53,760 nucleotides of DNA from Sporomusaceae bacterium (GTDB taxonomy: Bacteria > Bacillota > Negativicutes > UBA1444), in assembly GCA_018434355.1 (NCBI GenBank), contig JAHDPL010000015.1, positions 1-53,760 of the forward strand. Direction: 5' to 3'. Position numbers and translations under genes: made by a program. Shown in pieces: positions 1 through 53,760 of the stretch (position 1 is its first letter; each line of letters opens with the position of its first letter). The notes under the pieces are model-generated. The model was given only the letters and a program-made list of their open reading frames with translations, was not told the origin of the DNA and made no database searches.

Positions 1-120
1 AAAAATTATGAAAGAGCTGATTGCTCATTCTAACTCTGGTCTTCTTTTTTGCGCCATTTCTGGCGCTCTCACGCGTTTTGTGCTGTCTCTTTGTTCAGTT
101 TTCAAGGAACCCCGTCTCAC
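1..120 (-). promoter_or_regulatory. rRNA operon leader (boxA/boxB-like) reading off the left edge
   Basis: Read on the minus strand, this stretch holds a Bacillus-like rRNA boxA segment (CTTGAAAACTGAACA, complement of 92-106) followed by a hairpin GCGCCA-GAAA-TGGCGC (complement of 51-66) that looks like a boxB/nut element. The last bases match the lead-in usually seen just before 16S rRNA. I infer that a 16S gene begins immediately left of base 1 on the minus strand. The reading frame on the plus strand across this stretch (21-299) is not a gene. Confidence 0.7.
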
Positions 121-131
121 GACGCTTTTAT

Positions 132-160
132 ATATTAGCACAGGCCCCAGGGGCTGTCAA
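132..160 (-). promoter_or_regulatory. rRNA promoter P2 (proximal)
   Basis: On the minus strand there is TTGACA (complement of 155-160), a 17-base spacer and TAATAT (complement of 132-137). It lies just upstream of the boxA-like leader and is one of two tandem sigma-A type promoters, a common arrangement for rRNA operons. Confidence 0.75.
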
Positions 161-202
161 TACCCAATGTAAAACTTTTTTCATAAAGACTGCCGTGGAT
201 GC

Positions 203-235
203 CGATGGGGAAAACGGGTTTCGTTTTCCCCATCG
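203..235. repeat. 14-bp perfect inverted repeat between the two rRNA promoters
   Basis: CGATGGGGAAAACG at 203-216 is repeated in perfect inverse at 222-235 around a 5-base loop. Neither strand has a T-run directly after the stem, so it is not a standard intrinsic terminator. It would form a hairpin in transcripts from the distal promoter, or in gyrA read-through RNA. Confidence 0.7.
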
Positions 236-257
236 ATTACTCCCTACTGGGATTTTA

Positions 258-286
258 ATATTACCACGGATTAATTGGCTTGTCAA
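258..286 (-). promoter_or_regulatory. rRNA promoter P1 (distal)
   Basis: On the minus strand there is TTGACA (complement of 281-286), a 17-base spacer and TAATAT (complement of 258-263), the same core elements and spacing as the proximal promoter. It begins about 25 bases after the gyrA stop codon, so the rRNA operon has its own strong promoters. Confidence 0.75.
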
Positions 287-311
287 CGAATCGTCTTAAT
301 TGTTTACTCAA

Positions 312-2798
312 TTATTCTTCCGTATTTTCAGTGTTTAGCGGCGCTGTAACAATAGCCGGCTTGTCGGAGTCTTCACCCGCCTTATCTACCATAGCCAATG
401 CGACAATTCTCTGATTATCGACCATCCGCATCAGCGCCACGCCCTGCGTATTCCGGCCAATCACCCGGATTTGTCCGACGTCCATCCGGATGATGATGCC
501 GTCATTATTGATCAGCAGCAGGTCTTGCTCCGGTTTCACAACACGCAAGCCTACAACGGCGCCTGTTTTTTCCGTAACTTTTAAGTTAATCAGGCCTTTG
601 CCTCCACGCGTCTGGATTCGATACTGATCCACTGCTGTTCGTTTGCCAAAGCCCTGCTCCGAAACAACCAGCACCTGACTGTTCGGCGTCATAATTTCCA
701 TGCCGACAATCGCATCCCTTTCTTGCAGGTTGATCCCTTTTACGCCGCGGGCCGATCTGCCAACCGGACGAACATCTTCTTCCGAGAATGTGATCGCCAT
801 TCCGTCGCGCGTTCCCATGATAATATTCTGACAACCATCTGTTAATTTTACGCCAATCAAATCGTCATCGTCATCCAGTCCGATTGCGATCAGTCCGTTC
901 TTGCGAACCGAGTCAAATTCCATCAAATTGGTTTTCTTGACAATCCCGTTGCGAGTACCCATAAACAGGAAAGCCCCTTCAACAAACTCCCTGATCGGAA
1001 TGACTGTCGTCACCTTTTCATCCGGCTGCAAGGACAACAGATTGATAATCGCTGTGCCGCGCGCCGTCCGACTTGCTTCAGGCAACTCATAGCCTTTTAA
1101 AACAAAAACCCGGCCGCGACTGGTAAAGAAGAACACATGATGGTGCGTTGTCGATGTAAACAAGTGTTCGACAAAATCCTCTTCCTTTGTCCCTGCGCCT
1201 TGGATGCCTCGCCCGCCCCTCTTTTGGCTTCGGTAGGTGTCGATCGGCTGACGTTTTACATAACCGGAATGGGTAATCGTGATTACGATGTCTTCTTCGG
1301 CTATCAGATCCTCATTGGTGAAATCCTGCATTTGTTGGATGATTTGAGTTCGTCGCTTATCACCAAATTTTCGCTTCATTTCCAACAAATTCTCGCGAAT
1401 GATCCCATAAACCATATGTTCATCGGCTAGTACGGATTCCAGGTAATGAATCAAGTCTATCGTTTCGCGATAATCCTGTTCGATCTTGTCTCTTTCCAAG
1501 CCTGTCAGACGTTGCAGTCTCAGGTCAAGAATCGCCTGTGCTTGTCTTTCTGATAAAGAAAAGGTTTCCATAAGCGCGGTTCGTGCCAAGTCTACCGTCC
1601 GTGCTTCACGAATCGTGTTGATTACTGAATCAATGTGATCTAGGGCAATCCGCAGACCTTCCAAAATATGCGCCTTGTCGCGCGCTTTTTTCAGATCGAA
1701 CTGCGTGCGCCGCACAACGATCTCTTTTTGGTGATTCAGATAATGACTTAAAATGTCCCGCAATCCTAGCGTACGCGGTCGCCCATCGACAAGCGCCAGC
1801 ATATTGACGCCAAAAGTGTCTTGCAGTTGAGTATGCTTGTATAGCTGGTTCAACAGCACTTCCGGGTTGGTATCTTTACGCAGCTCCATCACAATTCGCA
1901 TCCCGTTGCGGTCGCTTTCGTCACGCAAGTCGGTGATTCCTTCAATCACTTTATCACGGACCAATTCGGCAATCGTTTCAATCAGACGGGCTTTATTAAC
2001 CTGATAGGGAATTTCGTTCACCAGAATCCGTTGTTTGCCATTACTCATCCGTTCAATCCGCGTGCAGGCGCGCATCCTTACCGATCCTCGACCGGTTGCA
2101 TACGCCGAGCGTATTCCTTCACTGCCCATAATCATCGCGCCGGTAGGAAAATCAGGACCGGGGATGACTTGAATCAATTCCTCCAATGTTACATCCGGAC
2201 AGTCGATCATTTTTACCAGGCCATCTACTACTTCGCCAAGATTATGCGGAGGGATGTTTGTCGCCATACCGACCGCGATTCCTGTCGCCCCGTTGATTAA
2301 CAGGTTAGGAACTTTTGATGGCAATACAGATGGTTCTTTAAGTGATTCATCATAGTTAGGAACGAAATCAACAGTTTCTTTTTCGATGTCATCGAGCATC
2401 TCTTCAGCGATTTTCGACATCCTGACTTCGGTATAACGCATTGCCGCTGCGGAATCTCCGTCAACCGAACCAAAGTTGCCATGCCCGTCAACCATCATGT
2501 AACGAATCGAAAAATCCTGCGCCATACGGACAGTCGCATCGTATACCGATGAGTCGCCATGCGGATGATATTTACCGAGCACTTCACCGACGATACGGGC
2601 GGATTTCTTATGCGGTTTATTCGACGCCATGCCTGCTTCGTGCATCGCATAAAGAATTCGCCGATGCACCGGTTTTAATCCATCGCGCACATCCGGCAAC
2701 GCCCGGCTGACGATAACGCTCATCGCATAATCGATATAAGATTTTTGCATTTCATCTTCAATGCGAATCGGTAACATTTTTCCGTGACTAATATCCAT
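312..2798 (-). CDS. gyrA: DNA gyrase subunit A
   Basis: This 828-residue protein is the breakage-reunion subunit of DNA gyrase, which with GyrB introduces negative supercoils using ATP. The catalytic tyrosine is Tyr122 in [10 protein letters not shown]. The quinolone-determining region reads HGDSSVYDA with Ser83 and Asp87, the usual sensitive-type residues. The C-terminal beta-pinwheel carries a GyrA-box-like QKRGGRG near residue 526. Length is normal for the family. The start is ATG with a GAGGAGAT Shine-Dalgarno. It lies 26 bases downstream of gyrB in the same direction and is the last gene of the dnaA-to-gyrA block, followed by the rRNA promoters. The tail after the pinwheel is acidic. Confidence 0.98.
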
Positions 2799-2824
2799 GA
2801 TTCATCTCCTCGAAGACACTCTGT

Positions 2825-4756
<1,932 letters not shown>

Positions 4757-5017
4757 TTAGCCCTCCCGAAAATCCGGATTTTTGCTGCGTTTTTTTAACG
4801 TTTGCGGCGAAATAGGCGAGATAAAAACCTTATCATCTTCAGTCAGAATAAAGCTTTTTTCATTGTTGAAAGAAATATTGATTAATTTACCGGCCGCGTC
4901 TTTTTTCTGCAAAAATGCGCGGTTAATTTTACTTTTATCAGCATCTCCTCTTCTGCCAATAATCGCTATAGTCTCTTTTTCGCGTACGACTACGTCGCTG
5001 CCGATATGAAGATACAT
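4757..5017 (-). CDS. remB: DUF370 / RemB-like regulatory protein
   Basis: This 86-residue protein begins MYLHIGSDVVVREKETIAI, characteristic of the DUF370 family that includes B. subtilis RemB (YaaB). Its position between the recF region and gyrB is the same as that of remB in Bacillus. RemA/RemB are small DNA-associated regulators of extracellular matrix genes in B. subtilis; whether that role holds here is unknown. The gene is only 2 bases downstream of the dciA stop codon and 6 bases upstream of gyrB, so it is probably co-transcribed. Family assignment is fairly firm from the N-terminus and position; the regulatory target is not visible. Confidence 0.85.
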   Translation of the reverse strand: MYLHIGSDVVVREKETIAIIGRRGDADKSKINRAFLQKKDAAGKLINISFNNEKSFILTEDDKVFISPISPQTLKKRSKNPDFREG

Positions 5018-5019
5018 AA

Positions 5020-5442
5020 TTACTCCTTGATCTTGTGATTTACTTTTTTTCGATGCAAAGCAGTTAGAATATTCTTTTCCAAATTACTCTTTCTGTTTTC
5101 CATCATAACAGCAAATCCATCAACTTTACCTTTTTCTTCACCACTAAAAAAATCACCATCATTTCCCATCTGAAGCTTTAAGTCATTAATTATTTTCGTT
5201 ACAAAACATTGGTTGACATTTTGAACCAAACGTCGCTTATCAATGAATAAAGCCTGATTCCAAGTTGAACTGTCGACATTGACATAAAGAATCTGATTTC
5301 GAACCATTCGGGGCATGGAATGTCTTGATGCTGATTTTCCAACAACTTCTTCCCAATGCTTCTCCAACCATGCGCGTTGATAGCCTTCCTGTCGACTCAA
5401 CTTTTCACAGATTTTTTTTATGATTTCACTCATTGCTGTCAC
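5020..5442 (-). CDS. dciA: DUF721 / DciA-like helicase-loading protein
   Basis: A 140-residue DUF721 protein. The conserved pattern W-x-x-VVG (residues about 27-32), then a hydrophobic strand ILYVNVDSSTWNQAL and a following helix with NQCF, matches the family. DciA proteins operate or load the replicative helicase DnaB in bacteria lacking DnaC or DnaI. The window also holds dnaB and shows no dnaI, which fits. The start is taken as GTG at 5442, nine bases after AGGAG; an in-frame ATG three codons later is possible. The Shine-Dalgarno overlaps the recF stop codon. The basic, low-complexity C-terminal half is poorly conserved. Confidence 0.8.
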   Translation of the reverse strand: MTAMSEIIKKICEKLSRQEGYQRAWLEKHWEEVVGKSASRHSMPRMVRNQILYVNVDSSTWNQALFIDKRRLVQNVNQCFVTKIINDLKLQMGNDGDFFSGEEKGKVDGFAVMMENRKSNLEKNILTALHRKKVNHKIKE

Positions 5443-5454
5443 GATTTTTTTCTC

Positions 5455-6555
5455 CTACATTCGCTCAACAACGCCGGCTGAAACCGAATAATAAGTGGCA
5501 GTGACTTTTTCCAAACCAATTGCTATTTCAGTTCCAGTCATAAATGTTTGAATTTTTCCATCAATCTCCTGAATCAGCCGTTCTCGCCTTTGACCGTCCA
5601 ATTCACTCATTACATCGTCCAACAACAATATAGGATATTCTCCGGTTATATTTTTCATCATTTCAATTTCTGCAAGTTTTAAGGATAAAACAGCCGTGCG
5701 TTGTTGCCCCTGTGAGCCAAATAACTTAGCTTCGTAGTCATCAATTATAAAATTAATATCATCTTTATGCGGGCCAAATTCCGTGTTTCCTCGGCGAATA
5801 TCATTGTTTCGCCCCTCAAATAATCTTTGTTGATACCACTTTCGATAAAATTCGATTTCAGTTTTATCTTGGTCGAAAACACAATAATGGGCCGAAAACG
5901 TCTCCGTTCCACTAGTTATTTTTGCATAAATTTGTCCAGCTAACTCTGAAATTTTCCGTAAAACTTCATTTCTGCGATGATGGATTTTTACGGCCAACTC
6001 AATCAATTGATCATCCCAAATATCCAATAACTTTGGTTTAGCCGACTGTTGTTGAATTTTTTTCAATAAATGATTGCGCTGCAATAAAATACGATTGAAT
6101 TTAATAAAATCCTGATAATAGTTCCTGTCAACTTGTGAAATCATCAAGTCGATAAATCGCCGTCGTCCCGAAGGACTGCCCTTTATTAACCAAAGGTCCT
6201 CGGGACAGAATAGTACGGCATTTAAATACCCCACTATTTCCCGTTTTTTTATTGCTTGTCCATCCAACACATTTTTTCGCGTTCCATCGCGATACAAATC
6301 TAATTTTAAAGAATGCGAAGCTATTAAATTATTAAACTCCACTTCTATTTTTGCCGACTGCTTGCCCCTCTCAATAAGTTCATCATCTTTTCCGGCGCGA
6401 AACGACTTGCCTAAAACGGCTAAAAACAAAGCCTCCAGTAAATTAGTCTTTCCTTGCGCATTACAGCCGGTAAAAACATGAACTCCTTGTAAAAAAGAAA
6501 AATTGAGTTCTTGATAGTTGCGGAAATTATGAAGTTTGATCCGTTCAACATTCAT
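5455..6555 (-). CDS. recF: DNA replication and repair protein RecF
   Basis: A 366-residue SMC-like ATPase that binds single/double-strand DNA junctions and helps RecO and RecR load RecA at gaps. The Walker A motif is GCNAQGKTN at residues 30-38. The signature region contains GSQGQQRTAVLSLKLAE, and Walker B is ILLLDDVMSELD. Length is typical. It overlaps the end of rlbA by 11 bases and is followed closely by dciA, so translation is probably coupled along the dnaN-rlbA-recF-dciA-remB-gyrBA set. Confidence 0.97.
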   Translation of the reverse strand: MNVERIKLHNFRNYQELNFSFLQGVHVFTGCNAQGKTNLLEALFLAVLGKSFRAGKDDELIERGKQSAKIEVEFNNLIASHSLKLDLYRDGTRKNVLDGQAIKKREIVGYLNAVLFCPEDLWLIKGSPSGRRRFIDLMISQVDRNYYQDFIKFNRILLQRNHLLKKIQQQSAKPKLLDIWDDQLIELAVKIHHRRNEVLRKISELAGQIYAKITSGTETFSAHYCVFDQDKTEIEFYRKWYQQRLFEGRNNDIRRGNTEFGPHKDDINFIIDDYEAKLFGSQGQQRTAVLSLKLAEIEMMKNITGEYPILLLDDVMSELDGQRRERLIQEIDGKIQTFMTGTEIAIGLEKVTATYYSVSAGVVERM

Positions 6556-6781
6556 CGTTCACACTATCATTTTGAACAATAATAAATTCGTTTCCGTTTA
6601 TTGTAACGATATCTCCAGGATAAATCTTTTTTCTTTTTTCATAAACTGGAACACCGTTGAGCAAGATATTTTCTTTATCCAGCAAGAATACCGTCTGACC
6701 ACCGGTTTCAATGACTCCGCTCCATTTCAACAACTGATTCAACTGAATCATTGATGAAGATATATATATATTCTTTTTCAT
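6545..6781 (-). CDS. rlbA: S4-domain RNA-binding protein (YaaA/RlbA)
   Basis: A 78-residue S4-like protein. The S4 core is visible as IQLNQLLKWSGVIETGG followed by ILLNGVPVYEKRKKIYPGD, the usual alpha-L fold with a basic strand. YaaA/RlbA is found between dnaN and recF in most Bacillota and is linked to ribosome assembly or RNA binding. The gene starts 3 bases after the dnaN stop codon and has no clear Shine-Dalgarno of its own, which suggests coupled translation. It overlaps recF by 11 bases. Confidence 0.9.
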   Translation of the reverse strand: MKKNIYISSSMIQLNQLLKWSGVIETGGQTVFLLDKENILLNGVPVYEKRKKIYPGDIVTINGNEFIIVQNDSVNDEC

Positions 6782-6784
6782 TTT

Positions 6785-7894
6785 TTAATTTGTTCTTATT
6801 GGCGTCAAAATATAGGTATATGAATTATCATCACTCATTTCAACCATTACTGGACTTAATGATGATTTCAAGTGGAATTTAATCTGGTTTGTCCCGGCTA
6901 CACGCAAAAAATCCATTAAATATTTTGCATTGAAAGCAATTTCCAAGGGATCTCCGATAAAGACGGCATCGAGGTTTTCCATTGCACTTCCTGCGTCAGG
7001 ATTATTCCCCGACAACTCAATGACCGATTGATTGAACCTAATTTTGATAATACTGTATTCACCATCTTTAGCAAGAAGAGAAACACGTTCGACGGCTTCA
7101 TATAAAACATCGGCTGCGAGCGAGCATTCGGCGAGAAAGTCATGAGGAATAACCTTTTTATAATCTGGAAACTGTCCCTCAATAATCCTCGACATTATGT
7201 AGATATTTTCAAATGAAAATGCAACTTGATTTTTCAGCCAATAAACGCATACATCAATTGGATGCTCATAATTTAGAACCTTCGCGACCTCAGATAATAG
7301 TTTACCGGGAATAATCATTTTAAGAGTTCCCCCAGGAATCTGAAGGGATAGTTTTTTTACTGCTAATCTATGTGTATTAGTAGCGACCATCGCTAATTCT
7401 TGATCAGTCATTTCCAGCAATGCACCGGTGAACAAAGGTCTGCTCTCATCTGTAGAACAAGCAAATACAGTTTTTCTTATCATTTCTTTTAAAACATCGT
7501 CTTTTAGAACCATTTGGTTAGTGCTTTCAAATTTCTTAATGGTCGGAAACTCTTCTGCAGGAAAAGATAAGACTTTAAATTCCGCTTTTTCTGCAGCAAT
7601 ATTAATCATGCTATGATTGGATGATGATGATATTTCTATTAATTTGCCAGGAATCTTACGGATTATATCTGGAAAAATTTTTCCGGATAAAACTGCTTTG
7701 CCGGACTCAACTACATCAACAGGAATGACAATACTGATACCCATTTCATAGTCGGTCGCTTGCAGTTCAAGTTTTCCTGCTTCAGCTGATAAATAGATTC
7801 CGGTTAGAATAGGCAAAGTTGTTTTTGTCGCGGTTGCCTTTTGGACAACTTGCAAGGCTGAAAGCAGTTGGTCTTTTTCGCAGCGTATCCTCAT
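6785..7894 (-). CDS. dnaN: DNA polymerase III sliding clamp (beta subunit)
   Basis: A 369-residue beta clamp with three repeated domains of about 120 residues. It begins MRIRCEKDQLLSALQVVQKA, and characteristic segments include TNTHRLAVKK in the middle domain and a C-terminal end on the hydrophobic groove (YILTPIRTN, where many clamps have MPMR). It tethers DNA polymerase III to DNA. The start is ATG with a strong AAGGAGG seven bases upstream. It is separated from dnaA by 192 bases holding DnaA boxes, which is where a dnaN promoter and half of the origin would lie. Confidence 0.98.
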   Translation of the reverse strand: MRIRCEKDQLLSALQVVQKATATKTTLPILTGIYLSAEAGKLELQATDYEMGISIVIPVDVVESGKAVLSGKIFPDIIRKIPGKLIEISSSSNHSMINIAAEKAEFKVLSFPAEEFPTIKKFESTNQMVLKDDVLKEMIRKTVFACSTDESRPLFTGALLEMTDQELAMVATNTHRLAVKKLSLQIPGGTLKMIIPGKLLSEVAKVLNYEHPIDVCVYWLKNQVAFSFENIYIMSRIIEGQFPDYKKVIPHDFLAECSLAADVLYEAVERVSLLAKDGEYSIIKIRFNQSVIELSGNNPDAGSAMENLDAVFIGDPLEIAFNAKYLMDFLRVAGTNQIKFHLKSSLSPVMVEMSDDNSYTYILTPIRTN

Positions 7895-7920
7895 TTTGTC
7901 CTCCTTAAAGAGTTAATAAT

Positions 7921-8080
7921 CATAGTAAGGCTTGTTATTAGTGTGGATAAGTGAGCTGAATAGAGATAAATCAACGAGTGGCGGCTGTGAGGTATTTGTT
8001 GATAAATTGCTATGGTTTTGGGGTATTAAGAATTTCAAAAAGTTCATTTTAAGAAATAAATAAATTATCAACAGCTTGTC
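7921..8080. other. oriC part 2 (dnaA-dnaN intergenic DnaA-box region)
   Basis: The gap between dnaA and dnaN contains a perfect DnaA box on the minus strand (TGTGGATAA, 7942-7950), a box-like TGTTGATAA (7997-8005) and TTATCAACA (8065-8073). An A+T-rich run at 8045-8068 lies next to the last box and could be the unwinding element. In B. subtilis the unwinding site is in the equivalent dnaA-dnaN gap, so the melted region is likely here. Box calls are direct reading; the unwinding role is inference. Confidence 0.7.
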
Positions 8081-8086
8081 CATGGA

Positions 8087-9490
8087 TTAACTGTTATTGA
8101 TTTTCAGAGTTATTTCTGCGATCAATGCGGATAGACGACTATCTTCTTGCCTTTCTCTATTTACTTTTTCATAAGCATGAATTACCGTCGTGTGATCTCT
8201 ACCACCGAACAGTTCGCCTATTTTTGGTAAAGAAAGATCTGTCATTTCCCGGCAAAGATACATGGCTAGTTGCCTAGGGACAGTTACATTTCGTGTTCGT
8301 CTTTTCGAATTTAGGTCTTCAATTTTAATCTTAAAATGATATGCAACAGCTTCCTGGATTTTGATCGGTGTAACTTGACTGGCTTTTTCTTTAGGAAACA
8401 AGTCCTTTAATGCATCCATTGCCAAATCAATGTTAATCTGACTGCGATTTAAAAAAGCGTAGGCATTGACACGGTTGAAAGCACCTTCAAGTTCTCGGAT
8501 ATTATTGTCAATCCGTGATGATATATAAACGATAACATCATTAGGCATGTTGATATTTTCAAGCAATGCTTTTTTGCGCAATATAGCAATGCGCGTTTCT
8601 AGGTCTGGTGATTGGATATCTGTAGTAAGGCCCCATTCAAATCGAGAGCGAAGGCGGTCTTCAAGTGTTGGAATGTCTTTGGGAGGACGGTCGCTTGAAA
8701 TGATGATTTGTTTGTTTGCTTCGTGCAGTGCATTAAATGTGTGAAAAAACTCTTCTTGAGTTTGTTCTTTTTTCGCTAAAAATTGAATGTCATCTATTAA
8801 CAGCACGTCTATATTTCTATAACGATTGCGAAAACTGTCGGGATGACCGCTCATAATTGCATTGATAAAGTCATTGGTAAATTTTTCGCTGGAAATATAC
8901 AAGACTTTACTTTCCGGATGAATTTGTAAAATGCGATGTCCAATAGCGTGCATCAAATGAGTCTTTCCCAGGCCAACACCGCCGTAAATAAAAAATGGAT
9001 TATAAACTTTCGCTGGCACTTCAGCGACGGCTAATGCAGCCGCGTGGGCAAATCGGTTTGAGTTTCCGATGACAAAAGAGTCAAAAGTATACTTTGGATT
9101 GAGCGGAGACAAATTTTCTTCTAAATTTCGGTGCGATGTAGCTGTTGCAGAAAAAGCAGGTTTGATATCGGCAATCACGGGGTCTTTCATTGCCTTAGAA
9201 AGAATGGAGTCGTTGTTTGTTGAATTGATTGGGTCAGATTCGAGTAGGCTCAATGAAACCAAAACAGGTTGATCAATTATCGCTTCTAAGGATTTGCGGA
9301 TAAGCGAAAGATAACGTGTTTCGACCCATTCTTTTACTATTTGCCTAGTTGTGCCCAAAACAAAACAGCCGTTTTCAAAAGAAACTGGCTGAAGAACCTT
9401 AATCCAGGTTTCAAAACTGGGACGGATCATATCTTGCTCAAGCAATGAAAGGGTGTTTTGCCAGAGGATATCCATATTTTGCGAAGACAA
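8087..9490 (-). CDS. dnaA: Chromosomal replication initiator DnaA
   Basis: DnaA is the AAA+ initiator that binds DnaA boxes and opens the origin. Walker A GGVGLGKTH is near residue 173, Walker B LLIDDIQF near residue 228, and the C-terminal box-recognition signature GGRDHTTVIHAYEKV near residue 430. The N-terminal DnaB/SirA-contact domain contains PSFETW. The frame is open to a GTG at 9526, but that codon sits inside a DnaA box and has no Shine-Dalgarno. I chose TTG at 9488-9490, nine bases after AAAGGG, giving 467 residues and the alignment expected from Bacillus DnaA. ATG at 9475 is the other candidate. Confidence 0.96.
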   Translation of the reverse strand: MSSQNMDILWQNTLSLLEQDMIRPSFETWIKVLQPVSFENGCFVLGTTRQIVKEWVETRYLSLIRKSLEAIIDQPVLVSLSLLESDPINSTNNDSILSKAMKDPVIADIKPAFSATATSHRNLEENLSPLNPKYTFDSFVIGNSNRFAHAAALAVAEVPAKVYNPFFIYGGVGLGKTHLMHAIGHRILQIHPESKVLYISSEKFTNDFINAIMSGHPDSFRNRYRNIDVLLIDDIQFLAKKEQTQEEFFHTFNALHEANKQIIISSDRPPKDIPTLEDRLRSRFEWGLTTDIQSPDLETRIAILRKKALLENINMPNDVIVYISSRIDNNIRELEGAFNRVNAYAFLNRSQINIDLAMDALKDLFPKEKASQVTPIKIQEAVAYHFKIKIEDLNSKRRTRNVTVPRQLAMYLCREMTDLSLPKIGELFGGRDHTTVIHAYEKVNRERQEDSRLSALIAEITLKINNS

Positions 9491-9518
9491 AAATCTCAAC
9501 CCTTTCTTTTTATAATGA

Positions 9519-9768
9519 TTATCCACAGGTTTATCAACAGGTGTGTATAAACAAGCTTAGAATAATAATTACCCGACTTGGTAATAGACTAACCGGTAAT
9601 CCGCAATAAAAGAGCTCACTACGGGCAATCGATGGCAGAAAGAATTCAGCTTTGCGCCGCCTATAATCATAGCAAAATGTGCTTAAGTTATCAACAGGTT
9701 ATCGTTGCGGTTTTTATTGACACCCGACCAACCGTGAACTATAATCTTTAATAGTCAGTATATCCACA
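9519..9768. other. oriC part 1 (dnaA-rpmH DnaA-box cluster)
   Basis: This region upstream of dnaA holds a perfect box TTATCCACA (9519-9527), TTATCAACA (9531-9539), TGTGTATAA, the complement of TTATACACA (9542-9550), TTATCAACA (9688-9696) and a near match ATATCCACA (9760-9768). The first three are packed within 32 bases. The clusters here and in the dnaA-dnaN gap together form a Bacillus-like bipartite origin. Gene direction switches here from minus to plus, as expected at an origin. Confidence 0.85.
9717..9745 (+). promoter_or_regulatory. Promoter for rpmH-rnpA
   Basis: TTGACA at 9717-9722, a 17-base spacer and TATAAT at 9740-9745: an exact sigma-A consensus. Transcription would start near 9752 and the rpmH start codon follows about 50 bases later. 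A DnaA-box-like sequence (9760-9768) overlaps the start region, so DnaA could affect this promoter. Confidence 0.85.
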
Positions 9769-9803
9769 GGGGCATTTTCTGGCATCGAGGAGGTGTGGAA
9801 AGA

Positions 9804-9938
9804 ATGAAACGGACTTATCAACCGAATGTATTGTGGAAAAAGAAAACGCATGGTTTTCGCGAGCGGATGAAAACTATCGGTGGACGGCTCGTCCTTAAGA
9901 GACGGCGTGCAAAGGGAAGAAAAGTTTTGTCCGCATAA
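9804..9938 (+). CDS. rpmH: 50S ribosomal protein L34
   Basis: This 44-residue, strongly basic protein begins [18 protein letters not shown] and continues [20 protein letters not shown], the L34 pattern, and ends VLSA. It is a small protein of the large ribosomal subunit. The start is ATG after GAGGAGG. As in nearly all bacteria it is the first gene of the rpmH-rnpA-yidD-yidC-jag-mnmE-mnmG series next to oriC. A hairpin with a T-run follows, which could set a higher L34 than RnpA output. Confidence 0.97.
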
Positions 9939-9940
9939 TT

Positions 9941-9966
9941 GGCCGCTACAGATAGTGGCCTTTTTT
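9941..9966 (+). terminator. Partial terminator between rpmH and rnpA
   Basis: GGCCGCTA (9941-9948) pairs with TAGTGGCC (9953-9960) with one G-T pair, and six T residues follow directly. It sits between rpmH and rnpA, which are needed at very different levels, so it probably reduces read-through rather than stopping it fully. Confidence 0.7.
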
Positions 9967-9986
9967 CCTTTTGTGAGGTTGTGTAA

Positions 9987-10346
9987 ATGAGGTTAAAGTT
10001 TTCTCGTCGTTTGCGCTTGCGCAACAGGAATGAATTCAAACAGGTTTATGAACAAGGGCGATATTTGTCAAACGCGTTGATATCTTTGCATTTTTATCCT
10101 CGTGAAGACCAGGCGCATCGTATTGGATTTACTGCCGGCAAAAGACTGGGTTGCGCAGTAACGCGCAATCGATGCAAAAGAAGACTAAAGGAATGCTATC
10201 GCTTATATCGCGAAGAAGCACCTTGTGGATTCGATATCATCGTCGTTGCTAGAAAAGGGATGGTTGCTGCGGAGTGGAGCAAGATCGTCAATGCGTTTCG
10301 TGAACTTATGCGCCGATCAAATCATGTGTTGGCGATAAGAAGGTAA
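9987..10346 (+). CDS. rnpA: Ribonuclease P protein component
   Basis: A 119-residue basic protein that binds the RNase P RNA and helps it cleave the 5' leaders of precursor tRNAs. The RNR core is seen as [18 protein letters not shown], preceded by FTAGKRLG and an aromatic N-terminal cleft region [14 protein letters not shown]. Length is typical. It is followed four bases later by yidD. Confidence 0.96.
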
Positions 10347-10350
10347 CAAC

Positions 10351-10557
10351 ATGAGACGATTTTTTATTTGGCTCATAAAATTTTATCAATTGGCAATTTC
10401 TCCATGGAAAACCCCGTGTTGCAGATTTGTGCCAACTTGCTCAGAGTATGCGATTCTTGCTATTGAAAAGTATGGAGTAAGCAAGGGTATATGGCTTGGA
10501 TTGAAGCGGATTTTGAAATGTCATCCTTTTCATTCCGGCGGCTATGACCCCGTTTAG
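10351..10557 (+). CDS. yidD: Membrane protein insertion efficiency factor YidD
   Basis: A 68-residue protein of the YidD family, which assists YidC in membrane protein insertion. The family pattern is clear: an amphipathic N-terminal helix [11 protein letters not shown], the cysteine-rich core [13 protein letters not shown], and the ending [15 protein letters not shown]. It lies between rnpA and yidC as usual. Confidence 0.95.
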
Positions 10558-10596
10558 TCTTATTTTAAGTGGAACTTGAATAAGGAGTGAAAATTC

Positions 10597-11253
10597 TTGT
10601 TTGATACTTTTGTTACCCATCCCATGCAGGAGGCGCTTACGTTTTTTTATGTGCTGACGCAAAAAGCAGGGTATCCAAGCTATGGTCTTGCGATTATCCT
10701 ACTGACAGTGGCGATTAAACTTTTGATGTACCCGCTTACCGTCAAGCAGGTAAAATCGATGAAAGCCGTACAAGAGATGCAACCGAAAGTCAAGGCGTTG
10801 CAGGAGAAATACAAAGATAATAAAGAGCGCCTGCAAACTGAAATTGCCTCGCTGTATAAAGAAAATAAAGTTAACCCCTTGTCAGGTTGTTTGCCACTGA
10901 TTGTTCAGATGCCCATTCTGATGGGGATATTTTTCGCTATCAAAGAGTATACATACCAAGGGCCGACGAGTTTTCTTTGGATTGCTAATCTGCAACAGGG
11001 AACCTCTTTGACAGATCCAAGCGATCCTTATTTCATCATCCCGTTGCTCTGCGCATTGACGACCTATGTTCAGCAAAAGCAGACGACAACTGAAATGACG
11101 CAACAGAATAAAATGATGTTGATTTTCATGCCTGTTTTTATTGGTTATATCACGATAACCTTCCCTGCTGGCCTTGGAATTTATTGGGTAGTTAGCAATC
11201 TGGTGCAAATCGCTCAACAGTGGTTTATGTATCGTAATACTGCCGCCGTTTGA
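10597..11253 (+). CDS. yidC: Membrane protein insertase YidC/Oxa1
   Basis: A 218-residue Oxa1-type insertase that places proteins in the cytoplasmic membrane. It shows five hydrophobic segments, the cytoplasmic coiled hairpin MKAVQEMQPKVKALQEKYKD, and the conserved NPLSGCLPLIVQMPIL before the third core helix. It lacks the large periplasmic domain of proteobacterial YidC and also lacks a lipobox. The start is TTG at 10597, nine bases after AAGGAG; the first in-frame ATG is eight codons later. It is somewhat shorter than Bacillus SpoIIIJ because there is no signal-peptide extension. Confidence 0.94.
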   Translation: MFDTFVTHPMQEALTFFYVLTQKAGYPSYGLAIILLTVAIKLLMYPLTVKQVKSMKAVQEMQPKVKALQEKYKDNKERLQTEIASLYKENKVNPLSGCLPLIVQMPILMGIFFAIKEYTYQGPTSFLWIANLQQGTSLTDPSDPYFIIPLLCALTTYVQQKQTTTEMTQQNKMMLIFMPVFIGYITITFPAGLGIYWVVSNLVQIAQQWFMYRNTAAV

Positions 11254-11266
11254 GGAGGGAAGAAGA

Positions 11267-11887
11267 ATGATCGAAAAGACAGGTAAAACAGTTGAGGATG
11301 CGATTGAAGCCGCGTTAGCTGAACTTGGCGTTGATAGGGAACAAGTCGATTATCGAGTAATCGAGGCGCCTAGCAAACCTTTGTTTGGACTGCTTGGCGG
11401 CCGTGAGGCAAAAGTTGAAGTTACGCTTAAAAGAGTAGAACCTGTTGAACGCGCACAGAAATTTCTTGAAAAAGTAACTGCTTCGATGGGACTTAATGTT
11501 GCTATTTCTCCGGTTACTTCAGAGGATGCAATCACATTAAATTTACACGGCGATGACTTGGGAATTTTGATTGGAAAGCATGGACAAACCTTGGACGCTC
11601 TCCAATATCTAACGAACTTGGCGGCAAATCGTGACGGCCGCGAGCGGATCAGATTCATCATTGATGTAGAAGATTACCGGAAACGAAGAGCTGATACGCT
11701 GGAGCAATTGGCACTGCGGCTTGCCGAACGGGCACGGCGTACCGGTGACCGGGTCGCGCTCGAACCGATGACACCGCATGAGCGCAAAATCATTCACATG
11801 AGTTTGCAGAACGATTCGCGCATCGAGACGTATAGTGAAGGGGAAGAGCCTTATCGCCGCGTAGTAATTGTCTGTAAACGAGGTTGA
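11267..11887 (+). CDS. jag: RNA-binding protein Jag/KhpB (EloR)
   Basis: A 206-residue protein with the three usual parts: a Jag-N domain (residues 1-50, with VEDAIEAALAELGV), a KH-like segment LGILIGKHGQTLDALQYL (about 88-105), and an R3H domain ending in MTPHERKIIHMSLQ. KhpB/EloR binds RNA and in streptococci is linked to cell elongation control. It follows yidC directly with a GAGGAGG Shine-Dalgarno and is ended by a hairpin terminator before mnmE. Confidence 0.95.
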   Translation: MIEKTGKTVEDAIEAALAELGVDREQVDYRVIEAPSKPLFGLLGGREAKVEVTLKRVEPVERAQKFLEKVTASMGLNVAISPVTSEDAITLNLHGDDLGILIGKHGQTLDALQYLTNLAANRDGRERIRFIIDVEDYRKRRADTLEQLALRLAERARRTGDRVALEPMTPHERKIIHMSLQNDSRIETYSEGEEPYRRVVIVCKRG

Positions 11888-11894
11888 TTATTGG

Positions 11895-11925
11895 GCCCAG
11901 TAAGGTTTTACCGTACTGGGCTTTT
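11895..11925 (+). terminator. Intrinsic terminator after jag
   Basis: GCCCAGTA (11895-11902) pairs with TACTGGGC (11914-11921), with an additional inner pairing, and TTTT follows. It separates the yidC-jag unit from mnmE. The T-run is short, so some read-through is likely. Confidence 0.65.
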
Positions 11926-11947
11926 ATGCAATTTGGAGGAAATGATG

Positions 11948-13330
11948 ATGGAAGCGGATACCATAGCGGCGATCGCAACCTCTGTGGGACATGCCGGCAT
12001 CGGGATTGTCAGGGTCAGCGGTCCGGCATCTAATGAGATTGCCCGGGCCGTTTTTCGTAATAGTAGACAAGAGAAAATTGCTGTATTTGAGCCGCGTCGA
12101 ATGATTTACGGGATGGTCATTAATCCTCAATCTGAAGAAAAAATTGATGAGGCGCTCTGTGTTTTTATGCCGGGGCCCAATTCTTATACCTGTGAAGACG
12201 TCATCGAATTTCAGACGCATGGTGGTCCCCTTGTGCTCAGGCAGTTGTTGCGGGTGGTGATTGAGCAGGGAGCTAGAGTGGCGCAACCAGGAGAGTTCAC
12301 GCAGCGTGCATTTTTGAATGGGCGAATTGACCTGATGCAGGCGGAAGCGGTCATGGGCGTTATTCAGGCGAAAACTGAGGCGGCGCTACGAAATTCCACG
12401 CAACTAATGAATGGCGAGTTATCTCGTCGGATTAGACTTCATCGGCAGGAATTGTTGAACGAATTGGCACATATTGAGGCAAGTTTGGATTATCCGGAGG
12501 ATGACATAGTATCGCCGGAATCCGGAACGCTGCTTTTATTGTTGGAGCAAACCGTGCGAGGATTTGATAATTTATTGGCGTCTTCCAAAACAGGAAAAGT
12601 GTTGCGTGAAGGATTACGGACGGTTATCATAGGCAAGCCCAATGTGGGAAAGTCTACACTGTTGAATGCTTTGCTTGGTGAAGAACGGGCCTTGGTCACA
12701 GACATTCCTGGCACGACGCGGGATTCTATCGAAGAGTATATTAGTATTCGTGGTATTCCATTGCAGATTATCGATACGGCAGGGTTGCGTGACAGCGCCG
12801 ACCAGGTTGAACTAATGGGAATGCAAAGAACGCGAGCAGCGATCGAATCTGCAGGATTGATATTATTGATGATTGATGCTTCTGCGCCGATCAGTGAATC
12901 AGATATATCGATACTTAATGATTTGCCGGCGATACCTGTAATTGTTGTCGTAAATAAGATTGATTTGCCACAATTGGCGGATTTAGCTGGATGGCATGAC
13001 TTAACCAGAAAGTATCCGGTAGTTTCTTTATCAGCGAAGGAGAAGGCGGGCCTCGACAAATTGGAGGATATGATTGAGAAGTTAGTATTTGCTAACGAAG
13101 CGCATTTATCAATAGACGTTTGTCTTGATAATAGCCGTCATATCGACTGTTTGATCGCGGCTAAGTCCAATCTGATAGCAGCCATGGCGGCGATTGCTGA
13201 TGGAATGCCACTAGACTGCGTGGCGATTGACCTTCGGGCGGCAATCCAGTCATTGGGGCAGATTACAGGTGAGACCGTTTCTGACGAAGTTGTAAGAGAA
13301 ATATTTGCCAAGTTTTGTTTGGGAAAGTAG
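11948..13330 (+). CDS. mnmE: tRNA modification GTPase MnmE
   Basis: With MnmG this 460-residue GTPase installs the 5-carboxymethylaminomethyl group on the wobble uridine of several tRNAs. The N-terminal formyl-THF-binding domain begins [10 protein letters not shown], the G domain has GKPNVGKS near residue 229, DTAGLRD and NKID, and the protein ends in the family's CLGK, whose cysteine is required. Three ATGs lie in a row (11942, 11945, 11948); the third has the best spacing (7) from GGAGGA. The next gene, mnmG, follows 10 bases later. Confidence 0.97.
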
Positions 13331-13340
13331 GACTGAGTCG

Positions 13341-15224
13341 ATGAGTTTTTCCTCACAGTATCAAGTTATCGTTTTGGGAGCAGGGCATGCTGGCTGTGAA
13401 GCGGCACTGGCATCAGCTCGTATGGGTTGTTCGACATTGTTGGTAACACTTAATTTAGATAATATTGCATTGATGCCATGCAATCCGTCTGTCGGCGGCC
13501 CGGCCAAAGGTCATTTAGTAAGGGAAATCGACGCACTGGGTGGTGAAATGGCTTTAGTTACTGATCGCGCAAGCTTGCAGATGCGAATGCTAAATACAGC
13601 CAAAGGACCGGCCGTTCACTCGTTGCGAGCGCAGGCAGATAAGTTGGTATATCAAGAAATGATGCGACGGTCACTATATCGTGAAGATAAGTTGGAAGTG
13701 AGACAATTACTGGTAGACGGCATTGTATGGGAAGGTAGTGCGATTAAAGGAGTTATTACGGAGAATGGTGAGCGGATTGCCTGTGAGGCGTTGGTATTGG
13801 CTACCGGCACTTATTTGCGTGGCCGTGTAATTATCGGTGATACAAGTTTTGCGGGAGGACCCTGCGGACAACGGTCTTCTGTCCAGCTTTCTGATGCGTT
13901 GATACAGGCTGGAATCAGGCTTAGACGATTTAAAACCGGTACGCCTGCACGGATAGACGGTCGTTCTGTTGATTTTGCACGGATGAAGATACAACCTGGA
14001 GATGAAACCAATCACAATTTCTCTTTTATCAGCGAGATTTGCCAGAGAGAGCAACTGCCTTGTTGGTTGACTTATACTAATGAGATGACCCATGCTACGA
14101 TTCGTGACAATTTGCATCGTGCACCACTCTATACTGGAAATATCGAAGGGACAGGTCCGCGATATTGCCCTTCGATTGAAGTTAAGATTGTCAATTTTCC
14201 TGAAAAAGAGACGCACCAGGTTTTTGTTGAACCTGAAGGCCGAACTACGAACGAGATGTATGTTCAGGGCCTGTCAACGAGCTTGCCGATTGATGTCCAG
14301 TTAAAGATGTTGCGGTCTATATCTGGACTTGAGAACGCCAGGGTCATGCGTTATGGGTATGCGATTGAATATGATTGTATTGACCCAACGCAACTTGAGT
14401 TAACGTTGGCTTTTAAAAACTTTGCCGGGCTTTTTGCTGCCGGACAAATCAACGGATCTTCCGGTTATGAGGAGGCTGCGGCGCAAGGGTTGATCGCCGG
14501 GATTAATGCGGCGCTATTTGTCCAAAAGAGACCGCCCTTTGTGTTGACTCGCGCCGAGGCTTACATCGGCGTCCTGATTGATGATCTAGTGACCAAAGGG
14601 ACTAATGAGCCTTACCGTATCATGACATCGCGTGCGGAGTATCGATTATTGCTGAGACATGATAATGCAGATTTGCGACTTACAAAACGTGGCTTTGATA
14701 TCGGCTTGGCTTGCAACGACCGTTTTGCCAAAGTGGAACAAAAGTTTCAGGCAATTGCAGAAACCCTTGAACTCCTTAAGAAAACGATTGTCACACCAGT
14801 TAATGATATTCAACATTTTTTGCGAGAGCTTGGCACAAGCGAATTGAGGACAGGCACTAGCCTGTTCGAATTGCTAAAACGCCCCAACATATCCTATCTT
14901 GCGATAAAGGATCGGTTTGGCTTGCCTGAACTGTCATCTGAAGTTGAAGCACAGATTGAGATTATGATTAAGTATGAAGGTTATATTAATAAACAAGTTG
15001 AGCAAGTGCAACGAGCAGCAAGTTTTGAAAGTAGAATGATACCTAAAGATATTGATTTTAATTCGGTATCCGGTATATCTAAAGAAGCCAGGCAGAAATT
15101 GTCTTCGGTTCGTCCGGGTTCAATCGGTCAAGCAAGCAGAATTTCTGGCGTTTCCCCGGCCGATATTTCTTTATTATTGATTTATATTGAACAAATGCGG
15201 CGGAGGAAAAATGACCAAGCATAG
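13341..15224 (+). CDS. mnmG: tRNA uridine-5-carboxymethylaminomethyl modification enzyme MnmG
   Basis: This 627-residue FAD protein is the partner of MnmE. The N-terminal dinucleotide fold reads [17 protein letters not shown] (residues 9-25). Family-specific segments include [21 protein letters not shown] and [14 protein letters not shown]. The C-terminal helical domain, with [15 protein letters not shown], binds MnmE and tRNA. The start is ATG at 13341; an upstream in-frame extension overlapping mnmE is not needed. It overlaps rsmG by 14 bases. Confidence 0.97.
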
Positions 15225-15942
15225 TGAGTTAATGTTACCATATCTGCATGAAGTAGTCTCTTTACTGCAAATCGAAGTCTCGCCTGAACAAGTAGACAAA
15301 ATTGCTAACTTTGATGATTTTCTTTTCGACTATAACAAGAAAATTAATTTGACCCGTATAGTGGATCCCTTGGAGGTTGCTGTCAAACATTTTGGCGATT
15401 CATTGACGCTGCTTTCACAAAAAGAGTTGTTCGCCGGCGCACGGGTGATTGATGTTGGAGCCGGCGCCGGATTTCCCGGCATACCCTTGGCAATTATGCG
15501 ACCGGACATGCAATTGACGCTAGTTGATTCATTGCGTAAACGAACACAGTTTTTATCAGAGCTGATCGAGAAACTGGCGATTACTAATGTCGACGTTGTT
15601 TGGGGCAGAGCTGAGGATATCGGACAAAACCCAAAGTATCGTGAAAAGTTTGATGGGGTTATCGCAAGGGCGGTAGCACCTCTTAACATTCTTGCTGAAT
15701 TATGCTTGCCGTTAATCAAAGTCGGCGGACATTTTTGGGCATTAAAGGGACCCAAGGCAGATTCGGAAGTTTCCGCCGCAGATAGAGCGATAGCATTGCT
15801 AGGCGGTAAAGTTACTTCTCATGAATCCGTATTTCTTCCACTTACTGAAGATTGTCGTAGCTTGGTTTGTATCTCAAAACAGTCCTTGACGCCACGAACC
15901 TACCCCCGCAAGGCTGGCGTACCTGAACGGCAACCTCTATAA
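15211..15942 (+). CDS. rsmG: 16S rRNA (guanine527-N7)-methyltransferase RsmG
   Basis: A 243-residue SAM-dependent methyltransferase that modifies G527 of 16S rRNA. The SAM-binding motif is [17 protein letters not shown] near residues 79-95. The N-terminal segment [17 protein letters not shown] and the later [16 protein letters not shown] are typical. The start is ATG at 15211 after CGGAGG, overlapping mnmG, so translation is probably coupled. Confidence 0.96.
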
Positions 15943-15956
15943 AGGCAGGTAGTATA

Positions 15957-16832
15957 ATGATGTTTAGCAAATTGTTTGGCAAATCGATATCAAGCGAGAG
16001 CACAGCAAAAATAGCCAAGGATGAAGTACTTAACGAGATTGCTGAGCGGATTGAGTTAATTGAGATTGACATTGCTTCAATTTCAACAAATCCGTATCAA
16101 CCGCGAAAAAACTTTTCTGAAGAAGGTTTGATCGAACTGGCTTCCTCTATTCAGGAGCACGGTGTGATTCAACCACTAATTGTTAGACGTTTAGATGCGG
16201 GCTATGAATTAATTGCAGGTGAACGCCGACTGCGTGCGTCTGTCATGGCCGGTCGAGCGTGCGTCCCTTGTATCGTACGCGACTTTCAAGACAAAGAAAC
16301 TGCGGAGCTTGCGATGATAGAAAATTTGCAGCGTGAAGACCTGCATTTTTTTGAAGAGGCTGCCGGATATGAATTGTTATTGACTCAATTTAAACTGAAA
16401 CAAGAAGAGCTATCTGATAGGGTCGGAAAGAACCAGTCAACAATCGCAAACAAATTGCGACTATTAAAGCTTCCCCCGCGAGTCAGGGAGATTGTTATTC
16501 AGAGCGGATTATCTGAACGACATGCTCGTGCGCTATTGAAAATCGAGCAAGAGCTTGATCAACTTAATATTATTAATATGGTTGTTGAAAATAGCATGAC
16601 GGTGAAAGATACCGAAGTGTTTATCGCGAAGCTTGAAAACACCAAGGCCGACGAGCAAGCAAAAGGCAAGCGAAAACCGATGTTGCGAATCGTTAAGGAT
16701 GTCCGAATTTTTATCAATACTATGAATGAACTTGTGGCGCAGATGAAAAAAACCGGATTGTCCGTTCAAATGCGACAAGAGCAGAGCGATGACGATATCA
16801 CAATCACTATGATCGTGCCGAAACGAAGGTAG
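15957..16832 (+). CDS. noc: Nucleoid occlusion protein Noc (ParB-like)
   Basis: A 291-residue ParB-family protein. The short N-terminal stretch MMFSKLFGK resembles the membrane-binding amphipathic helix of Noc. The CTP-binding ParB core shows NPYQPRKNF and GERRLRAS, followed by a helix-turn-helix around 140-165 (DRVGKNQSTIANKLRLLKL). The second ParB-family gene, parB, lies 0.9 kb downstream with soj, so this copy is best explained as noc, which has the same place after rsmG in Bacillus. Noc binds specific palindromes and blocks division over the nucleoid; a perfect such palindrome is found at 37303-37316. Confidence 0.9.
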   Translation: MMFSKLFGKSISSESTAKIAKDEVLNEIAERIELIEIDIASISTNPYQPRKNFSEEGLIELASSIQEHGVIQPLIVRRLDAGYELIAGERRLRASVMAGRACVPCIVRDFQDKETAELAMIENLQREDLHFFEEAAGYELLLTQFKLKQEELSDRVGKNQSTIANKLRLLKLPPRVREIVIQSGLSERHARALLKIEQELDQLNIINMVVENSMTVKDTEVFIAKLENTKADEQAKGKRKPMLRIVKDVRIFINTMNELVAQMKKTGLSVQMRQEQSDDDITITMIVPKRR

Positions 16833-16849
16833 CATATTTCGACTCATAG

Positions 16850-16885
16850 CAAAGGGTGCTATTCTGCAAGAGGTAGCGCCCTTTG
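16850..16885 (+). terminator. Hairpin after noc, directly abutting parS
   Basis: CAAAGGGTGCTA (16850-16861) pairs with TAGCGCCCTTTG (16874-16885), 12 base pairs with one G-T. The T-run is weak (TGTTTC) and is part of the parS site that starts at the next base. It may end the mnmEG-rsmG-noc transcript, perhaps inefficiently. Confidence 0.5.
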
Positions 16886-16901
16886 TGTTTCACGTGAAAC
16901 A
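16886..16901. promoter_or_regulatory. parS centromere site 1
   Basis: TGTTTCACGTGAAACA is a perfect 16-base palindrome matching the B. subtilis parS consensus TGTTNCACGTGAAACA. It lies between noc and soj, within 8 kb of the origin, as expected for ParB loading. Confidence 0.95.
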
Positions 16902-17015
16902 TAACAGTGGGTGTCGTGCCGAAAAATCTTGAGTAATATGATTTTTACTACAAAAATGTTCTACAAGCTGATTTCGTGATAATATTATAGTAATGTTTTG
17001 GGATGGGGTGGCGTA

Positions 17016-17777
17016 TTGGTTAGAGTAATTGCAATTGCAAATCAAAAAGGCGGAGTTGGCAAGACGACAACTGCTGTCAATCTTAGTTCGTGTTTAGCTC
17101 TGTTGGGAGCACAGGTGTTGTTAATTGATGTTGACCCCCAAGGCAACTCAACCAGTGGGCTTGGCATCGACAAGTCTGTGGTTAAACGTTGTGTATATGA
17201 TTGTCTGGTTAATGATGTGCCGATGGATGATGCGATAATGTCGACAAAGGTTGATAATTTGAGTTTGCTTCCAGCGACGATACAACTTGCTGGGGCCGAG
17301 GTGGAGCTTGTATCGGTTTTAGCTAGGGAAAATATGCTTAAGCGAGCCCTTGAAAAAGTAAAATATCGTTACGACTTTGTTATTATGGATTGCCCGCCAT
17401 CGCTTGGTCTACTTACAATCAATGCGCTTACTGCAGCGTCGTCCGTATTGGTGCCAATACAATGTGAGTTCTATGCGCTGGAAGGACTGTCGCAGTTGAT
17501 GCGCACGGTTGGCCTGGTTCAAAAGAACTTGAATCCTGCGCTGCAATTGGAAGGGGTGGTTCTAACGATGTTTGATGCTCGGACTAACTTGTCAATTCAG
17601 GTTGTTGACGAAGTGAAAAGTCACTTCCGCAACAAGGTTTATCGCACAATCATTCCTAGAAACATTCGACTGAGCGAAGCGCCGAGTCATGGAAAACCAA
17701 TCGTGCAATATGATCCGAAATCAAGAGGCGCCGAAGTTTACCTCGAACTTGCCAAAGAGGTGATGGGCGATGAATAA
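17016..17777 (+). CDS. soj: Chromosome partitioning ATPase ParA/Soj
   Basis: A ParA-type ATPase that moves and regulates ParB-parS complexes and, in Bacillus, controls DnaA. The deviant Walker A is KGGVGKTTT (residues 11-19), and later motifs are DVDPQGN and DCPPSLG. The frame extends to TTG at 16998, but TTG at 17016 is better spaced from GGATGGGG and gives 253 residues, the length of B. subtilis Soj. It overlaps parB by 8 bases. Confidence 0.96.
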   Translation: MVRVIAIANQKGGVGKTTTAVNLSSCLALLGAQVLLIDVDPQGNSTSGLGIDKSVVKRCVYDCLVNDVPMDDAIMSTKVDNLSLLPATIQLAGAEVELVSVLARENMLKRALEKVKYRYDFVIMDCPPSLGLLTINALTAASSVLVPIQCEFYALEGLSQLMRTVGLVQKNLNPALQLEGVVLTMFDARTNLSIQVVDEVKSHFRNKVYRTIIPRNIRLSEAPSHGKPIVQYDPKSRGAEVYLELAKEVMGDE

Positions 17778-18681
17778 ACGCGGGTTAGGACGCGGGCTAG
17801 ATGCGCTTTTGTCCGGTGGTCGCGATTTCGATCGTGGAGAAAGCTTGCTTCAGATACAGGTGAAAGAAATATCGGCTAATCCTTTTCAACCACGACGCGA
17901 ATTTGATGACGAAAGGCTTGAAGATTTGGCATCCTCCATCCGGTTGTATGGAGTTCTGCAGCCGATTGTTGTTCGTAAAACCGGAGAAGGGTATCAATTG
18001 GTTACTGGTGAACGTCGTTGGCGTGCGTCCCAGTTAGCCGGGCTGAAAGAAATCCCTGCCGTTTTGCGTGACTATACTGACGTCGAAATGACAGCGGTAG
18101 CGTTGGTAGAAAACTTGCAACGCGAAAATTTGAATCCAATAGAAGAAGCGGTTGCCTATCGTCGTCTGATTGATGAATTTGGCTTTACGCAGGAGGAAGT
18201 ATCGGCCAAGGTTGGTAAGAGTCGTCCGTTTATCGCTAACACGGTACGCTTGCTCAATTTGCCGGCAGTTGTTCAGGAATATGTTTCACGTGGAACAATG
18301 ACGCCGGGTCAAGCTCGGCCGTTGCTTGTGCTGCCAACAACAGAGATGCAGATTGAAGCCGCGGGAGAAATCCTTTCTCGAGCCATGACTGCACGAGGGG
18401 CAGAAGAATTGGCTAAAAAGATGACTGACAAAAAGACCAAGCGATCAAATCAAAAACGACAGATGAGGATTTCGGACAATGATTATAATGCGGCCGGCGA
18501 ACGGTTGGGTCAGGTGCTTGGAACGAAAGTTCAGATCGTAGAACGAGACGGCGGTGGCGGGACAATAATGGTAGAGTGTTATTCCGCAGAAGAACTGCAG
18601 CGAGTCTTCGATTGCTTAACGAGTGCTGGAGATGCCGTTGTAAGAAGCGCCCCTTCAAGATCAACCCGCCTTTCGGTGTAA
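17770..18681 (+). CDS. parB: Chromosome partitioning protein ParB/Spo0J
   Basis: This 303-residue protein binds parS and spreads on DNA as a CTP-dependent clamp, recruiting condensin. Motifs in order are the N-terminal ParA-stimulating KRGLGRGLDALL, NPFQPRREF, GERRWRAS (CTP site), ENLQRENLNPIEEA and a helix-turn-helix with KVGKSRPFIANTVRLLNL. The C-terminal dimer domain follows a basic linker. The gene contains a parS site itself. It overlaps soj, forming a translationally coupled pair. Confidence 0.96.
   Translation: MNKRGLGRGLDALLSGGRDFDRGESLLQIQVKEISANPFQPRREFDDERLEDLASSIRLYGVLQPIVVRKTGEGYQLVTGERRWRASQLAGLKEIPAVLRDYTDVEMTAVALVENLQRENLNPIEEAVAYRRLIDEFGFTQEEVSAKVGKSRPFIANTVRLLNLPAVVQEYVSRGTMTPGQARPLLVLPTTEMQIEAAGEILSRAMTARGAEELAKKMTDKKTKRSNQKRQMRISDNDYNAAGERLGQVLGTKVQIVERDGGGGTIMVECYSAEELQRVFDCLTSAGDAVVRSAPSRSTRLSV
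18282..18297. promoter_or_regulatory. parS centromere site 2, inside parB
   Basis: TGTTTCACGTGGAACA is the exact complement of the consensus parS TGTTCCACGTGAAACA. Location inside the parB coding sequence repeats the situation in B. subtilis spo0J. Confidence 0.95.
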
Positions 18682-18698
18682 TATGCACGAGGTGAAAA

Positions 18699-20042
18699 AT
18701 GCGCCAAGAATATGATTCGTTAGGCGAGGTTCAGTTGTCGGACGATGAGTACTTTGGTATTTCAACAGCACGGATGTTGGCGGTTGTCGATTTGTGTGGG
18801 CCGCGAATTCCTCAGTTGCTGGCGGTTAATGTTGTTCGAGTCCGCCAAGCTCAAGCGATAGCGCTTGGGCAAAGTGGGGTATGGACCGACGTGTTGTCTG
18901 AATCCATACAGGCGGCGGCAGAACGACTGGTCGCAGACGAAGCGTTTTTTGCAACCCAACTACGTATGTGTTCCTTGCATGGCGGTGGAGCCCGAAGTCT
19001 AGTTGCCAATATTGATGAAGTTCTGGCCAATGTAGCGTTGCAATTGCAGCGAAAATCTTTGGGCGAATATCATTGGGTGGCTCCATTGATGCGTTTGGAT
19101 AGCGGGTTTTCTGCCCAACAGGTATGTTTGATTGCACTTCATATAAGCCTGTCGCAGCTGTTTGAAGAACTTGCGACGCGATTGACTGAGGCTGTATCGT
19201 TGCTGCAAAGCCTTGCGCAAGAGTTGTCGGGACATGCAACCGTTGCGCAAATGGACTATCAAGATGTGAAAATCACTGACTTGGGTTCGGGATTTGCTTG
19301 TTGCGCAGAGGGTTTGGGGCGGATTCAGCGACAAGTATATTGGTATCGGGCGGAGTTGTTGCGGCTTTGGAGTGAAAACCCAGACGTGTTTCGATGTTTG
19401 CAAGGGTTGCTAGGTATTGATTGTGAGCAGGATGAAACCGGTCGAGACTTTCCGGTCGGTTCGGACTTGTATCTTGGGCTGTCAGGGCTGGTCAAAACCG
19501 CGGCGGGCCTGTTGCTGCAGTTCTGTAATGAGCTGAAACGGCAGGTCTGTCTTAGTAAAGAAATTGAATGGTCGAAACGGATTGCGAGTCCGGTTTTTAA
19601 TCCCGCAGGGCGAGAAGTTTTTGCTCCGGATACGATTTGCCAGATTGTTTTTCATATTATTGGTTGCGATGCGACGGTAACGGCAGCCGCAACCAGCGGA
19701 AACAACGCCATTGTTCATAGTTTTCCTCAGATCGCAACCTGTCTTTTGAACTCGGTGCAACAGTTGTCGGTTGCAGTTGATTTGTTGATAAAAAACTGCT
19801 TGATTGGCCTGCGAGGAAATTCGGAAGCGGGCCTTGCTGCTGTTGTGAACACGCCGTTGCAAGCTGAAAAATTAATTTCTTTGATTGGTTACGAACGTGC
19901 GGTTCAAGTAGCCAGAATTGCTGCGCTTACTGAGAAGCCGGTTCATACTGTTGTCTTGCGGATGAAATTATTGAATGAAGAACAAGTGGCAAAATTGTTT
20001 ACTCATCCACCAGTGACAAATGCAAATATAAACGAAGAATAA
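18699..20042 (+). CDS. Degenerate aspartase/fumarase-superfamily protein (probable pseudoenzyme)
   Basis: A 447-residue protein that aligns by eye with aspartate ammonia-lyase along its full length: DEYFGISTARMLAVVD (residues 16-31) matches the N-terminal DAYYGVHTLRA region, DEVLANVALQL (106-116) matches NEVLANIGLEL, and IIGCDATVTAAATSGN (320-335) matches VIGNDTTVTMAAEAGQ. The catalytic elements are gone. The GSSxMPxKxNP loop is replaced by SPVFNPAGREV (297-307), the substrate threonine/asparagine stretch by ARSLVANID (98-106), and the STND region by FSAQ (137-140). It is intact, has good spacing behind parB and no frame damage, so it is probably a maintained non-catalytic protein. Function unknown; its place suggests a link to chromosome segregation or simply operon hitchhiking. 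Confidence 0.75.
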   Translation: MRQEYDSLGEVQLSDDEYFGISTARMLAVVDLCGPRIPQLLAVNVVRVRQAQAIALGQSGVWTDVLSESIQAAAERLVADEAFFATQLRMCSLHGGGARSLVANIDEVLANVALQLQRKSLGEYHWVAPLMRLDSGFSAQQVCLIALHISLSQLFEELATRLTEAVSLLQSLAQELSGHATVAQMDYQDVKITDLGSGFACCAEGLGRIQRQVYWYRAELLRLWSENPDVFRCLQGLLGIDCEQDETGRDFPVGSDLYLGLSGLVKTAAGLLLQFCNELKRQVCLSKEIEWSKRIASPVFNPAGREVFAPDTICQIVFHIIGCDATVTAAATSGNNAIVHSFPQIATCLLNSVQQLSVAVDLLIKNCLIGLRGNSEAGLAAVVNTPLQAEKLISLIGYERAVQVARIAALTEKPVHTVVLRMKLLNEEQVAKLFTHPPVTNANINEE

Positions 20043-20158
20043 AATGGTCGTAGAGTCTATGTTTTAAGCATTTAAAAAGCTTTTGGTGATATCTGTAAAG
20101 AATAAATAGTGTAAAATTAAAAAGCTCTGGCGTCTATCGATGTATGGAAGGGGATACC

Positions 20159-20665
20159 ATGGAAGCAGCAACAATAATAAAGCCGTTGTCGGGGGTTGAG
20201 CTCACCCATCTGACCTTCGCCCTGGTGGTCGTTGCCACGTTTTTCGGATTATCATCATTGTATTTGGCAATTAAGCTGCATCGCCTTAGTGGTTCTTATC
20301 AAAAAATGATGCAGGGTGCAGATGGAAAATCGATTGAAGAAATGATGCTGGCGCGGATACAGGAAATCGAGGAACTGAAACAACGTGTTAGTGATTTGCA
20401 GGAAAAACAGCGGATGCTAAGTCTTGACGGAATGAAGCATCTTCAACGTTTGGGCTTGATTCGATTTAATGCGTTTGACAATACGGGAAGCGACCTGAGT
20501 TTTTCGTTGGCGATGACTGATGCGGAGCGAAACGGTTTTGTTCTATCCGGCATATATGGCAGGGAGGAATCGCGGGTATATGCGAAACCGATTGTTGCAG
20601 GAGAATCGACGTATATGTTGACCAAAGAAGAAAAGCAAGCATTGGAAGCAGCGGCAAAAAAATAA
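20159..20665 (+). CDS. DUF4446 family membrane protein
   Basis: A 168-residue protein of the DUF4446 family, which commonly neighbours parB in Bacillota. One transmembrane helix (about 19-38, ALVVVATFFGLSSLYLAIKL) is followed by a coiled coil (about 50-90) and a C-terminal domain with LQRLGLIRFNAFDNTGSDLSFSLAM, NGFVLSGIYGREESRVYAKPI. No enzymatic motif is visible. The start is ATG at 20159, five bases after AAGGGG; an ATG five codons upstream has no ribosome site. Function is not known. Confidence 0.85.
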   Translation: MEAATIIKPLSGVELTHLTFALVVVATFFGLSSLYLAIKLHRLSGSYQKMMQGADGKSIEEMMLARIQEIEELKQRVSDLQEKQRMLSLDGMKHLQRLGLIRFNAFDNTGSDLSFSLAMTDAERNGFVLSGIYGREESRVYAKPIVAGESTYMLTKEEKQALEAAAKK

Positions 20666-20761
20666 TAATGCCGGTAGATAGTAGGCAGGATTTTTATCTA
20701 TAGCGGCGAATAAAATTGATTGCTTGCCTGTAAACCGCAAACATCCAAAGGAGGTCTGGTT

Positions 20762-21673
20762 TTGCGAAAAAAGGAACCCAATATTGATAAGAGAAAATAT
20801 ACATTAATGATAGTTCCACATCGCGGAAAAAAAGTGTACCGATTCCAAATGCCAATCCGTTTCGTGAAAGCATGTGCTGCTACGGTTGGAGCGATTGCAA
20901 TCGTAACGATGGCCGGTTTGTTCCATTATCATTACACGATCAACCAGGCAAAAGCCGAACTGGATGAACTGCAAAAATTGCGTTCGGTTAATGTGGCGCA
21001 AGCAGGACAGTTAAATCAGCTTGCGAAAAACACTGCGATTCTGCAAGAAGAAATGTCTAAGCTTAACCAACTTGATTCTGAAGTTCGCCGTCTACTTAAT
21101 AAAGAAGAATCTACGGGAACATCCCGTTCTGGCGTTGTGCGCCCCGGCGCTCCGCATTCAGGCGAAGGCGGGCCGGTTGTGCGTCCCAATGCAGACGAAC
21201 TGAACAATCTGGTTAAAGATTTGCAAGTCAGCGCGAAGGTCCGCGGCGAAAGCTTGACAAAATTGCGGGAAAACTTGAAGGAAAGAAATGCAAGGATTGC
21301 CGCGACACCTTCGATTTGGCCATCCGAAGGGGTAATTACTTCAAGGTTCGGTTGGCGATGGGGCGGATCGGATTGGCATCCGGGCATTGATGTTGCTGCA
21401 GATTCCGGAACGCCGATTGTTGCAACTGCTGATGGGGTTGTCGTTGCTAGTGGCTGGAACGGTGGGTATGGTCGCCAAGTTATTGTGGACCACGGCTATG
21501 GAATTACAACTTCTTATGCGCATAATTCGGAGAATGTAGTGTCTGTTGGACAAAAAGTTAAAAAGGGTCAACTGGTTGCGTATATGGGAAGTTCAGGCTT
21601 TAGCACCGGACCGCATGTTCACTATGAGGTCAAAGTGAATGGGACGGCGGTTAACCCGGCTGGGTTCATGTAA
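20762..21673 (+). CDS. M23 (LytM-type) peptidase with membrane anchor and coiled coil
   Basis: A 303-residue envelope protein. After a basic cytoplasmic start there is one transmembrane helix (about 41-60), a coiled coil (about 63-105), a linker, and a LytM/M23 domain (about 195-303). Zinc ligands of the active type are present: WHPGIDVA (H and D) and GPHVHYEV (HxH). Such proteins cut peptidoglycan crosslinks or, when inactive, activate amidases. The start is TTG at 20762 behind a strong AAAGGAGGT. The bactofilin gene follows 42 bases later; bactofilin-M23 pairs are widespread and act together on cell shape. Confidence 0.9.
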   Translation: MRKKEPNIDKRKYTLMIVPHRGKKVYRFQMPIRFVKACAATVGAIAIVTMAGLFHYHYTINQAKAELDELQKLRSVNVAQAGQLNQLAKNTAILQEEMSKLNQLDSEVRRLLNKEESTGTSRSGVVRPGAPHSGEGGPVVRPNADELNNLVKDLQVSAKVRGESLTKLRENLKERNARIAATPSIWPSEGVITSRFGWRWGGSDWHPGIDVAADSGTPIVATADGVVVASGWNGGYGRQVIVDHGYGITTSYAHNSENVVSVGQKVKKGQLVAYMGSSGFSTGPHVHYEVKVNGTAVNPAGFM

Positions 21674-21715
21674 TTCCCCAATATCGTCTTAACGAGTAAG
21701 GATAGGAGTTGAAAT

Positions 21716-22075
21716 ATGTTCGGCCGTAAGAAAAATGATGAGTTTTCGGAGCAGGTTGAAACGCTCATTGGCCATACGACGTCGTTAAAGGGCAGTCTGA
21801 CCTCAAGCGGAGCACTAAGGATTGACGGTGAATTCGAAGGGGATATTGCTACGACGGCTGACTTGATTATCGGCGAAGCTGGTAAAGTAAAAGCGACTAT
21901 TAGCGCAAAAAATGCGATGGTAGCTGGGGCTGTAACCGGGAATATGGATGTGAAGGATAAACTGGAGCTGATGCCATCGGCCAGAGTAATCGGAGATCTC
22001 AAAGTGGGAACCCTTATTATTGGCGAAGGCGCCGTATTCAAGGGGAATTGTGAAATGCGTCAATCGCAGGAATAA
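21716..22075 (+). CDS. Bactofilin (polymer-forming cytoskeletal protein)
   Basis: A 119-residue protein of the bactofilin (DUF583) family. The core GSLTSSGALRIDGEFEGDI and the regular repeats ADLIIGEAGKVKATISAKNAMVAGAV, each predicted as a turn of a beta-helix, are typical. Bactofilins assemble into filaments at the membrane without nucleotides and recruit cell-wall enzymes. The adjacent M23 peptidase is the likely partner. A strong terminator ends the unit. Confidence 0.93.
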   Translation: MFGRKKNDEFSEQVETLIGHTTSLKGSLTSSGALRIDGEFEGDIATTADLIIGEAGKVKATISAKNAMVAGAVTGNMDVKDKLELMPSARVIGDLKVGTLIIGEGAVFKGNCEMRQSQE

Positions 22076-22100
22076 AAGATTAACATCGTGCACTAGATGA

Positions 22101-22137
22101 AAGTGCGACCCGTGATAAAGGGGTCGCACTTTTTTTG
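22101..22137 (+). terminator. Intrinsic terminator after the bactofilin gene
   Basis: AAGTGCGACCC (22101-22111) pairs with GGGTCGCACTT (22121 onward), with T-run to 22137. It is a strong rho-independent terminator dividing the parAB-bactofilin region from selAB. Confidence 0.92.
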
Positions 22138-22217
22138 CGAAATAAAAAGGAAAACCGGACATTCTGACTAATTCTAGAGTGTAGGAAAAAAATAGTTCGC
22201 AAAGAAAGAGGGCCACA

Positions 22218-23630
22218 ATGAAAGCAAACGAACTTTTACGCCGGATTCCTGCTGTTGAACAATTGGTAATCCATTTGCAAAGACAGAACCGCGCAAATTG
22301 GCTGGATCATGAAAACACAGTAAAAGCATTGCGAACAGCTATTTCGGAGTTTCGTCAACTGGCGCAGCGTGGTGACGTGGAGCCAACGCTAGCGCAAGAA
22401 CAAGTGATGGAATGGATAATCCGACGATATTGGGAAACAGCAGAACTAGTAGTAGAACAGAGTCTTAAAAAAGTCATTAATGCAACAGGCGTCGTCTTGC
22501 ATACCAATCTTGGACGCGCCCCTCTTTGCGTGCGGGCCAGGCAACAGGTAATGACAGTAATGGAAGGATACAGCAATTTGGAGTATGACCTTGAGTCGGG
22601 GGGGCGAGGCGAACGATACAGTCATGTTGAAAAGCGATTGATCGAACTAACAGGAGCAGAGGCAGCGCTGGTAGTAAACAATAATGCGGCTGCGGTAATG
22701 CTTGCATTGGGAGGCGTAGCCCGAGGAAAAGAAGTAATTGTGAGCCGAGGCGAGTTGGTCGAAATCGGCGGAGCGTTCAGAATCCCCGATGTAATTAGAC
22801 AAAGCGGCGCGGTTCTTGTGGAGGTCGGCGCAACGAACAAGACTCATATACAAGACTATGAACGAGCAATCAACCCGGCAACCGCAGCGATATTAAAAGT
22901 ACATACAAGCAACTTTGCCGTTGTAGGTTTTACGGGGCAGCCGGAAATGGCAGAGTTGTGCCAACTGGCGCACGCTAACAATCTGGCAGTGATTAATGAC
23001 GTCGGTAGTGGCACGTTACAACCCCTTGAGGTTCAGGGCACCGCAGAACCTACCGTACAGGAGTGTATCGCAGCTGGCTTTGACATAGTGACATTCAGCG
23101 GCGATAAGTTATTAGGCGCTGGACAAGCAGGATTGTTGGCAGGAAAAAAATGCTATATCGAGGCCCTGAAGAAGGAACCGTTGTTACGTGCATTGCGGAT
23201 TGATAAATTGTCGCTGGCGGCGCTGGAAGGAACATTGACAGAGTATGCAACAGGTGCGGCGAATGAAATGATCCCAGGGTGGAGTATGTTGCATGCATCG
23301 CTGCCGGAGTTGAAGGAAAAAGCGCTGAAGACCATGGAGTGTATGCGGTTTTTGAGTGATTATGGTTGGCGGGTTGGAGTAGTGCAGACAAGCTCGTTGG
23401 CAGGCGGAGGCTCTTTGCCAGGGGTTGAGCTAGCGGGCTATGGCGTCGAAGTTGTACCGTTAGCCGCATCAGCAGGTTCGGTGGCCAAGCAGCTCCGATC
23501 AGGGAAAACACCCATTGTTTGTCTAGTGAGAGACAATGCGCTGATATTTGATGTGCGTTGCATGTTGTCGGGAGATGATGCGGTTCTTGCAGATCGTTTG
23601 TTGCAAATAGTGGCGGGTAATCCGGCATGA
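22218..23630 (+). CDS. selA: L-seryl-tRNA(Sec) selenium transferase
   Basis: This 470-residue PLP enzyme converts Ser-tRNA(Sec) to Sec-tRNA(Sec) using selenophosphate. The PLP lysine is Lys297 in FSGDKLLGAGQAG. The N-terminal KVINATGVVLHTNLGRAPL and the middle NNNAAAVMLAL are hallmarks. Length matches the family. It shares 4 bases with selB (ATGA), so both are co-translated. Selenophosphate is supplied by SelD, encoded 12 kb downstream. Confidence 0.97.
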   Translation: MKANELLRRIPAVEQLVIHLQRQNRANWLDHENTVKALRTAISEFRQLAQRGDVEPTLAQEQVMEWIIRRYWETAELVVEQSLKKVINATGVVLHTNLGRAPLCVRARQQVMTVMEGYSNLEYDLESGGRGERYSHVEKRLIELTGAEAALVVNNNAAAVMLALGGVARGKEVIVSRGELVEIGGAFRIPDVIRQSGAVLVEVGATNKTHIQDYERAINPATAAILKVHTSNFAVVGFTGQPEMAELCQLAHANNLAVINDVGSGTLQPLEVQGTAEPTVQECIAAGFDIVTFSGDKLLGAGQAGLLAGKKCYIEALKKEPLLRALRIDKLSLAALEGTLTEYATGAANEMIPGWSMLHASLPELKEKALKTMECMRFLSDYGWRVGVVQTSSLAGGGSLPGVELAGYGVEVVPLAASAGSVAKQLRSGKTPIVCLVRDNALIFDVRCMLSGDDAVLADRLLQIVAGNPA

Positions 23631-25519
23631 AGCATTTGATTGTAGGAACAGCAGGACACGTAGACCACGGAAAGACCGCGTTGATCAGAGCGTTAACCGG
23701 AACCGATACTGATAGGCTGAGAGAAGAAAAAGTGCGCGGGATTTCGATCGACATTGGTTTTGCTGCGCTACGCTTTTCGGATACTCTGACGCTGGGAATT
23801 GTCGACGTGCCTGGGCATGAGCGCTTTTTAAAAAATATGCTGGCAGGGACTGGTGCAATCGATATGGTTATGCTTGTCGTTGCAGCAGACGAAGGAATCA
23901 TGCCTCAAACGAGGGAACATTTTGAAATGCTGCGCTGCTTGGGAATCAAGGCGGGCTTGGTTGTTATCAGCAAAATTGATAAAGTTGAGCCGGAGTGGTT
24001 AGCTTTGGTGGAAGACGAAATCAGGAGCTATCTGGACCAATCCTTCTTGTCGCAAGCGCCAATTTGCCATGTATCAGCAGTTTCAGGCGAAGGGGTAGAT
24101 CATCTAAAGCAAACATTGCTCCAAGTCGCACTTGCGGTTTCTCCCCGGAATCGGGCGGCTCCGTTTCGGTTGTGGATCGATCGGGCGTTTAATTTGAAGG
24201 GGCAAGGACTAATCGTAACTGGCTCGGTAATGAACGGGTCTGTATCTACCGGTGCAAGCTTGACAGTATATCCTGACAATATTCCGGTAAAGGTCAGAGA
24301 GCTTGAGTCTCATAATCACGAAGTCGATACGGTCGGCGCGGGACAACGAGCGTCATTGAAACTTTCCGGAGCAGTTCTGGCAGATGTGGGACGGGGGATG
24401 TTTCTAAGCGAAGAAGGTTATTGCAATATTAGTGCTGTTTGGGAAGCGGCAATCCAATGGAAAGAAGAGTTTCCTTCTGGAACCCGCATTCGACTCCATC
24501 TGGGGACCGGAGAATTCATCGGGCGACTGTCATTTCGCAAGCCTAGCGAAACAGATCCGGCGCCGAAAGTGGTGAGGCTGCATCTTGAAAAAGAAATCGC
24601 AGCTGCCTTCGGCGACCAAGGGTTGTTGCGCAGGTTTTCCCCGCAAGACTTGATCGGCGGCGTCACCTTGTTGGTGCCTGCAGACATAGGAAGTCGACGA
24701 CAAGAGCTCTTGCTGCAACTGGAGCAAGCACATCGAAATCAAGATGTTGAAAGTATAATGCTTGTGTTGCTGCGCTTGTTCAAAAAACCACCCAATTTGA
24801 AAGAATGGCAGCAGGCGGCGGGCTATATCGAGACGGATGTTGTGCAAAAAGCAATCAAAAGATTACTTGAACAGGGAAAAGTAAAACTGGCTGGCAATTA
24901 TTACGTTTCTGATGAATTGTTGACGATGTTGAAACTTGAGGTAAAGAAAATCTTAGCAGACTACCATCAGCTCAAACCGGAAGAACCAGGAATATCAAAG
25001 GAAACCCTGAGGCAAAAAGTTAAGTTAGCGACCAATATTGCCGATTGGTTTCTGAGCGCCTGTATTGAACAAGGGCTGTGCGTAGTTCAGGGAGAGTATG
25101 TAGCAAATTCTATTCATGCCCAAAAGCATGGCGGTAATATCGAAGAATTGATAAAGATATTGGATTCGGTTGTGCCGGAAAAAGAATTGATTGATTTGAC
25201 GCCGCAATGGTTGATAGAAAAAATGAATCGACCACAGGAGCAAATTAAGCCGTTTTTTGACCGTATGGTACGCGAAAAAGTGATTATAAGGCTGTCGGGA
25301 GTACACGTATACAGAAAAACAATGCAATACATTAGGGCAATCATTCAGCGCCATTTTTATGAGAAAGAAACGCTGAGTGTTGGCGAAATACGTGATTTGT
25401 TGAACACATCGCGCCGGATGGCCATACCGCTAATGGAATATCTTGACGCGAATAATTATACTGTGCGCAACGGCGATAGCCGCCGCGCCGGCCCGGCCTT
25501 AAAGAACTTGTCAGAATAA
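23627..25519 (+). CDS. selB: Selenocysteine-specific elongation factor SelB
   Basis: A 630-residue GTPase that delivers Sec-tRNA(Sec) to in-frame UGA codons marked by a SECIS hairpin. The G domain shows GHVDHGKTALIRAL (G1), DVPGHERF (G3) and SKID (G4). Two beta-barrel domains follow, and the C-terminal half consists of four winged-helix repeats that bind the SECIS RNA. Length is typical. A suitable hairpin is present in selD of this window. Confidence 0.97.
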   Translation: MKHLIVGTAGHVDHGKTALIRALTGTDTDRLREEKVRGISIDIGFAALRFSDTLTLGIVDVPGHERFLKNMLAGTGAIDMVMLVVAADEGIMPQTREHFEMLRCLGIKAGLVVISKIDKVEPEWLALVEDEIRSYLDQSFLSQAPICHVSAVSGEGVDHLKQTLLQVALAVSPRNRAAPFRLWIDRAFNLKGQGLIVTGSVMNGSVSTGASLTVYPDNIPVKVRELESHNHEVDTVGAGQRASLKLSGAVLADVGRGMFLSEEGYCNISAVWEAAIQWKEEFPSGTRIRLHLGTGEFIGRLSFRKPSETDPAPKVVRLHLEKEIAAAFGDQGLLRRFSPQDLIGGVTLLVPADIGSRRQELLLQLEQAHRNQDVESIMLVLLRLFKKPPNLKEWQQAAGYIETDVVQKAIKRLLEQGKVKLAGNYYVSDELLTMLKLEVKKILADYHQLKPEEPGISKETLRQKVKLATNIADWFLSACIEQGLCVVQGEYVANSIHAQKHGGNIEELIKILDSVVPEKELIDLTPQWLIEKMNRPQEQIKPFFDRMVREKVIIRLSGVHVYRKTMQYIRAIIQRHFYEKETLSVGEIRDLLNTSRRMAIPLMEYLDANNYTVRNGDSRRAGPALKNLSE

Positions 25520-25539
25520 ACTGCATTTAAATATACATG

Positions 25540-25568
25540 TTGACAGTATAAGAAACCGTACCTATAAT
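25540..25568 (+). promoter_or_regulatory. Promoter of the glutamate synthase operon
   Basis: TTGACA at 25540-25545, a 17-base spacer and TATAAT at 25563-25568: an exact consensus. Transcription should start near 25575, just before the riboswitch leader. Confidence 0.88.
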
Positions 25569-25572
25569 TTAG

Positions 25573-25745
25573 CTTGACATGATTCGTGTTTCCTAAAAAC
25601 ACAAACGTGTCAAGGGAGTGTGCCTAGGGTTCCGCGCATCGTGGCGGTCAGGACCGAGCGGCACAGCGCGTAAGCGTACACCGTGAGTATAAAAGACTCT
25701 GCGGAAGGTCCCGGCAAAGGGGCTTCTTGCAGAGTCTTTTGATTT
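25573..25745 (+). promoter_or_regulatory. ykkC-family riboswitch (probably the ppGpp subtype) with terminator
   Basis: The leader contains ykkC-family hallmarks in order: CCTAGGGTTCCGCG (25623-25636), GGACCGAGCGGCACA (25651-25665) and ACACCGTGAGTATAAAAG (25678-25695). The pairings TGTGCC with GGCACA and CCGC with GGCGG form the expected junction. A local hairpin CTTGACA/TGTCAAG precedes it. The terminator at 25691-25740 uses bases of the conserved 3' helix, so ligand binding should prevent termination (an ON switch). ykkC subtypes sense guanidine, ppGpp, PRPP or others. The glutamate synthase context fits the ppGpp subtype (2a), known to control amino acid genes. Family assignment is firm; the ligand is inferred. 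Confidence 0.85.
25691..25740 (+). terminator. Riboswitch expression-platform terminator
   Basis: AAAAGACTCTGC (25691-25702) pairs perfectly with GCAGAGTCTTTT (25729-25740), with inner GAAG/CTTC pairing. Its 5' arm overlaps the conserved GAGTATAAAAGACTC helix of the riboswitch (25685-25699), so the two structures are mutually exclusive. The T-run forms the end of the stem. Confidence 0.85.
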
Positions 25746-25810
25746 TGCAAGAGAGAATGGTACGGTGGTTCTCATTGATAAGCAAGAAAAAAGGAAAGGT
25801 GTGATTTTGG

Positions 25811-26917
25811 ATGTGCAGAATCGGTGCAATCAAGAGTGCTGACCCCGTTCATGCTTCCAAAGCGTTGTCTTTGATGTTACCGCAGCAGGAGGGGCATGAT
25901 AATTCCGGATTCGCCATGGTGATGCAGGACCTGGAAGGCGAATTCAGCTCTTATAAAGAAAAGCCTCTGATGTCGCTGGCTTGTACTCAGAAAGGCGCCA
26001 AAATCGTTCAAGATTACATGGATAAAAGCGGCTTTCGCGCTCTTCACGAGTGGATTCCCAAAGTCAATAACCGACCGGGCCTCGATATCAAGGCCATGCC
26101 ATATTATATTTTTACTGCTTATGACTATCCGGACTATCTGAATAACTCTAGTCAGGACCAAAAAGAAGACCTGCTATTGAACACCAGGTTGGCTTTGCGC
26201 ACGATGCTAGAAAAAGAAGATCATGGCTATATTTTTTCGTTTTGGCCGGATGTGCTCACACTTAAAGAAATCGGCGATCCGCGGGATATTGCGACATATT
26301 TCGGATTATGGGAAGACAGGGGCGACTTGATGGCTCGTAACGTGGTCGTGCAGTGCCGTCAGAACACAAATTACGAAATTGTCCGCTATGCGGCGCATCC
26401 TTTCTTTTTGCAAGGCTACACGCTGTGCGCCAATGGAGAAAACACCTTTTACACAAAAAATAAGGAATATCAAAAATCGTTGCATCGCGGCTATATCGGT
26501 TTTGAATCTGATTCGCAAAACTTCCTATATACGCTGCATTATGTATTGCATGAATTAAAATGGCCGCTGAAGTATTACAAGCACGTAATTACTCCGCTTT
26601 CATTCGAAGAAATGGAAAAACGGCCGGACAAACGAGAGTTGACAGCGATCCGTCAAACACTTGGACACCTTGAAATCAACGGACCTAATACTGTTATCGC
26701 GATGTTGCCTGATGGAAGCATCATGACCTGCTGTGACTCAAAAAAACTAAGGCCGGTAGTTGTTGGAGGCACAAAAGATCTGATGGCGATTTCCTCGGAA
26801 GTTTGCGGACTGAATGTGATCTTGCCTGACAGAGACCAAAGCAAGGATATTTATCCGAATGAACGTGAAATCGTAATGATTACGCCAGGAATGGAGGTGC
26901 AACGATGGAAACAGTAA
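25811..26917 (+). CDS. Glutamate synthase, glutamine amidotransferase subunit
   Basis: A 368-residue class II (Ntn-type) glutamine amidotransferase resembling the stand-alone GltB1 domain of archaeal-type glutamate synthases. Cys2, directly after the initiator methionine (MCRIGAI), is the expected nucleophile, and GHDNSGFAMV follows. It would release ammonia from glutamine for the synthase subunit encoded next. It overlaps that gene by 13 bases. The operon is preceded by the ykkC-type riboswitch. Confidence 0.88.
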   Translation: MCRIGAIKSADPVHASKALSLMLPQQEGHDNSGFAMVMQDLEGEFSSYKEKPLMSLACTQKGAKIVQDYMDKSGFRALHEWIPKVNNRPGLDIKAMPYYIFTAYDYPDYLNNSSQDQKEDLLLNTRLALRTMLEKEDHGYIFSFWPDVLTLKEIGDPRDIATYFGLWEDRGDLMARNVVVQCRQNTNYEIVRYAAHPFFLQGYTLCANGENTFYTKNKEYQKSLHRGYIGFESDSQNFLYTLHYVLHELKWPLKYYKHVITPLSFEEMEKRPDKRELTAIRQTLGHLEINGPNTVIAMLPDGSIMTCCDSKKLRPVVVGGTKDLMAISSEVCGLNVILPDRDQSKDIYPNEREIVMITPGMEVQRWKQ

Positions 26918-28539
26918 AAACGCAAGATGTCACGTTTAATGATCTGGCTTGGAAGATCAAGTATACGCCGGACCGCTGTACGATGTGCGGCAGTTGCGTT
27001 GCAGCCTGTACTTTCAATGCCATTGAAGCACGAATTGAGCGGCGTTCGATCACTGTCTCGACCGGACACCAACCGGAACCAAATCAACGTCATATCGCAG
27101 TTCCGGTAATTAGGCAAAAGAACTCTGTGGCCAATGCCTGCGTTGGTTGCGGGATGTGCGAAAAAGTTTGTCCCAATAACGCGATTCAACCGATTCGCAA
27201 TGAGGACTCACGCCTGAATGTGGTTGGCCGCGCCGGCGGAAATCCGCTCAAACGCGGCGGGCGTACCAATCTCAATGCAGAACGTGTTCTTGACAAAATC
27301 ATTGTTGGCCGAATATCACAAATGACCGACCCTTCGCTGGACTCGGAGCGACATACATTTGACGTATTGGCGCCGTTTGGCCGGGTGTTGTTGCCGCAAG
27401 AACTTCCCTTCTCCGTGGAAAATGGCGAGATCAAGATGCAGGGGTGGGTTCCGCCGGTTCATTGGATATACCCGCTAATTTTTAGCGACATGTCGATTGG
27501 TGCATTATCAACCCGCGCCTGGGAAGCGTTATCGCTGGCCACCGCGTATTTGAACGAAAAACATAAGATGCCTGTCCGGATGTGTTCCGGTGAGGGCGGC
27601 ATGCCTGTTAAGCTAATGGAGTCAGAGTATCTGAAGTACAGCATTATTCAGATCGCCTCCGGTCATTTTGGCTGGAACCGAATTGTTCGGGCGCTACCCA
27701 AAATGAAAGTTGATCCTGCGGGTATACTGATCAAGATCGGCCAAGGAGCAAAGCCCGGCGATGGAGGTCTATTGCCAGCAGCAAAAGTTGCTGAGCATAT
27801 CCAGGCTATCCGTGGCGTTCCGAAGGCGGACTTGTTATCGCCGCCCAATCATCAAGGGCTCTACTCGATTGAGGAATCCGTGCAAAAAATGTTCATGTCG
27901 ATGAATGCGGCCTTCAAATTCAGAGTGCCTGTCGCAATCAAATGTGCCGCCTCGGCGACATCGGTTTCCGTATATAACAACCTCTTGCGCGACCCCTATA
28001 AAATTTGCGGCGGATTTTTTATCGATGGAATTCAGGGCGGAACAGGGGCGGCGAACGAGGTTTCGCTCGACCACACCGGCCATCCTGTAGTATCGAAATT
28101 ACGCGACTGTTATCAATCTGCAGTGAAGCAGGGGAGCCCCGGACGCATCCCGCTTTGGGCCGGCAGTGGAGTCGGTATGACAGGCAACGCTGCAGCGGAT
28201 GCTTTTAAGATGATCTGCCTTGGCGCAAATGGCGTATTTATGGGGAAACTGCTGATCCAACTGATGGGATGCGTCGGTAATGAAAAAGGCCGCTGCAATG
28301 CTTGCAACACCGGGTTTTGTCCGACCGGAATCTGCACACAGGACCCGCGGCTCGTCAAGCGCCTTGATATTGACCGGGCAGCGCAAAACATCGTTGAATA
28401 TATGCTCGCCTTTGATGCCGAGTTCAAGAAATTGATGGCGCCTGTCGGCAACAGCTCGCTACCGGTAGGACGTTCGGATGCATTGGTAACAAACGACCGT
28501 GCGGTGGCTGACAAATTGTCAATCACCTACGCGTGCTAG
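26905..28539 (+). CDS. Glutamate synthase, FMN/Fe-S catalytic subunit
   Basis: A 544-residue protein with two N-terminal [4Fe-4S] ferredoxin motifs (CTMCGSCVAAC and CVGCGMCEKVC) followed by the glutamate synthase alpha/beta barrel. FMN-domain signatures include GEGGMPVK, GQGAKPGDGG and GSGVGMTGNAAADA. The cysteine cluster CNACNTGFCPTGIC binds the [3Fe-4S] centre. It converts 2-oxoglutarate and ammonia to glutamate. The ferredoxin fusion is characteristic of the archaeal-type, multi-gene form; electrons may come from ferredoxin or from the next subunit. Confidence 0.92.
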   Translation: METVKTQDVTFNDLAWKIKYTPDRCTMCGSCVAACTFNAIEARIERRSITVSTGHQPEPNQRHIAVPVIRQKNSVANACVGCGMCEKVCPNNAIQPIRNEDSRLNVVGRAGGNPLKRGGRTNLNAERVLDKIIVGRISQMTDPSLDSERHTFDVLAPFGRVLLPQELPFSVENGEIKMQGWVPPVHWIYPLIFSDMSIGALSTRAWEALSLATAYLNEKHKMPVRMCSGEGGMPVKLMESEYLKYSIIQIASGHFGWNRIVRALPKMKVDPAGILIKIGQGAKPGDGGLLPAAKVAEHIQAIRGVPKADLLSPPNHQGLYSIEESVQKMFMSMNAAFKFRVPVAIKCAASATSVSVYNNLLRDPYKICGGFFIDGIQGGTGAANEVSLDHTGHPVVSKLRDCYQSAVKQGSPGRIPLWAGSGVGMTGNAAADAFKMICLGANGVFMGKLLIQLMGCVGNEKGRCNACNTGFCPTGICTQDPRLVKRLDIDRAAQNIVEYMLAFDAEFKKLMAPVGNSSLPVGRSDALVTNDRAVADKLSITYAC

Positions 28540-28551
28540 GAGGCGGCTGGT

Positions 28552-30873
28552 ATGTATAGAATCAATACATTGCAAAATAACGAACGGATGTCGACCCAGG
28601 ATTTGTTGCAAGCAATCAATGCGGCGATCGAAGCCGGTGAGTCCGATTTTTCCATAGAGGCGTCCGGTCAGCACGATATTGGTGGACCGCTATGGCATCC
28701 GGAAGGAAAAAAACTCCGGTTTACCGTGACGAATCCGGGACAACGCGTTGGCTGCATGTGCCTGGAAAACACAGAGATTATTGTTGAAGGGCCTGCTTCG
28801 GCGGATGTCGGCTGGCTGAATGCCGGCGGCAAGATCGTAGTGAAAGGCGATGGAGGCGATACTTCAGCGCATTGCGCCGCATCTGGCAAGATTTATATTG
28901 GCGGACGTGTGGGAACCCGTTCCGGATCCCTGATGAAATATGACCCGTTGTATTCAGCACCTGAGTTTTGGGTGCTAAAGAATTGCGGCAGTTTTTCTTT
29001 TGAGTTCATGTCCGGCGGGACAGCAGTAATCTGCGGTTATGACAGTAAAGAATTTGCGTCGGTGGTTGGCGACCGGTCCTGTGTCGGAATGGTTGGCGGA
29101 AAACTATACTTCCGTGGCGACGGTCATGGATTGTCAACCAAAGATGTCAAAGTAAGCGCACTAGGACAGGACGATATCGAATACCTATCGAATGGCATGA
29201 CCGAGTTTTTGGCTGATATCGGCAGACCGGAGTTGATGGCTGAGCTGACCTGCTGGGATGAATGGCGCAAGGTGGTGCCATGGACCTATGAGGAACGACC
29301 GAAAAAAGCATCAGCAGACATTCTGAGCTACAGAAAAACTGAATGGGTTCCGGGGGGAATCTTTGGCGACGTTTGCGACGATGACTGGCAAGTGATGGGA
29401 CTTGTGGCTACAGGCAAATATCGACAACGGGTACCGTTCTGGGAAAACATGAAATATATGGCTCCGTGCGAGTTCAACTGTACGGCGTCCATTCCGTCCC
29501 AACAACGGTTCAATTTATTGCGCGAAGGGAAAGTTGACGAAGCCTATCGCCTGGTGCTGGAGTATACACCGTTTCCTGGTTCCGTATGCGGAGCGGTCTG
29601 CATGAATTTGTGCATGGATGAGTGTACTCGTAGCCAAGTCGATATTTCCGCCCAAATCGGTCGACTGGGGACGTATTCGGCTGATGTCCAAATCCCAACT
29701 GTGGCCGAGAAAACCGGCAAAAAGGTAGCGGTGATCGGCGGAGGACCGGCCGGTCTGTCAGCAGCGTGGCAAATGGCCCGTGACGGACATGAAGTAACAG
29801 TGTATGAAGCGCATGAAGCGATGGGCGGAAAAATGGAACAAGTAATTCCGCGCTCGCGGTTACCCCATGAGACGCTTGAGATGGAACTGGCGCGGATTGA
29901 AAAGATGGGCGTCCGTTTCATCACAAACTATCCGGTCGATAAAGCAAAATTCGCGGCAATTCGCCATGAAAACGATGCAGTTGTTGTTGCCAGCGGCGGC
30001 CATGTAACCAAAATTATCCCCTGGCCAGGTCATGAACGGATTGTAAAAGGGCTGGATTTTCTCAAAGCCGTTAACCGTGGTGAAACAGTGAAAGTCGGTA
30101 AAAGGGTCATTGTCATTGGCTGCGGAAATTCCGGGATGGATGCCGCGGTTGGAGCATATCAGATGGGAGCGGAGCAGGTTGTATGTATTGACGTTCAACG
30201 CCCTGCTGCATTCCAAAAGGAAATTGACCACGTGCAGGAACTTGGTGGCGAACTAATTTGGCCAGTGTTTACAAAAGAAATAACCGAAGCGGGCATTATT
30301 ACTCAGACCGGTGAACTGATAAAGGGAGATATGGTAATTATCACGATAGGTGAAAGTCCGGACCTGAGCTTTCTGCCAGCGGGAATCGAACTAGACCGCG
30401 GCTGTCTGAAGCCGGCGGCAGACTGGAGTGTTGCCGAAGGGATCTTTACAGCAGGCGATACGACAAAACCAGGGCGCTTGGTCGATGCAATCGGCATGGG
30501 TCGACAAGCGGCATTAGCAGTGAGTGCATACCTAACAGGAACTCAATATATTGGGGAACAAAAAAACAAGATTCCTGCGACCAGACTCAAGACCGCCTAT
30601 TTCAAGAAATGTCACAGCTGTGATTTGCCTAGCGCAAAAGAGGAGTATAATCGATGCATCAGTTGCGGGACTTGCCGTGATTGTCATATGTGCATGAAAT
30701 CGTGCCCGGAAAATGCAATTTCTCGTATCGCAAGCAAGGAAGCAGGCGGTTTCGAGTATGTCGTTGACGCCGGAAAATGCATAGGTTGCGGCATCTGCGC
30801 AGGAATCTGTCCTTCTGGAATTTGGGCAATGTACAATAATGCGGAAGCGATTAATATGTATAAAATCGTGTGA
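28552..30873 (+). CDS. Fused GXGXG / NAD(P)H oxidoreductase / ferredoxin subunit of glutamate synthase
   Basis: A 773-residue three-part fusion. Residues 1-245 are the GXGXG beta-helix domain (GltB3-like: VGWLNAGGKIVVKGDGGD, GRVGTRSG). The middle is a GltD-like flavoprotein with an Fe-S lead-in, an FAD fold VIGGGPAGLSAAW near 394-406, and an NAD(P)H fold VIVIGCGNSGMDAA near 520. The C-terminal part (about 680-773) has cysteine clusters CISCGTCRDCHMCMKSC and CIGCGICAGIC for two [4Fe-4S] centres. It would complete the synthase and feed electrons to the FMN subunit. Subunit roles are by analogy. Confidence 0.88.
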   Translation: MYRINTLQNNERMSTQDLLQAINAAIEAGESDFSIEASGQHDIGGPLWHPEGKKLRFTVTNPGQRVGCMCLENTEIIVEGPASADVGWLNAGGKIVVKGDGGDTSAHCAASGKIYIGGRVGTRSGSLMKYDPLYSAPEFWVLKNCGSFSFEFMSGGTAVICGYDSKEFASVVGDRSCVGMVGGKLYFRGDGHGLSTKDVKVSALGQDDIEYLSNGMTEFLADIGRPELMAELTCWDEWRKVVPWTYEERPKKASADILSYRKTEWVPGGIFGDVCDDDWQVMGLVATGKYRQRVPFWENMKYMAPCEFNCTASIPSQQRFNLLREGKVDEAYRLVLEYTPFPGSVCGAVCMNLCMDECTRSQVDISAQIGRLGTYSADVQIPTVAEKTGKKVAVIGGGPAGLSAAWQMARDGHEVTVYEAHEAMGGKMEQVIPRSRLPHETLEMELARIEKMGVRFITNYPVDKAKFAAIRHENDAVVVASGGHVTKIIPWPGHERIVKGLDFLKAVNRGETVKVGKRVIVIGCGNSGMDAAVGAYQMGAEQVVCIDVQRPAAFQKEIDHVQELGGELIWPVFTKEITEAGIITQTGELIKGDMVIITIGESPDLSFLPAGIELDRGCLKPAADWSVAEGIFTAGDTTKPGRLVDAIGMGRQAALAVSAYLTGTQYIGEQKNKIPATRLKTAYFKKCHSCDLPSAKEEYNRCISCGTCRDCHMCMKSCPENAISRIASKEAGGFEYVVDAGKCIGCGICAGICPSGIWAMYNNAEAINMYKIV

Positions 30874-30928
30874 ATTAAGACATTCGTATTGTGATGAAAA
30901 ACAAAAAATTACGAAAACGCATAAACGA

Positions 30929-30957
30929 TTGACAGTAATTTGCGCTGGCTCTATAAT
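30929..30957 (+). promoter_or_regulatory. Consensus promoter in the glt-liv gap
   Basis: TTGACA at 30929-30934, a 17-base spacer and TATAAT at 30952-30957, an exact consensus. No gene with a ribosome site follows; the next strong signal is the terminator at 31061-31092. Confidence 0.75.
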
Positions 30958-30963
30958 TATGCA

Positions 30964-31092
30964 AGTAAGAACGAAGCGTTCTATAGTAATTCAAATTGCA
31001 GAAGTTTCTCCGGCAGCCTTACAATCGACAAGCAGCACTTAGGCCGGAAAATCCCAATGACGGGGTAAGACGATGGTCTTGCCCCGTTTTTT
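30964..31092 (+). ncRNA. Candidate small RNA between glutamate synthase and liv operons
   Basis: A consensus promoter and a strong terminator define a transcript of roughly 130 bases. It includes a CCGGC/GCCGG pairing (about 31011 and 31043) just before the terminator stem. A 27-codon frame starts at the ATG at 30959 but would be leaderless with no ribosome site. I do not recognise the RNA family. It could be a regulatory RNA, or an attenuated leader whose gene has been lost. Confidence 0.45.
31061..31092 (+). terminator. Strong intrinsic terminator
   Basis: CGGGGTAAGAC (31061-31071) pairs with GTCTTGCCCCG (31076-31086) around the loop GATG, with one G-T pair, followed by six T residues. It would end both the glutamate synthase operon and any transcript from the promoter at 30929. 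Confidence 0.93.
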
Positions 31093-31164
31093 ACTAAAAA
31101 TCATCAAAAATATAAGGCAATGAGAAGAAAATCATCGTCGCAGACAAGAAATGTCCGGTCAATA

Positions 31165-31193
31165 TTGACACTTGTCCTGCGTGTTCATATAAT
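31165..31193 (+). promoter_or_regulatory. Promoter of the liv operon
   Basis: TTGACA at 31165-31170, a 17-base spacer and TATAAT at 31188-31193. The transcript should begin near 31200, leaving a leader of about 170 bases before livH. Confidence 0.88.
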
Positions 31194-31199
31194 AGCAAC

Positions 31200-31300
31200 A
31201 TCAAATGCAAGCGGTCGTTCACAGTCGCGTTCGTTAGGGTAGATTCGCAACAGCGGATCGGTGCGAGACTGAAACTGGAGAGAATCCAGGCAGTCTTTTT
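31200..31300 (+). promoter_or_regulatory. Putative transcription attenuator in the liv leader
   Basis: A terminator-like hairpin lies within the leader: GACTG (31267-31271) with CAGTC (31291-31295), CTGGA with TCCAG inside, then TTTTT. Upstream, CAGTCGC (about 31222-31228) can pair with GCGAgaCTG (31264-31271 region), which would disrupt the terminator. A 10-codon frame from the ATG at 31205 contains three valine codons, but it has no ribosome site. Regulation by attenuation is inferred; the sensing element is not identified. Confidence 0.5.
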
Positions 31301-31369
31301 CTATTCGTTGACGGCGTAACAGGCGTAAGTATTTGGTGAACGTTGTAATCTTCAAAAGGGGGAAACATT

Positions 31370-32266
31370 ATGGAAGCATCGTCATTAACTCAGCAATTTT
31401 TCCAACAACTGATTAATGGAATCTCGCTGGGTAGTATTTATGCACTGATAGCATTGGGCTATACAATGGTTTATGGCATTATACGCTTGATAAACTTTGC
31501 CCACGGCGATATTTATATGCTTGGGGCATATGCCGGCTATTTCGCCACGACATTTTTTAAGATGTCATTTTTTCCAGCGTTGATTTTTTCCATGGTTGTA
31601 GCGTCAACCGTGGGAATGTTGATTGAACGTCTTGCGTACCGACCGCTACGCGGCGCACCCAAGATTGCAATCTTGATTACTGCAATCGGTGTTTCTTTGC
31701 TGTTGGAATATGGTGGCATGATTCTGGTCACACCACAGCCGAGGACCTTCCCCGAATTGTTTTCGACGGCAACTTACAATTTTATGGGGCTGGTCGTAAA
31801 TAGCCAGCAAATTGTAATTTTGGTCGTTTCGCTTGCGCTGATGTTTATCCTGACTTACGTTGTCAACCATACAAAGGTGGGAAAAGCGATGCGGGCCGTA
31901 TCTTTCGATACGGATGCCGCCCGGTTGATGGGGATCAACGTGGACAGGATCATTTCCTTTACCTTTGCTATCGGATCAAGTCTGGCGGCGGCGGCTGGAA
32001 TCCTGGTCGGGATCTATTACAACTCGATTGATCCGCTGATGGGAATCATGCCTGGACTCAAAGCGTTTGTCGCGGCGGTGCTTGGCGGCATCGGCGTGAT
32101 CCCCGGTGCAATGGTCGGCGGGGTATTGCTTGGCGTTATCGAAGCATTGGTCAGCGGATTTTTATCTTCCACGTTCCGTGACGCGGCGGCGTTTATCATC
32201 TTGATTGTGATTCTGTTGTTTAGACCGGCCGGGTTGTTTGGCAAGAACATCCGGGAGAAAGTGTAG
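31370..32266 (+). CDS. livH: Branched-chain amino acid ABC transporter permease LivH
   Basis: A 298-residue inner-membrane permease with about eight hydrophobic helices. Family segments include NGISLGSIYALIALGYTMVYG and LINFAHGDIYMLGAY near the start and VLGGIGVIPGAMVGG near the end. With LivM, LivG and LivF it imports leucine, isoleucine and valine, or related substrates. The start is ATG with AAAGGGGG upstream. No substrate-binding protein gene (livJ/livK) is seen in the operon. Confidence 0.95.
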   Translation: MEASSLTQQFFQQLINGISLGSIYALIALGYTMVYGIIRLINFAHGDIYMLGAYAGYFATTFFKMSFFPALIFSMVVASTVGMLIERLAYRPLRGAPKIAILITAIGVSLLLEYGGMILVTPQPRTFPELFSTATYNFMGLVVNSQQIVILVVSLALMFILTYVVNHTKVGKAMRAVSFDTDAARLMGINVDRIISFTFAIGSSLAAAAGILVGIYYNSIDPLMGIMPGLKAFVAAVLGGIGVIPGAMVGGVLLGVIEALVSGFLSSTFRDAAAFIILIVILLFRPAGLFGKNIREKV

Positions 32267-32277
32267 GTGATCAGACA

Positions 32278-33240
32278 GTGAGAAGCAAGATGAAGCGCGA
32301 CCTGATGGGGATCGTTGGCGCCGTTGCATTATACGCGTTGCTGATGGGCTTGATTGAGAGCGAAGTGATCGGCGCCTTTTGGCAACTGAACATCGTCCTG
32401 ATTTGTATCAATATCATTCTAGCGGTTAGTTTGAATCTGATCACCGGGTTTACCGGTCAGTTTTCGATCGGTCATGCAGGATTCATGGCGGTCGGCGCGT
32501 ATCTTTCCGCGGTATTCACGGTAAAATTGGGATTGCCCTATATTGTTGGGATTCTGGCCGGTGCAGCCGGTGCGGCGATTCTCGGTTTTGCAATCGGCTT
32601 GCCGACATTGAGGCTAAAAGGCGATTACCTGGCGATTGCCACATTAGGACTGGGCGAAATCATCCGCATCACGATCTTGAATATTCCTTATGTCGGCGGC
32701 GCGTCCGGCCTGATGGGAATACCAAGGTACACCACTTTCACCTGGGCATTTTTCCTGATGGTGATTACGGTCCTGTTCATTAAGAACTTCATCAACTCCA
32801 GTCACGGTCGCGCCTGTATCTCGATTCGAGAAAATGAGATCGCAGCCGAAGCAATGGGGGTTGATACCACCAAATACAAGGTTATCGCCTTCACGATCGG
32901 AGCAACATTTGCCGGTGTCGCCGGCGGCTTGTTCTCTCATTATTTTTACATTGCCCACCCGGCGTCTTTTACCTTCATGAAATCGTTTGATATTCTCACG
33001 ATGGTTGTGTTGGGCGGAATGGGCAGTATCACCGGATCGATCACAACCGCTATCCTGTTGACGTACATATCGGCGGAACTCGCCAGTTATCCGGAATGGA
33101 GGATGGTCATCTATGCCTTGCTGCTGATCGTGCTGATGATCTATCGACCACAGGGCTTGTTTGGCAACAAGGAGCTCAGTCTGAAATTATTTAGCCGAAT
33201 CCTGGGAGGTGGACAGCGTGGCGCTGCTGAAAATAAATAA
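32278..33240 (+). CDS. livM: Branched-chain amino acid ABC transporter permease LivM
   Basis: A 320-residue membrane permease, partner of LivH. Diagnostic segments are [44 protein letters not shown] and [13 protein letters not shown] use GTG at 32278, six bases after AGGTGAT; an ATG four codons later is an alternative. The 3' end overlaps livG by 23 bases. Confidence 0.95.
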
Positions 33241-33985
33241 ACTGACCAAAGAGTTCGGCGGCTTGAAAGCTGTCGCCAATTTCAACATTGAAATCAACGA
33301 CGGTGAGCTGATTGGACTGATCGGCCCGAATGGCGCCGGCAAAACTACCGCATTCAACCTGATGACCGGTGTTTACGAACCGACTTCCGGCGAGATGCTG
33401 TTTGACGGCAAGAGCCTCGTCGGGTTGAAACCTTATGAAGTAACGCAGCGAGGCATTGCCAGGACATTCCAAAACATCAGATTGTTTTCTGATTTGTCTG
33501 TTCTCGATAATGTCAAAATCGCTTATCATTTTCATGTGAAGTATGGACTTTGGGAATCGGTGCTCAGAGTTGGGCGCTACTATTCCGAAGAAGACATGAT
33601 CGAGCAAAAGGCGATGGAATGCCTCAAAATGTTCAAACTCGATGACCGGCGCGATGAAATCGCCAAAAACCTTCCCTACGGCGAACAACGCCGCCTGGAA
33701 ATCGCCAGGGCTTTGGCGGCCCAACCCAAGCTGCTCCTGCTGGACGAGCCGGCAGCCGGAATGAATCCGCAAGAAACCCACGAATTGATGGAAATGATCC
33801 GCTGGATTCGCGACGAACTGAAACTGACCATATTGTTGATCGAACACGACATGAGTCTGGTCATGGGTGTCTGTGAACGAATCTACGTATTGGATTACGG
33901 CAGTATCATCGCTGACGGAACTCCTGCGGAAATCCGTAATAATCCCTGTGTAATCGAGGCATACCTCGGTGAGGAGGTTTGTTGA
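33218..33985 (+). CDS. livG: Branched-chain amino acid ABC transporter ATPase LivG
   Basis: A 255-residue ATPase. Walker A is [16 protein letters not shown], the signature region is [15 protein letters not shown] (LSGGQ-like) and Walker B is [13 protein letters not shown]. LivG members carry the longer insertion between Walker A and signature seen here. The start is GTG at 33218, eight bases after GGAGG; an in-frame GTG three codons earlier lies in the Shine-Dalgarno. It overlaps livF by one base. Confidence 0.96.
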
Positions 33986-34689
33986 TGCTTAAGGTCGAAA
34001 ATATTAATGTATACTATGGTGCGATCCATGCGCTCAAAGGAATCAGCGTCGAGGTCAAAGAAGGCGAAATCGTCACTTTGATCGGCGCCAACGGAGCTGG
34101 AAAAAGCACGATCCTGCGGACAATTTCTGGCCTGTTGCGGACAAAGACAGGGAATATCTTGTTTGAGGGGAATTCAGTTGCTACGATGGCGCCGGAGGAA
34201 ATCGTCAAGAAGGGAATCAGTCAGGTGCCGGAAGGGCGGCGGATTTTTGCTAACATGACGGTCGAAGAAAACTTGGAACTCGGCGCTTATATCCGCAGCG
34301 ACAAACCGGGAATTCGCAAAGATATTGACAAGGTTTTCGAACGATTCCCGCGTCTGGGCGAGCGACGCAAACAGATTGCCGGAACACTATCCGGCGGCGA
34401 ACAGCAAATGTTGGCGATCGGTCGCGGCCTGATGAGCCAGCCGCGCCTGCTGTTGCTGGATGAACCGTCGATGGGCTTGGCCCCGCTATTGGTAAAAGAA
34501 ATCTTTTCGATTATCAAAGAAATCAATGCTAGTGGAACGACAATCCTGCTGGTCGAACAAAACGCAAACATGGCGCTGTCGATCGCTCATCAGGCCTATG
34601 TTTTGGAAACCGGCCGGATTACGCTGTCGGGATCAGCCAAAGAACTGATGGAAAGCGAAGAAGTCCGCAAAGCCTATCTGGGCGGTTAG
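33985..34689 (+). CDS. livF: Branched-chain amino acid ABC transporter ATPase LivF
   Basis: A 234-residue ATPase paired with LivG. Walker A is GANGAGKSTILRTISG, the signature LSGGEQQMLAIGRGL, and Walker B LLLLDEPSMGLAP. VPEGRRIFANMTVEENL is typical of LivF. The start is ATG at 33985, seven bases after GGAGG, overlapping the livG stop (TGATG). Confidence 0.96.
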   Translation: MLKVENINVYYGAIHALKGISVEVKEGEIVTLIGANGAGKSTILRTISGLLRTKTGNILFEGNSVATMAPEEIVKKGISQVPEGRRIFANMTVEENLELGAYIRSDKPGIRKDIDKVFERFPRLGERRKQIAGTLSGGEQQMLAIGRGLMSQPRLLLLDEPSMGLAPLLVKEIFSIIKEINASGTTILLVEQNANMALSIAHQAYVLETGRITLSGSAKELMESEEVRKAYLGG

Positions 34690-34724
34690 ATCGAATATAA
34701 AAAAGTGCAAAGGGGCGAAGAAAA

Positions 34725-35369
34725 ATGTTTGTTGCAAAGCGAATGACTCCCAACCCCAAAGTCATTGAATCCAGCGCAACCATAGCCGATGCATCCGAAA
34801 TGATGCGGAAATACAAGATCCGTCGTTTACCGGTCGTAGATGACGGGCGTTTGGTTGGAATCGTGACAGACCGAGACCTGCGTTCCGTTTCGCCTTCCCC
34901 GGCGACAACGCTGTCGATTTTTGAATTGAACTATCTGTTGGGCAAAATGCAAGTCAAAGATATCCTGCACAAAGATGTCGTTACGATTAACGTCGGTGCG
35001 ACAATAGAGGAAGCTGCGCTGACGATGTCCAATCACCATATCGCCGGTCTGGTCGTGGTCGATGCCGTTGGCGCTGTGGTTGGCATTATCACAGAAACAG
35101 ATATTTTCAATAGCTTTGTCGAAATCATGGGTCTAAAAGAAGGAAAAACCAGATTCACCTTCAGTGTTTCGGACCAGGTCGGCGTACTGCACGAGATAAC
35201 CGGCGTATTCAAGGACCTGAACATCAATATCAGCAGCTTGGCCAGTTACACTACCGATGAAGGCCCCGGCGAACTCGTTATCCGGTTCAATGCACAGGAT
35301 ACCGGTGAACTGATTCAAAAACTTACAGCGATCGGATATCCTCCCCTACACACCGTGCAAATCGGTTAA
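34725..35369 (+). CDS. CBS-CBS-ACT domain protein (AcuB-like)
   Basis: A 214-residue protein with two CBS domains (about 1-60 and 78-135: VAKRMTPNPKVIESSATIADA and MQVKDILHKDVVTI) and a C-terminal ACT domain (about 145-214: FSVSDQVGVLHEITGVFKDLNINIS). The layout matches AcuB of Bacillus. CBS pairs bind adenosyl ligands and ACT domains bind amino acids, so a sensor role is likely. It is 35 bases after livF and ends in a strong terminator, so it belongs to the liv operon, where an amino-acid-sensing ACT domain makes sense. The target is unknown. Confidence 0.85.
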   Translation: MFVAKRMTPNPKVIESSATIADASEMMRKYKIRRLPVVDDGRLVGIVTDRDLRSVSPSPATTLSIFELNYLLGKMQVKDILHKDVVTINVGATIEEAALTMSNHHIAGLVVVDAVGAVVGIITETDIFNSFVEIMGLKEGKTRFTFSVSDQVGVLHEITGVFKDLNINISSLASYTTDEGPGELVIRFNAQDTGELIQKLTAIGYPPLHTVQIG

Positions 35370-35395
35370 CCGCAGTTCCGCATCAGCGATTCTTG

Positions 35396-35426
35396 CTGCA
35401 GGTTCGTTCGAACCTGCAGTTTTTTT
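35396..35426 (+). terminator. Intrinsic terminator after the CBS-ACT gene
   Basis: CTGCAGGTTC (35396-35405) pairs perfectly with GAACCTGCAG (35410-35419) around a 4-base loop, followed by a run of T residues. It ends the liv operon before selD. Confidence 0.93.
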
Positions 35427-35502
35427 GCGAAGGGGACAGAAAGTGTTGTACAATAAGAGGCAGGTTAGAATCTGAGTAATTAGCGAGAGGAGGCTGTCCG
35501 GC

Positions 35503-36528
35503 ATGAAACTTACCGATTTCACCAAACGAGGCGGTTGAGCGGCTAAAATAGGGCCGGGCGCCCTATCTGACGTATTGGCGAAATTGCCGCAGATTCATGA
35601 CCCGCGGCTGTTGGTCGGGATTGATACAGCCGATGATGCTGGTGTATATTTGCTCAATGAGGAAACAGCGCTGATTCAGACGCTGGACTTTTTTACGCCC
35701 ATCGTGGATGATCCCTATTTATTTGGTCAGATTGCTGCAGCTAACAGTTTGAGCGATGTCTATGCCATGGGTGGAAAACCGCTTACCGCGATGAATATTG
35801 TCACTTTTCCGGTCTGTAAGTTGTCAGCGGAAGTTTTGTTGGCGATTCTCAGCGGAGGGCAGCAAAAAATTGCCGAAGCCGGCGCCGTAATGGTCGGCGG
35901 ACATACGATCGACGATGACGAACCCAAATATGGACTAAGCGTGACCGGCGTAGCCCATCCGGCAAAAATCCTCACGAATGCCGGAGCTCGGCCAGGCGAT
36001 GTATTGGTTTTGACCAAGGCCATCGGAACCGGGGTCTTGTACACCGCGCTGCGGGCGGAACTTTTTCCGCAAGGGGTTGCAGCTGCGGCGCAGAGCATGG
36101 CGCAGTTGAATCGTTATGCGGCGGAAGTTATGGCGCATTATCCGGTGCATGCCTGCACAGACATCACTGGGTTCGGGTTGCTGGGTCATGCCTATGAAAT
36201 GGCCAGCGCCAGTGAGGTCGACCTGGAGTTCGACAGCCGGGCAATCCCTTTACTGCCGGAGGCGGCTGAGGCCGCCGAGATGGGTCTAATTCCGGCTGGC
36301 GCTTATGCCAACCGCGAATACTTAAAATCCGTCGAATTTCACTCAGCAGTTCCGGTCAACCTGCAAGATCTGTTGTTTGATCCGCAGACTTCCGGAGGCT
36401 TGTTAATCAGCTTGCCGGGTTGTGAAGCGAGCGGGTTTTTGCAACAGGCTCGCGCGGCTGGAGTTTTAGTTGCCGCGTGTATCGGCAGCGTAACCGGGAA
36501 AGGAACGGGAAAAATTCATGTCAAATGA
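35503..36528 (+). CDS. selD: Selenide, water dikinase SelD (selenocysteine-containing)
   Basis: SelD makes selenophosphate from selenide and ATP. The true start is ATG at 35503, and an in-frame TGA at 35536-35538 (codon 12) must be read as selenocysteine: the N-terminus becomes KRGG-U-AAKIGPG, where other SelD proteins have Cys or Sec followed by the catalytic lysine (Lys15 here). The product has 341 residues. Downstream motifs GIDTADDAG, TGFGLLGHAYEM and FDPQTSGG are intact. A gene finder that treats TGA as stop would start it about 24 codons late. A SECIS-like hairpin follows the TGA. It overlaps yedF by 11 bases. Confidence 0.95.
35536..35566 (+). promoter_or_regulatory. Selenocysteine codon and bacterial SECIS-like hairpin
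   Basis: Nine bases after the TGA (35536-35538) ATAGGGC (35548-35554) pairs perfectly with GCCCTAT (35560-35566) around a loop CGGGC. The apical loop starts 17 bases after the TGA and contains guanines, as in bacterial SECIS elements recognised by SelB. Distance and loop fit; the exact structure is not verified. Confidence 0.75.
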
Positions 36529-37132
36529 ACTGAAAAGCAAGCTTGTTGAACTGAACTGCCAAGGACTAGCCTGTCCGCAGCCGGTCATAATGACCAAGAA
36601 GGCGCTGGAACAAAAGCCTGCGGAAATAACCGTGCTTGTTGACAATTTGGCAGCCAAAGAAAATGTCGCCAAGTTTGCCGCCAGTAGCGGCTACGGAGTG
36701 AGCATCGAGAACGCGGACGGCATTTACCGCCTGAACCTGTTGGCCAAGCAGACAGCAGTAAATATTGCTACCGGCAAGGAGCTTGCTGCAGACGCGGAAG
36801 CGCCGGCGATCCTACTTGGCCGAAATACGCTGGGAACTGGCAGCGAAGAACTCGGGGCGATTCTGATGAAATCGTTCTTCGTCTCCCTGCTTGAATTGCC
36901 ACAGTTGCCTCGCGCAGTCATGCTGATCAACAGCGGTGTGTATCTGGCGGCGACTGATTCACCCGTACTCCCGCCATTACAGGAACTGTCGCGCCGCGGC
37001 GTTGCCATCATGGTCTGCGGGACCTGTCTTGATTACTTTTCGCTTAAGGAAAAACTGGCGGTTGGCGAAGTGACCAATATGTACTCGATTCTTAGTGAAC
37101 TCACCAAGGCAGGCAATACAATTACTCTATGA
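36518..37132 (+). CDS. yedF: Sulfurtransferase-like selenium metabolism protein YedF
   Basis: A 204-residue protein with an N-terminal TusA-like domain (NCQGLACPQPVIMTKKAL, residues 13-30) and a C-terminal DsrE-like domain (about 95-200, with ILLGRNTLGTGSEELGAILMKSF and VMVCGTCLDY-type cysteines). It is the protein usually found beside SelD in selenium-using bacteria. A role in handling selenium or sulfur as a persulfide-like carrier is likely but unproven. It overlaps selD at its start and the next gene at its end. Confidence 0.92.
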   Translation: MSNELKSKLVELNCQGLACPQPVIMTKKALEQKPAEITVLVDNLAAKENVAKFAASSGYGVSIENADGIYRLNLLAKQTAVNIATGKELAADAEAPAILLGRNTLGTGSEELGAILMKSFFVSLLELPQLPRAVMLINSGVYLAATDSPVLPPLQELSRRGVAIMVCGTCLDYFSLKEKLAVGEVTNMYSILSELTKAGNTITL

Positions 37133-37380
37133 CGGATCGACTGATTGCATTCGATTCGATTCACCAGGCTCTAAGGGCCGAAAAAGAGTTTCTCAAAGCT
37201 GGCATGAAGTTTGAACTGACGCCAACGCCGCGGGAAATCTCGGCTAGCTGCGGTCAAAGCATTGTCCTTTCGGATATGGAATTACCCCTAGCGATCAAAA
37301 TTATTTCCCGGGAAATAATCAAATGCCGGGGAGTGTATGCCGCTGATTTTTCGCAGCGTATTTTTGAAAAGATCGATTGA
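37129..37380 (+). CDS. DUF3343 protein (putative Se/S carrier)
   Basis: An 83-residue DUF3343 protein. Members are small, often lie beside selenium genes, and are described as putative Se/S carriers. Cys44 in ISASCGQSIVLSD is the likely working residue, and the N-terminus IAFDSIHQALRAEKEF matches the family. It shares the ATGA overlap with yedF, so the three genes selD-yedF-DUF3343 form a coupled operon. A Noc-binding palindrome lies inside the gene at 37303-37316. Confidence 0.82.
   Translation: MTDRLIAFDSIHQALRAEKEFLKAGMKFELTPTPREISASCGQSIVLSDMELPLAIKIISREIIKCRGVYAADFSQRIFEKID
37301..37318. promoter_or_regulatory. Noc-binding-site palindrome (NBS)
   Basis: TTATTTCCCGGGAAATAA is an 18-base perfect palindrome whose central 14 bases (37303-37316) equal the B. 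subtilis Noc consensus ATTTCCCGGGAAAT. It lies inside the DUF3343 coding sequence. With noc encoded at 15957, it is a likely Noc target about 28 kb from the origin. Confidence 0.85.
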
Positions 37381-37408
37381 CGGCAACTGCTGAAAGAAGG
37401 GATTGTTG

Positions 37409-37609
37409 GTGCCGCTAAAACTGGAACTGGGCGATGTAGCCAAAATGAAAAAGGTGCACCCCTGCGGCTCGGACCGCTGGGAAATCGTGCGAACCGGTAT
37501 GGATATAGGAATAAAGTGTCTGGGTTGTGGTCGGCGTGTCATGGTGCCCCGACCAAAATTTGAAAAGGCGGTCAAATCGCTGGAACAGAAAAAGGAGAGT
37601 CAAGAATGA
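37409..37609 (+). CDS. DUF951 protein
   Basis: A 66-residue DUF951 protein with the pattern GDVAKMKKVHPCGSDRWEIV then GIKCLGCGRRVMVPRPKFEK. The CxxC motif and the upstream cysteine/histidine may bind a metal. Function is unknown; it often precedes ychF or lies near rpsF in Bacillota. The start is GTG at 37409, six bases after AAGGGA; two TTG codons directly upstream are too close. It overlaps ychF by four bases. Confidence 0.88.
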   Translation: MPLKLELGDVAKMKKVHPCGSDRWEIVRTGMDIGIKCLGCGRRVMVPRPKFEKAVKSLEQKKESQE

Positions 37610-38712
37610 GTACAAGTTTGGAAATTGGCATACTGGGGCTGCCCAACGTGGGAAAAACGACACTGTTCAATGCGTTGACAAAAGCCGGGGTGGAAACGAA
37701 CAATTGCCTGTATAGCACCGTCGAACCAAACGTGGGGATGGTCGACGTGCCGGATGAGCGACTCGACCGACTGGCCGAAATGTACCATCCCAAGAAAATC
37801 ACCCCTACATCGATCCGATTTGTCGATATAGCCGGATTGGGAAAAGGGGCCTCTACCGGCGCCGGGCTTGGCAACAAATTTCTCTCCCACATTCGCCAGG
37901 TTGACGCTGTGGTTCAGGTCGTGCGCTGTTTTTCCGATGAAAACGTCATGCATGTGGAAGGAAACATCAATCCGACCAATGATATGGAAATCCTCAACAT
38001 GGAACTCTGTTTGGCCGACTTGGAGTCGCTGGAGAAACGACTGGAGCGAACTCGCAAATTACTTAAAGGGGGCGACAAGAAGCCGCTGGCCGAGATAGAA
38101 GTTCTCAACCGCCTGATCGAAATGCTGGGGAATGCACAACCTGTCCGTAAGGCCGGTTTGAACAATGACGAAATTGACTTGGTGAAGGATATGAACCTGT
38201 TGACGCTAAAGCCGGTTCTGTACGTCGCCAACATTGACGAGAAGGATGCGGCCGATCCTTCGGGCGGGCCGCTGTTCCAGGCGGTGCAGGAGTGGGCGGC
38301 GTCCGAAGGCGCAGAAGCGATCGCTGTGTGCGCTAAGCTGGAAGCGGAGATTTCTGAACTGCCAAGCGAGGAATCGGCGTCGTTTCTTCAGGAACTCGGA
38401 ATTGCCGAGCCGGGTCTGAACAAACTGATCAAAGCCGGGTACCGGCTGCTCGACCTGATTTCCTTCCTGACGGCCGGCACGCCGGAAGTGCGGGCCTGGA
38501 CCATCCGGCGCGGCACCAAGGCGCAACAGGCGGCAGGCAAAATACACTCCGATATCGAACGGGGCTTCATCCGGGCAGAAATCGTCGCCTACAGCGACCT
38601 CATGGCCTGTGGAAGCTTTAATGGCGCCAAGGACAAAGGGTTGGTACGGCTGGAAGGCAAGGAATACATCATGAAGGACGGCGACGTGACACATTTCCGG
38701 TTCAATGTATAA
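37606..38712 (+). CDS. ychF: Redox-regulated ATPase YchF
   Basis: A 368-residue Obg-like protein (OLA1 family) that uses ATP rather than GTP. Motifs are GLPNVGKTTLFNALTKA (residues 11-27), DVPDERL, DIAGLGKGAS, and NIDE in place of NKxD, which marks the ATP preference. The C-terminal TGS domain ends MKDGDVTHFRFNV. It binds ribosomes and is linked to stress. Position next to rpsF is typical. Confidence 0.97.
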   Translation: MSTSLEIGILGLPNVGKTTLFNALTKAGVETNNCLYSTVEPNVGMVDVPDERLDRLAEMYHPKKITPTSIRFVDIAGLGKGASTGAGLGNKFLSHIRQVDAVVQVVRCFSDENVMHVEGNINPTNDMEILNMELCLADLESLEKRLERTRKLLKGGDKKPLAEIEVLNRLIEMLGNAQPVRKAGLNNDEIDLVKDMNLLTLKPVLYVANIDEKDAADPSGGPLFQAVQEWAASEGAEAIAVCAKLEAEISELPSEESASFLQELGIAEPGLNKLIKAGYRLLDLISFLTAGTPEVRAWTIRRGTKAQQAAGKIHSDIERGFIRAEIVAYSDLMACGSFNGAKDKGLVRLEGKEYIMKDGDVTHFRFNV

Positions 38713-38718
38713 AAATTG

Positions 38719-38747
38719 TTGCTTTCCATCGAGTGTTGTTATAAAAT
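38719..38747 (+). promoter_or_regulatory. Probable promoter of the rpsF operon
   Basis: TTGCTT (38719-38724), a 17-base spacer and TAAAAT (38742-38747) lie between ychF and rpsF. An overlapping alternative -10 (TATAAA) starts at 38740. A perfect inverted repeat CGAGTGTT/AACACTCG (38730-38737 and 38759-38766) flanks the -10 region. Confidence 0.5.
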
Positions 38748-38751
38748 AAGT

Positions 38752-38810
38752 AAGCCTGAACACTCGGGCATTTACTCCCCTGCCCCTAAAGGGGGCCGAT
38801 AGTCCAAAGG
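38752..38810 (+). promoter_or_regulatory. Possible S6:S18 autoregulatory leader of rpsF
   Basis: Between the probable promoter and the rpsF Shine-Dalgarno lie two short hairpins: GCCT/GGGC around 38754-38769, and CCCC/GGGG around 38777-38794. The latter is followed by CCGATAG. Many bacteria control rpsF-rpsR through a leader structure bound by the S6:S18 complex and marked by an unpaired CCG. Position fits, but I could not fold it with certainty. Confidence 0.35.
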
Positions 38811-38824
38811 AGGAGGTGAACCTG

Positions 38825-39109
38825 TTGAAAAAGTATGAACTCGTATTCATCATCAAACCGATGGAAGAAGAAGCATTGCAGGCGGTAATCGCCAAGTTTG
38901 AAGCTATGGTGACAAACAATGGCGGCACGATGGAAAAAATCGACCGCTGGGGCAAGCGTCGCCTGGCCTACTTGGTAAAAGACTTTACCGAAGGCTACTA
39001 CTGCATCTTCCGCTTCACCGGCACGCCCGCGACAGTCGCAGAACTGAACCGCGTGATGAAGATTACCGACGACATCTTGCGGCACATGATCGTAAAAGAA
39101 GATGAATAG
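38825..39109 (+). CDS. rpsF: 30S ribosomal protein S6
   Basis: A 94-residue protein of the small subunit platform that binds 16S rRNA with S18. It starts MKKYELVFIIKPMEEEAL and contains KIDRWGKRRLAYLVKDFTEGYY. I chose TTG at 38825, eight bases after AGGAGG; an in-frame GTG at 38816 is inside the Shine-Dalgarno. The length agrees with typical S6 proteins. ssb and rpsR follow, the usual S6-SSB-S18 operon. Confidence 0.95.
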   Translation: MKKYELVFIIKPMEEEALQAVIAKFEAMVTNNGGTMEKIDRWGKRRLAYLVKDFTEGYYCIFRFTGTPATVAELNRVMKITDDILRHMIVKEDE

Positions 39110-39125
39110 TCGGGAGGCCTAAGCC

Positions 39126-39539
39126 ATGAACAAGGTGTTTTTATTGGGAAGATTGGTGCGTGATCCGGAAATCCGGACTACGCAGAGCGGCAAGATGGTC
39201 ACGTCGTTTACTCTGGCCGTAGATCGGTTTGGTGGCGGCAAAGACAATACCGACTTTATTTCCATCGTAACATGGGAAAAGTTGGCGGAAGTCTGCGGCA
39301 ACAACTTGGCCAAAGGACAGCGCGCCATGGTTGAAGGACGCTTGCAAATCCGCAGCTACGACGGAAAAGACGGACAAAAACGCTGGGTGACGGAAATCAT
39401 TGCCCAAACCGTGGAGTTTTTGGATCGTCGACCGGCCGGAGCAACTGGCGGAGGCGCCGGAGCAGAAAATCATGTTTCTCACGATGCGGCAGCACAATTC
39501 GGTCACGATGTGGCGCCGGATGATGAGATTCCATTCTGA
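39126..39539 (+). CDS. ssb: Single-stranded DNA-binding protein
   Basis: A 137-residue SSB with an OB fold (about 1-105, MNKVFLLGRLVRDPEIR, SFTLAVDR, ERRL-like VEGRLQIRSYDG) and a glycine-rich linker ending in DDEIPF, the acidic tip that recruits partner proteins. It coats single-stranded DNA in replication and repair. It lies between rpsF and rpsR. Confidence 0.96.
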   Translation: MNKVFLLGRLVRDPEIRTTQSGKMVTSFTLAVDRFGGGKDNTDFISIVTWEKLAEVCGNNLAKGQRAMVEGRLQIRSYDGKDGQKRWVTEIIAQTVEFLDRRPAGATGGGAGAENHVSHDAAAQFGHDVAPDDEIPF

Positions 39540-39559
39540 TGTAAGGAGGGTTCAACATA

Positions 39560-39790
39560 GTGAGACGGGAAAAAGGAAGAAGACCCCGCAAAAAAGTTTG
39601 CAGTTTCTGTGTGGACAAGATTGAGTCCATTAATTATAAAGAAATTGGCCGTTTGCAACGCTATGTCAGCGAACGGGGAAAAATCCTCCCCCGCCGGATT
39701 TCCGGCAACTGCGCTAAACATCAGCGCCAAGTGACACTCGCCGTCAAACGGGCTCGCAGTATTGCGCTTCTGCCTTTCACGACGGAATAA
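39560..39790 (+). CDS. rpsR: 30S ribosomal protein S18 (zinc-ribbon type)
   Basis: A 76-residue basic protein. CSFCVDK near the N-terminus and NCAKHQRQV near residue 50 provide a CxxC and a Cys/His pair, so this is probably the zinc-binding (C+) form. [21 protein letters not shown] is the S18 core. The start is GTG at 39560, behind AAGGAGGG. A strong terminator follows. Confidence 0.95.
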
Positions 39791-39819
39791 GACGGAACGC
39801 AGACGTACGCGACAATAAA

Positions 39820-39853
39820 ATGAGAGGCCGTTTTCGGTCGCTCATTTTTTTTT
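39820..39853 (+). terminator. Intrinsic terminator after rpsR
   Basis: ATGAG-A-GGCCG (39820-39830) pairs with CGGTC-G-CTCAT (39835-39845) around TTTT, with nine T residues in total ending the run. It ends the rpsF-ssb-rpsR operon. Confidence 0.88.
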
Positions 39854-39948
39854 CGATTTGCCGCATAGAACAGGGGCGCAACCCTTTAGCAGGAATGTTG
39901 GCGTTGGGTTGCGAATTCTTCCGTTAGTGAAATGAATGAGGTGAACCG

Positions 39949-40932
39949 ATGACTACAACTCGTGTGCGACCAATGGTAGAGGGCGGAATTTTGTCCGCGG
40001 TCGCAATCCTGTTCGCAATGATCAGCGTGTATATTCCCTTTATCGGCGCGTTCATCAACCTGATCTGGCCGGTGCCGATTATTCTGCTCGGTGTGCGGCA
40101 CGGTTATAAATGGAGCATGATGGCGACCGCAGTGGCAGGGATTCTGATTGCCATTCTGGTGCATCCGCTGCATGCGGTGGCGGTGGCGATAGGATTCGGT
40201 ATGACCGGCATTGTGCTGGGACATTGTTTCCGCAAACAACTGTCGCCGGTTTATACGGTACTATTCGGCTCCATTGCGTCACTGTCGGCAAAGATCATTG
40301 TGTTGTCGATCAGCGCGGTCGTGCTTGGCATCAATCCGCTGGCTGATCATGCAGAAGCGATGGGAAAGGCTGTCGAACAGGCGATCAATGTGTATCGCGG
40401 CTTCGGTATGAAAGAAGCGGAATTGGCTCAATTGGCCGAGAGCATGAAAGGCATGCTGGAAATGATGAAACTCATTTTGCCGGCCGGTTTTGCTTTGGCT
40501 TCGGTTGTGGATACCTATCTGAACTTTTTGGTCGCCCGTGCGGTATTGCGCAAATTGGGCCATCAATACGCCGCTTTTCCGATATTCCGCACATGGAGTT
40601 TTTCACCGGTTCTGCTATACGCTTTCGTCAGTTCGATGGTGATGCTATATTGGGGAAAAAGCCGTGAGATCGAGATGCTGGCCACGGCCGGGATCAATCT
40701 GCAGGTTGTTAGTAGCCTGTTGCTGATGGTGCAAGGAATGGCAGTCGCAATGTTTTATGCAAAGAAACATGATGTACCGCGAATCATCGTCGGCGTATTC
40801 GTATTCATGGTTTTTACCAACAATTTTATTATGCAGATTGTAGTATTTACCGGCGCGTTTGATATTGTCTTTGATTTTAGGCGGCTGCGCAGACCATTGC
40901 CGCCTTCGGTGAATTCGGAATCGGGAGAGTAA
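39949..40932 (+). CDS. DUF2232 membrane protein (YybS-like)
   Basis: A 327-residue integral membrane protein with about eight hydrophobic segments, of the DUF2232 (YybS) family. Visible features are the N-terminal RVRPMVEGGILSAVAILFAMIS, IWPVPIILLGVRHG and the C-terminal segment LVARAVLRKLGHQYAAFPIFRTWSFS. The neighbours rpsR and gdpP are the same as for B. subtilis yybS. Function is unknown; a substrate-transport-like fold has been proposed for such proteins. Confidence 0.88.
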   Translation: MTTTRVRPMVEGGILSAVAILFAMISVYIPFIGAFINLIWPVPIILLGVRHGYKWSMMATAVAGILIAILVHPLHAVAVAIGFGMTGIVLGHCFRKQLSPVYTVLFGSIASLSAKIIVLSISAVVLGINPLADHAEAMGKAVEQAINVYRGFGMKEAELAQLAESMKGMLEMMKLILPAGFALASVVDTYLNFLVARAVLRKLGHQYAAFPIFRTWSFSPVLLYAFVSSMVMLYWGKSREIEMLATAGINLQVVSSLLLMVQGMAVAMFYAKKHDVPRIIVGVFVFMVFTNNFIMQIVVFTGAFDIVFDFRRLRRPLPPSVNSESGE

Positions 40933-40935
40933 TCG

Positions 40936-42648
40936 ATGCAAGCACGGCGCTTCTGGAAAAACGATACAACCTATCTGGTCTTGATGGGGATAGGCTTGTT
41001 GCTTTCTATGCTTCTGCAGCCATCTCTGCTTACGGGGTTGCTGATTCTACTGTTGGCAGGGGCTGCTTGTCTGCGTTGGCGGCGCCCGCAGTGCTCGGTG
41101 GATGCGCTGGTGAAGCAGGTAGTTTCTGTTGCAACAGAAGCAGTCACGCCCCCAGTCGAACAGGGTTGCAAACCGGACTCGTTTGACGAGGAACAGCCAG
41201 AGGGACAGGATGCGGTGTTGGCGTTGATCCAGATCGATAACCTGGAAGATGTGTTGCAAGGACTCGACGAGACGCAGCGCAACGCTATACAAAGCGAAAC
41301 GCATCAACACCTGATGGCTTGGTGCAACCGGTTCAACGGGTTTTTGCGCAAATACTCGGAGGGCCTGTATTTGGGTGTTTTTTCGCGCCAGGAACTGGGC
41401 CGGATGATCGGCGATAAATTTGATATCCTCGATGAAATCAGAGCGCTACGGGTGGGAAACCGAATTCCGGTCACCCTCAGCATGGGGATTGCCGCCAATG
41501 GCGCGACGATGAGCGAGCGTGGCCAAAAGGCCCAGACCGGTCTCGATCTGGCGCTGGGGCGCGGTGGCGACCAGGCGGCCTTGTATGTGAACGACGAAGT
41601 CCAGTTTTATGGCGGCAAAGCGAAAGTCGTGGAGAAAAATACGCGGGTCAAGGCACGGGTGGTTGCGCATGCGATCAGGGAATTGATGCAGGAAGCGACC
41701 GATATCATGGTCATGGGCCATGAAGGCGAAGATTTTGACAGCCTTGGCGCAGCGATGGGGGTTGCCCGGATGGCCGCACATCTAGGCAAACCGGTTAATA
41801 TCGTTGTCGGGCAAGTGGCGATGTCTTATGAAAAGTTGCAGGAATTATTGCCTGACTATAGTGAATATGCAGGGTTGTTTTTGACGGCGGCGCAAGCAGA
41901 AGCAAAAATCAGCGCCAAAACACTGCTGTTTGTTGTTGATACGCACAGGGTGTTTTTGACGGCGGCGCCGCAATTGTTGGATCAAGTCGATCGGCGCGTC
42001 GTGATTGATCACCATCGACGGGCGGAAGATTTCATTCCCAGTCCGATGATCGTTTACCTGGAACCATCGGCTTCATCGACCAGTGAATTGGTAGCTGAGC
42101 TATTGACCTATTTTGATGAAAAAATTGAATTGACTCGTTTGGAAGCATCTGCCCTTTATGCGGGGATTGTGGTCGACACGAAGAACTTTGCAGTCCAGAC
42201 AGGTGTAAGAACATTTGAGGCGGCTGCCTTTCTGCGCCGTTCCGGCGCCGACCCGGCTTTGGTCAGGCATTTGTTTCGTTTTGACATGGAGACTTTGAAA
42301 TTAAGGGCGTTAATTCTGAGTAGCGCTGAATTCATCAAAGGCGGGGTTGTGTTGGCAATCTGCCCGTTTGAAGTGAAAAATGGCCAAATCATCGCGGCGC
42401 AATCTGCGGACACCATGCTGAACATCGAAGGGGTCAGGGTCAGCTTTGTTCTCTGGCCGGATGATGAAGGGGTTGGAATCAGCGCTCGCTCAAACGGAGA
42501 AGTCAATGTACAGGTGATCATGGAAGCGTTTAACGGCGGCGGGCACCAAACTGTGGCCGGCGCGCATATTGCCGGCGTGGATGTGCTTGAAGCGCGTCGC
42601 AGGCTTGAAGCCGTAATTGTTGATTATATTGGGGAGGGAAAAGAATAA
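40936..42648 (+). CDS. gdpP: Cyclic-di-AMP phosphodiesterase GdpP (PAS-less form)
   Basis: A 570-residue protein that hydrolyses c-di-AMP. Two transmembrane segments (about 10-45) are followed by a short linker, a degenerate GGDEF domain (about 92-220) without the GGDEF motif, and a DHH/DHHA1 phosphodiesterase (about 235-568) with MGHEGEDFDSLGA, VVDTHR, DHHRR and GGGHQTVAGA. Bacillus GdpP is about 660 residues and has a PAS domain after the membrane part; there is no room for one here. Catalytic metal-binding residues are present. It overlaps rplI by one base. Confidence 0.9.
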   Translation: MQARRFWKNDTTYLVLMGIGLLLSMLLQPSLLTGLLILLLAGAACLRWRRPQCSVDALVKQVVSVATEAVTPPVEQGCKPDSFDEEQPEGQDAVLALIQIDNLEDVLQGLDETQRNAIQSETHQHLMAWCNRFNGFLRKYSEGLYLGVFSRQELGRMIGDKFDILDEIRALRVGNRIPVTLSMGIAANGATMSERGQKAQTGLDLALGRGGDQAALYVNDEVQFYGGKAKVVEKNTRVKARVVAHAIRELMQEATDIMVMGHEGEDFDSLGAAMGVARMAAHLGKPVNIVVGQVAMSYEKLQELLPDYSEYAGLFLTAAQAEAKISAKTLLFVVDTHRVFLTAAPQLLDQVDRRVVIDHHRRAEDFIPSPMIVYLEPSASSTSELVAELLTYFDEKIELTRLEASALYAGIVVDTKNFAVQTGVRTFEAAAFLRRSGADPALVRHLFRFDMETLKLRALILSSAEFIKGGVVLAICPFEVKNGQIIAAQSADTMLNIEGVRVSFVLWPDDEGVGISARSNGEVNVQVIMEAFNGGGHQTVAGAHIAGVDVLEARRRLEAVIVDYIGEGKE

Positions 42649-43094
42649 TGAAAGTAGTTCTGTTGCAGGATGTTAAAAAACTGGGCAAAAAAGGGGACAT
42701 CATGGAAGTGGCGGAGGGGTATGCGCGAAACTTCCTGATGCCGCAAAAATTGGCTGCCCAAGCGACCAAAGATACATTGAATCAATTGCAGCAACAAAAA
42801 AGCGCTGCAGTTGACCGTCAGAAACGTCAATTGGAAGAAGCGAAACTGCTGGCTGCACAGCTGGCGACAATCGAAGTGAAAGTTGTGGCTAAGGCCGGTG
42901 AAGGCGGTAGGCTGTTCGGGGCGATCACAACCAAAGATGTTGCCGATGCAGCCAAGGCCCAACACGGGGTGGAACTGGACCGGCGCAAAATGGAGTTTGC
43001 CGATCCGGTCAAAAACCTGGGCAGTGCGAACGTGGTTATTAAGGTTCATCCCGAGGTGACAGCCGAAATCAAGATTCAGGTGATTGGAGAATAA
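42648..43094 (+). CDS. rplI: 50S ribosomal protein L9
   Basis: A 148-residue two-domain protein. The N-terminal RNA-binding part reads MKVVLLQDVKKLGKKGDIMEVAEGYARNFL, a long connecting helix follows, and the C-terminal domain includes GGRLFGAITTKDVADA. It binds 23S rRNA near L1. The location between gdpP and lonC/dnaB is the standard one. Confidence 0.97.
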   Translation: MKVVLLQDVKKLGKKGDIMEVAEGYARNFLMPQKLAAQATKDTLNQLQQQKSAAVDRQKRQLEEAKLLAAQLATIEVKVVAKAGEGGRLFGAITTKDVADAAKAQHGVELDRRKMEFADPVKNLGSANVVIKVHPEVTAEIKIQVIGE

Positions 43095-43101
43095 CGCGGA
43101 A

Positions 43102-45102
43102 GTGACTCGAAATATTAAGGAAACGCCAGAGCGTGAGAATGAGCAGCCCATCAAAGAGAAAAAGAGTCGCAAGGGTCGAATCGTGCGCAAAATTAGTGAA
43201 CAGGAGTTGCAACGTTTCGCGGAAATTAGCCTGGAAGCCGAAGCGGTGTTCAGTATGTGCGCTTCGATTTGGGGGGCGGATAAATTTGTTCTGCGCGCCA
43301 GTAAATTTGGCGCGCTCGATTTGATTCAATCCGGTGAATTGCCTGAACGGGTTTTGGCGCTGCAACGGATGGTCAAGCAAGATTTAGCGATCGACCACCT
43401 GCCGAGCATCGAAGAAATTCCGGAGATTATGGAAGATATTCTGAATGATTTGGCAGAACACATTGCCCGGCACAACATGGAAGAAAACATCGAGAAGAAA
43501 ATCTCGAAAAAAATGGAAGAGCGGCATCAAGAGTTCATTCAGGAAATTCGCATGCAAATCTTGAAAGAAGAATCGAATGTCGAAACGCCGCAGAGCCAAA
43601 AGAAACTGGAAAAATTGCAAGCGCTCGACCAGAGAGGCTTAGCGCGGGCTATGAACGATATTCTCAGACCAGCCAAACTGGATGAAATAATCGGTCAGGA
43701 GCGGGCAATCGAGGTGCTGCGGTCCAAACTGGCGTCGCCGTATCCACAGCACCTGATTATGTATGGACCCCCCGGCGTGGGCAAGACCACAGCGGCAAGA
43801 TTGGTATTGGAAGAGGCGCGATCACTGACCTTTACCCCGTTTGCCGAGGATGCGCCCTTTGTCGAGGTTGATGGAAGCACTTTGCGCTGGGATCCGCGCG
43901 ATATTACCAACCCGTTGCTCGGGTCAGTGCATGATCCGATTTACCAGGGCGCGCGGCGCGATCTGGCCGAAACTGCCGTGCCGGAACCAAAACCGGGCCT
44001 GGTGACTGACGCGCATGGCGGGATTTTGTTCATCGATGAAATTGGCGAAATGGACCCAATGCTGCTGAATAAGTTGTTGAAAGTACTGGAAGACAAACGG
44101 GTATTTTTCGATTCGGCCTATTTTGACGAGGCTGATCCCAACGTGCCGGCTTATATCAAGAAGCTGTTTGCGGAGGGCGCACCGGCTGACTTTGTCCTGA
44201 TCGGCGCCACTACCCGTGATGCTTCAGAGCTTAATCCTGCGCTGCGTTCACGCTGCGCCGAGGTATTCTTCGAGCCACTCACTCCCAAACAGATTGAACA
44301 GATTGTGTCTAATGCGGCCAATCGATTAAAAGTCCGCATGGAAGCGGCAGTGCCGACCCTGATCAGTGAATATACGGTAGAGGGGCGCAAAGCAGTGAAC
44401 CTGCTTGCAGACGCTTACAGTCTGTCGATGTATCGCAAGGGGGCGGCCAAAAAATTGAAACCGATGATCAGTCGCGATGATGTGTTTCACATCCTTCAAG
44501 TCAGCCGGATGACCCCTTATGTCAATCGCAAGGCGTCTTCCGACTGGGAAGTCGGCAAGATATTCGGTCTTGGCGTCTCTGGTTATCTGGGCTCGGTCAT
44601 TGAAATCGAAGCTGTTTGTTTTCCGGCCGCGCAAAAAGGCAAGGGCGCAATCCGGTTCAATGACACGGCAGGCAGTATGGCCAAGGATTCGGTCTTTAAC
44701 GCGGCGGCGCTAGTGCGGCAGATTACCGGGCAAGATCTGGCCAAATACGATGTTCACGTCAATGTGATCGGCGGAGGACAAATCGATGGACCCTCGGCCG
44801 GCCTGGCGATTGTCAGCGTGTTGATTTCGGCGATCACAAACCAACCCTTGCGACAAGATGTGGCAGTAACCGGTGAAGTATCGATACGCGGCAAACTGAA
44901 AGCAGTTGGCGGTGTTTTTGAAAAGGCCTATGGCGCCAAACAAGCAGGCGTCACAACGCTGATTATCCCTAAAGAAAACGAAAAGGACATACCGGCCGAC
45001 CATCTAGGATTGTCGGTAAAACCACTTGAACGGGTCGAAGAAGCCTTGGCGATTTTGTTTGGCAAAGCGTACAACAAAGGAGAGGGCTTTAATGCTGGAT
45101 AG
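43102..45102 (+). CDS. lonC: ATP-dependent protease, LonC family
   Basis: A 666-residue AAA+ protease of the LonC type. A long N-terminal helical region (about 1-190, basic start) precedes the AAA+ domain: Walker A MYGPPGVGKTT, Walker B ILFIDEIGEMD, arginine finger LRSRC. The C-terminal Lon protease domain has the Ser-Lys dyad DGPSAGLAIVSV and KAVGGVFEKAYGAKQAG. The start is GTG at 43102 with a distant GGAG (12 bases); a TTG at 43084 has no ribosome site. Similar genes lie beside dnaB in Bacillota. It overlaps dnaB by 11 bases. Confidence 0.88.
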   Translation: MTRNIKETPERENEQPIKEKKSRKGRIVRKISEQELQRFAEISLEAEAVFSMCASIWGADKFVLRASKFGALDLIQSGELPERVLALQRMVKQDLAIDHLPSIEEIPEIMEDILNDLAEHIARHNMEENIEKKISKKMEERHQEFIQEIRMQILKEESNVETPQSQKKLEKLQALDQRGLARAMNDILRPAKLDEIIGQERAIEVLRSKLASPYPQHLIMYGPPGVGKTTAARLVLEEARSLTFTPFAEDAPFVEVDGSTLRWDPRDITNPLLGSVHDPIYQGARRDLAETAVPEPKPGLVTDAHGGILFIDEIGEMDPMLLNKLLKVLEDKRVFFDSAYFDEADPNVPAYIKKLFAEGAPADFVLIGATTRDASELNPALRSRCAEVFFEPLTPKQIEQIVSNAANRLKVRMEAAVPTLISEYTVEGRKAVNLLADAYSLSMYRKGAAKKLKPMISRDDVFHILQVSRMTPYVNRKASSDWEVGKIFGLGVSGYLGSVIEIEAVCFPAAQKGKGAIRFNDTAGSMAKDSVFNAAALVRQITGQDLAKYDVHVNVIGGGQIDGPSAGLAIVSVLISAITNQPLRQDVAVTGEVSIRGKLKAVGGVFEKAYGAKQAGVTTLIIPKENEKDIPADHLGLSVKPLERVEEALAILFGKAYNKGEGFNAG

Positions 45103-46423
45103 GGTTCCGCCACAAAATATCGAAGCAGAGCAATCAGTTCTGGGTGCAATACTGATTGAACAAAGCGCCATTGCAAAAATCTCCGATATTTTGCAACCGG
45201 AAGATTTTTACCGGGAAGCGCACAAACTGGTGTATCGTTCGGCGATGACCCTGTTTGAACGTGGTGAAGCCATCGATTTTATTACCGTGATTGATATGCT
45301 GCGCCGGGAAGAAAGTCTGGAACGGGCAGGTGGGATTTCCTACATCACCTCGCTGGCCAACGGCGTTCCCACAGCGGCAAACATCGTATTTCATGCGAAA
45401 ATTGTGCAGGAAAAGAGTTTGTTGCGCCGCTTGATTCACGCGGCCACCGATATCGCGACCATGGGTTACGCGGAAACGGAAGAAGTTGAACGAGTTCTCG
45501 ATCATGCCGAACAAAAAATCCTTGAAGTGGCTACGCGAAAAATCGGCCAGGATTTTGCGCCGATTAAAGAGATCATCTTTAGTACCCTGGACAAAATTGA
45601 CGAGATGCACAAAGCAAAAGGCGGCATCACCGGTCTTTCCACCGGCTTCACCAACCTGGACAAACTGACCGGCGGATTCCAACGGTCGGATCTGATTCTG
45701 ATAGCGGCTCGCCCCAGTATGGGCAAGACGGCTTTTGTCCTCAACGTCGCTCAGCACATGGCGACGCGGGACAAGAAATCGGTGGCGATCTTTAGTCTGG
45801 AAATGCCGCGCGAGCAGTTGGCGATGCGGATGATGTGCGCGGAAGGGCTGATAGACAGTCAACATTTTCGTACCGGTGCGATGAGCAATGATGAGTGGAA
45901 AAACTTGGTTGACGCGGCGGACCGTTTGTCTGCCTCGCCGATGTTCATCGATGACACAGCGGGCGTCAATGCTGTGGAGTTGCGCAACAAAGCGCGCCGG
46001 ATCAGCAAAGAGCATGGCTTGGACTGCATTATCATCGATTATCTTCAGTTGATGGATGGTGGAGCCCACAGCCGGATCGACAACCGCCAGCAGCAAATTT
46101 CCGACATTTCGCGCTCACTCAAGGCGCTGGCCCGTGAGCTGAAAGTGCCGGTGATTGCCCTGTCGCAGCTGAGTCGCGGCCCGGAAAGCCGAACGTCGCG
46201 CAAACCGATGCTGAGTGACTTGCGAGAATCTGGCTCGCTGGAGCAAGATGCCGACATGGTGGCATTTTTGTATCGCGAAGATTACTATAATCCGGAAACG
46301 GAAAAAAAGAACCTGACCGAACTGATTATCGCAAAGAATCGTAATGGCCCGACAGAAACGGTGGAGCTTTATTTTCACAAGAACTTTACCCGCTTTACTG
46401 ATTATTCTCCCCGCACGGACTGA
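45092..46423 (+). CDS. dnaB: Replicative DNA helicase DnaB
   Basis: A 443-residue hexameric helicase that unwinds DNA at the fork. The N-terminal domain begins RVPPQNIEAEQSVLGAIL. The RecA-like domain has Walker A AARPSMGKTAF, FSLEMPREQLAMRM, Walker B IIDYLQLM, and SQLSRGPE. The start is ATG at 45092 behind AAAGGAG. The helicase is probably loaded with the DciA protein encoded at 5020, since no dnaI or dnaC is in the window. Confidence 0.96.
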   Translation: MLDRVPPQNIEAEQSVLGAILIEQSAIAKISDILQPEDFYREAHKLVYRSAMTLFERGEAIDFITVIDMLRREESLERAGGISYITSLANGVPTAANIVFHAKIVQEKSLLRRLIHAATDIATMGYAETEEVERVLDHAEQKILEVATRKIGQDFAPIKEIIFSTLDKIDEMHKAKGGITGLSTGFTNLDKLTGGFQRSDLILIAARPSMGKTAFVLNVAQHMATRDKKSVAIFSLEMPREQLAMRMMCAEGLIDSQHFRTGAMSNDEWKNLVDAADRLSASPMFIDDTAGVNAVELRNKARRISKEHGLDCIIIDYLQLMDGGAHSRIDNRQQQISDISRSLKALARELKVPVIALSQLSRGPESRTSRKPMLSDLRESGSLEQDADMVAFLYREDYYNPETEKKNLTELIIAKNRNGPTETVELYFHKNFTRFTDYSPRTD

Positions 46424-46466
46424 CCGAACGTTTTGTTGACAGACTAATAAAACATTCGGATTTTGA

Positions 46467-46495
46467 TTGACAGGGGGCAAGGCAGATAGTAAGAT
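46467..46495 (+). promoter_or_regulatory. Promoter of the FAD protein-purB-purA genes
   Basis: TTGACA (46467-46472), a 17-base spacer and TAAGAT (46490-46495) lie in the gap after dnaB, about 80 bases before the next start codon. A further TTGACA at 46435-46440 has no good -10. Confidence 0.6.
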
Positions 46496-46575
46496 AAAGA
46501 GGGACAAAACAGAGCGTTTGTCTTTCTTTTTGCGGAAAATCGCTGAAATGTGAATTGTTTCGGGAGTGTGTGTGA

Positions 46576-47979
46576 ATGAAGCGATATGATGCGATCATTA
46601 TTGGAGCGGGGCCGGCCGGGATTTTTGCTGCATTGGAATTGGCAGAAACCGGCATGGATGTTTTGCTATTGGAAAAAGGCAGAGATATTGGTGCACGGGC
46701 TTGCCCTATCCATGCCAAGGGGGCCAAGAAGTGCGTGCACTGCAAACCATGTGGAATTGTCTGCGGCTGGGGCGGTGCCGGCGCCTATAGTGACGGAAAG
46801 CTGACCCTGACGACCGAGTTTGGCGGCATGCTGGACCTGTATATGGAAAAACCGCAGTTGATGTCACTGATTGATTACATTGACAGCATCTATCTCAAAT
46901 TCGGCGCTACCCAGACTGTATACGGCGATGACAACAAGGATGCGGTTCGCAAAATCCAAAAGGATGCGGCGTCCGCCGACTTGTCGTTGATACCGGCTAG
47001 GATTCGCCATTTGGGAACCGATAAGTGTTTTGAGATCCTTTCATTGATGCGCGACCATTTACGGGATAAATGCACGGTCCGGACCAGTGACGGTGTGGCG
47101 GAGATTCTGGTGGAAGAGGGTCGTTATGTTGGCGTTGAAACGACACGTGGCGAAAAAATATATAGCAAGTATCTAATTGCCGCGCCGGGCCGTGAAGGCG
47201 CCGAGTGGTTCACTACGCAGGCGGGACGGCTAGGATTGGACATGATCACCAATCCAGTCGATATCGGTGTGCGGGTCGAAGTTCCAGCAGTGGTGATGGA
47301 ACAAATTACCGACGTGGTGTATGAATCGAAGCTCGTTTATTACACGAAATCATTTGACGACCGCGTTCGCACATTCTGCATGAATCCATATGGTGTTGTG
47401 GTTGCCGAGAACAATGCCGGCCTGATTACAGTGAATGGACACAGCAACGCGGAAAAAACCTCGGAAAACACCAATTTTGCCATTCTGGTATCAAAGAGTT
47501 TTACAGAACCGTTCAAGGAACCGATTACCTATGGCAAGTCGATAGCCAAGCTGGCCAACCTGCTTAGCGGCGGAGTGATCGTCCAGCGTCTGGGCGACCT
47601 TAAGGCCGGCCGTCGGTCCACCGAAGAACGGATCGGACGCGGGCTGGTCACGCCGACGATGAAGGATGCAACGCCCGGAGACTTGAGTCTGGTACTGCCG
47701 TATCGGCATCTCACGGCGATTGTGGAGATGCTGGAAGCGTTGGACAAGGTAGCGCCGGGTGTCGGTTCGCGCCATACGTTGCTCTACGGTGTAGAAGTCA
47801 AATTCTATTCCTCCCGGTTGCAACTTTCCAATGTGTTGGAAACGCAGATCCCCAACTTTTTCGCCATCGGCGACGGGGCAGGGGTAACCCGGGGATTGGC
47901 GCAGGCTTCCGTTTCTGGGGTTATGGTGGCTCAAGAGATTAAGCGACGCGAAAAATGTTGTGAGGGGGAAGCCCAATGA
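46576..47979 (+). CDS. FAD-dependent dehydrogenase (COG2509 type)
   Basis: A 467-residue flavoprotein of unknown substrate. The N-terminal FAD fold is IIIGAGPAGIFAALELAETG. A cysteine group CPIHAKGAKKCVHCKPCGIVCG near residues 43-65 and GRRSTEERIGRGLVTPT in the middle are typical of the uncharacterised dehydrogenase family. The C-terminal IGDGAGVTRGLAQASVSGVMVA closes the FAD site. It overlaps purB (ATGA) but nothing here links it to purine synthesis biochemically. The start is ATG; the Shine-Dalgarno is weak. Confidence 0.85.
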   Translation: MKRYDAIIIGAGPAGIFAALELAETGMDVLLLEKGRDIGARACPIHAKGAKKCVHCKPCGIVCGWGGAGAYSDGKLTLTTEFGGMLDLYMEKPQLMSLIDYIDSIYLKFGATQTVYGDDNKDAVRKIQKDAASADLSLIPARIRHLGTDKCFEILSLMRDHLRDKCTVRTSDGVAEILVEEGRYVGVETTRGEKIYSKYLIAAPGREGAEWFTTQAGRLGLDMITNPVDIGVRVEVPAVVMEQITDVVYESKLVYYTKSFDDRVRTFCMNPYGVVVAENNAGLITVNGHSNAEKTSENTNFAILVSKSFTEPFKEPITYGKSIAKLANLLSGGVIVQRLGDLKAGRRSTEERIGRGLVTPTMKDATPGDLSLVLPYRHLTAIVEMLEALDKVAPGVGSRHTLLYGVEVKFYSSRLQLSNVLETQIPNFFAIGDGAGVTRGLAQASVSGVMVAQEIKRREKCCEGEAQ

Positions 47980-49268
47980 TCGAACGCTATACCTATCCCG
48001 AGATGGGAAAAATCTGGACGGATGAGAATGAATTCCAGACAATGCTTGATATTGAAATCCATGCCTGTGAAATCATGGCAGAACTTGGTGAAGTACCAGC
48101 AGCAGCAGTGCCTGTCATCAAAGAACGGGCCAAGTTTTCCGTGGCGCGAATCCGCGAGATTGAAAAAGAAACCAGGCACGATATCCTGGCTTTTCTGCAG
48201 GCCGTTGCCGAAAATGTCGGCGACGAGGCAAAGTATATTCACCTCGGTCTGACCTCCAGTGACGTCAAGGATACTGCGCTCGGCGCGATGATGAAACAGG
48301 CCTGCGCTATCCTGATTAAGGATTTGGAACAGTTTCATGCTGTGCTCAAGCGGCGGGCCGCCGAACACAAGCATACAGTGATGATTGGACGCACACATGG
48401 CATTCATGCCGAGCCGATTACGTTGGGATTAAAATTCGCCTTGTGGATGGACGAGACGGAAAGAAATCTGGAGCGACTGAAACGGGCCCAGGCAGCGGTC
48501 GCGGTAGGCAAGCTGTCCGGCGCTGTCGGGACTTATTCCAACATCGACCCTCGGGTCGAAACCTATGTATGCGAAAAGATGGGCCTGACCCCGGCAAGAC
48601 TGGCAACACAGGTCATTCAGCGCGACCGCCACGCCGAGTTCATGACGACATTGGCGATTATCGCCAGTTCGCTCGACAAGTTCGCCACCGAAGTCCGCAA
48701 CCTCCAACGCACCGATATCCGTGAAGTCGAAGAATTCTTCCATCCCGGCCAAAAAGGCTCTTCGGCCATGCCGCATAAGCGCAATCCGATCACCTGCGAA
48801 CGAGTGGCGGGCCTGGCGCGGGTCGTACGCGGCAACGCCTTAGCTGCAATGGAGAACGTGGCGCTGTGGCATGAACGCGATATCACTCACTCCTCGGTCG
48901 AGCGAGTAATCTTGCCGGACAGTACGATTTTGCTTGACTATATGCTGCGGATTTTTACCAACATCGTCGACAAATTGTTGGTATACCCTGACGCAATGCA
49001 AGCCAACCTGGAAAAAACAGGCGGACTGATTTTCAGTCAACGCGTAATGCTGGCGCTGGTCGACAAAGGGGTGGTGCGCGAGGATGCCTACCGCTGGGTG
49101 CAACGCAATGCGATGGCGCGATGGTTGGCTGGTGAAGACTTCAAGACCAATGTCACCAAAGATGCCGATGTTGCAAAATATCTCACCGCCGCCGAAATTG
49201 ACGAGTGTTTTGACACGGCCTACCCGTTGCGCAATATAGATACCATTATGGCCCGATTCGGATTGTAA
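47976..49268 (+). CDS. purB: Adenylosuccinate lyase
   Basis: A 430-residue enzyme that releases fumarate from SAICAR and from adenylosuccinate in purine synthesis. The superfamily signature GSSAMPHKRNP is intact, as are TSSDVKDTA and IGRTHGIHAEPITLG. It belongs to the same fold superfamily as the degenerate protein at 18699, which lacks this signature. It overlaps the previous gene and is followed 18 bases later by purA, giving the two-step IMP-to-AMP route. Confidence 0.97.
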   Translation: MIERYTYPEMGKIWTDENEFQTMLDIEIHACEIMAELGEVPAAAVPVIKERAKFSVARIREIEKETRHDILAFLQAVAENVGDEAKYIHLGLTSSDVKDTALGAMMKQACAILIKDLEQFHAVLKRRAAEHKHTVMIGRTHGIHAEPITLGLKFALWMDETERNLERLKRAQAAVAVGKLSGAVGTYSNIDPRVETYVCEKMGLTPARLATQVIQRDRHAEFMTTLAIIASSLDKFATEVRNLQRTDIREVEEFFHPGQKGSSAMPHKRNPITCERVAGLARVVRGNALAAMENVALWHERDITHSSVERVILPDSTILLDYMLRIFTNIVDKLLVYPDAMQANLEKTGGLIFSQRVMLALVDKGVVREDAYRWVQRNAMARWLAGEDFKTNVTKDADVAKYLTAAEIDECFDTAYPLRNIDTIMARFGL

Positions 49269-49286
49269 AGAAAGCAGGTGAACAAT

Positions 49287-50570
49287 ATGTCATCAGTTGT
49301 AGTTATGGGAACCCAGTGGGGCGATGAAGGAAAAGGGAAAATAGTAGATCACTTGGCTGAACAGGCCCAGGTCGTGGTCCGTTACCAAGGCGGCAATAAC
49401 GCCGGTCATACCGTGGTGGTCAAAGGAATTGAATCCAAACTGAATCTGTTACCTTCGGGAATTCTGTATCCGGGGAAAACCTGTATTATTGGCAACGGCG
49501 TCGTTATCGACCCGGGGCATCTGCTGAAAGAAATCAAAGCAATGCTGGCTAAAGGAGTCGATATGTCCGGCCTCAAGATATCCAACCGGGCGCAGGTGAT
49601 TCTGCCTTATCACCGGTTGCTTGACGAAGCCGACGAAGATGCCCGCGGCGAAAGCAAGATCGGAACGACGAAACGCGGCATTGGTCCTTGCTATGTCGAT
49701 AAGAACGCACGTGTCGGCATCAGGATTGTGGATTTGATGGATCGGGAGGAGTTCGCCGGGAGGCTCAAAGTCAATTTAGCAGCGAAAAACGAGTTGCTTA
49801 CGAAAATTTACGGCAAACAGCCAATGGATTACGATGCAGTGCTGGCGGAGTATCTCGGTTACGCCGATGAACTGCGCCCCTATGTTGCAGACACTATTTT
49901 TACGTTGCATGACGCAATTAACAATGGCGACCGGATTCTTTACGAAGGCGCGCAAGCCACCATGCTTGACCTGGATTTTGGCACCTACCCCTATGTGACA
50001 TCGTCGCACCCGATCGCCGGCGGCGTTTGCGTCGGGGCAGGAGTCGGACCCAAGGCCATCGACAAGGTGATTGGCGTCGTTAAGGCATATACGACTCGAG
50101 TCGGCGAAGGCCCCTTCGTGACTGAACTACACGAGGAAACGGGAGAAATGATTCGCCAGCGCGGCCATGAATTTGGCACGACAACCGGCAGGCCGCGGCG
50201 TACCGGTTGGCTGGACACCGTTGTTGTAAAATATGCCTGTATGCTGAGTCAAATCGACTGCCTGGCGATAACCCGGCTCGATATCCTGGATACCTTGCCC
50301 AGCCTGAAAATCTGCACAGGCTATATTTATCAAGGAAAGCCATTGCATGAATACCCGGCAAGCCTCAAGGTTCTGGCTCAAGTCGAGCCCGTGTACGAAG
50401 AGCTACCCGGCTGGCAAACCGACACGACTGCCATTCGGCGCTATGAAGAGTTGCCGCTTAATGCCCGTCGCTATGTAGAGCGCTTGAGCGAGTGCGCCGG
50501 CGCCCGATTGGGGATCGTATCGGTAGGTCCGGATCGTGAACAAACGATTGTATTGGAGCCGATGTTCTAA
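49287..50570 (+). CDS. purA: Adenylosuccinate synthetase
   Basis: A 427-residue enzyme that joins IMP and aspartate using GTP, the step before PurB in AMP synthesis. The P-loop GTQWGDEGKGKIVD is at residues 9-22, the catalytic GGNNAGHT follows, and TRVGEGPFVTEL is present. The start is ATG at 49287, five bases after AGGTGA; the GTG at 49278 lies within that site. Length is typical. Confidence 0.97.
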   Translation: MSSVVVMGTQWGDEGKGKIVDHLAEQAQVVVRYQGGNNAGHTVVVKGIESKLNLLPSGILYPGKTCIIGNGVVIDPGHLLKEIKAMLAKGVDMSGLKISNRAQVILPYHRLLDEADEDARGESKIGTTKRGIGPCYVDKNARVGIRIVDLMDREEFAGRLKVNLAAKNELLTKIYGKQPMDYDAVLAEYLGYADELRPYVADTIFTLHDAINNGDRILYEGAQATMLDLDFGTYPYVTSSHPIAGGVCVGAGVGPKAIDKVIGVVKAYTTRVGEGPFVTELHEETGEMIRQRGHEFGTTTGRPRRTGWLDTVVVKYACMLSQIDCLAITRLDILDTLPSLKICTGYIYQGKPLHEYPASLKVLAQVEPVYEELPGWQTDTTAIRRYEELPLNARRYVERLSECAGARLGIVSVGPDREQTIVLEPMF

Positions 50571-50586
50571 GCTCGCGTTGTTGACC

Positions 50587-50615
50587 TTGACATTCTCTTT
50601 AACAGGGTTTATAAT
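50587..50615 (+). promoter_or_regulatory. Promoter of tRNA-Lys
   Basis: TTGACA (50587-50592), a 17-base spacer and TATAAT (50610-50615): exact consensus, about 18 bases before the mature 5' end of the tRNA. Confidence 0.9.
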
Positions 50616-50632
50616 TCAAAACTGTGACCTAT

Positions 50633-50708
50633 GACCCACTAGCTCAGTCGGTAGAGCACCTGACTTTTAATCAGGGAGTCGATGGTTCGAGTCCATCGTG
50701 GGTCACCA
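50633..50708 (+). tRNA. tRNA-Lys (anticodon TTT)
   Basis: A complete 76-base tRNA with encoded CCA. Acceptor stem GACCCAC/GTGGGTC, D arm AGCTCAGTCGGTAGAGC, anticodon stem CTGAC with TTT in the loop CTTTTAA, and T arm GGTTCGAGTCC are all present. It is followed by a strong terminator and then by the integrated element. tRNA 3' ends are common attachment sites. Confidence 0.98.
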
Positions 50709-50717
50709 AGAGTATCA

Positions 50718-50749
50718 AGACTTCCGCTGTTTTGCGGAAGTCTTTTTTT
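50718..50749 (+). terminator. Intrinsic terminator after tRNA-Lys
   Basis: AGACTTCCGC (50718-50727) pairs perfectly with GCGGAAGTCT (50734-50743) around a six-base loop, then T residues. It ends the tRNA transcript. Confidence 0.95.
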
Positions 50750-50841
50750 GTCATGCACTGCTTATTTACTGCTTATAACGAGTTATGACGAAAAAAACTC
50801 ATTGATTCATCTGGAATTTATTGCGAGTTAATGAAATTTTC

Positions 50842-50870
50842 TTGACAAGAAGAACAAAAAAATATATACT
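50842..50870 (+). promoter_or_regulatory. Promoter of the element's first gene
   Basis: TTGACA (50842-50847), a 17-base spacer rich in A, and TATACT (50865-50870). The following gene starts about 43 bases later behind ACGGAGGAAGT. The gap 50750-50841 holds a duplicated CTGCTTAT (near 50758 and 50770) and nothing else that I recognise. Confidence 0.8.
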
Positions 50871-50912
50871 ACAAACATAATCAGAAGTCGGACTTACCAA
50901 AACGGAGGAAGT

Positions 50913-51323
50913 ATGGATTTACAAGAGCTAATTGCAACGCTGGATTGCATGGGAGTCAAAGTATCAGATACCACAGTCCGCAAATATATCGCGCAGGAGC
51001 TAATTCAACCCTCCGTAAGAAGATCGCGGGGAAGAAATCAAGGACAACTAGCCGAATTCCCGGATAATGTTTTGGAAGAAGCATATGCCGCATTCAAAAT
51101 GCTCAATGGTGCTGAAGTAAGATTCGGACTAGAAATAGTGCAACAAGCGAGAAAGAGAGTGCGGGAGATCGAAGCTAATAATAAATCCTTTATAACAAAA
51201 GGATGGGATGTTCCAGACTATGCAATGCATCGGTGGCGTGAACTTCGCAAAGAAGCAAAAGAAAAACTAATGGATTTGAGTGCAGCAGAGATCGAACAAG
51301 CTTATTTGGACAATTGCGAATAG
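50913..51323 (+). CDS. MerR-like DNA-binding regulator
   Basis: A 136-residue protein with an N-terminal winged-helix pattern of the MerR kind (LDCMGVKVSDTTVRKYIAQELIQPSVRRSRGRNQGQLAEF, of which TVRKYIAQELIQP is the core). The C-terminal half is helical and charged (QQARKRVREIEANN, WRELRKEAKEKLMDL), suited to dimer formation. It follows a strong promoter and is the first gene after the tRNA. I take it as a regulator of the integrated element. No ligand site is visible. Confidence 0.6.
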   Translation: MDLQELIATLDCMGVKVSDTTVRKYIAQELIQPSVRRSRGRNQGQLAEFPDNVLEEAYAAFKMLNGAEVRFGLEIVQQARKRVREIEANNKSFITKGWDVPDYAMHRWRELRKEAKEKLMDLSAAEIEQAYLDNCE

Positions 51324-51342
51324 AGATTAAGAGGGAAGTTTC

Positions 51343-51371
51343 TTTTTAGCCTGCTATATGTAGGCTAAAAA
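51343..51371. repeat. Inverted repeat before the excisionase-like gene
   Basis: TTTTTAGCCT (51343-51352) is repeated inversely as AGGCTAAAAA (51362-51371). The T-run is on the 5' side and A-run on the 3' side, so it does not act as a normal terminator on either strand. It may be an operator or a hairpin affecting the next gene. Confidence 0.6.
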
Positions 51372-51427
51372 AATACTTATAAAGGTAAGTTTGAGTTATG
51401 TTTACTCATGTAAAAGGGGGTGAAACC

Positions 51428-51619
51428 ATGAATGAATCTATGACATATTCCGTATCCGAAGCAGCGCATATTTTGGGAATCGGGAAAGGACTTCTGTATC
51501 GTCTCGTAAACGAAAGGGAAATTCCTGCACTGAAACTAGGAAACAAGCGCGTTGTAATTCCTAAGACTGCCATCAGTCAAATGATCCAAAGTGCTTTCGT
51601 GCAACAGGAAAGAAATTGA
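51428..51619 (+). CDS. Excisionase-like helix-turn-helix protein
   Basis: A 63-residue protein with the HTH_17/excisionase pattern MTYSVSEAAHILGIGKGLLYRLVNEREIPALKLGNKRVVIPKTAI. Such proteins bend DNA at attachment sites to favour excision, or act as small regulators. The start is ATG at 51428, after AAAGGGGGTG. The integrase gene follows 255 bases downstream, behind a terminator. Confidence 0.8.
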   Translation: MNESMTYSVSEAAHILGIGKGLLYRLVNEREIPALKLGNKRVVIPKTAISQMIQSAFVQQERN

Positions 51620-51629
51620 TGCGCCAAAA

Positions 51630-51668
51630 GCTGTACTTCTGGAATTTCAGAAGTACAGCAGGTTTTTT
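51630..51668 (+). terminator. Intrinsic terminator after the excisionase-like gene
   Basis: GCTGTACTTCTG (51630-51641) pairs perfectly with CAGAAGTACAGC (51648-51659), and six T residues follow after AGG. The integrase therefore likely has its own promoter in 51669-51873, where I do not see a convincing one. Confidence 0.9.
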
Positions 51669-51873
51669 GCATTAGTTCTCCCCATTTTATCTCCGACATG
51701 CAGAAGAAAAATAGGGAAGCCATACCTTTTTTTGCTTGAAGTTATTGTGGTAATTATATGCCGGACTTAAACGGATCGAAGCAAATGACCGCTAACTGGG
51801 ATGCATTTTTTAGCGGCGCACAAAATGTCACAGGGTAGGTCGCAACAATTAAGAAATAAAGGAGAAATATAAA

Positions 51874-53061
51874 ATGAATAACACGCGCAATCCCAAAGGG
51901 GCAGGAACAATATATCAAAGAAAAGATGGGAGTTTTTGTGGACAATGCACTGTTTCGTCTCCATCTGAACCTTGCGGAAAGGCAAAGAGAATAACTTCCT
52001 ACGGAAAAACGAAGAAAGAAGCGTTTGAAAAGCTAATGCAAAAGAAGAAGCAGTGGGAACAAGAACAGAATAATTTTAATGGAGAAATGTTGCTGTCAAT
52101 ATGGATGCAAGATTGGATGAATAAGTGGATGAAGAACAGTGTGAGGAATAAAACTTGGGAATCTTACGACAGTTTAATTCGATGTCACATTGAACCCGGA
52201 TTGGGATACTACACGTTGAACCATCTCACTCCAACGCTGATTCAGAATTTCTACATGTCCAAAACAGAGATCAAAGAAGGAAAACGGTTGTCTCCAAGAA
52301 GTATCCGCTATATTCATTCCGTATTATCAAAATCGCTTAAACAAGCAGTTCTGTGCAAATATATCAGCGACAACCCTGCCAAAGGAACTACTCCACCGAA
52401 ACATGAGTATAAAGAGCGGATATTGCCGAATGATGAGCAGATTGCATTACTCTTACAAATAATTCAACAGGAACGATTTTACCCACTGTTTTTATTGGCG
52501 TATGCTTCGGGACTCAGAAGGGGAGAAATTGTTGGATTGAAATGGGGTGATATCAATTATGAAAGTCGGACTATATCCATTTCACGATCACTAGTTACTA
52601 CTAGTACGGGCGTGGAATTATCTGAACCCAAAACTAAACAGTCCAAAAGAACGATTATGATTTCTCAGAGTGTGATGGAAGAACTTAAACGATGGAAATG
52701 GTCGCAGAAGAGAGAAGAGTGGGAAAACAAAGAGTACTATGTCCATAATGACTTTGTTTTTTGTTGGGAAGATGGAAGAGTTGTGAATCCTTCATATATT
52801 AGTCATCGCTTCACGCGGATATTAAAAAAGGCCAAGCTTCCCCATCTTCGTTTTCATGATCTTAGACATATCCATGCAACAGAATTACTTGTTGATGGAA
52901 TAAATCCAAAAGTTGTTCAAAATCGCCTTGGACATGCGTCAATCAACATGACCTACGATGTATATACCCAGTGCGTTCCGCAACTCCAGCAAGCCGTTGT
53001 AGACGCGATTGAATGCAGATTAAATAGTGCCATCCAACCCAGAAACAACAAAACTGGATAA
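51874..53061 (+). CDS. Site-specific tyrosine recombinase (integrase)
   Basis: A 395-residue phage/ICE-type integrase. The N-terminal arm-binding domain has AGTIYQRKDGSF, a core-binding SAM-like domain spans about 70-165, and the catalytic domain carries Arg215 (ASGLRRGE), His328 and Arg331 (HDLRH), His354 (RLGHAS) and the nucleophile Tyr364 (MTYDVYT). All catalytic residues are present, so it should be active. The start is ATG behind AAAGGAG. It lies about 1.2 kb downstream of tRNA-Lys, the probable attachment site. Base composition is clearly more A+T-rich than the chromosome genes to the left. Confidence 0.95.
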   Translation: MNNTRNPKGAGTIYQRKDGSFCGQCTVSSPSEPCGKAKRITSYGKTKKEAFEKLMQKKKQWEQEQNNFNGEMLLSIWMQDWMNKWMKNSVRNKTWESYDSLIRCHIEPGLGYYTLNHLTPTLIQNFYMSKTEIKEGKRLSPRSIRYIHSVLSKSLKQAVLCKYISDNPAKGTTPPKHEYKERILPNDEQIALLLQIIQQERFYPLFLLAYASGLRRGEIVGLKWGDINYESRTISISRSLVTTSTGVELSEPKTKQSKRTIMISQSVMEELKRWKWSQKREEWENKEYYVHNDFVFCWEDGRVVNPSYISHRFTRILKKAKLPHLRFHDLRHIHATELLVDGINPKVVQNRLGHASINMTYDVYTQCVPQLQQAVVDAIECRLNSAIQPRNNKTG

Positions 53062-53283
53062 TAGAAATGATTCGGATATGCAGGGAGAGCACGCGGAAAA
53101 GTCCTTAACTTGATTAATAGTATAACTTAATGCACTGAGACAGAAGTGAATATGCATTGCAGCCTAATGAAAGCAAAAAAATAAGACCCGGAATAATAGA
53201 AATGAAAAGCGGGAGAAGCTGATTCAATGAATAGCCAATACATAGTAAATGAAGAAATAAAATTAGAAGGATAGCCGTAGAAT
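53062..53283. other. Non-coding gap after the integrase
   Basis: About 220 A+T-rich bases. No terminator, promoter or ribosome-linked frame is convincing, and no copy of the tRNA-Lys 3' end is visible here, so the right attachment site must lie beyond the window. Confidence 0.5.
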
Positions 53284-53661
53284 ATGAAGTTTAATAAAGC
53301 GCTCATTACAAGCGATAAAGTTATCATTTCAGGGAATATGATTGAATTTTTTCAGTTTGAAAAGCCTATAGCAATAGGACTTAAATCAAAGCCTAGATGT
53401 AGAAACCCATCAAGTGTGAGCTCTAACGAATGTAAAGAGCAAATTTATAAACGCAATGCCCGAAATAGTTGCTATAAGTTGCAGAGATTAATTGCTACGA
53501 ACTTTCTCTCGAAATACTCAAGTTTCTTCACGTTGACATTCAGGAATACGAATGAATTCGATATAACCAGCATTGTTCAATGTAATGCGAAATTAACTTA
53601 TTTTATCCAACGAAAGTTAAGGGCCTGTAAGATATTTTGTGTAAAGTGGAAAAATTGGTAA
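53284..53661 (+). pseudogene. Rolling-circle-type Rep protein, cut by an insertion sequence
   Basis: A 125-codon frame whose first 112 residues look like the start of a rolling-circle replication protein: NARNSCYKLQRLIATNFLSKYSSFFTLTF, where FFTLTF is motif-I-like, then a helix AKLTYFIQR. The rest is missing. At base 53621 the sequence changes to an IS256-like end, and the last 13 codons (RACKIFCVKWKNW) are read from the insertion. The HUH and tyrosine motifs of the Rep would follow after the insertion. Family assignment is moderate; interruption is well supported. Confidence 0.65.
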
Positions 53662-53760
53662 AATCACTTTATACAAAATGGAGGCTTACAGCATGGCAAA
53701 AAAGAAACGCAATCCTGCAAATGCAGCCGCTATCGCCCATATTTTCGAAAACTATGAAAT
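53621..53760 (+). mobile_element. IS256-like insertion sequence, left end (runs off window)
   Basis: The element appears to begin at GGGCCTGTAAGATATTTTG. The segment TTGTGTAAAGTG in its terminal repeat resembles the TGTGTAAA found in many IS256-family ends. A nearly perfect inverted copy CACTTTATACAAAA (53665-53678) follows, so the end can form a hairpin just before the transposase. The right end is not in the window. Confidence 0.65.
53693..53760 (+). CDS. IS256-family transposase, N-terminal part only
   Basis: Twenty-two codons are visible, MAKKKRNPANAAAIAHIFEN and onward, running off the window. The start has GGAGG upstream. The sequence resembles the beginning of mutator-type (IS256) transposases, whose DDE domain would lie outside. 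Assignment rests on the short N-terminus and the preceding inverted repeat. Confidence 0.55.
   Translation, partial: MAKKKRNPANAAAIAHIFENYE

Follow-up and report, generated by a model that had tools for sequence, protein, structure and literature searches.

A probable ppGpp-type ykkC riboswitch in front of a glutamate synthase operon of the Negativicutes

The operon, its promoter and its leader

The window, i.e. the whole analysed stretch of 53,760 nucleotides, comes from a Sporomusaceae bacterium whose nearest named relatives are Negativicutes (UBA1444, 88% protein identity). It contains a three-gene glutamate synthase operon, which is preceded by a promoter and a structured leader with the following features:

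25511..25516, + strand: TCAGAA within the conserved TCAGAATAAACT motif, 29 nt upstream of the -35 box
25540..25568, + strand: sigma-70 promoter, TTGACA-17-TATAAT, whose boxes recur in almost every related glt locus
25573..25614, + strand: 5' hairpin CUUGACA...UGUCAAG, part of the minimum-energy fold and kept in a genome of the same genus
25614..25712, + strand: ykkC aptamer, very probably of subtype 2a (ppGpp-type)
25614..25617, + strand: 5' strand of helix P0, GGGA, pairing with UCCC at 25709-25712
25619..25665, + strand: P1 domain with outer stem (25619-25624/25660-25665), core CUAGGGUUCCG and inner stem, as seen in alignments A1, A2 and A3
25666..25677, + strand: P2 hairpin GCGC-GUAA-GCGU, from the fold and from covariation in relatives
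25679, + strand: C25679, predicted partner of the guanine base of ppGpp
25681..25704, + strand: P3 hairpin from the fold (25681-25688/25696-25704)
25691..25746, + strand: intrinsic terminator, stem 25691-25702/25729-25740 and U-rich tail
25811..26917, + strand: divergent class-II glutamine amidotransferase-like glutamate synthase subunit (MCRIGAIKS...GHDNSG), the first gene under the proposed control
26905..28539, + strand: glutamate synthase FMN domain with 4Fe-4S clusters (PF01645, E=7e-62)
28552..30873, + strand: GXGXG domain and GltD-like NAD(P)-binding subunit (PF01493, PF07992, PF14691)

The PF01645-type FMN domain is the single strong match of its kind in the genome. The product of the first gene is highly conserved (71-88% identity); it gave no Pfam match and no convincing PDB chain, and its similarity to amidotransferases is faint, with weak PurF-type matches in 21/24 family members. 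An AlphaFold model of this subunit was discarded (mean pLDDT 48).

The promoter boxes (TTGACA at 25540-25545, TATAAT at 25563-25568, spacer of 17 nt) agree with the consensus at 12/12 positions, and the first-pass annotation was thus right in placing the ykkC element directly behind a consensus promoter. Further upstream, a TCAGAAtaaACT motif (25511-25522 in the window) stands at the near-constant distance of 26-29 nt from the -35 box of glutamate synthase promoters (L119-L124, L126-L136, L140, L147, L155-L181). Its TCAGAA hexamer, which recurs at this distance in many glt loci both with and without a riboswitch, overlaps the selB stop codon in the window. An explanation of the motif as the selB stop region was rejected: it persists at several loci where no ORF ends nearby, so that coding does not explain it. 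Judged by sequence and position, it looks like a candidate regulator site at about -64, possibly an activator site separate from the riboswitch.

Structure and class of the aptamer

The first-pass annotation had assigned the interval 25573-25745 to a ykkC-family riboswitch. The features it described lie where it had put them; the first part of the interval (about 25573-25613) is a separate hairpin, located at the predicted transcript start and outside the aptamer, and the complete ykkC-type aptamer proper occupies 25614-25712. This aptamer is single, without a tandem T-box, and is preceded by the extra 5' hairpin. The conserved segments claimed for it were recovered as CUAGGGUUCCG (25624-25634), GGACCGAGCG (25651-25660) and UACACCG (25677-25683), and the element has the P1-P2-P3 scaffold with the core CUAGGGUUCCG and CCGAG. 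The claimed junction pairings were recovered as well, since the minimum-energy fold of a transcript ending at 25714 is the expected four-way junction, including the extra P0 helix of just 4 bp that joins both ends of the aptamer.

A search of the window with Rfam 15 gave a match to Guanidine-I (RF00442) at 25613-25706, which with 43.9 bits (E=1e-6) does not reach the gathering score of 63. Neither a ppGpp nor a PRPP family was returned; therefore, purpose-built class models were needed. Matches to microRNA, symR and ncr1015 families are chance hits to the 5' hairpin and the terminator. To collect elements, 60 Negativicutes genomes were scanned with RF00442, and 115 elements were sorted by published markers (PMC6031431, PMC5912903, PMC10687018), namely an A or a pyrimidine at position 46/49 and a PRPP-type 3' segment with G96. 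This gave 64 elements of subtype 2a, 30 of subtype 2b, 16 of guanidine-I, and 5 others. After inspection, two of the 30 subtype 2b elements were moved to 2a, one 2a element (L086) was moved to 2b, and the guanidine-like L118 was set aside before alignment. Gene context, which was not used in sorting, splits 2a and 2b in the same way. The 2a elements precede genes for the first subunit of glutamate synthase (26), the small subunit of acetolactate synthase (ilvN), 2-isopropylmalate synthase (leuA), ketol-acid reductoisomerase (ilvC), a branched-chain amino-acid binding protein (livJ-like), and phenylacetate-CoA ligase; the 2b elements precede purE, xanthine phosphoribosyltransferase (xpt), and a permease.

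Three covariance models (2a, 2b, guanidine-I) were built without the genus of the window. With the 2a model (R1), which is home-made and rests partly on marker residues from papers, the window element scored 97.2 bits (E=1.2e-25, 25612-25715), compared to 55.3 bits with the 2b model (R2) and 43.1 bits with the guanidine-I model (R3). The best hit to a ppGpp model, proposed by the first-pass annotation as a check of its call, was thus obtained with a lead of 42 bits over PRPP and of 54 bits over guanidine-I; the opposite outcome, a higher score for one of these two, did not occur. For the purE element of the same genome (G000:C51:138303-138450, L003), which is of the PRPP type, the values were 61.6 (2a), 110.1 (2b) and 36.2 (guanidine-I). 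This reversal of the order indicates that the models discriminate in both directions. In order to reduce circularity, sequence profiles were additionally grouped by gene context (branched-chain genes, purine genes, guanidine-I). The window element scored 68.9 with the branched-chain profile, 24.5 with the purine profile and 12.2 with the guanidine-I profile, and the branched-chain profile was preferred by 26/26 glt-linked elements.

The marker residues point in the same direction. C25659 is a pyrimidine at the 'Y49' position, which is A46 in guanidine-I; the choice between pyrimidine and A at position 46/49 separates subtype 2 from guanidine-I (PMC6031431). C25679 corresponds to C75 of T. mathranii and C69 of Cba and is invariant in 48/48 2a relatives; according to the two papers that list the residues discriminating subtype 2a (PMC6031431, PMC10687018), this conserved C pairs with the guanine of the ligand. 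Position 96 (C75+21) is U25700, which forms a one-nucleotide bulge in P3, just as PMC6031431 describes for the ppGpp-binding G96A structure. If the element is aligned strictly to the Guanidine-I model, a G falls one position after U25700, and an invariant U is found opposite this G in 48/48 2a relatives. The arrangement fits a U-G pair and not the flipped G of PRPP switches, as far as sequence can tell and with invariance alone being no proof. The purE switch of the same genome has the opposite marker pattern.

The structure is also maintained by compensatory changes. In 48 relatives, 92.2% of cells were paired and both sides had changed in 24/35 pairs. The covariation score was 0.426; shuffles gave 0.180, and sliding the structure by one to three columns gave no more than 0.109. 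The P0 helix, which is unique to subtype 2, covaries in 5/6 pairs, and RNAalifold, unprompted, returned nearly the same structure.

Could the element belong to one of the two sister classes? A PRPP riboswitch (subtype 2b) would share the scaffold, P0 and the pyrimidine at position 49. However, the invariant G96, which is G in 25/25 PRPP-type relatives (column 138 of A2), and the bulged-G turn are missing, no purine gene follows, and the genome has its genuine PRPP-type element elsewhere, in front of purE; together with the difference in model scores, this makes such an assignment highly improbable. Guanidine-I, the only riboswitch family matched in Rfam, has the P1-P2-P3 scaffold and the core in common with the window element. 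Its chance of being the correct class is nevertheless negligible, as the match stays under the gathering score, the pocket carries C in place of the key A, P0 is present, the class model falls far behind that of 2a, and the neighbouring genes do not include a guanidine gene. Known ppGpp riboswitches of subtype 2a (PMC5912903, PMC6031431, PMC10687018), in contrast, combine the four-way junction including P0, the pyrimidine at position 49, the guanine-pairing C and the lack of G96 with an anti-terminating ON switch and with amino-acid genes, and the window element has no feature outside this known range. Glutamate synthases are among the 2a contexts listed in PMC5912903. The element is thus very probably a ppGpp-type riboswitch that controls the glutamate synthase operon by attenuation. 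The claim of ppGpp sensing made in the first-pass annotation is supported by model, marker residues and gene context, from which we infer that the ligand binds.

Terminator overlap and proposed switching

The terminator consists of 12 uninterrupted Watson-Crick pairs followed by UUUUGAUUUU and has a folding energy of -33 kcal/mol when considered alone. As had been noted from the sequence, it competes with the 3' conserved helix: its 5' arm (25691-25702) comprises the P3 loop, the 3' strand of P3 (25696-25699) and the bulge, and the 3' strand of P0 is located in the upper stem of the terminator. A gap-free pairing of this kind with the P3 strand was reached in 0/100 shuffles. Among glt-linked elements, the strict gap-free overlap was significant in 13/27 cases; about half of them do not pass it, owing to bulges or to a different layout.

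The predicted fold of the full leader contains the terminator (-78.2 kcal/mol, z=-5.5). In simulated folding of the growing transcript, P3 was formed from 25700 to 25730, and the terminator took over at 25735. Since in the computed fold of the complete leader the terminator is ahead by about 13 kcal/mol, switching must be kinetic, which is in line with the cotranscriptional picture drawn for another ppGpp riboswitch (PMC10687018). Aptamer and terminator are mutually exclusive; therefore, a ligand stabilizing P0 and P3 must favour readthrough, and the ON-switch logic of the first-pass annotation follows from the overlap of both helices with the terminator. Transcription would start near 25571-25576. 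With ppGpp being scarce, the nascent leader would refold into the 12-bp terminator and transcription would end near 25746. Upon amino-acid starvation, the rising ppGpp would pair with C25679 and stabilize P0 and P3; these would hold the strand required by the terminator, and the polymerase would continue into the glutamate synthase genes. The genome contains one RelA/SpoT gene to make the ligand. We infer the direction and extent of regulation in vivo, and a starvation effect on glutamate.

The strong energetic preference for the terminator would also suit an aptamer relic, i.e. a plain promoter followed by a constitutive attenuator without ligand response. Against this stand the invariance of the pocket residues and the compensatory changes, both seen across families, and the same-genus genome, in which the pocket and the helices are unchanged despite drift of the neighbouring sequence; such a relic is extremely unlikely. 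A subtype 2 aptamer specialized on glutamate synthase and binding another ligand, for example another guanine nucleotide, deserves somewhat more attention, as few mutations suffice to change the ligand of ykkC RNAs (PMC6031431) and a G occupies the P3 bulge in part of the glt-linked elements. The window, however, has U in this bulge and keeps the tested ppGpp contact residues, and every glt-linked element scored as branched-chain type; we regard this alternative as very unlikely too.

Distribution and related elements

A strong 2a element was found at 20/80 homologous glutamate synthase loci, and two more loci have weak, divergent matches. The carriers are Sporomusa, Pelosinus, Propionispora, Anaerospora, Lucifera, and related genomes. 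No 2a element was detected at the Selenomonadaceae loci among these 80; the glt leaders of Selenomonas are mostly too short for one. The 2a model matches 59 of 300 genomes of the class at E<=1e-6, a cut-off that PRPP-type elements also pass. The riboswitch of the window is a clear new example in an already published gene setting and not a new type of device. In one branch of the Negativicutes, nitrogen assimilation is most likely under direct RNA control by the alarmone ppGpp, and the pair within one genome, a ppGpp-type element before glt and a PRPP-type element before purE, shows one scaffold tuned to two ligands. As no Rfam 15 family lies above threshold for either element of this pair, such RNAs go unannotated or surface as weak guanidine matches.

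The gltD motif (PMC8632094), an orphan riboswitch candidate of Selenomonadales/Veillonellales, likewise precedes glutamate synthase genes of this class as a leader RNA. As described in that paper, it differs from the window element in having a hairpin behind it that covers the ribosome-binding site. In the related glt loci scanned with Rfam, no family matched.

Several neighbouring observations concern divergent leaders. In the glt leaders of L128 (1700-1990) and G019 (L238), which are 78% identical across two genera, a terminator and 3' elements resembling P0 and P3 are present, but neither the typical P1 core nor the AAAA loop of P3 has been retained. They are possibly remodelled or decaying ppGpp switches. 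A broader reading, by which glt control in Negativicutes has two layers (activator site plus ppGpp anti-termination switch) and these two families use a remodelled switch with the ligand-side P0/P3 still in place and the typical P1 core and P3 loop lost, is rather unlikely. At L125 (1528-1641), the glutamate synthase gene has a long leader of about 500 nt, in which the 2a model finds a weak match (24.9 bits) whose junction is altered.

The genome of the window contains a further ppGpp-type element (G000:C48:52892-53004, L001) before a dctP TRAP-transporter gene, behind which lies the gene for a LarAH10-type 2-hydroxyacid racemase. Genome G053 has a 2a element (L044) directly before a LarAH10 racemase. 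At the purE element, Rfam detected no tandem guanine aptamer; the upstream sequence of many of its relatives resembles one. Finally, five ykkC variants (L108, L110, L113, L114, L115), in which CACCUAUUGGCAC replaces the usual entry into P3, are by sequence neither 2a nor 2b nor guanidine-I, and all five precede a HAD-IIA phosphatase gene.
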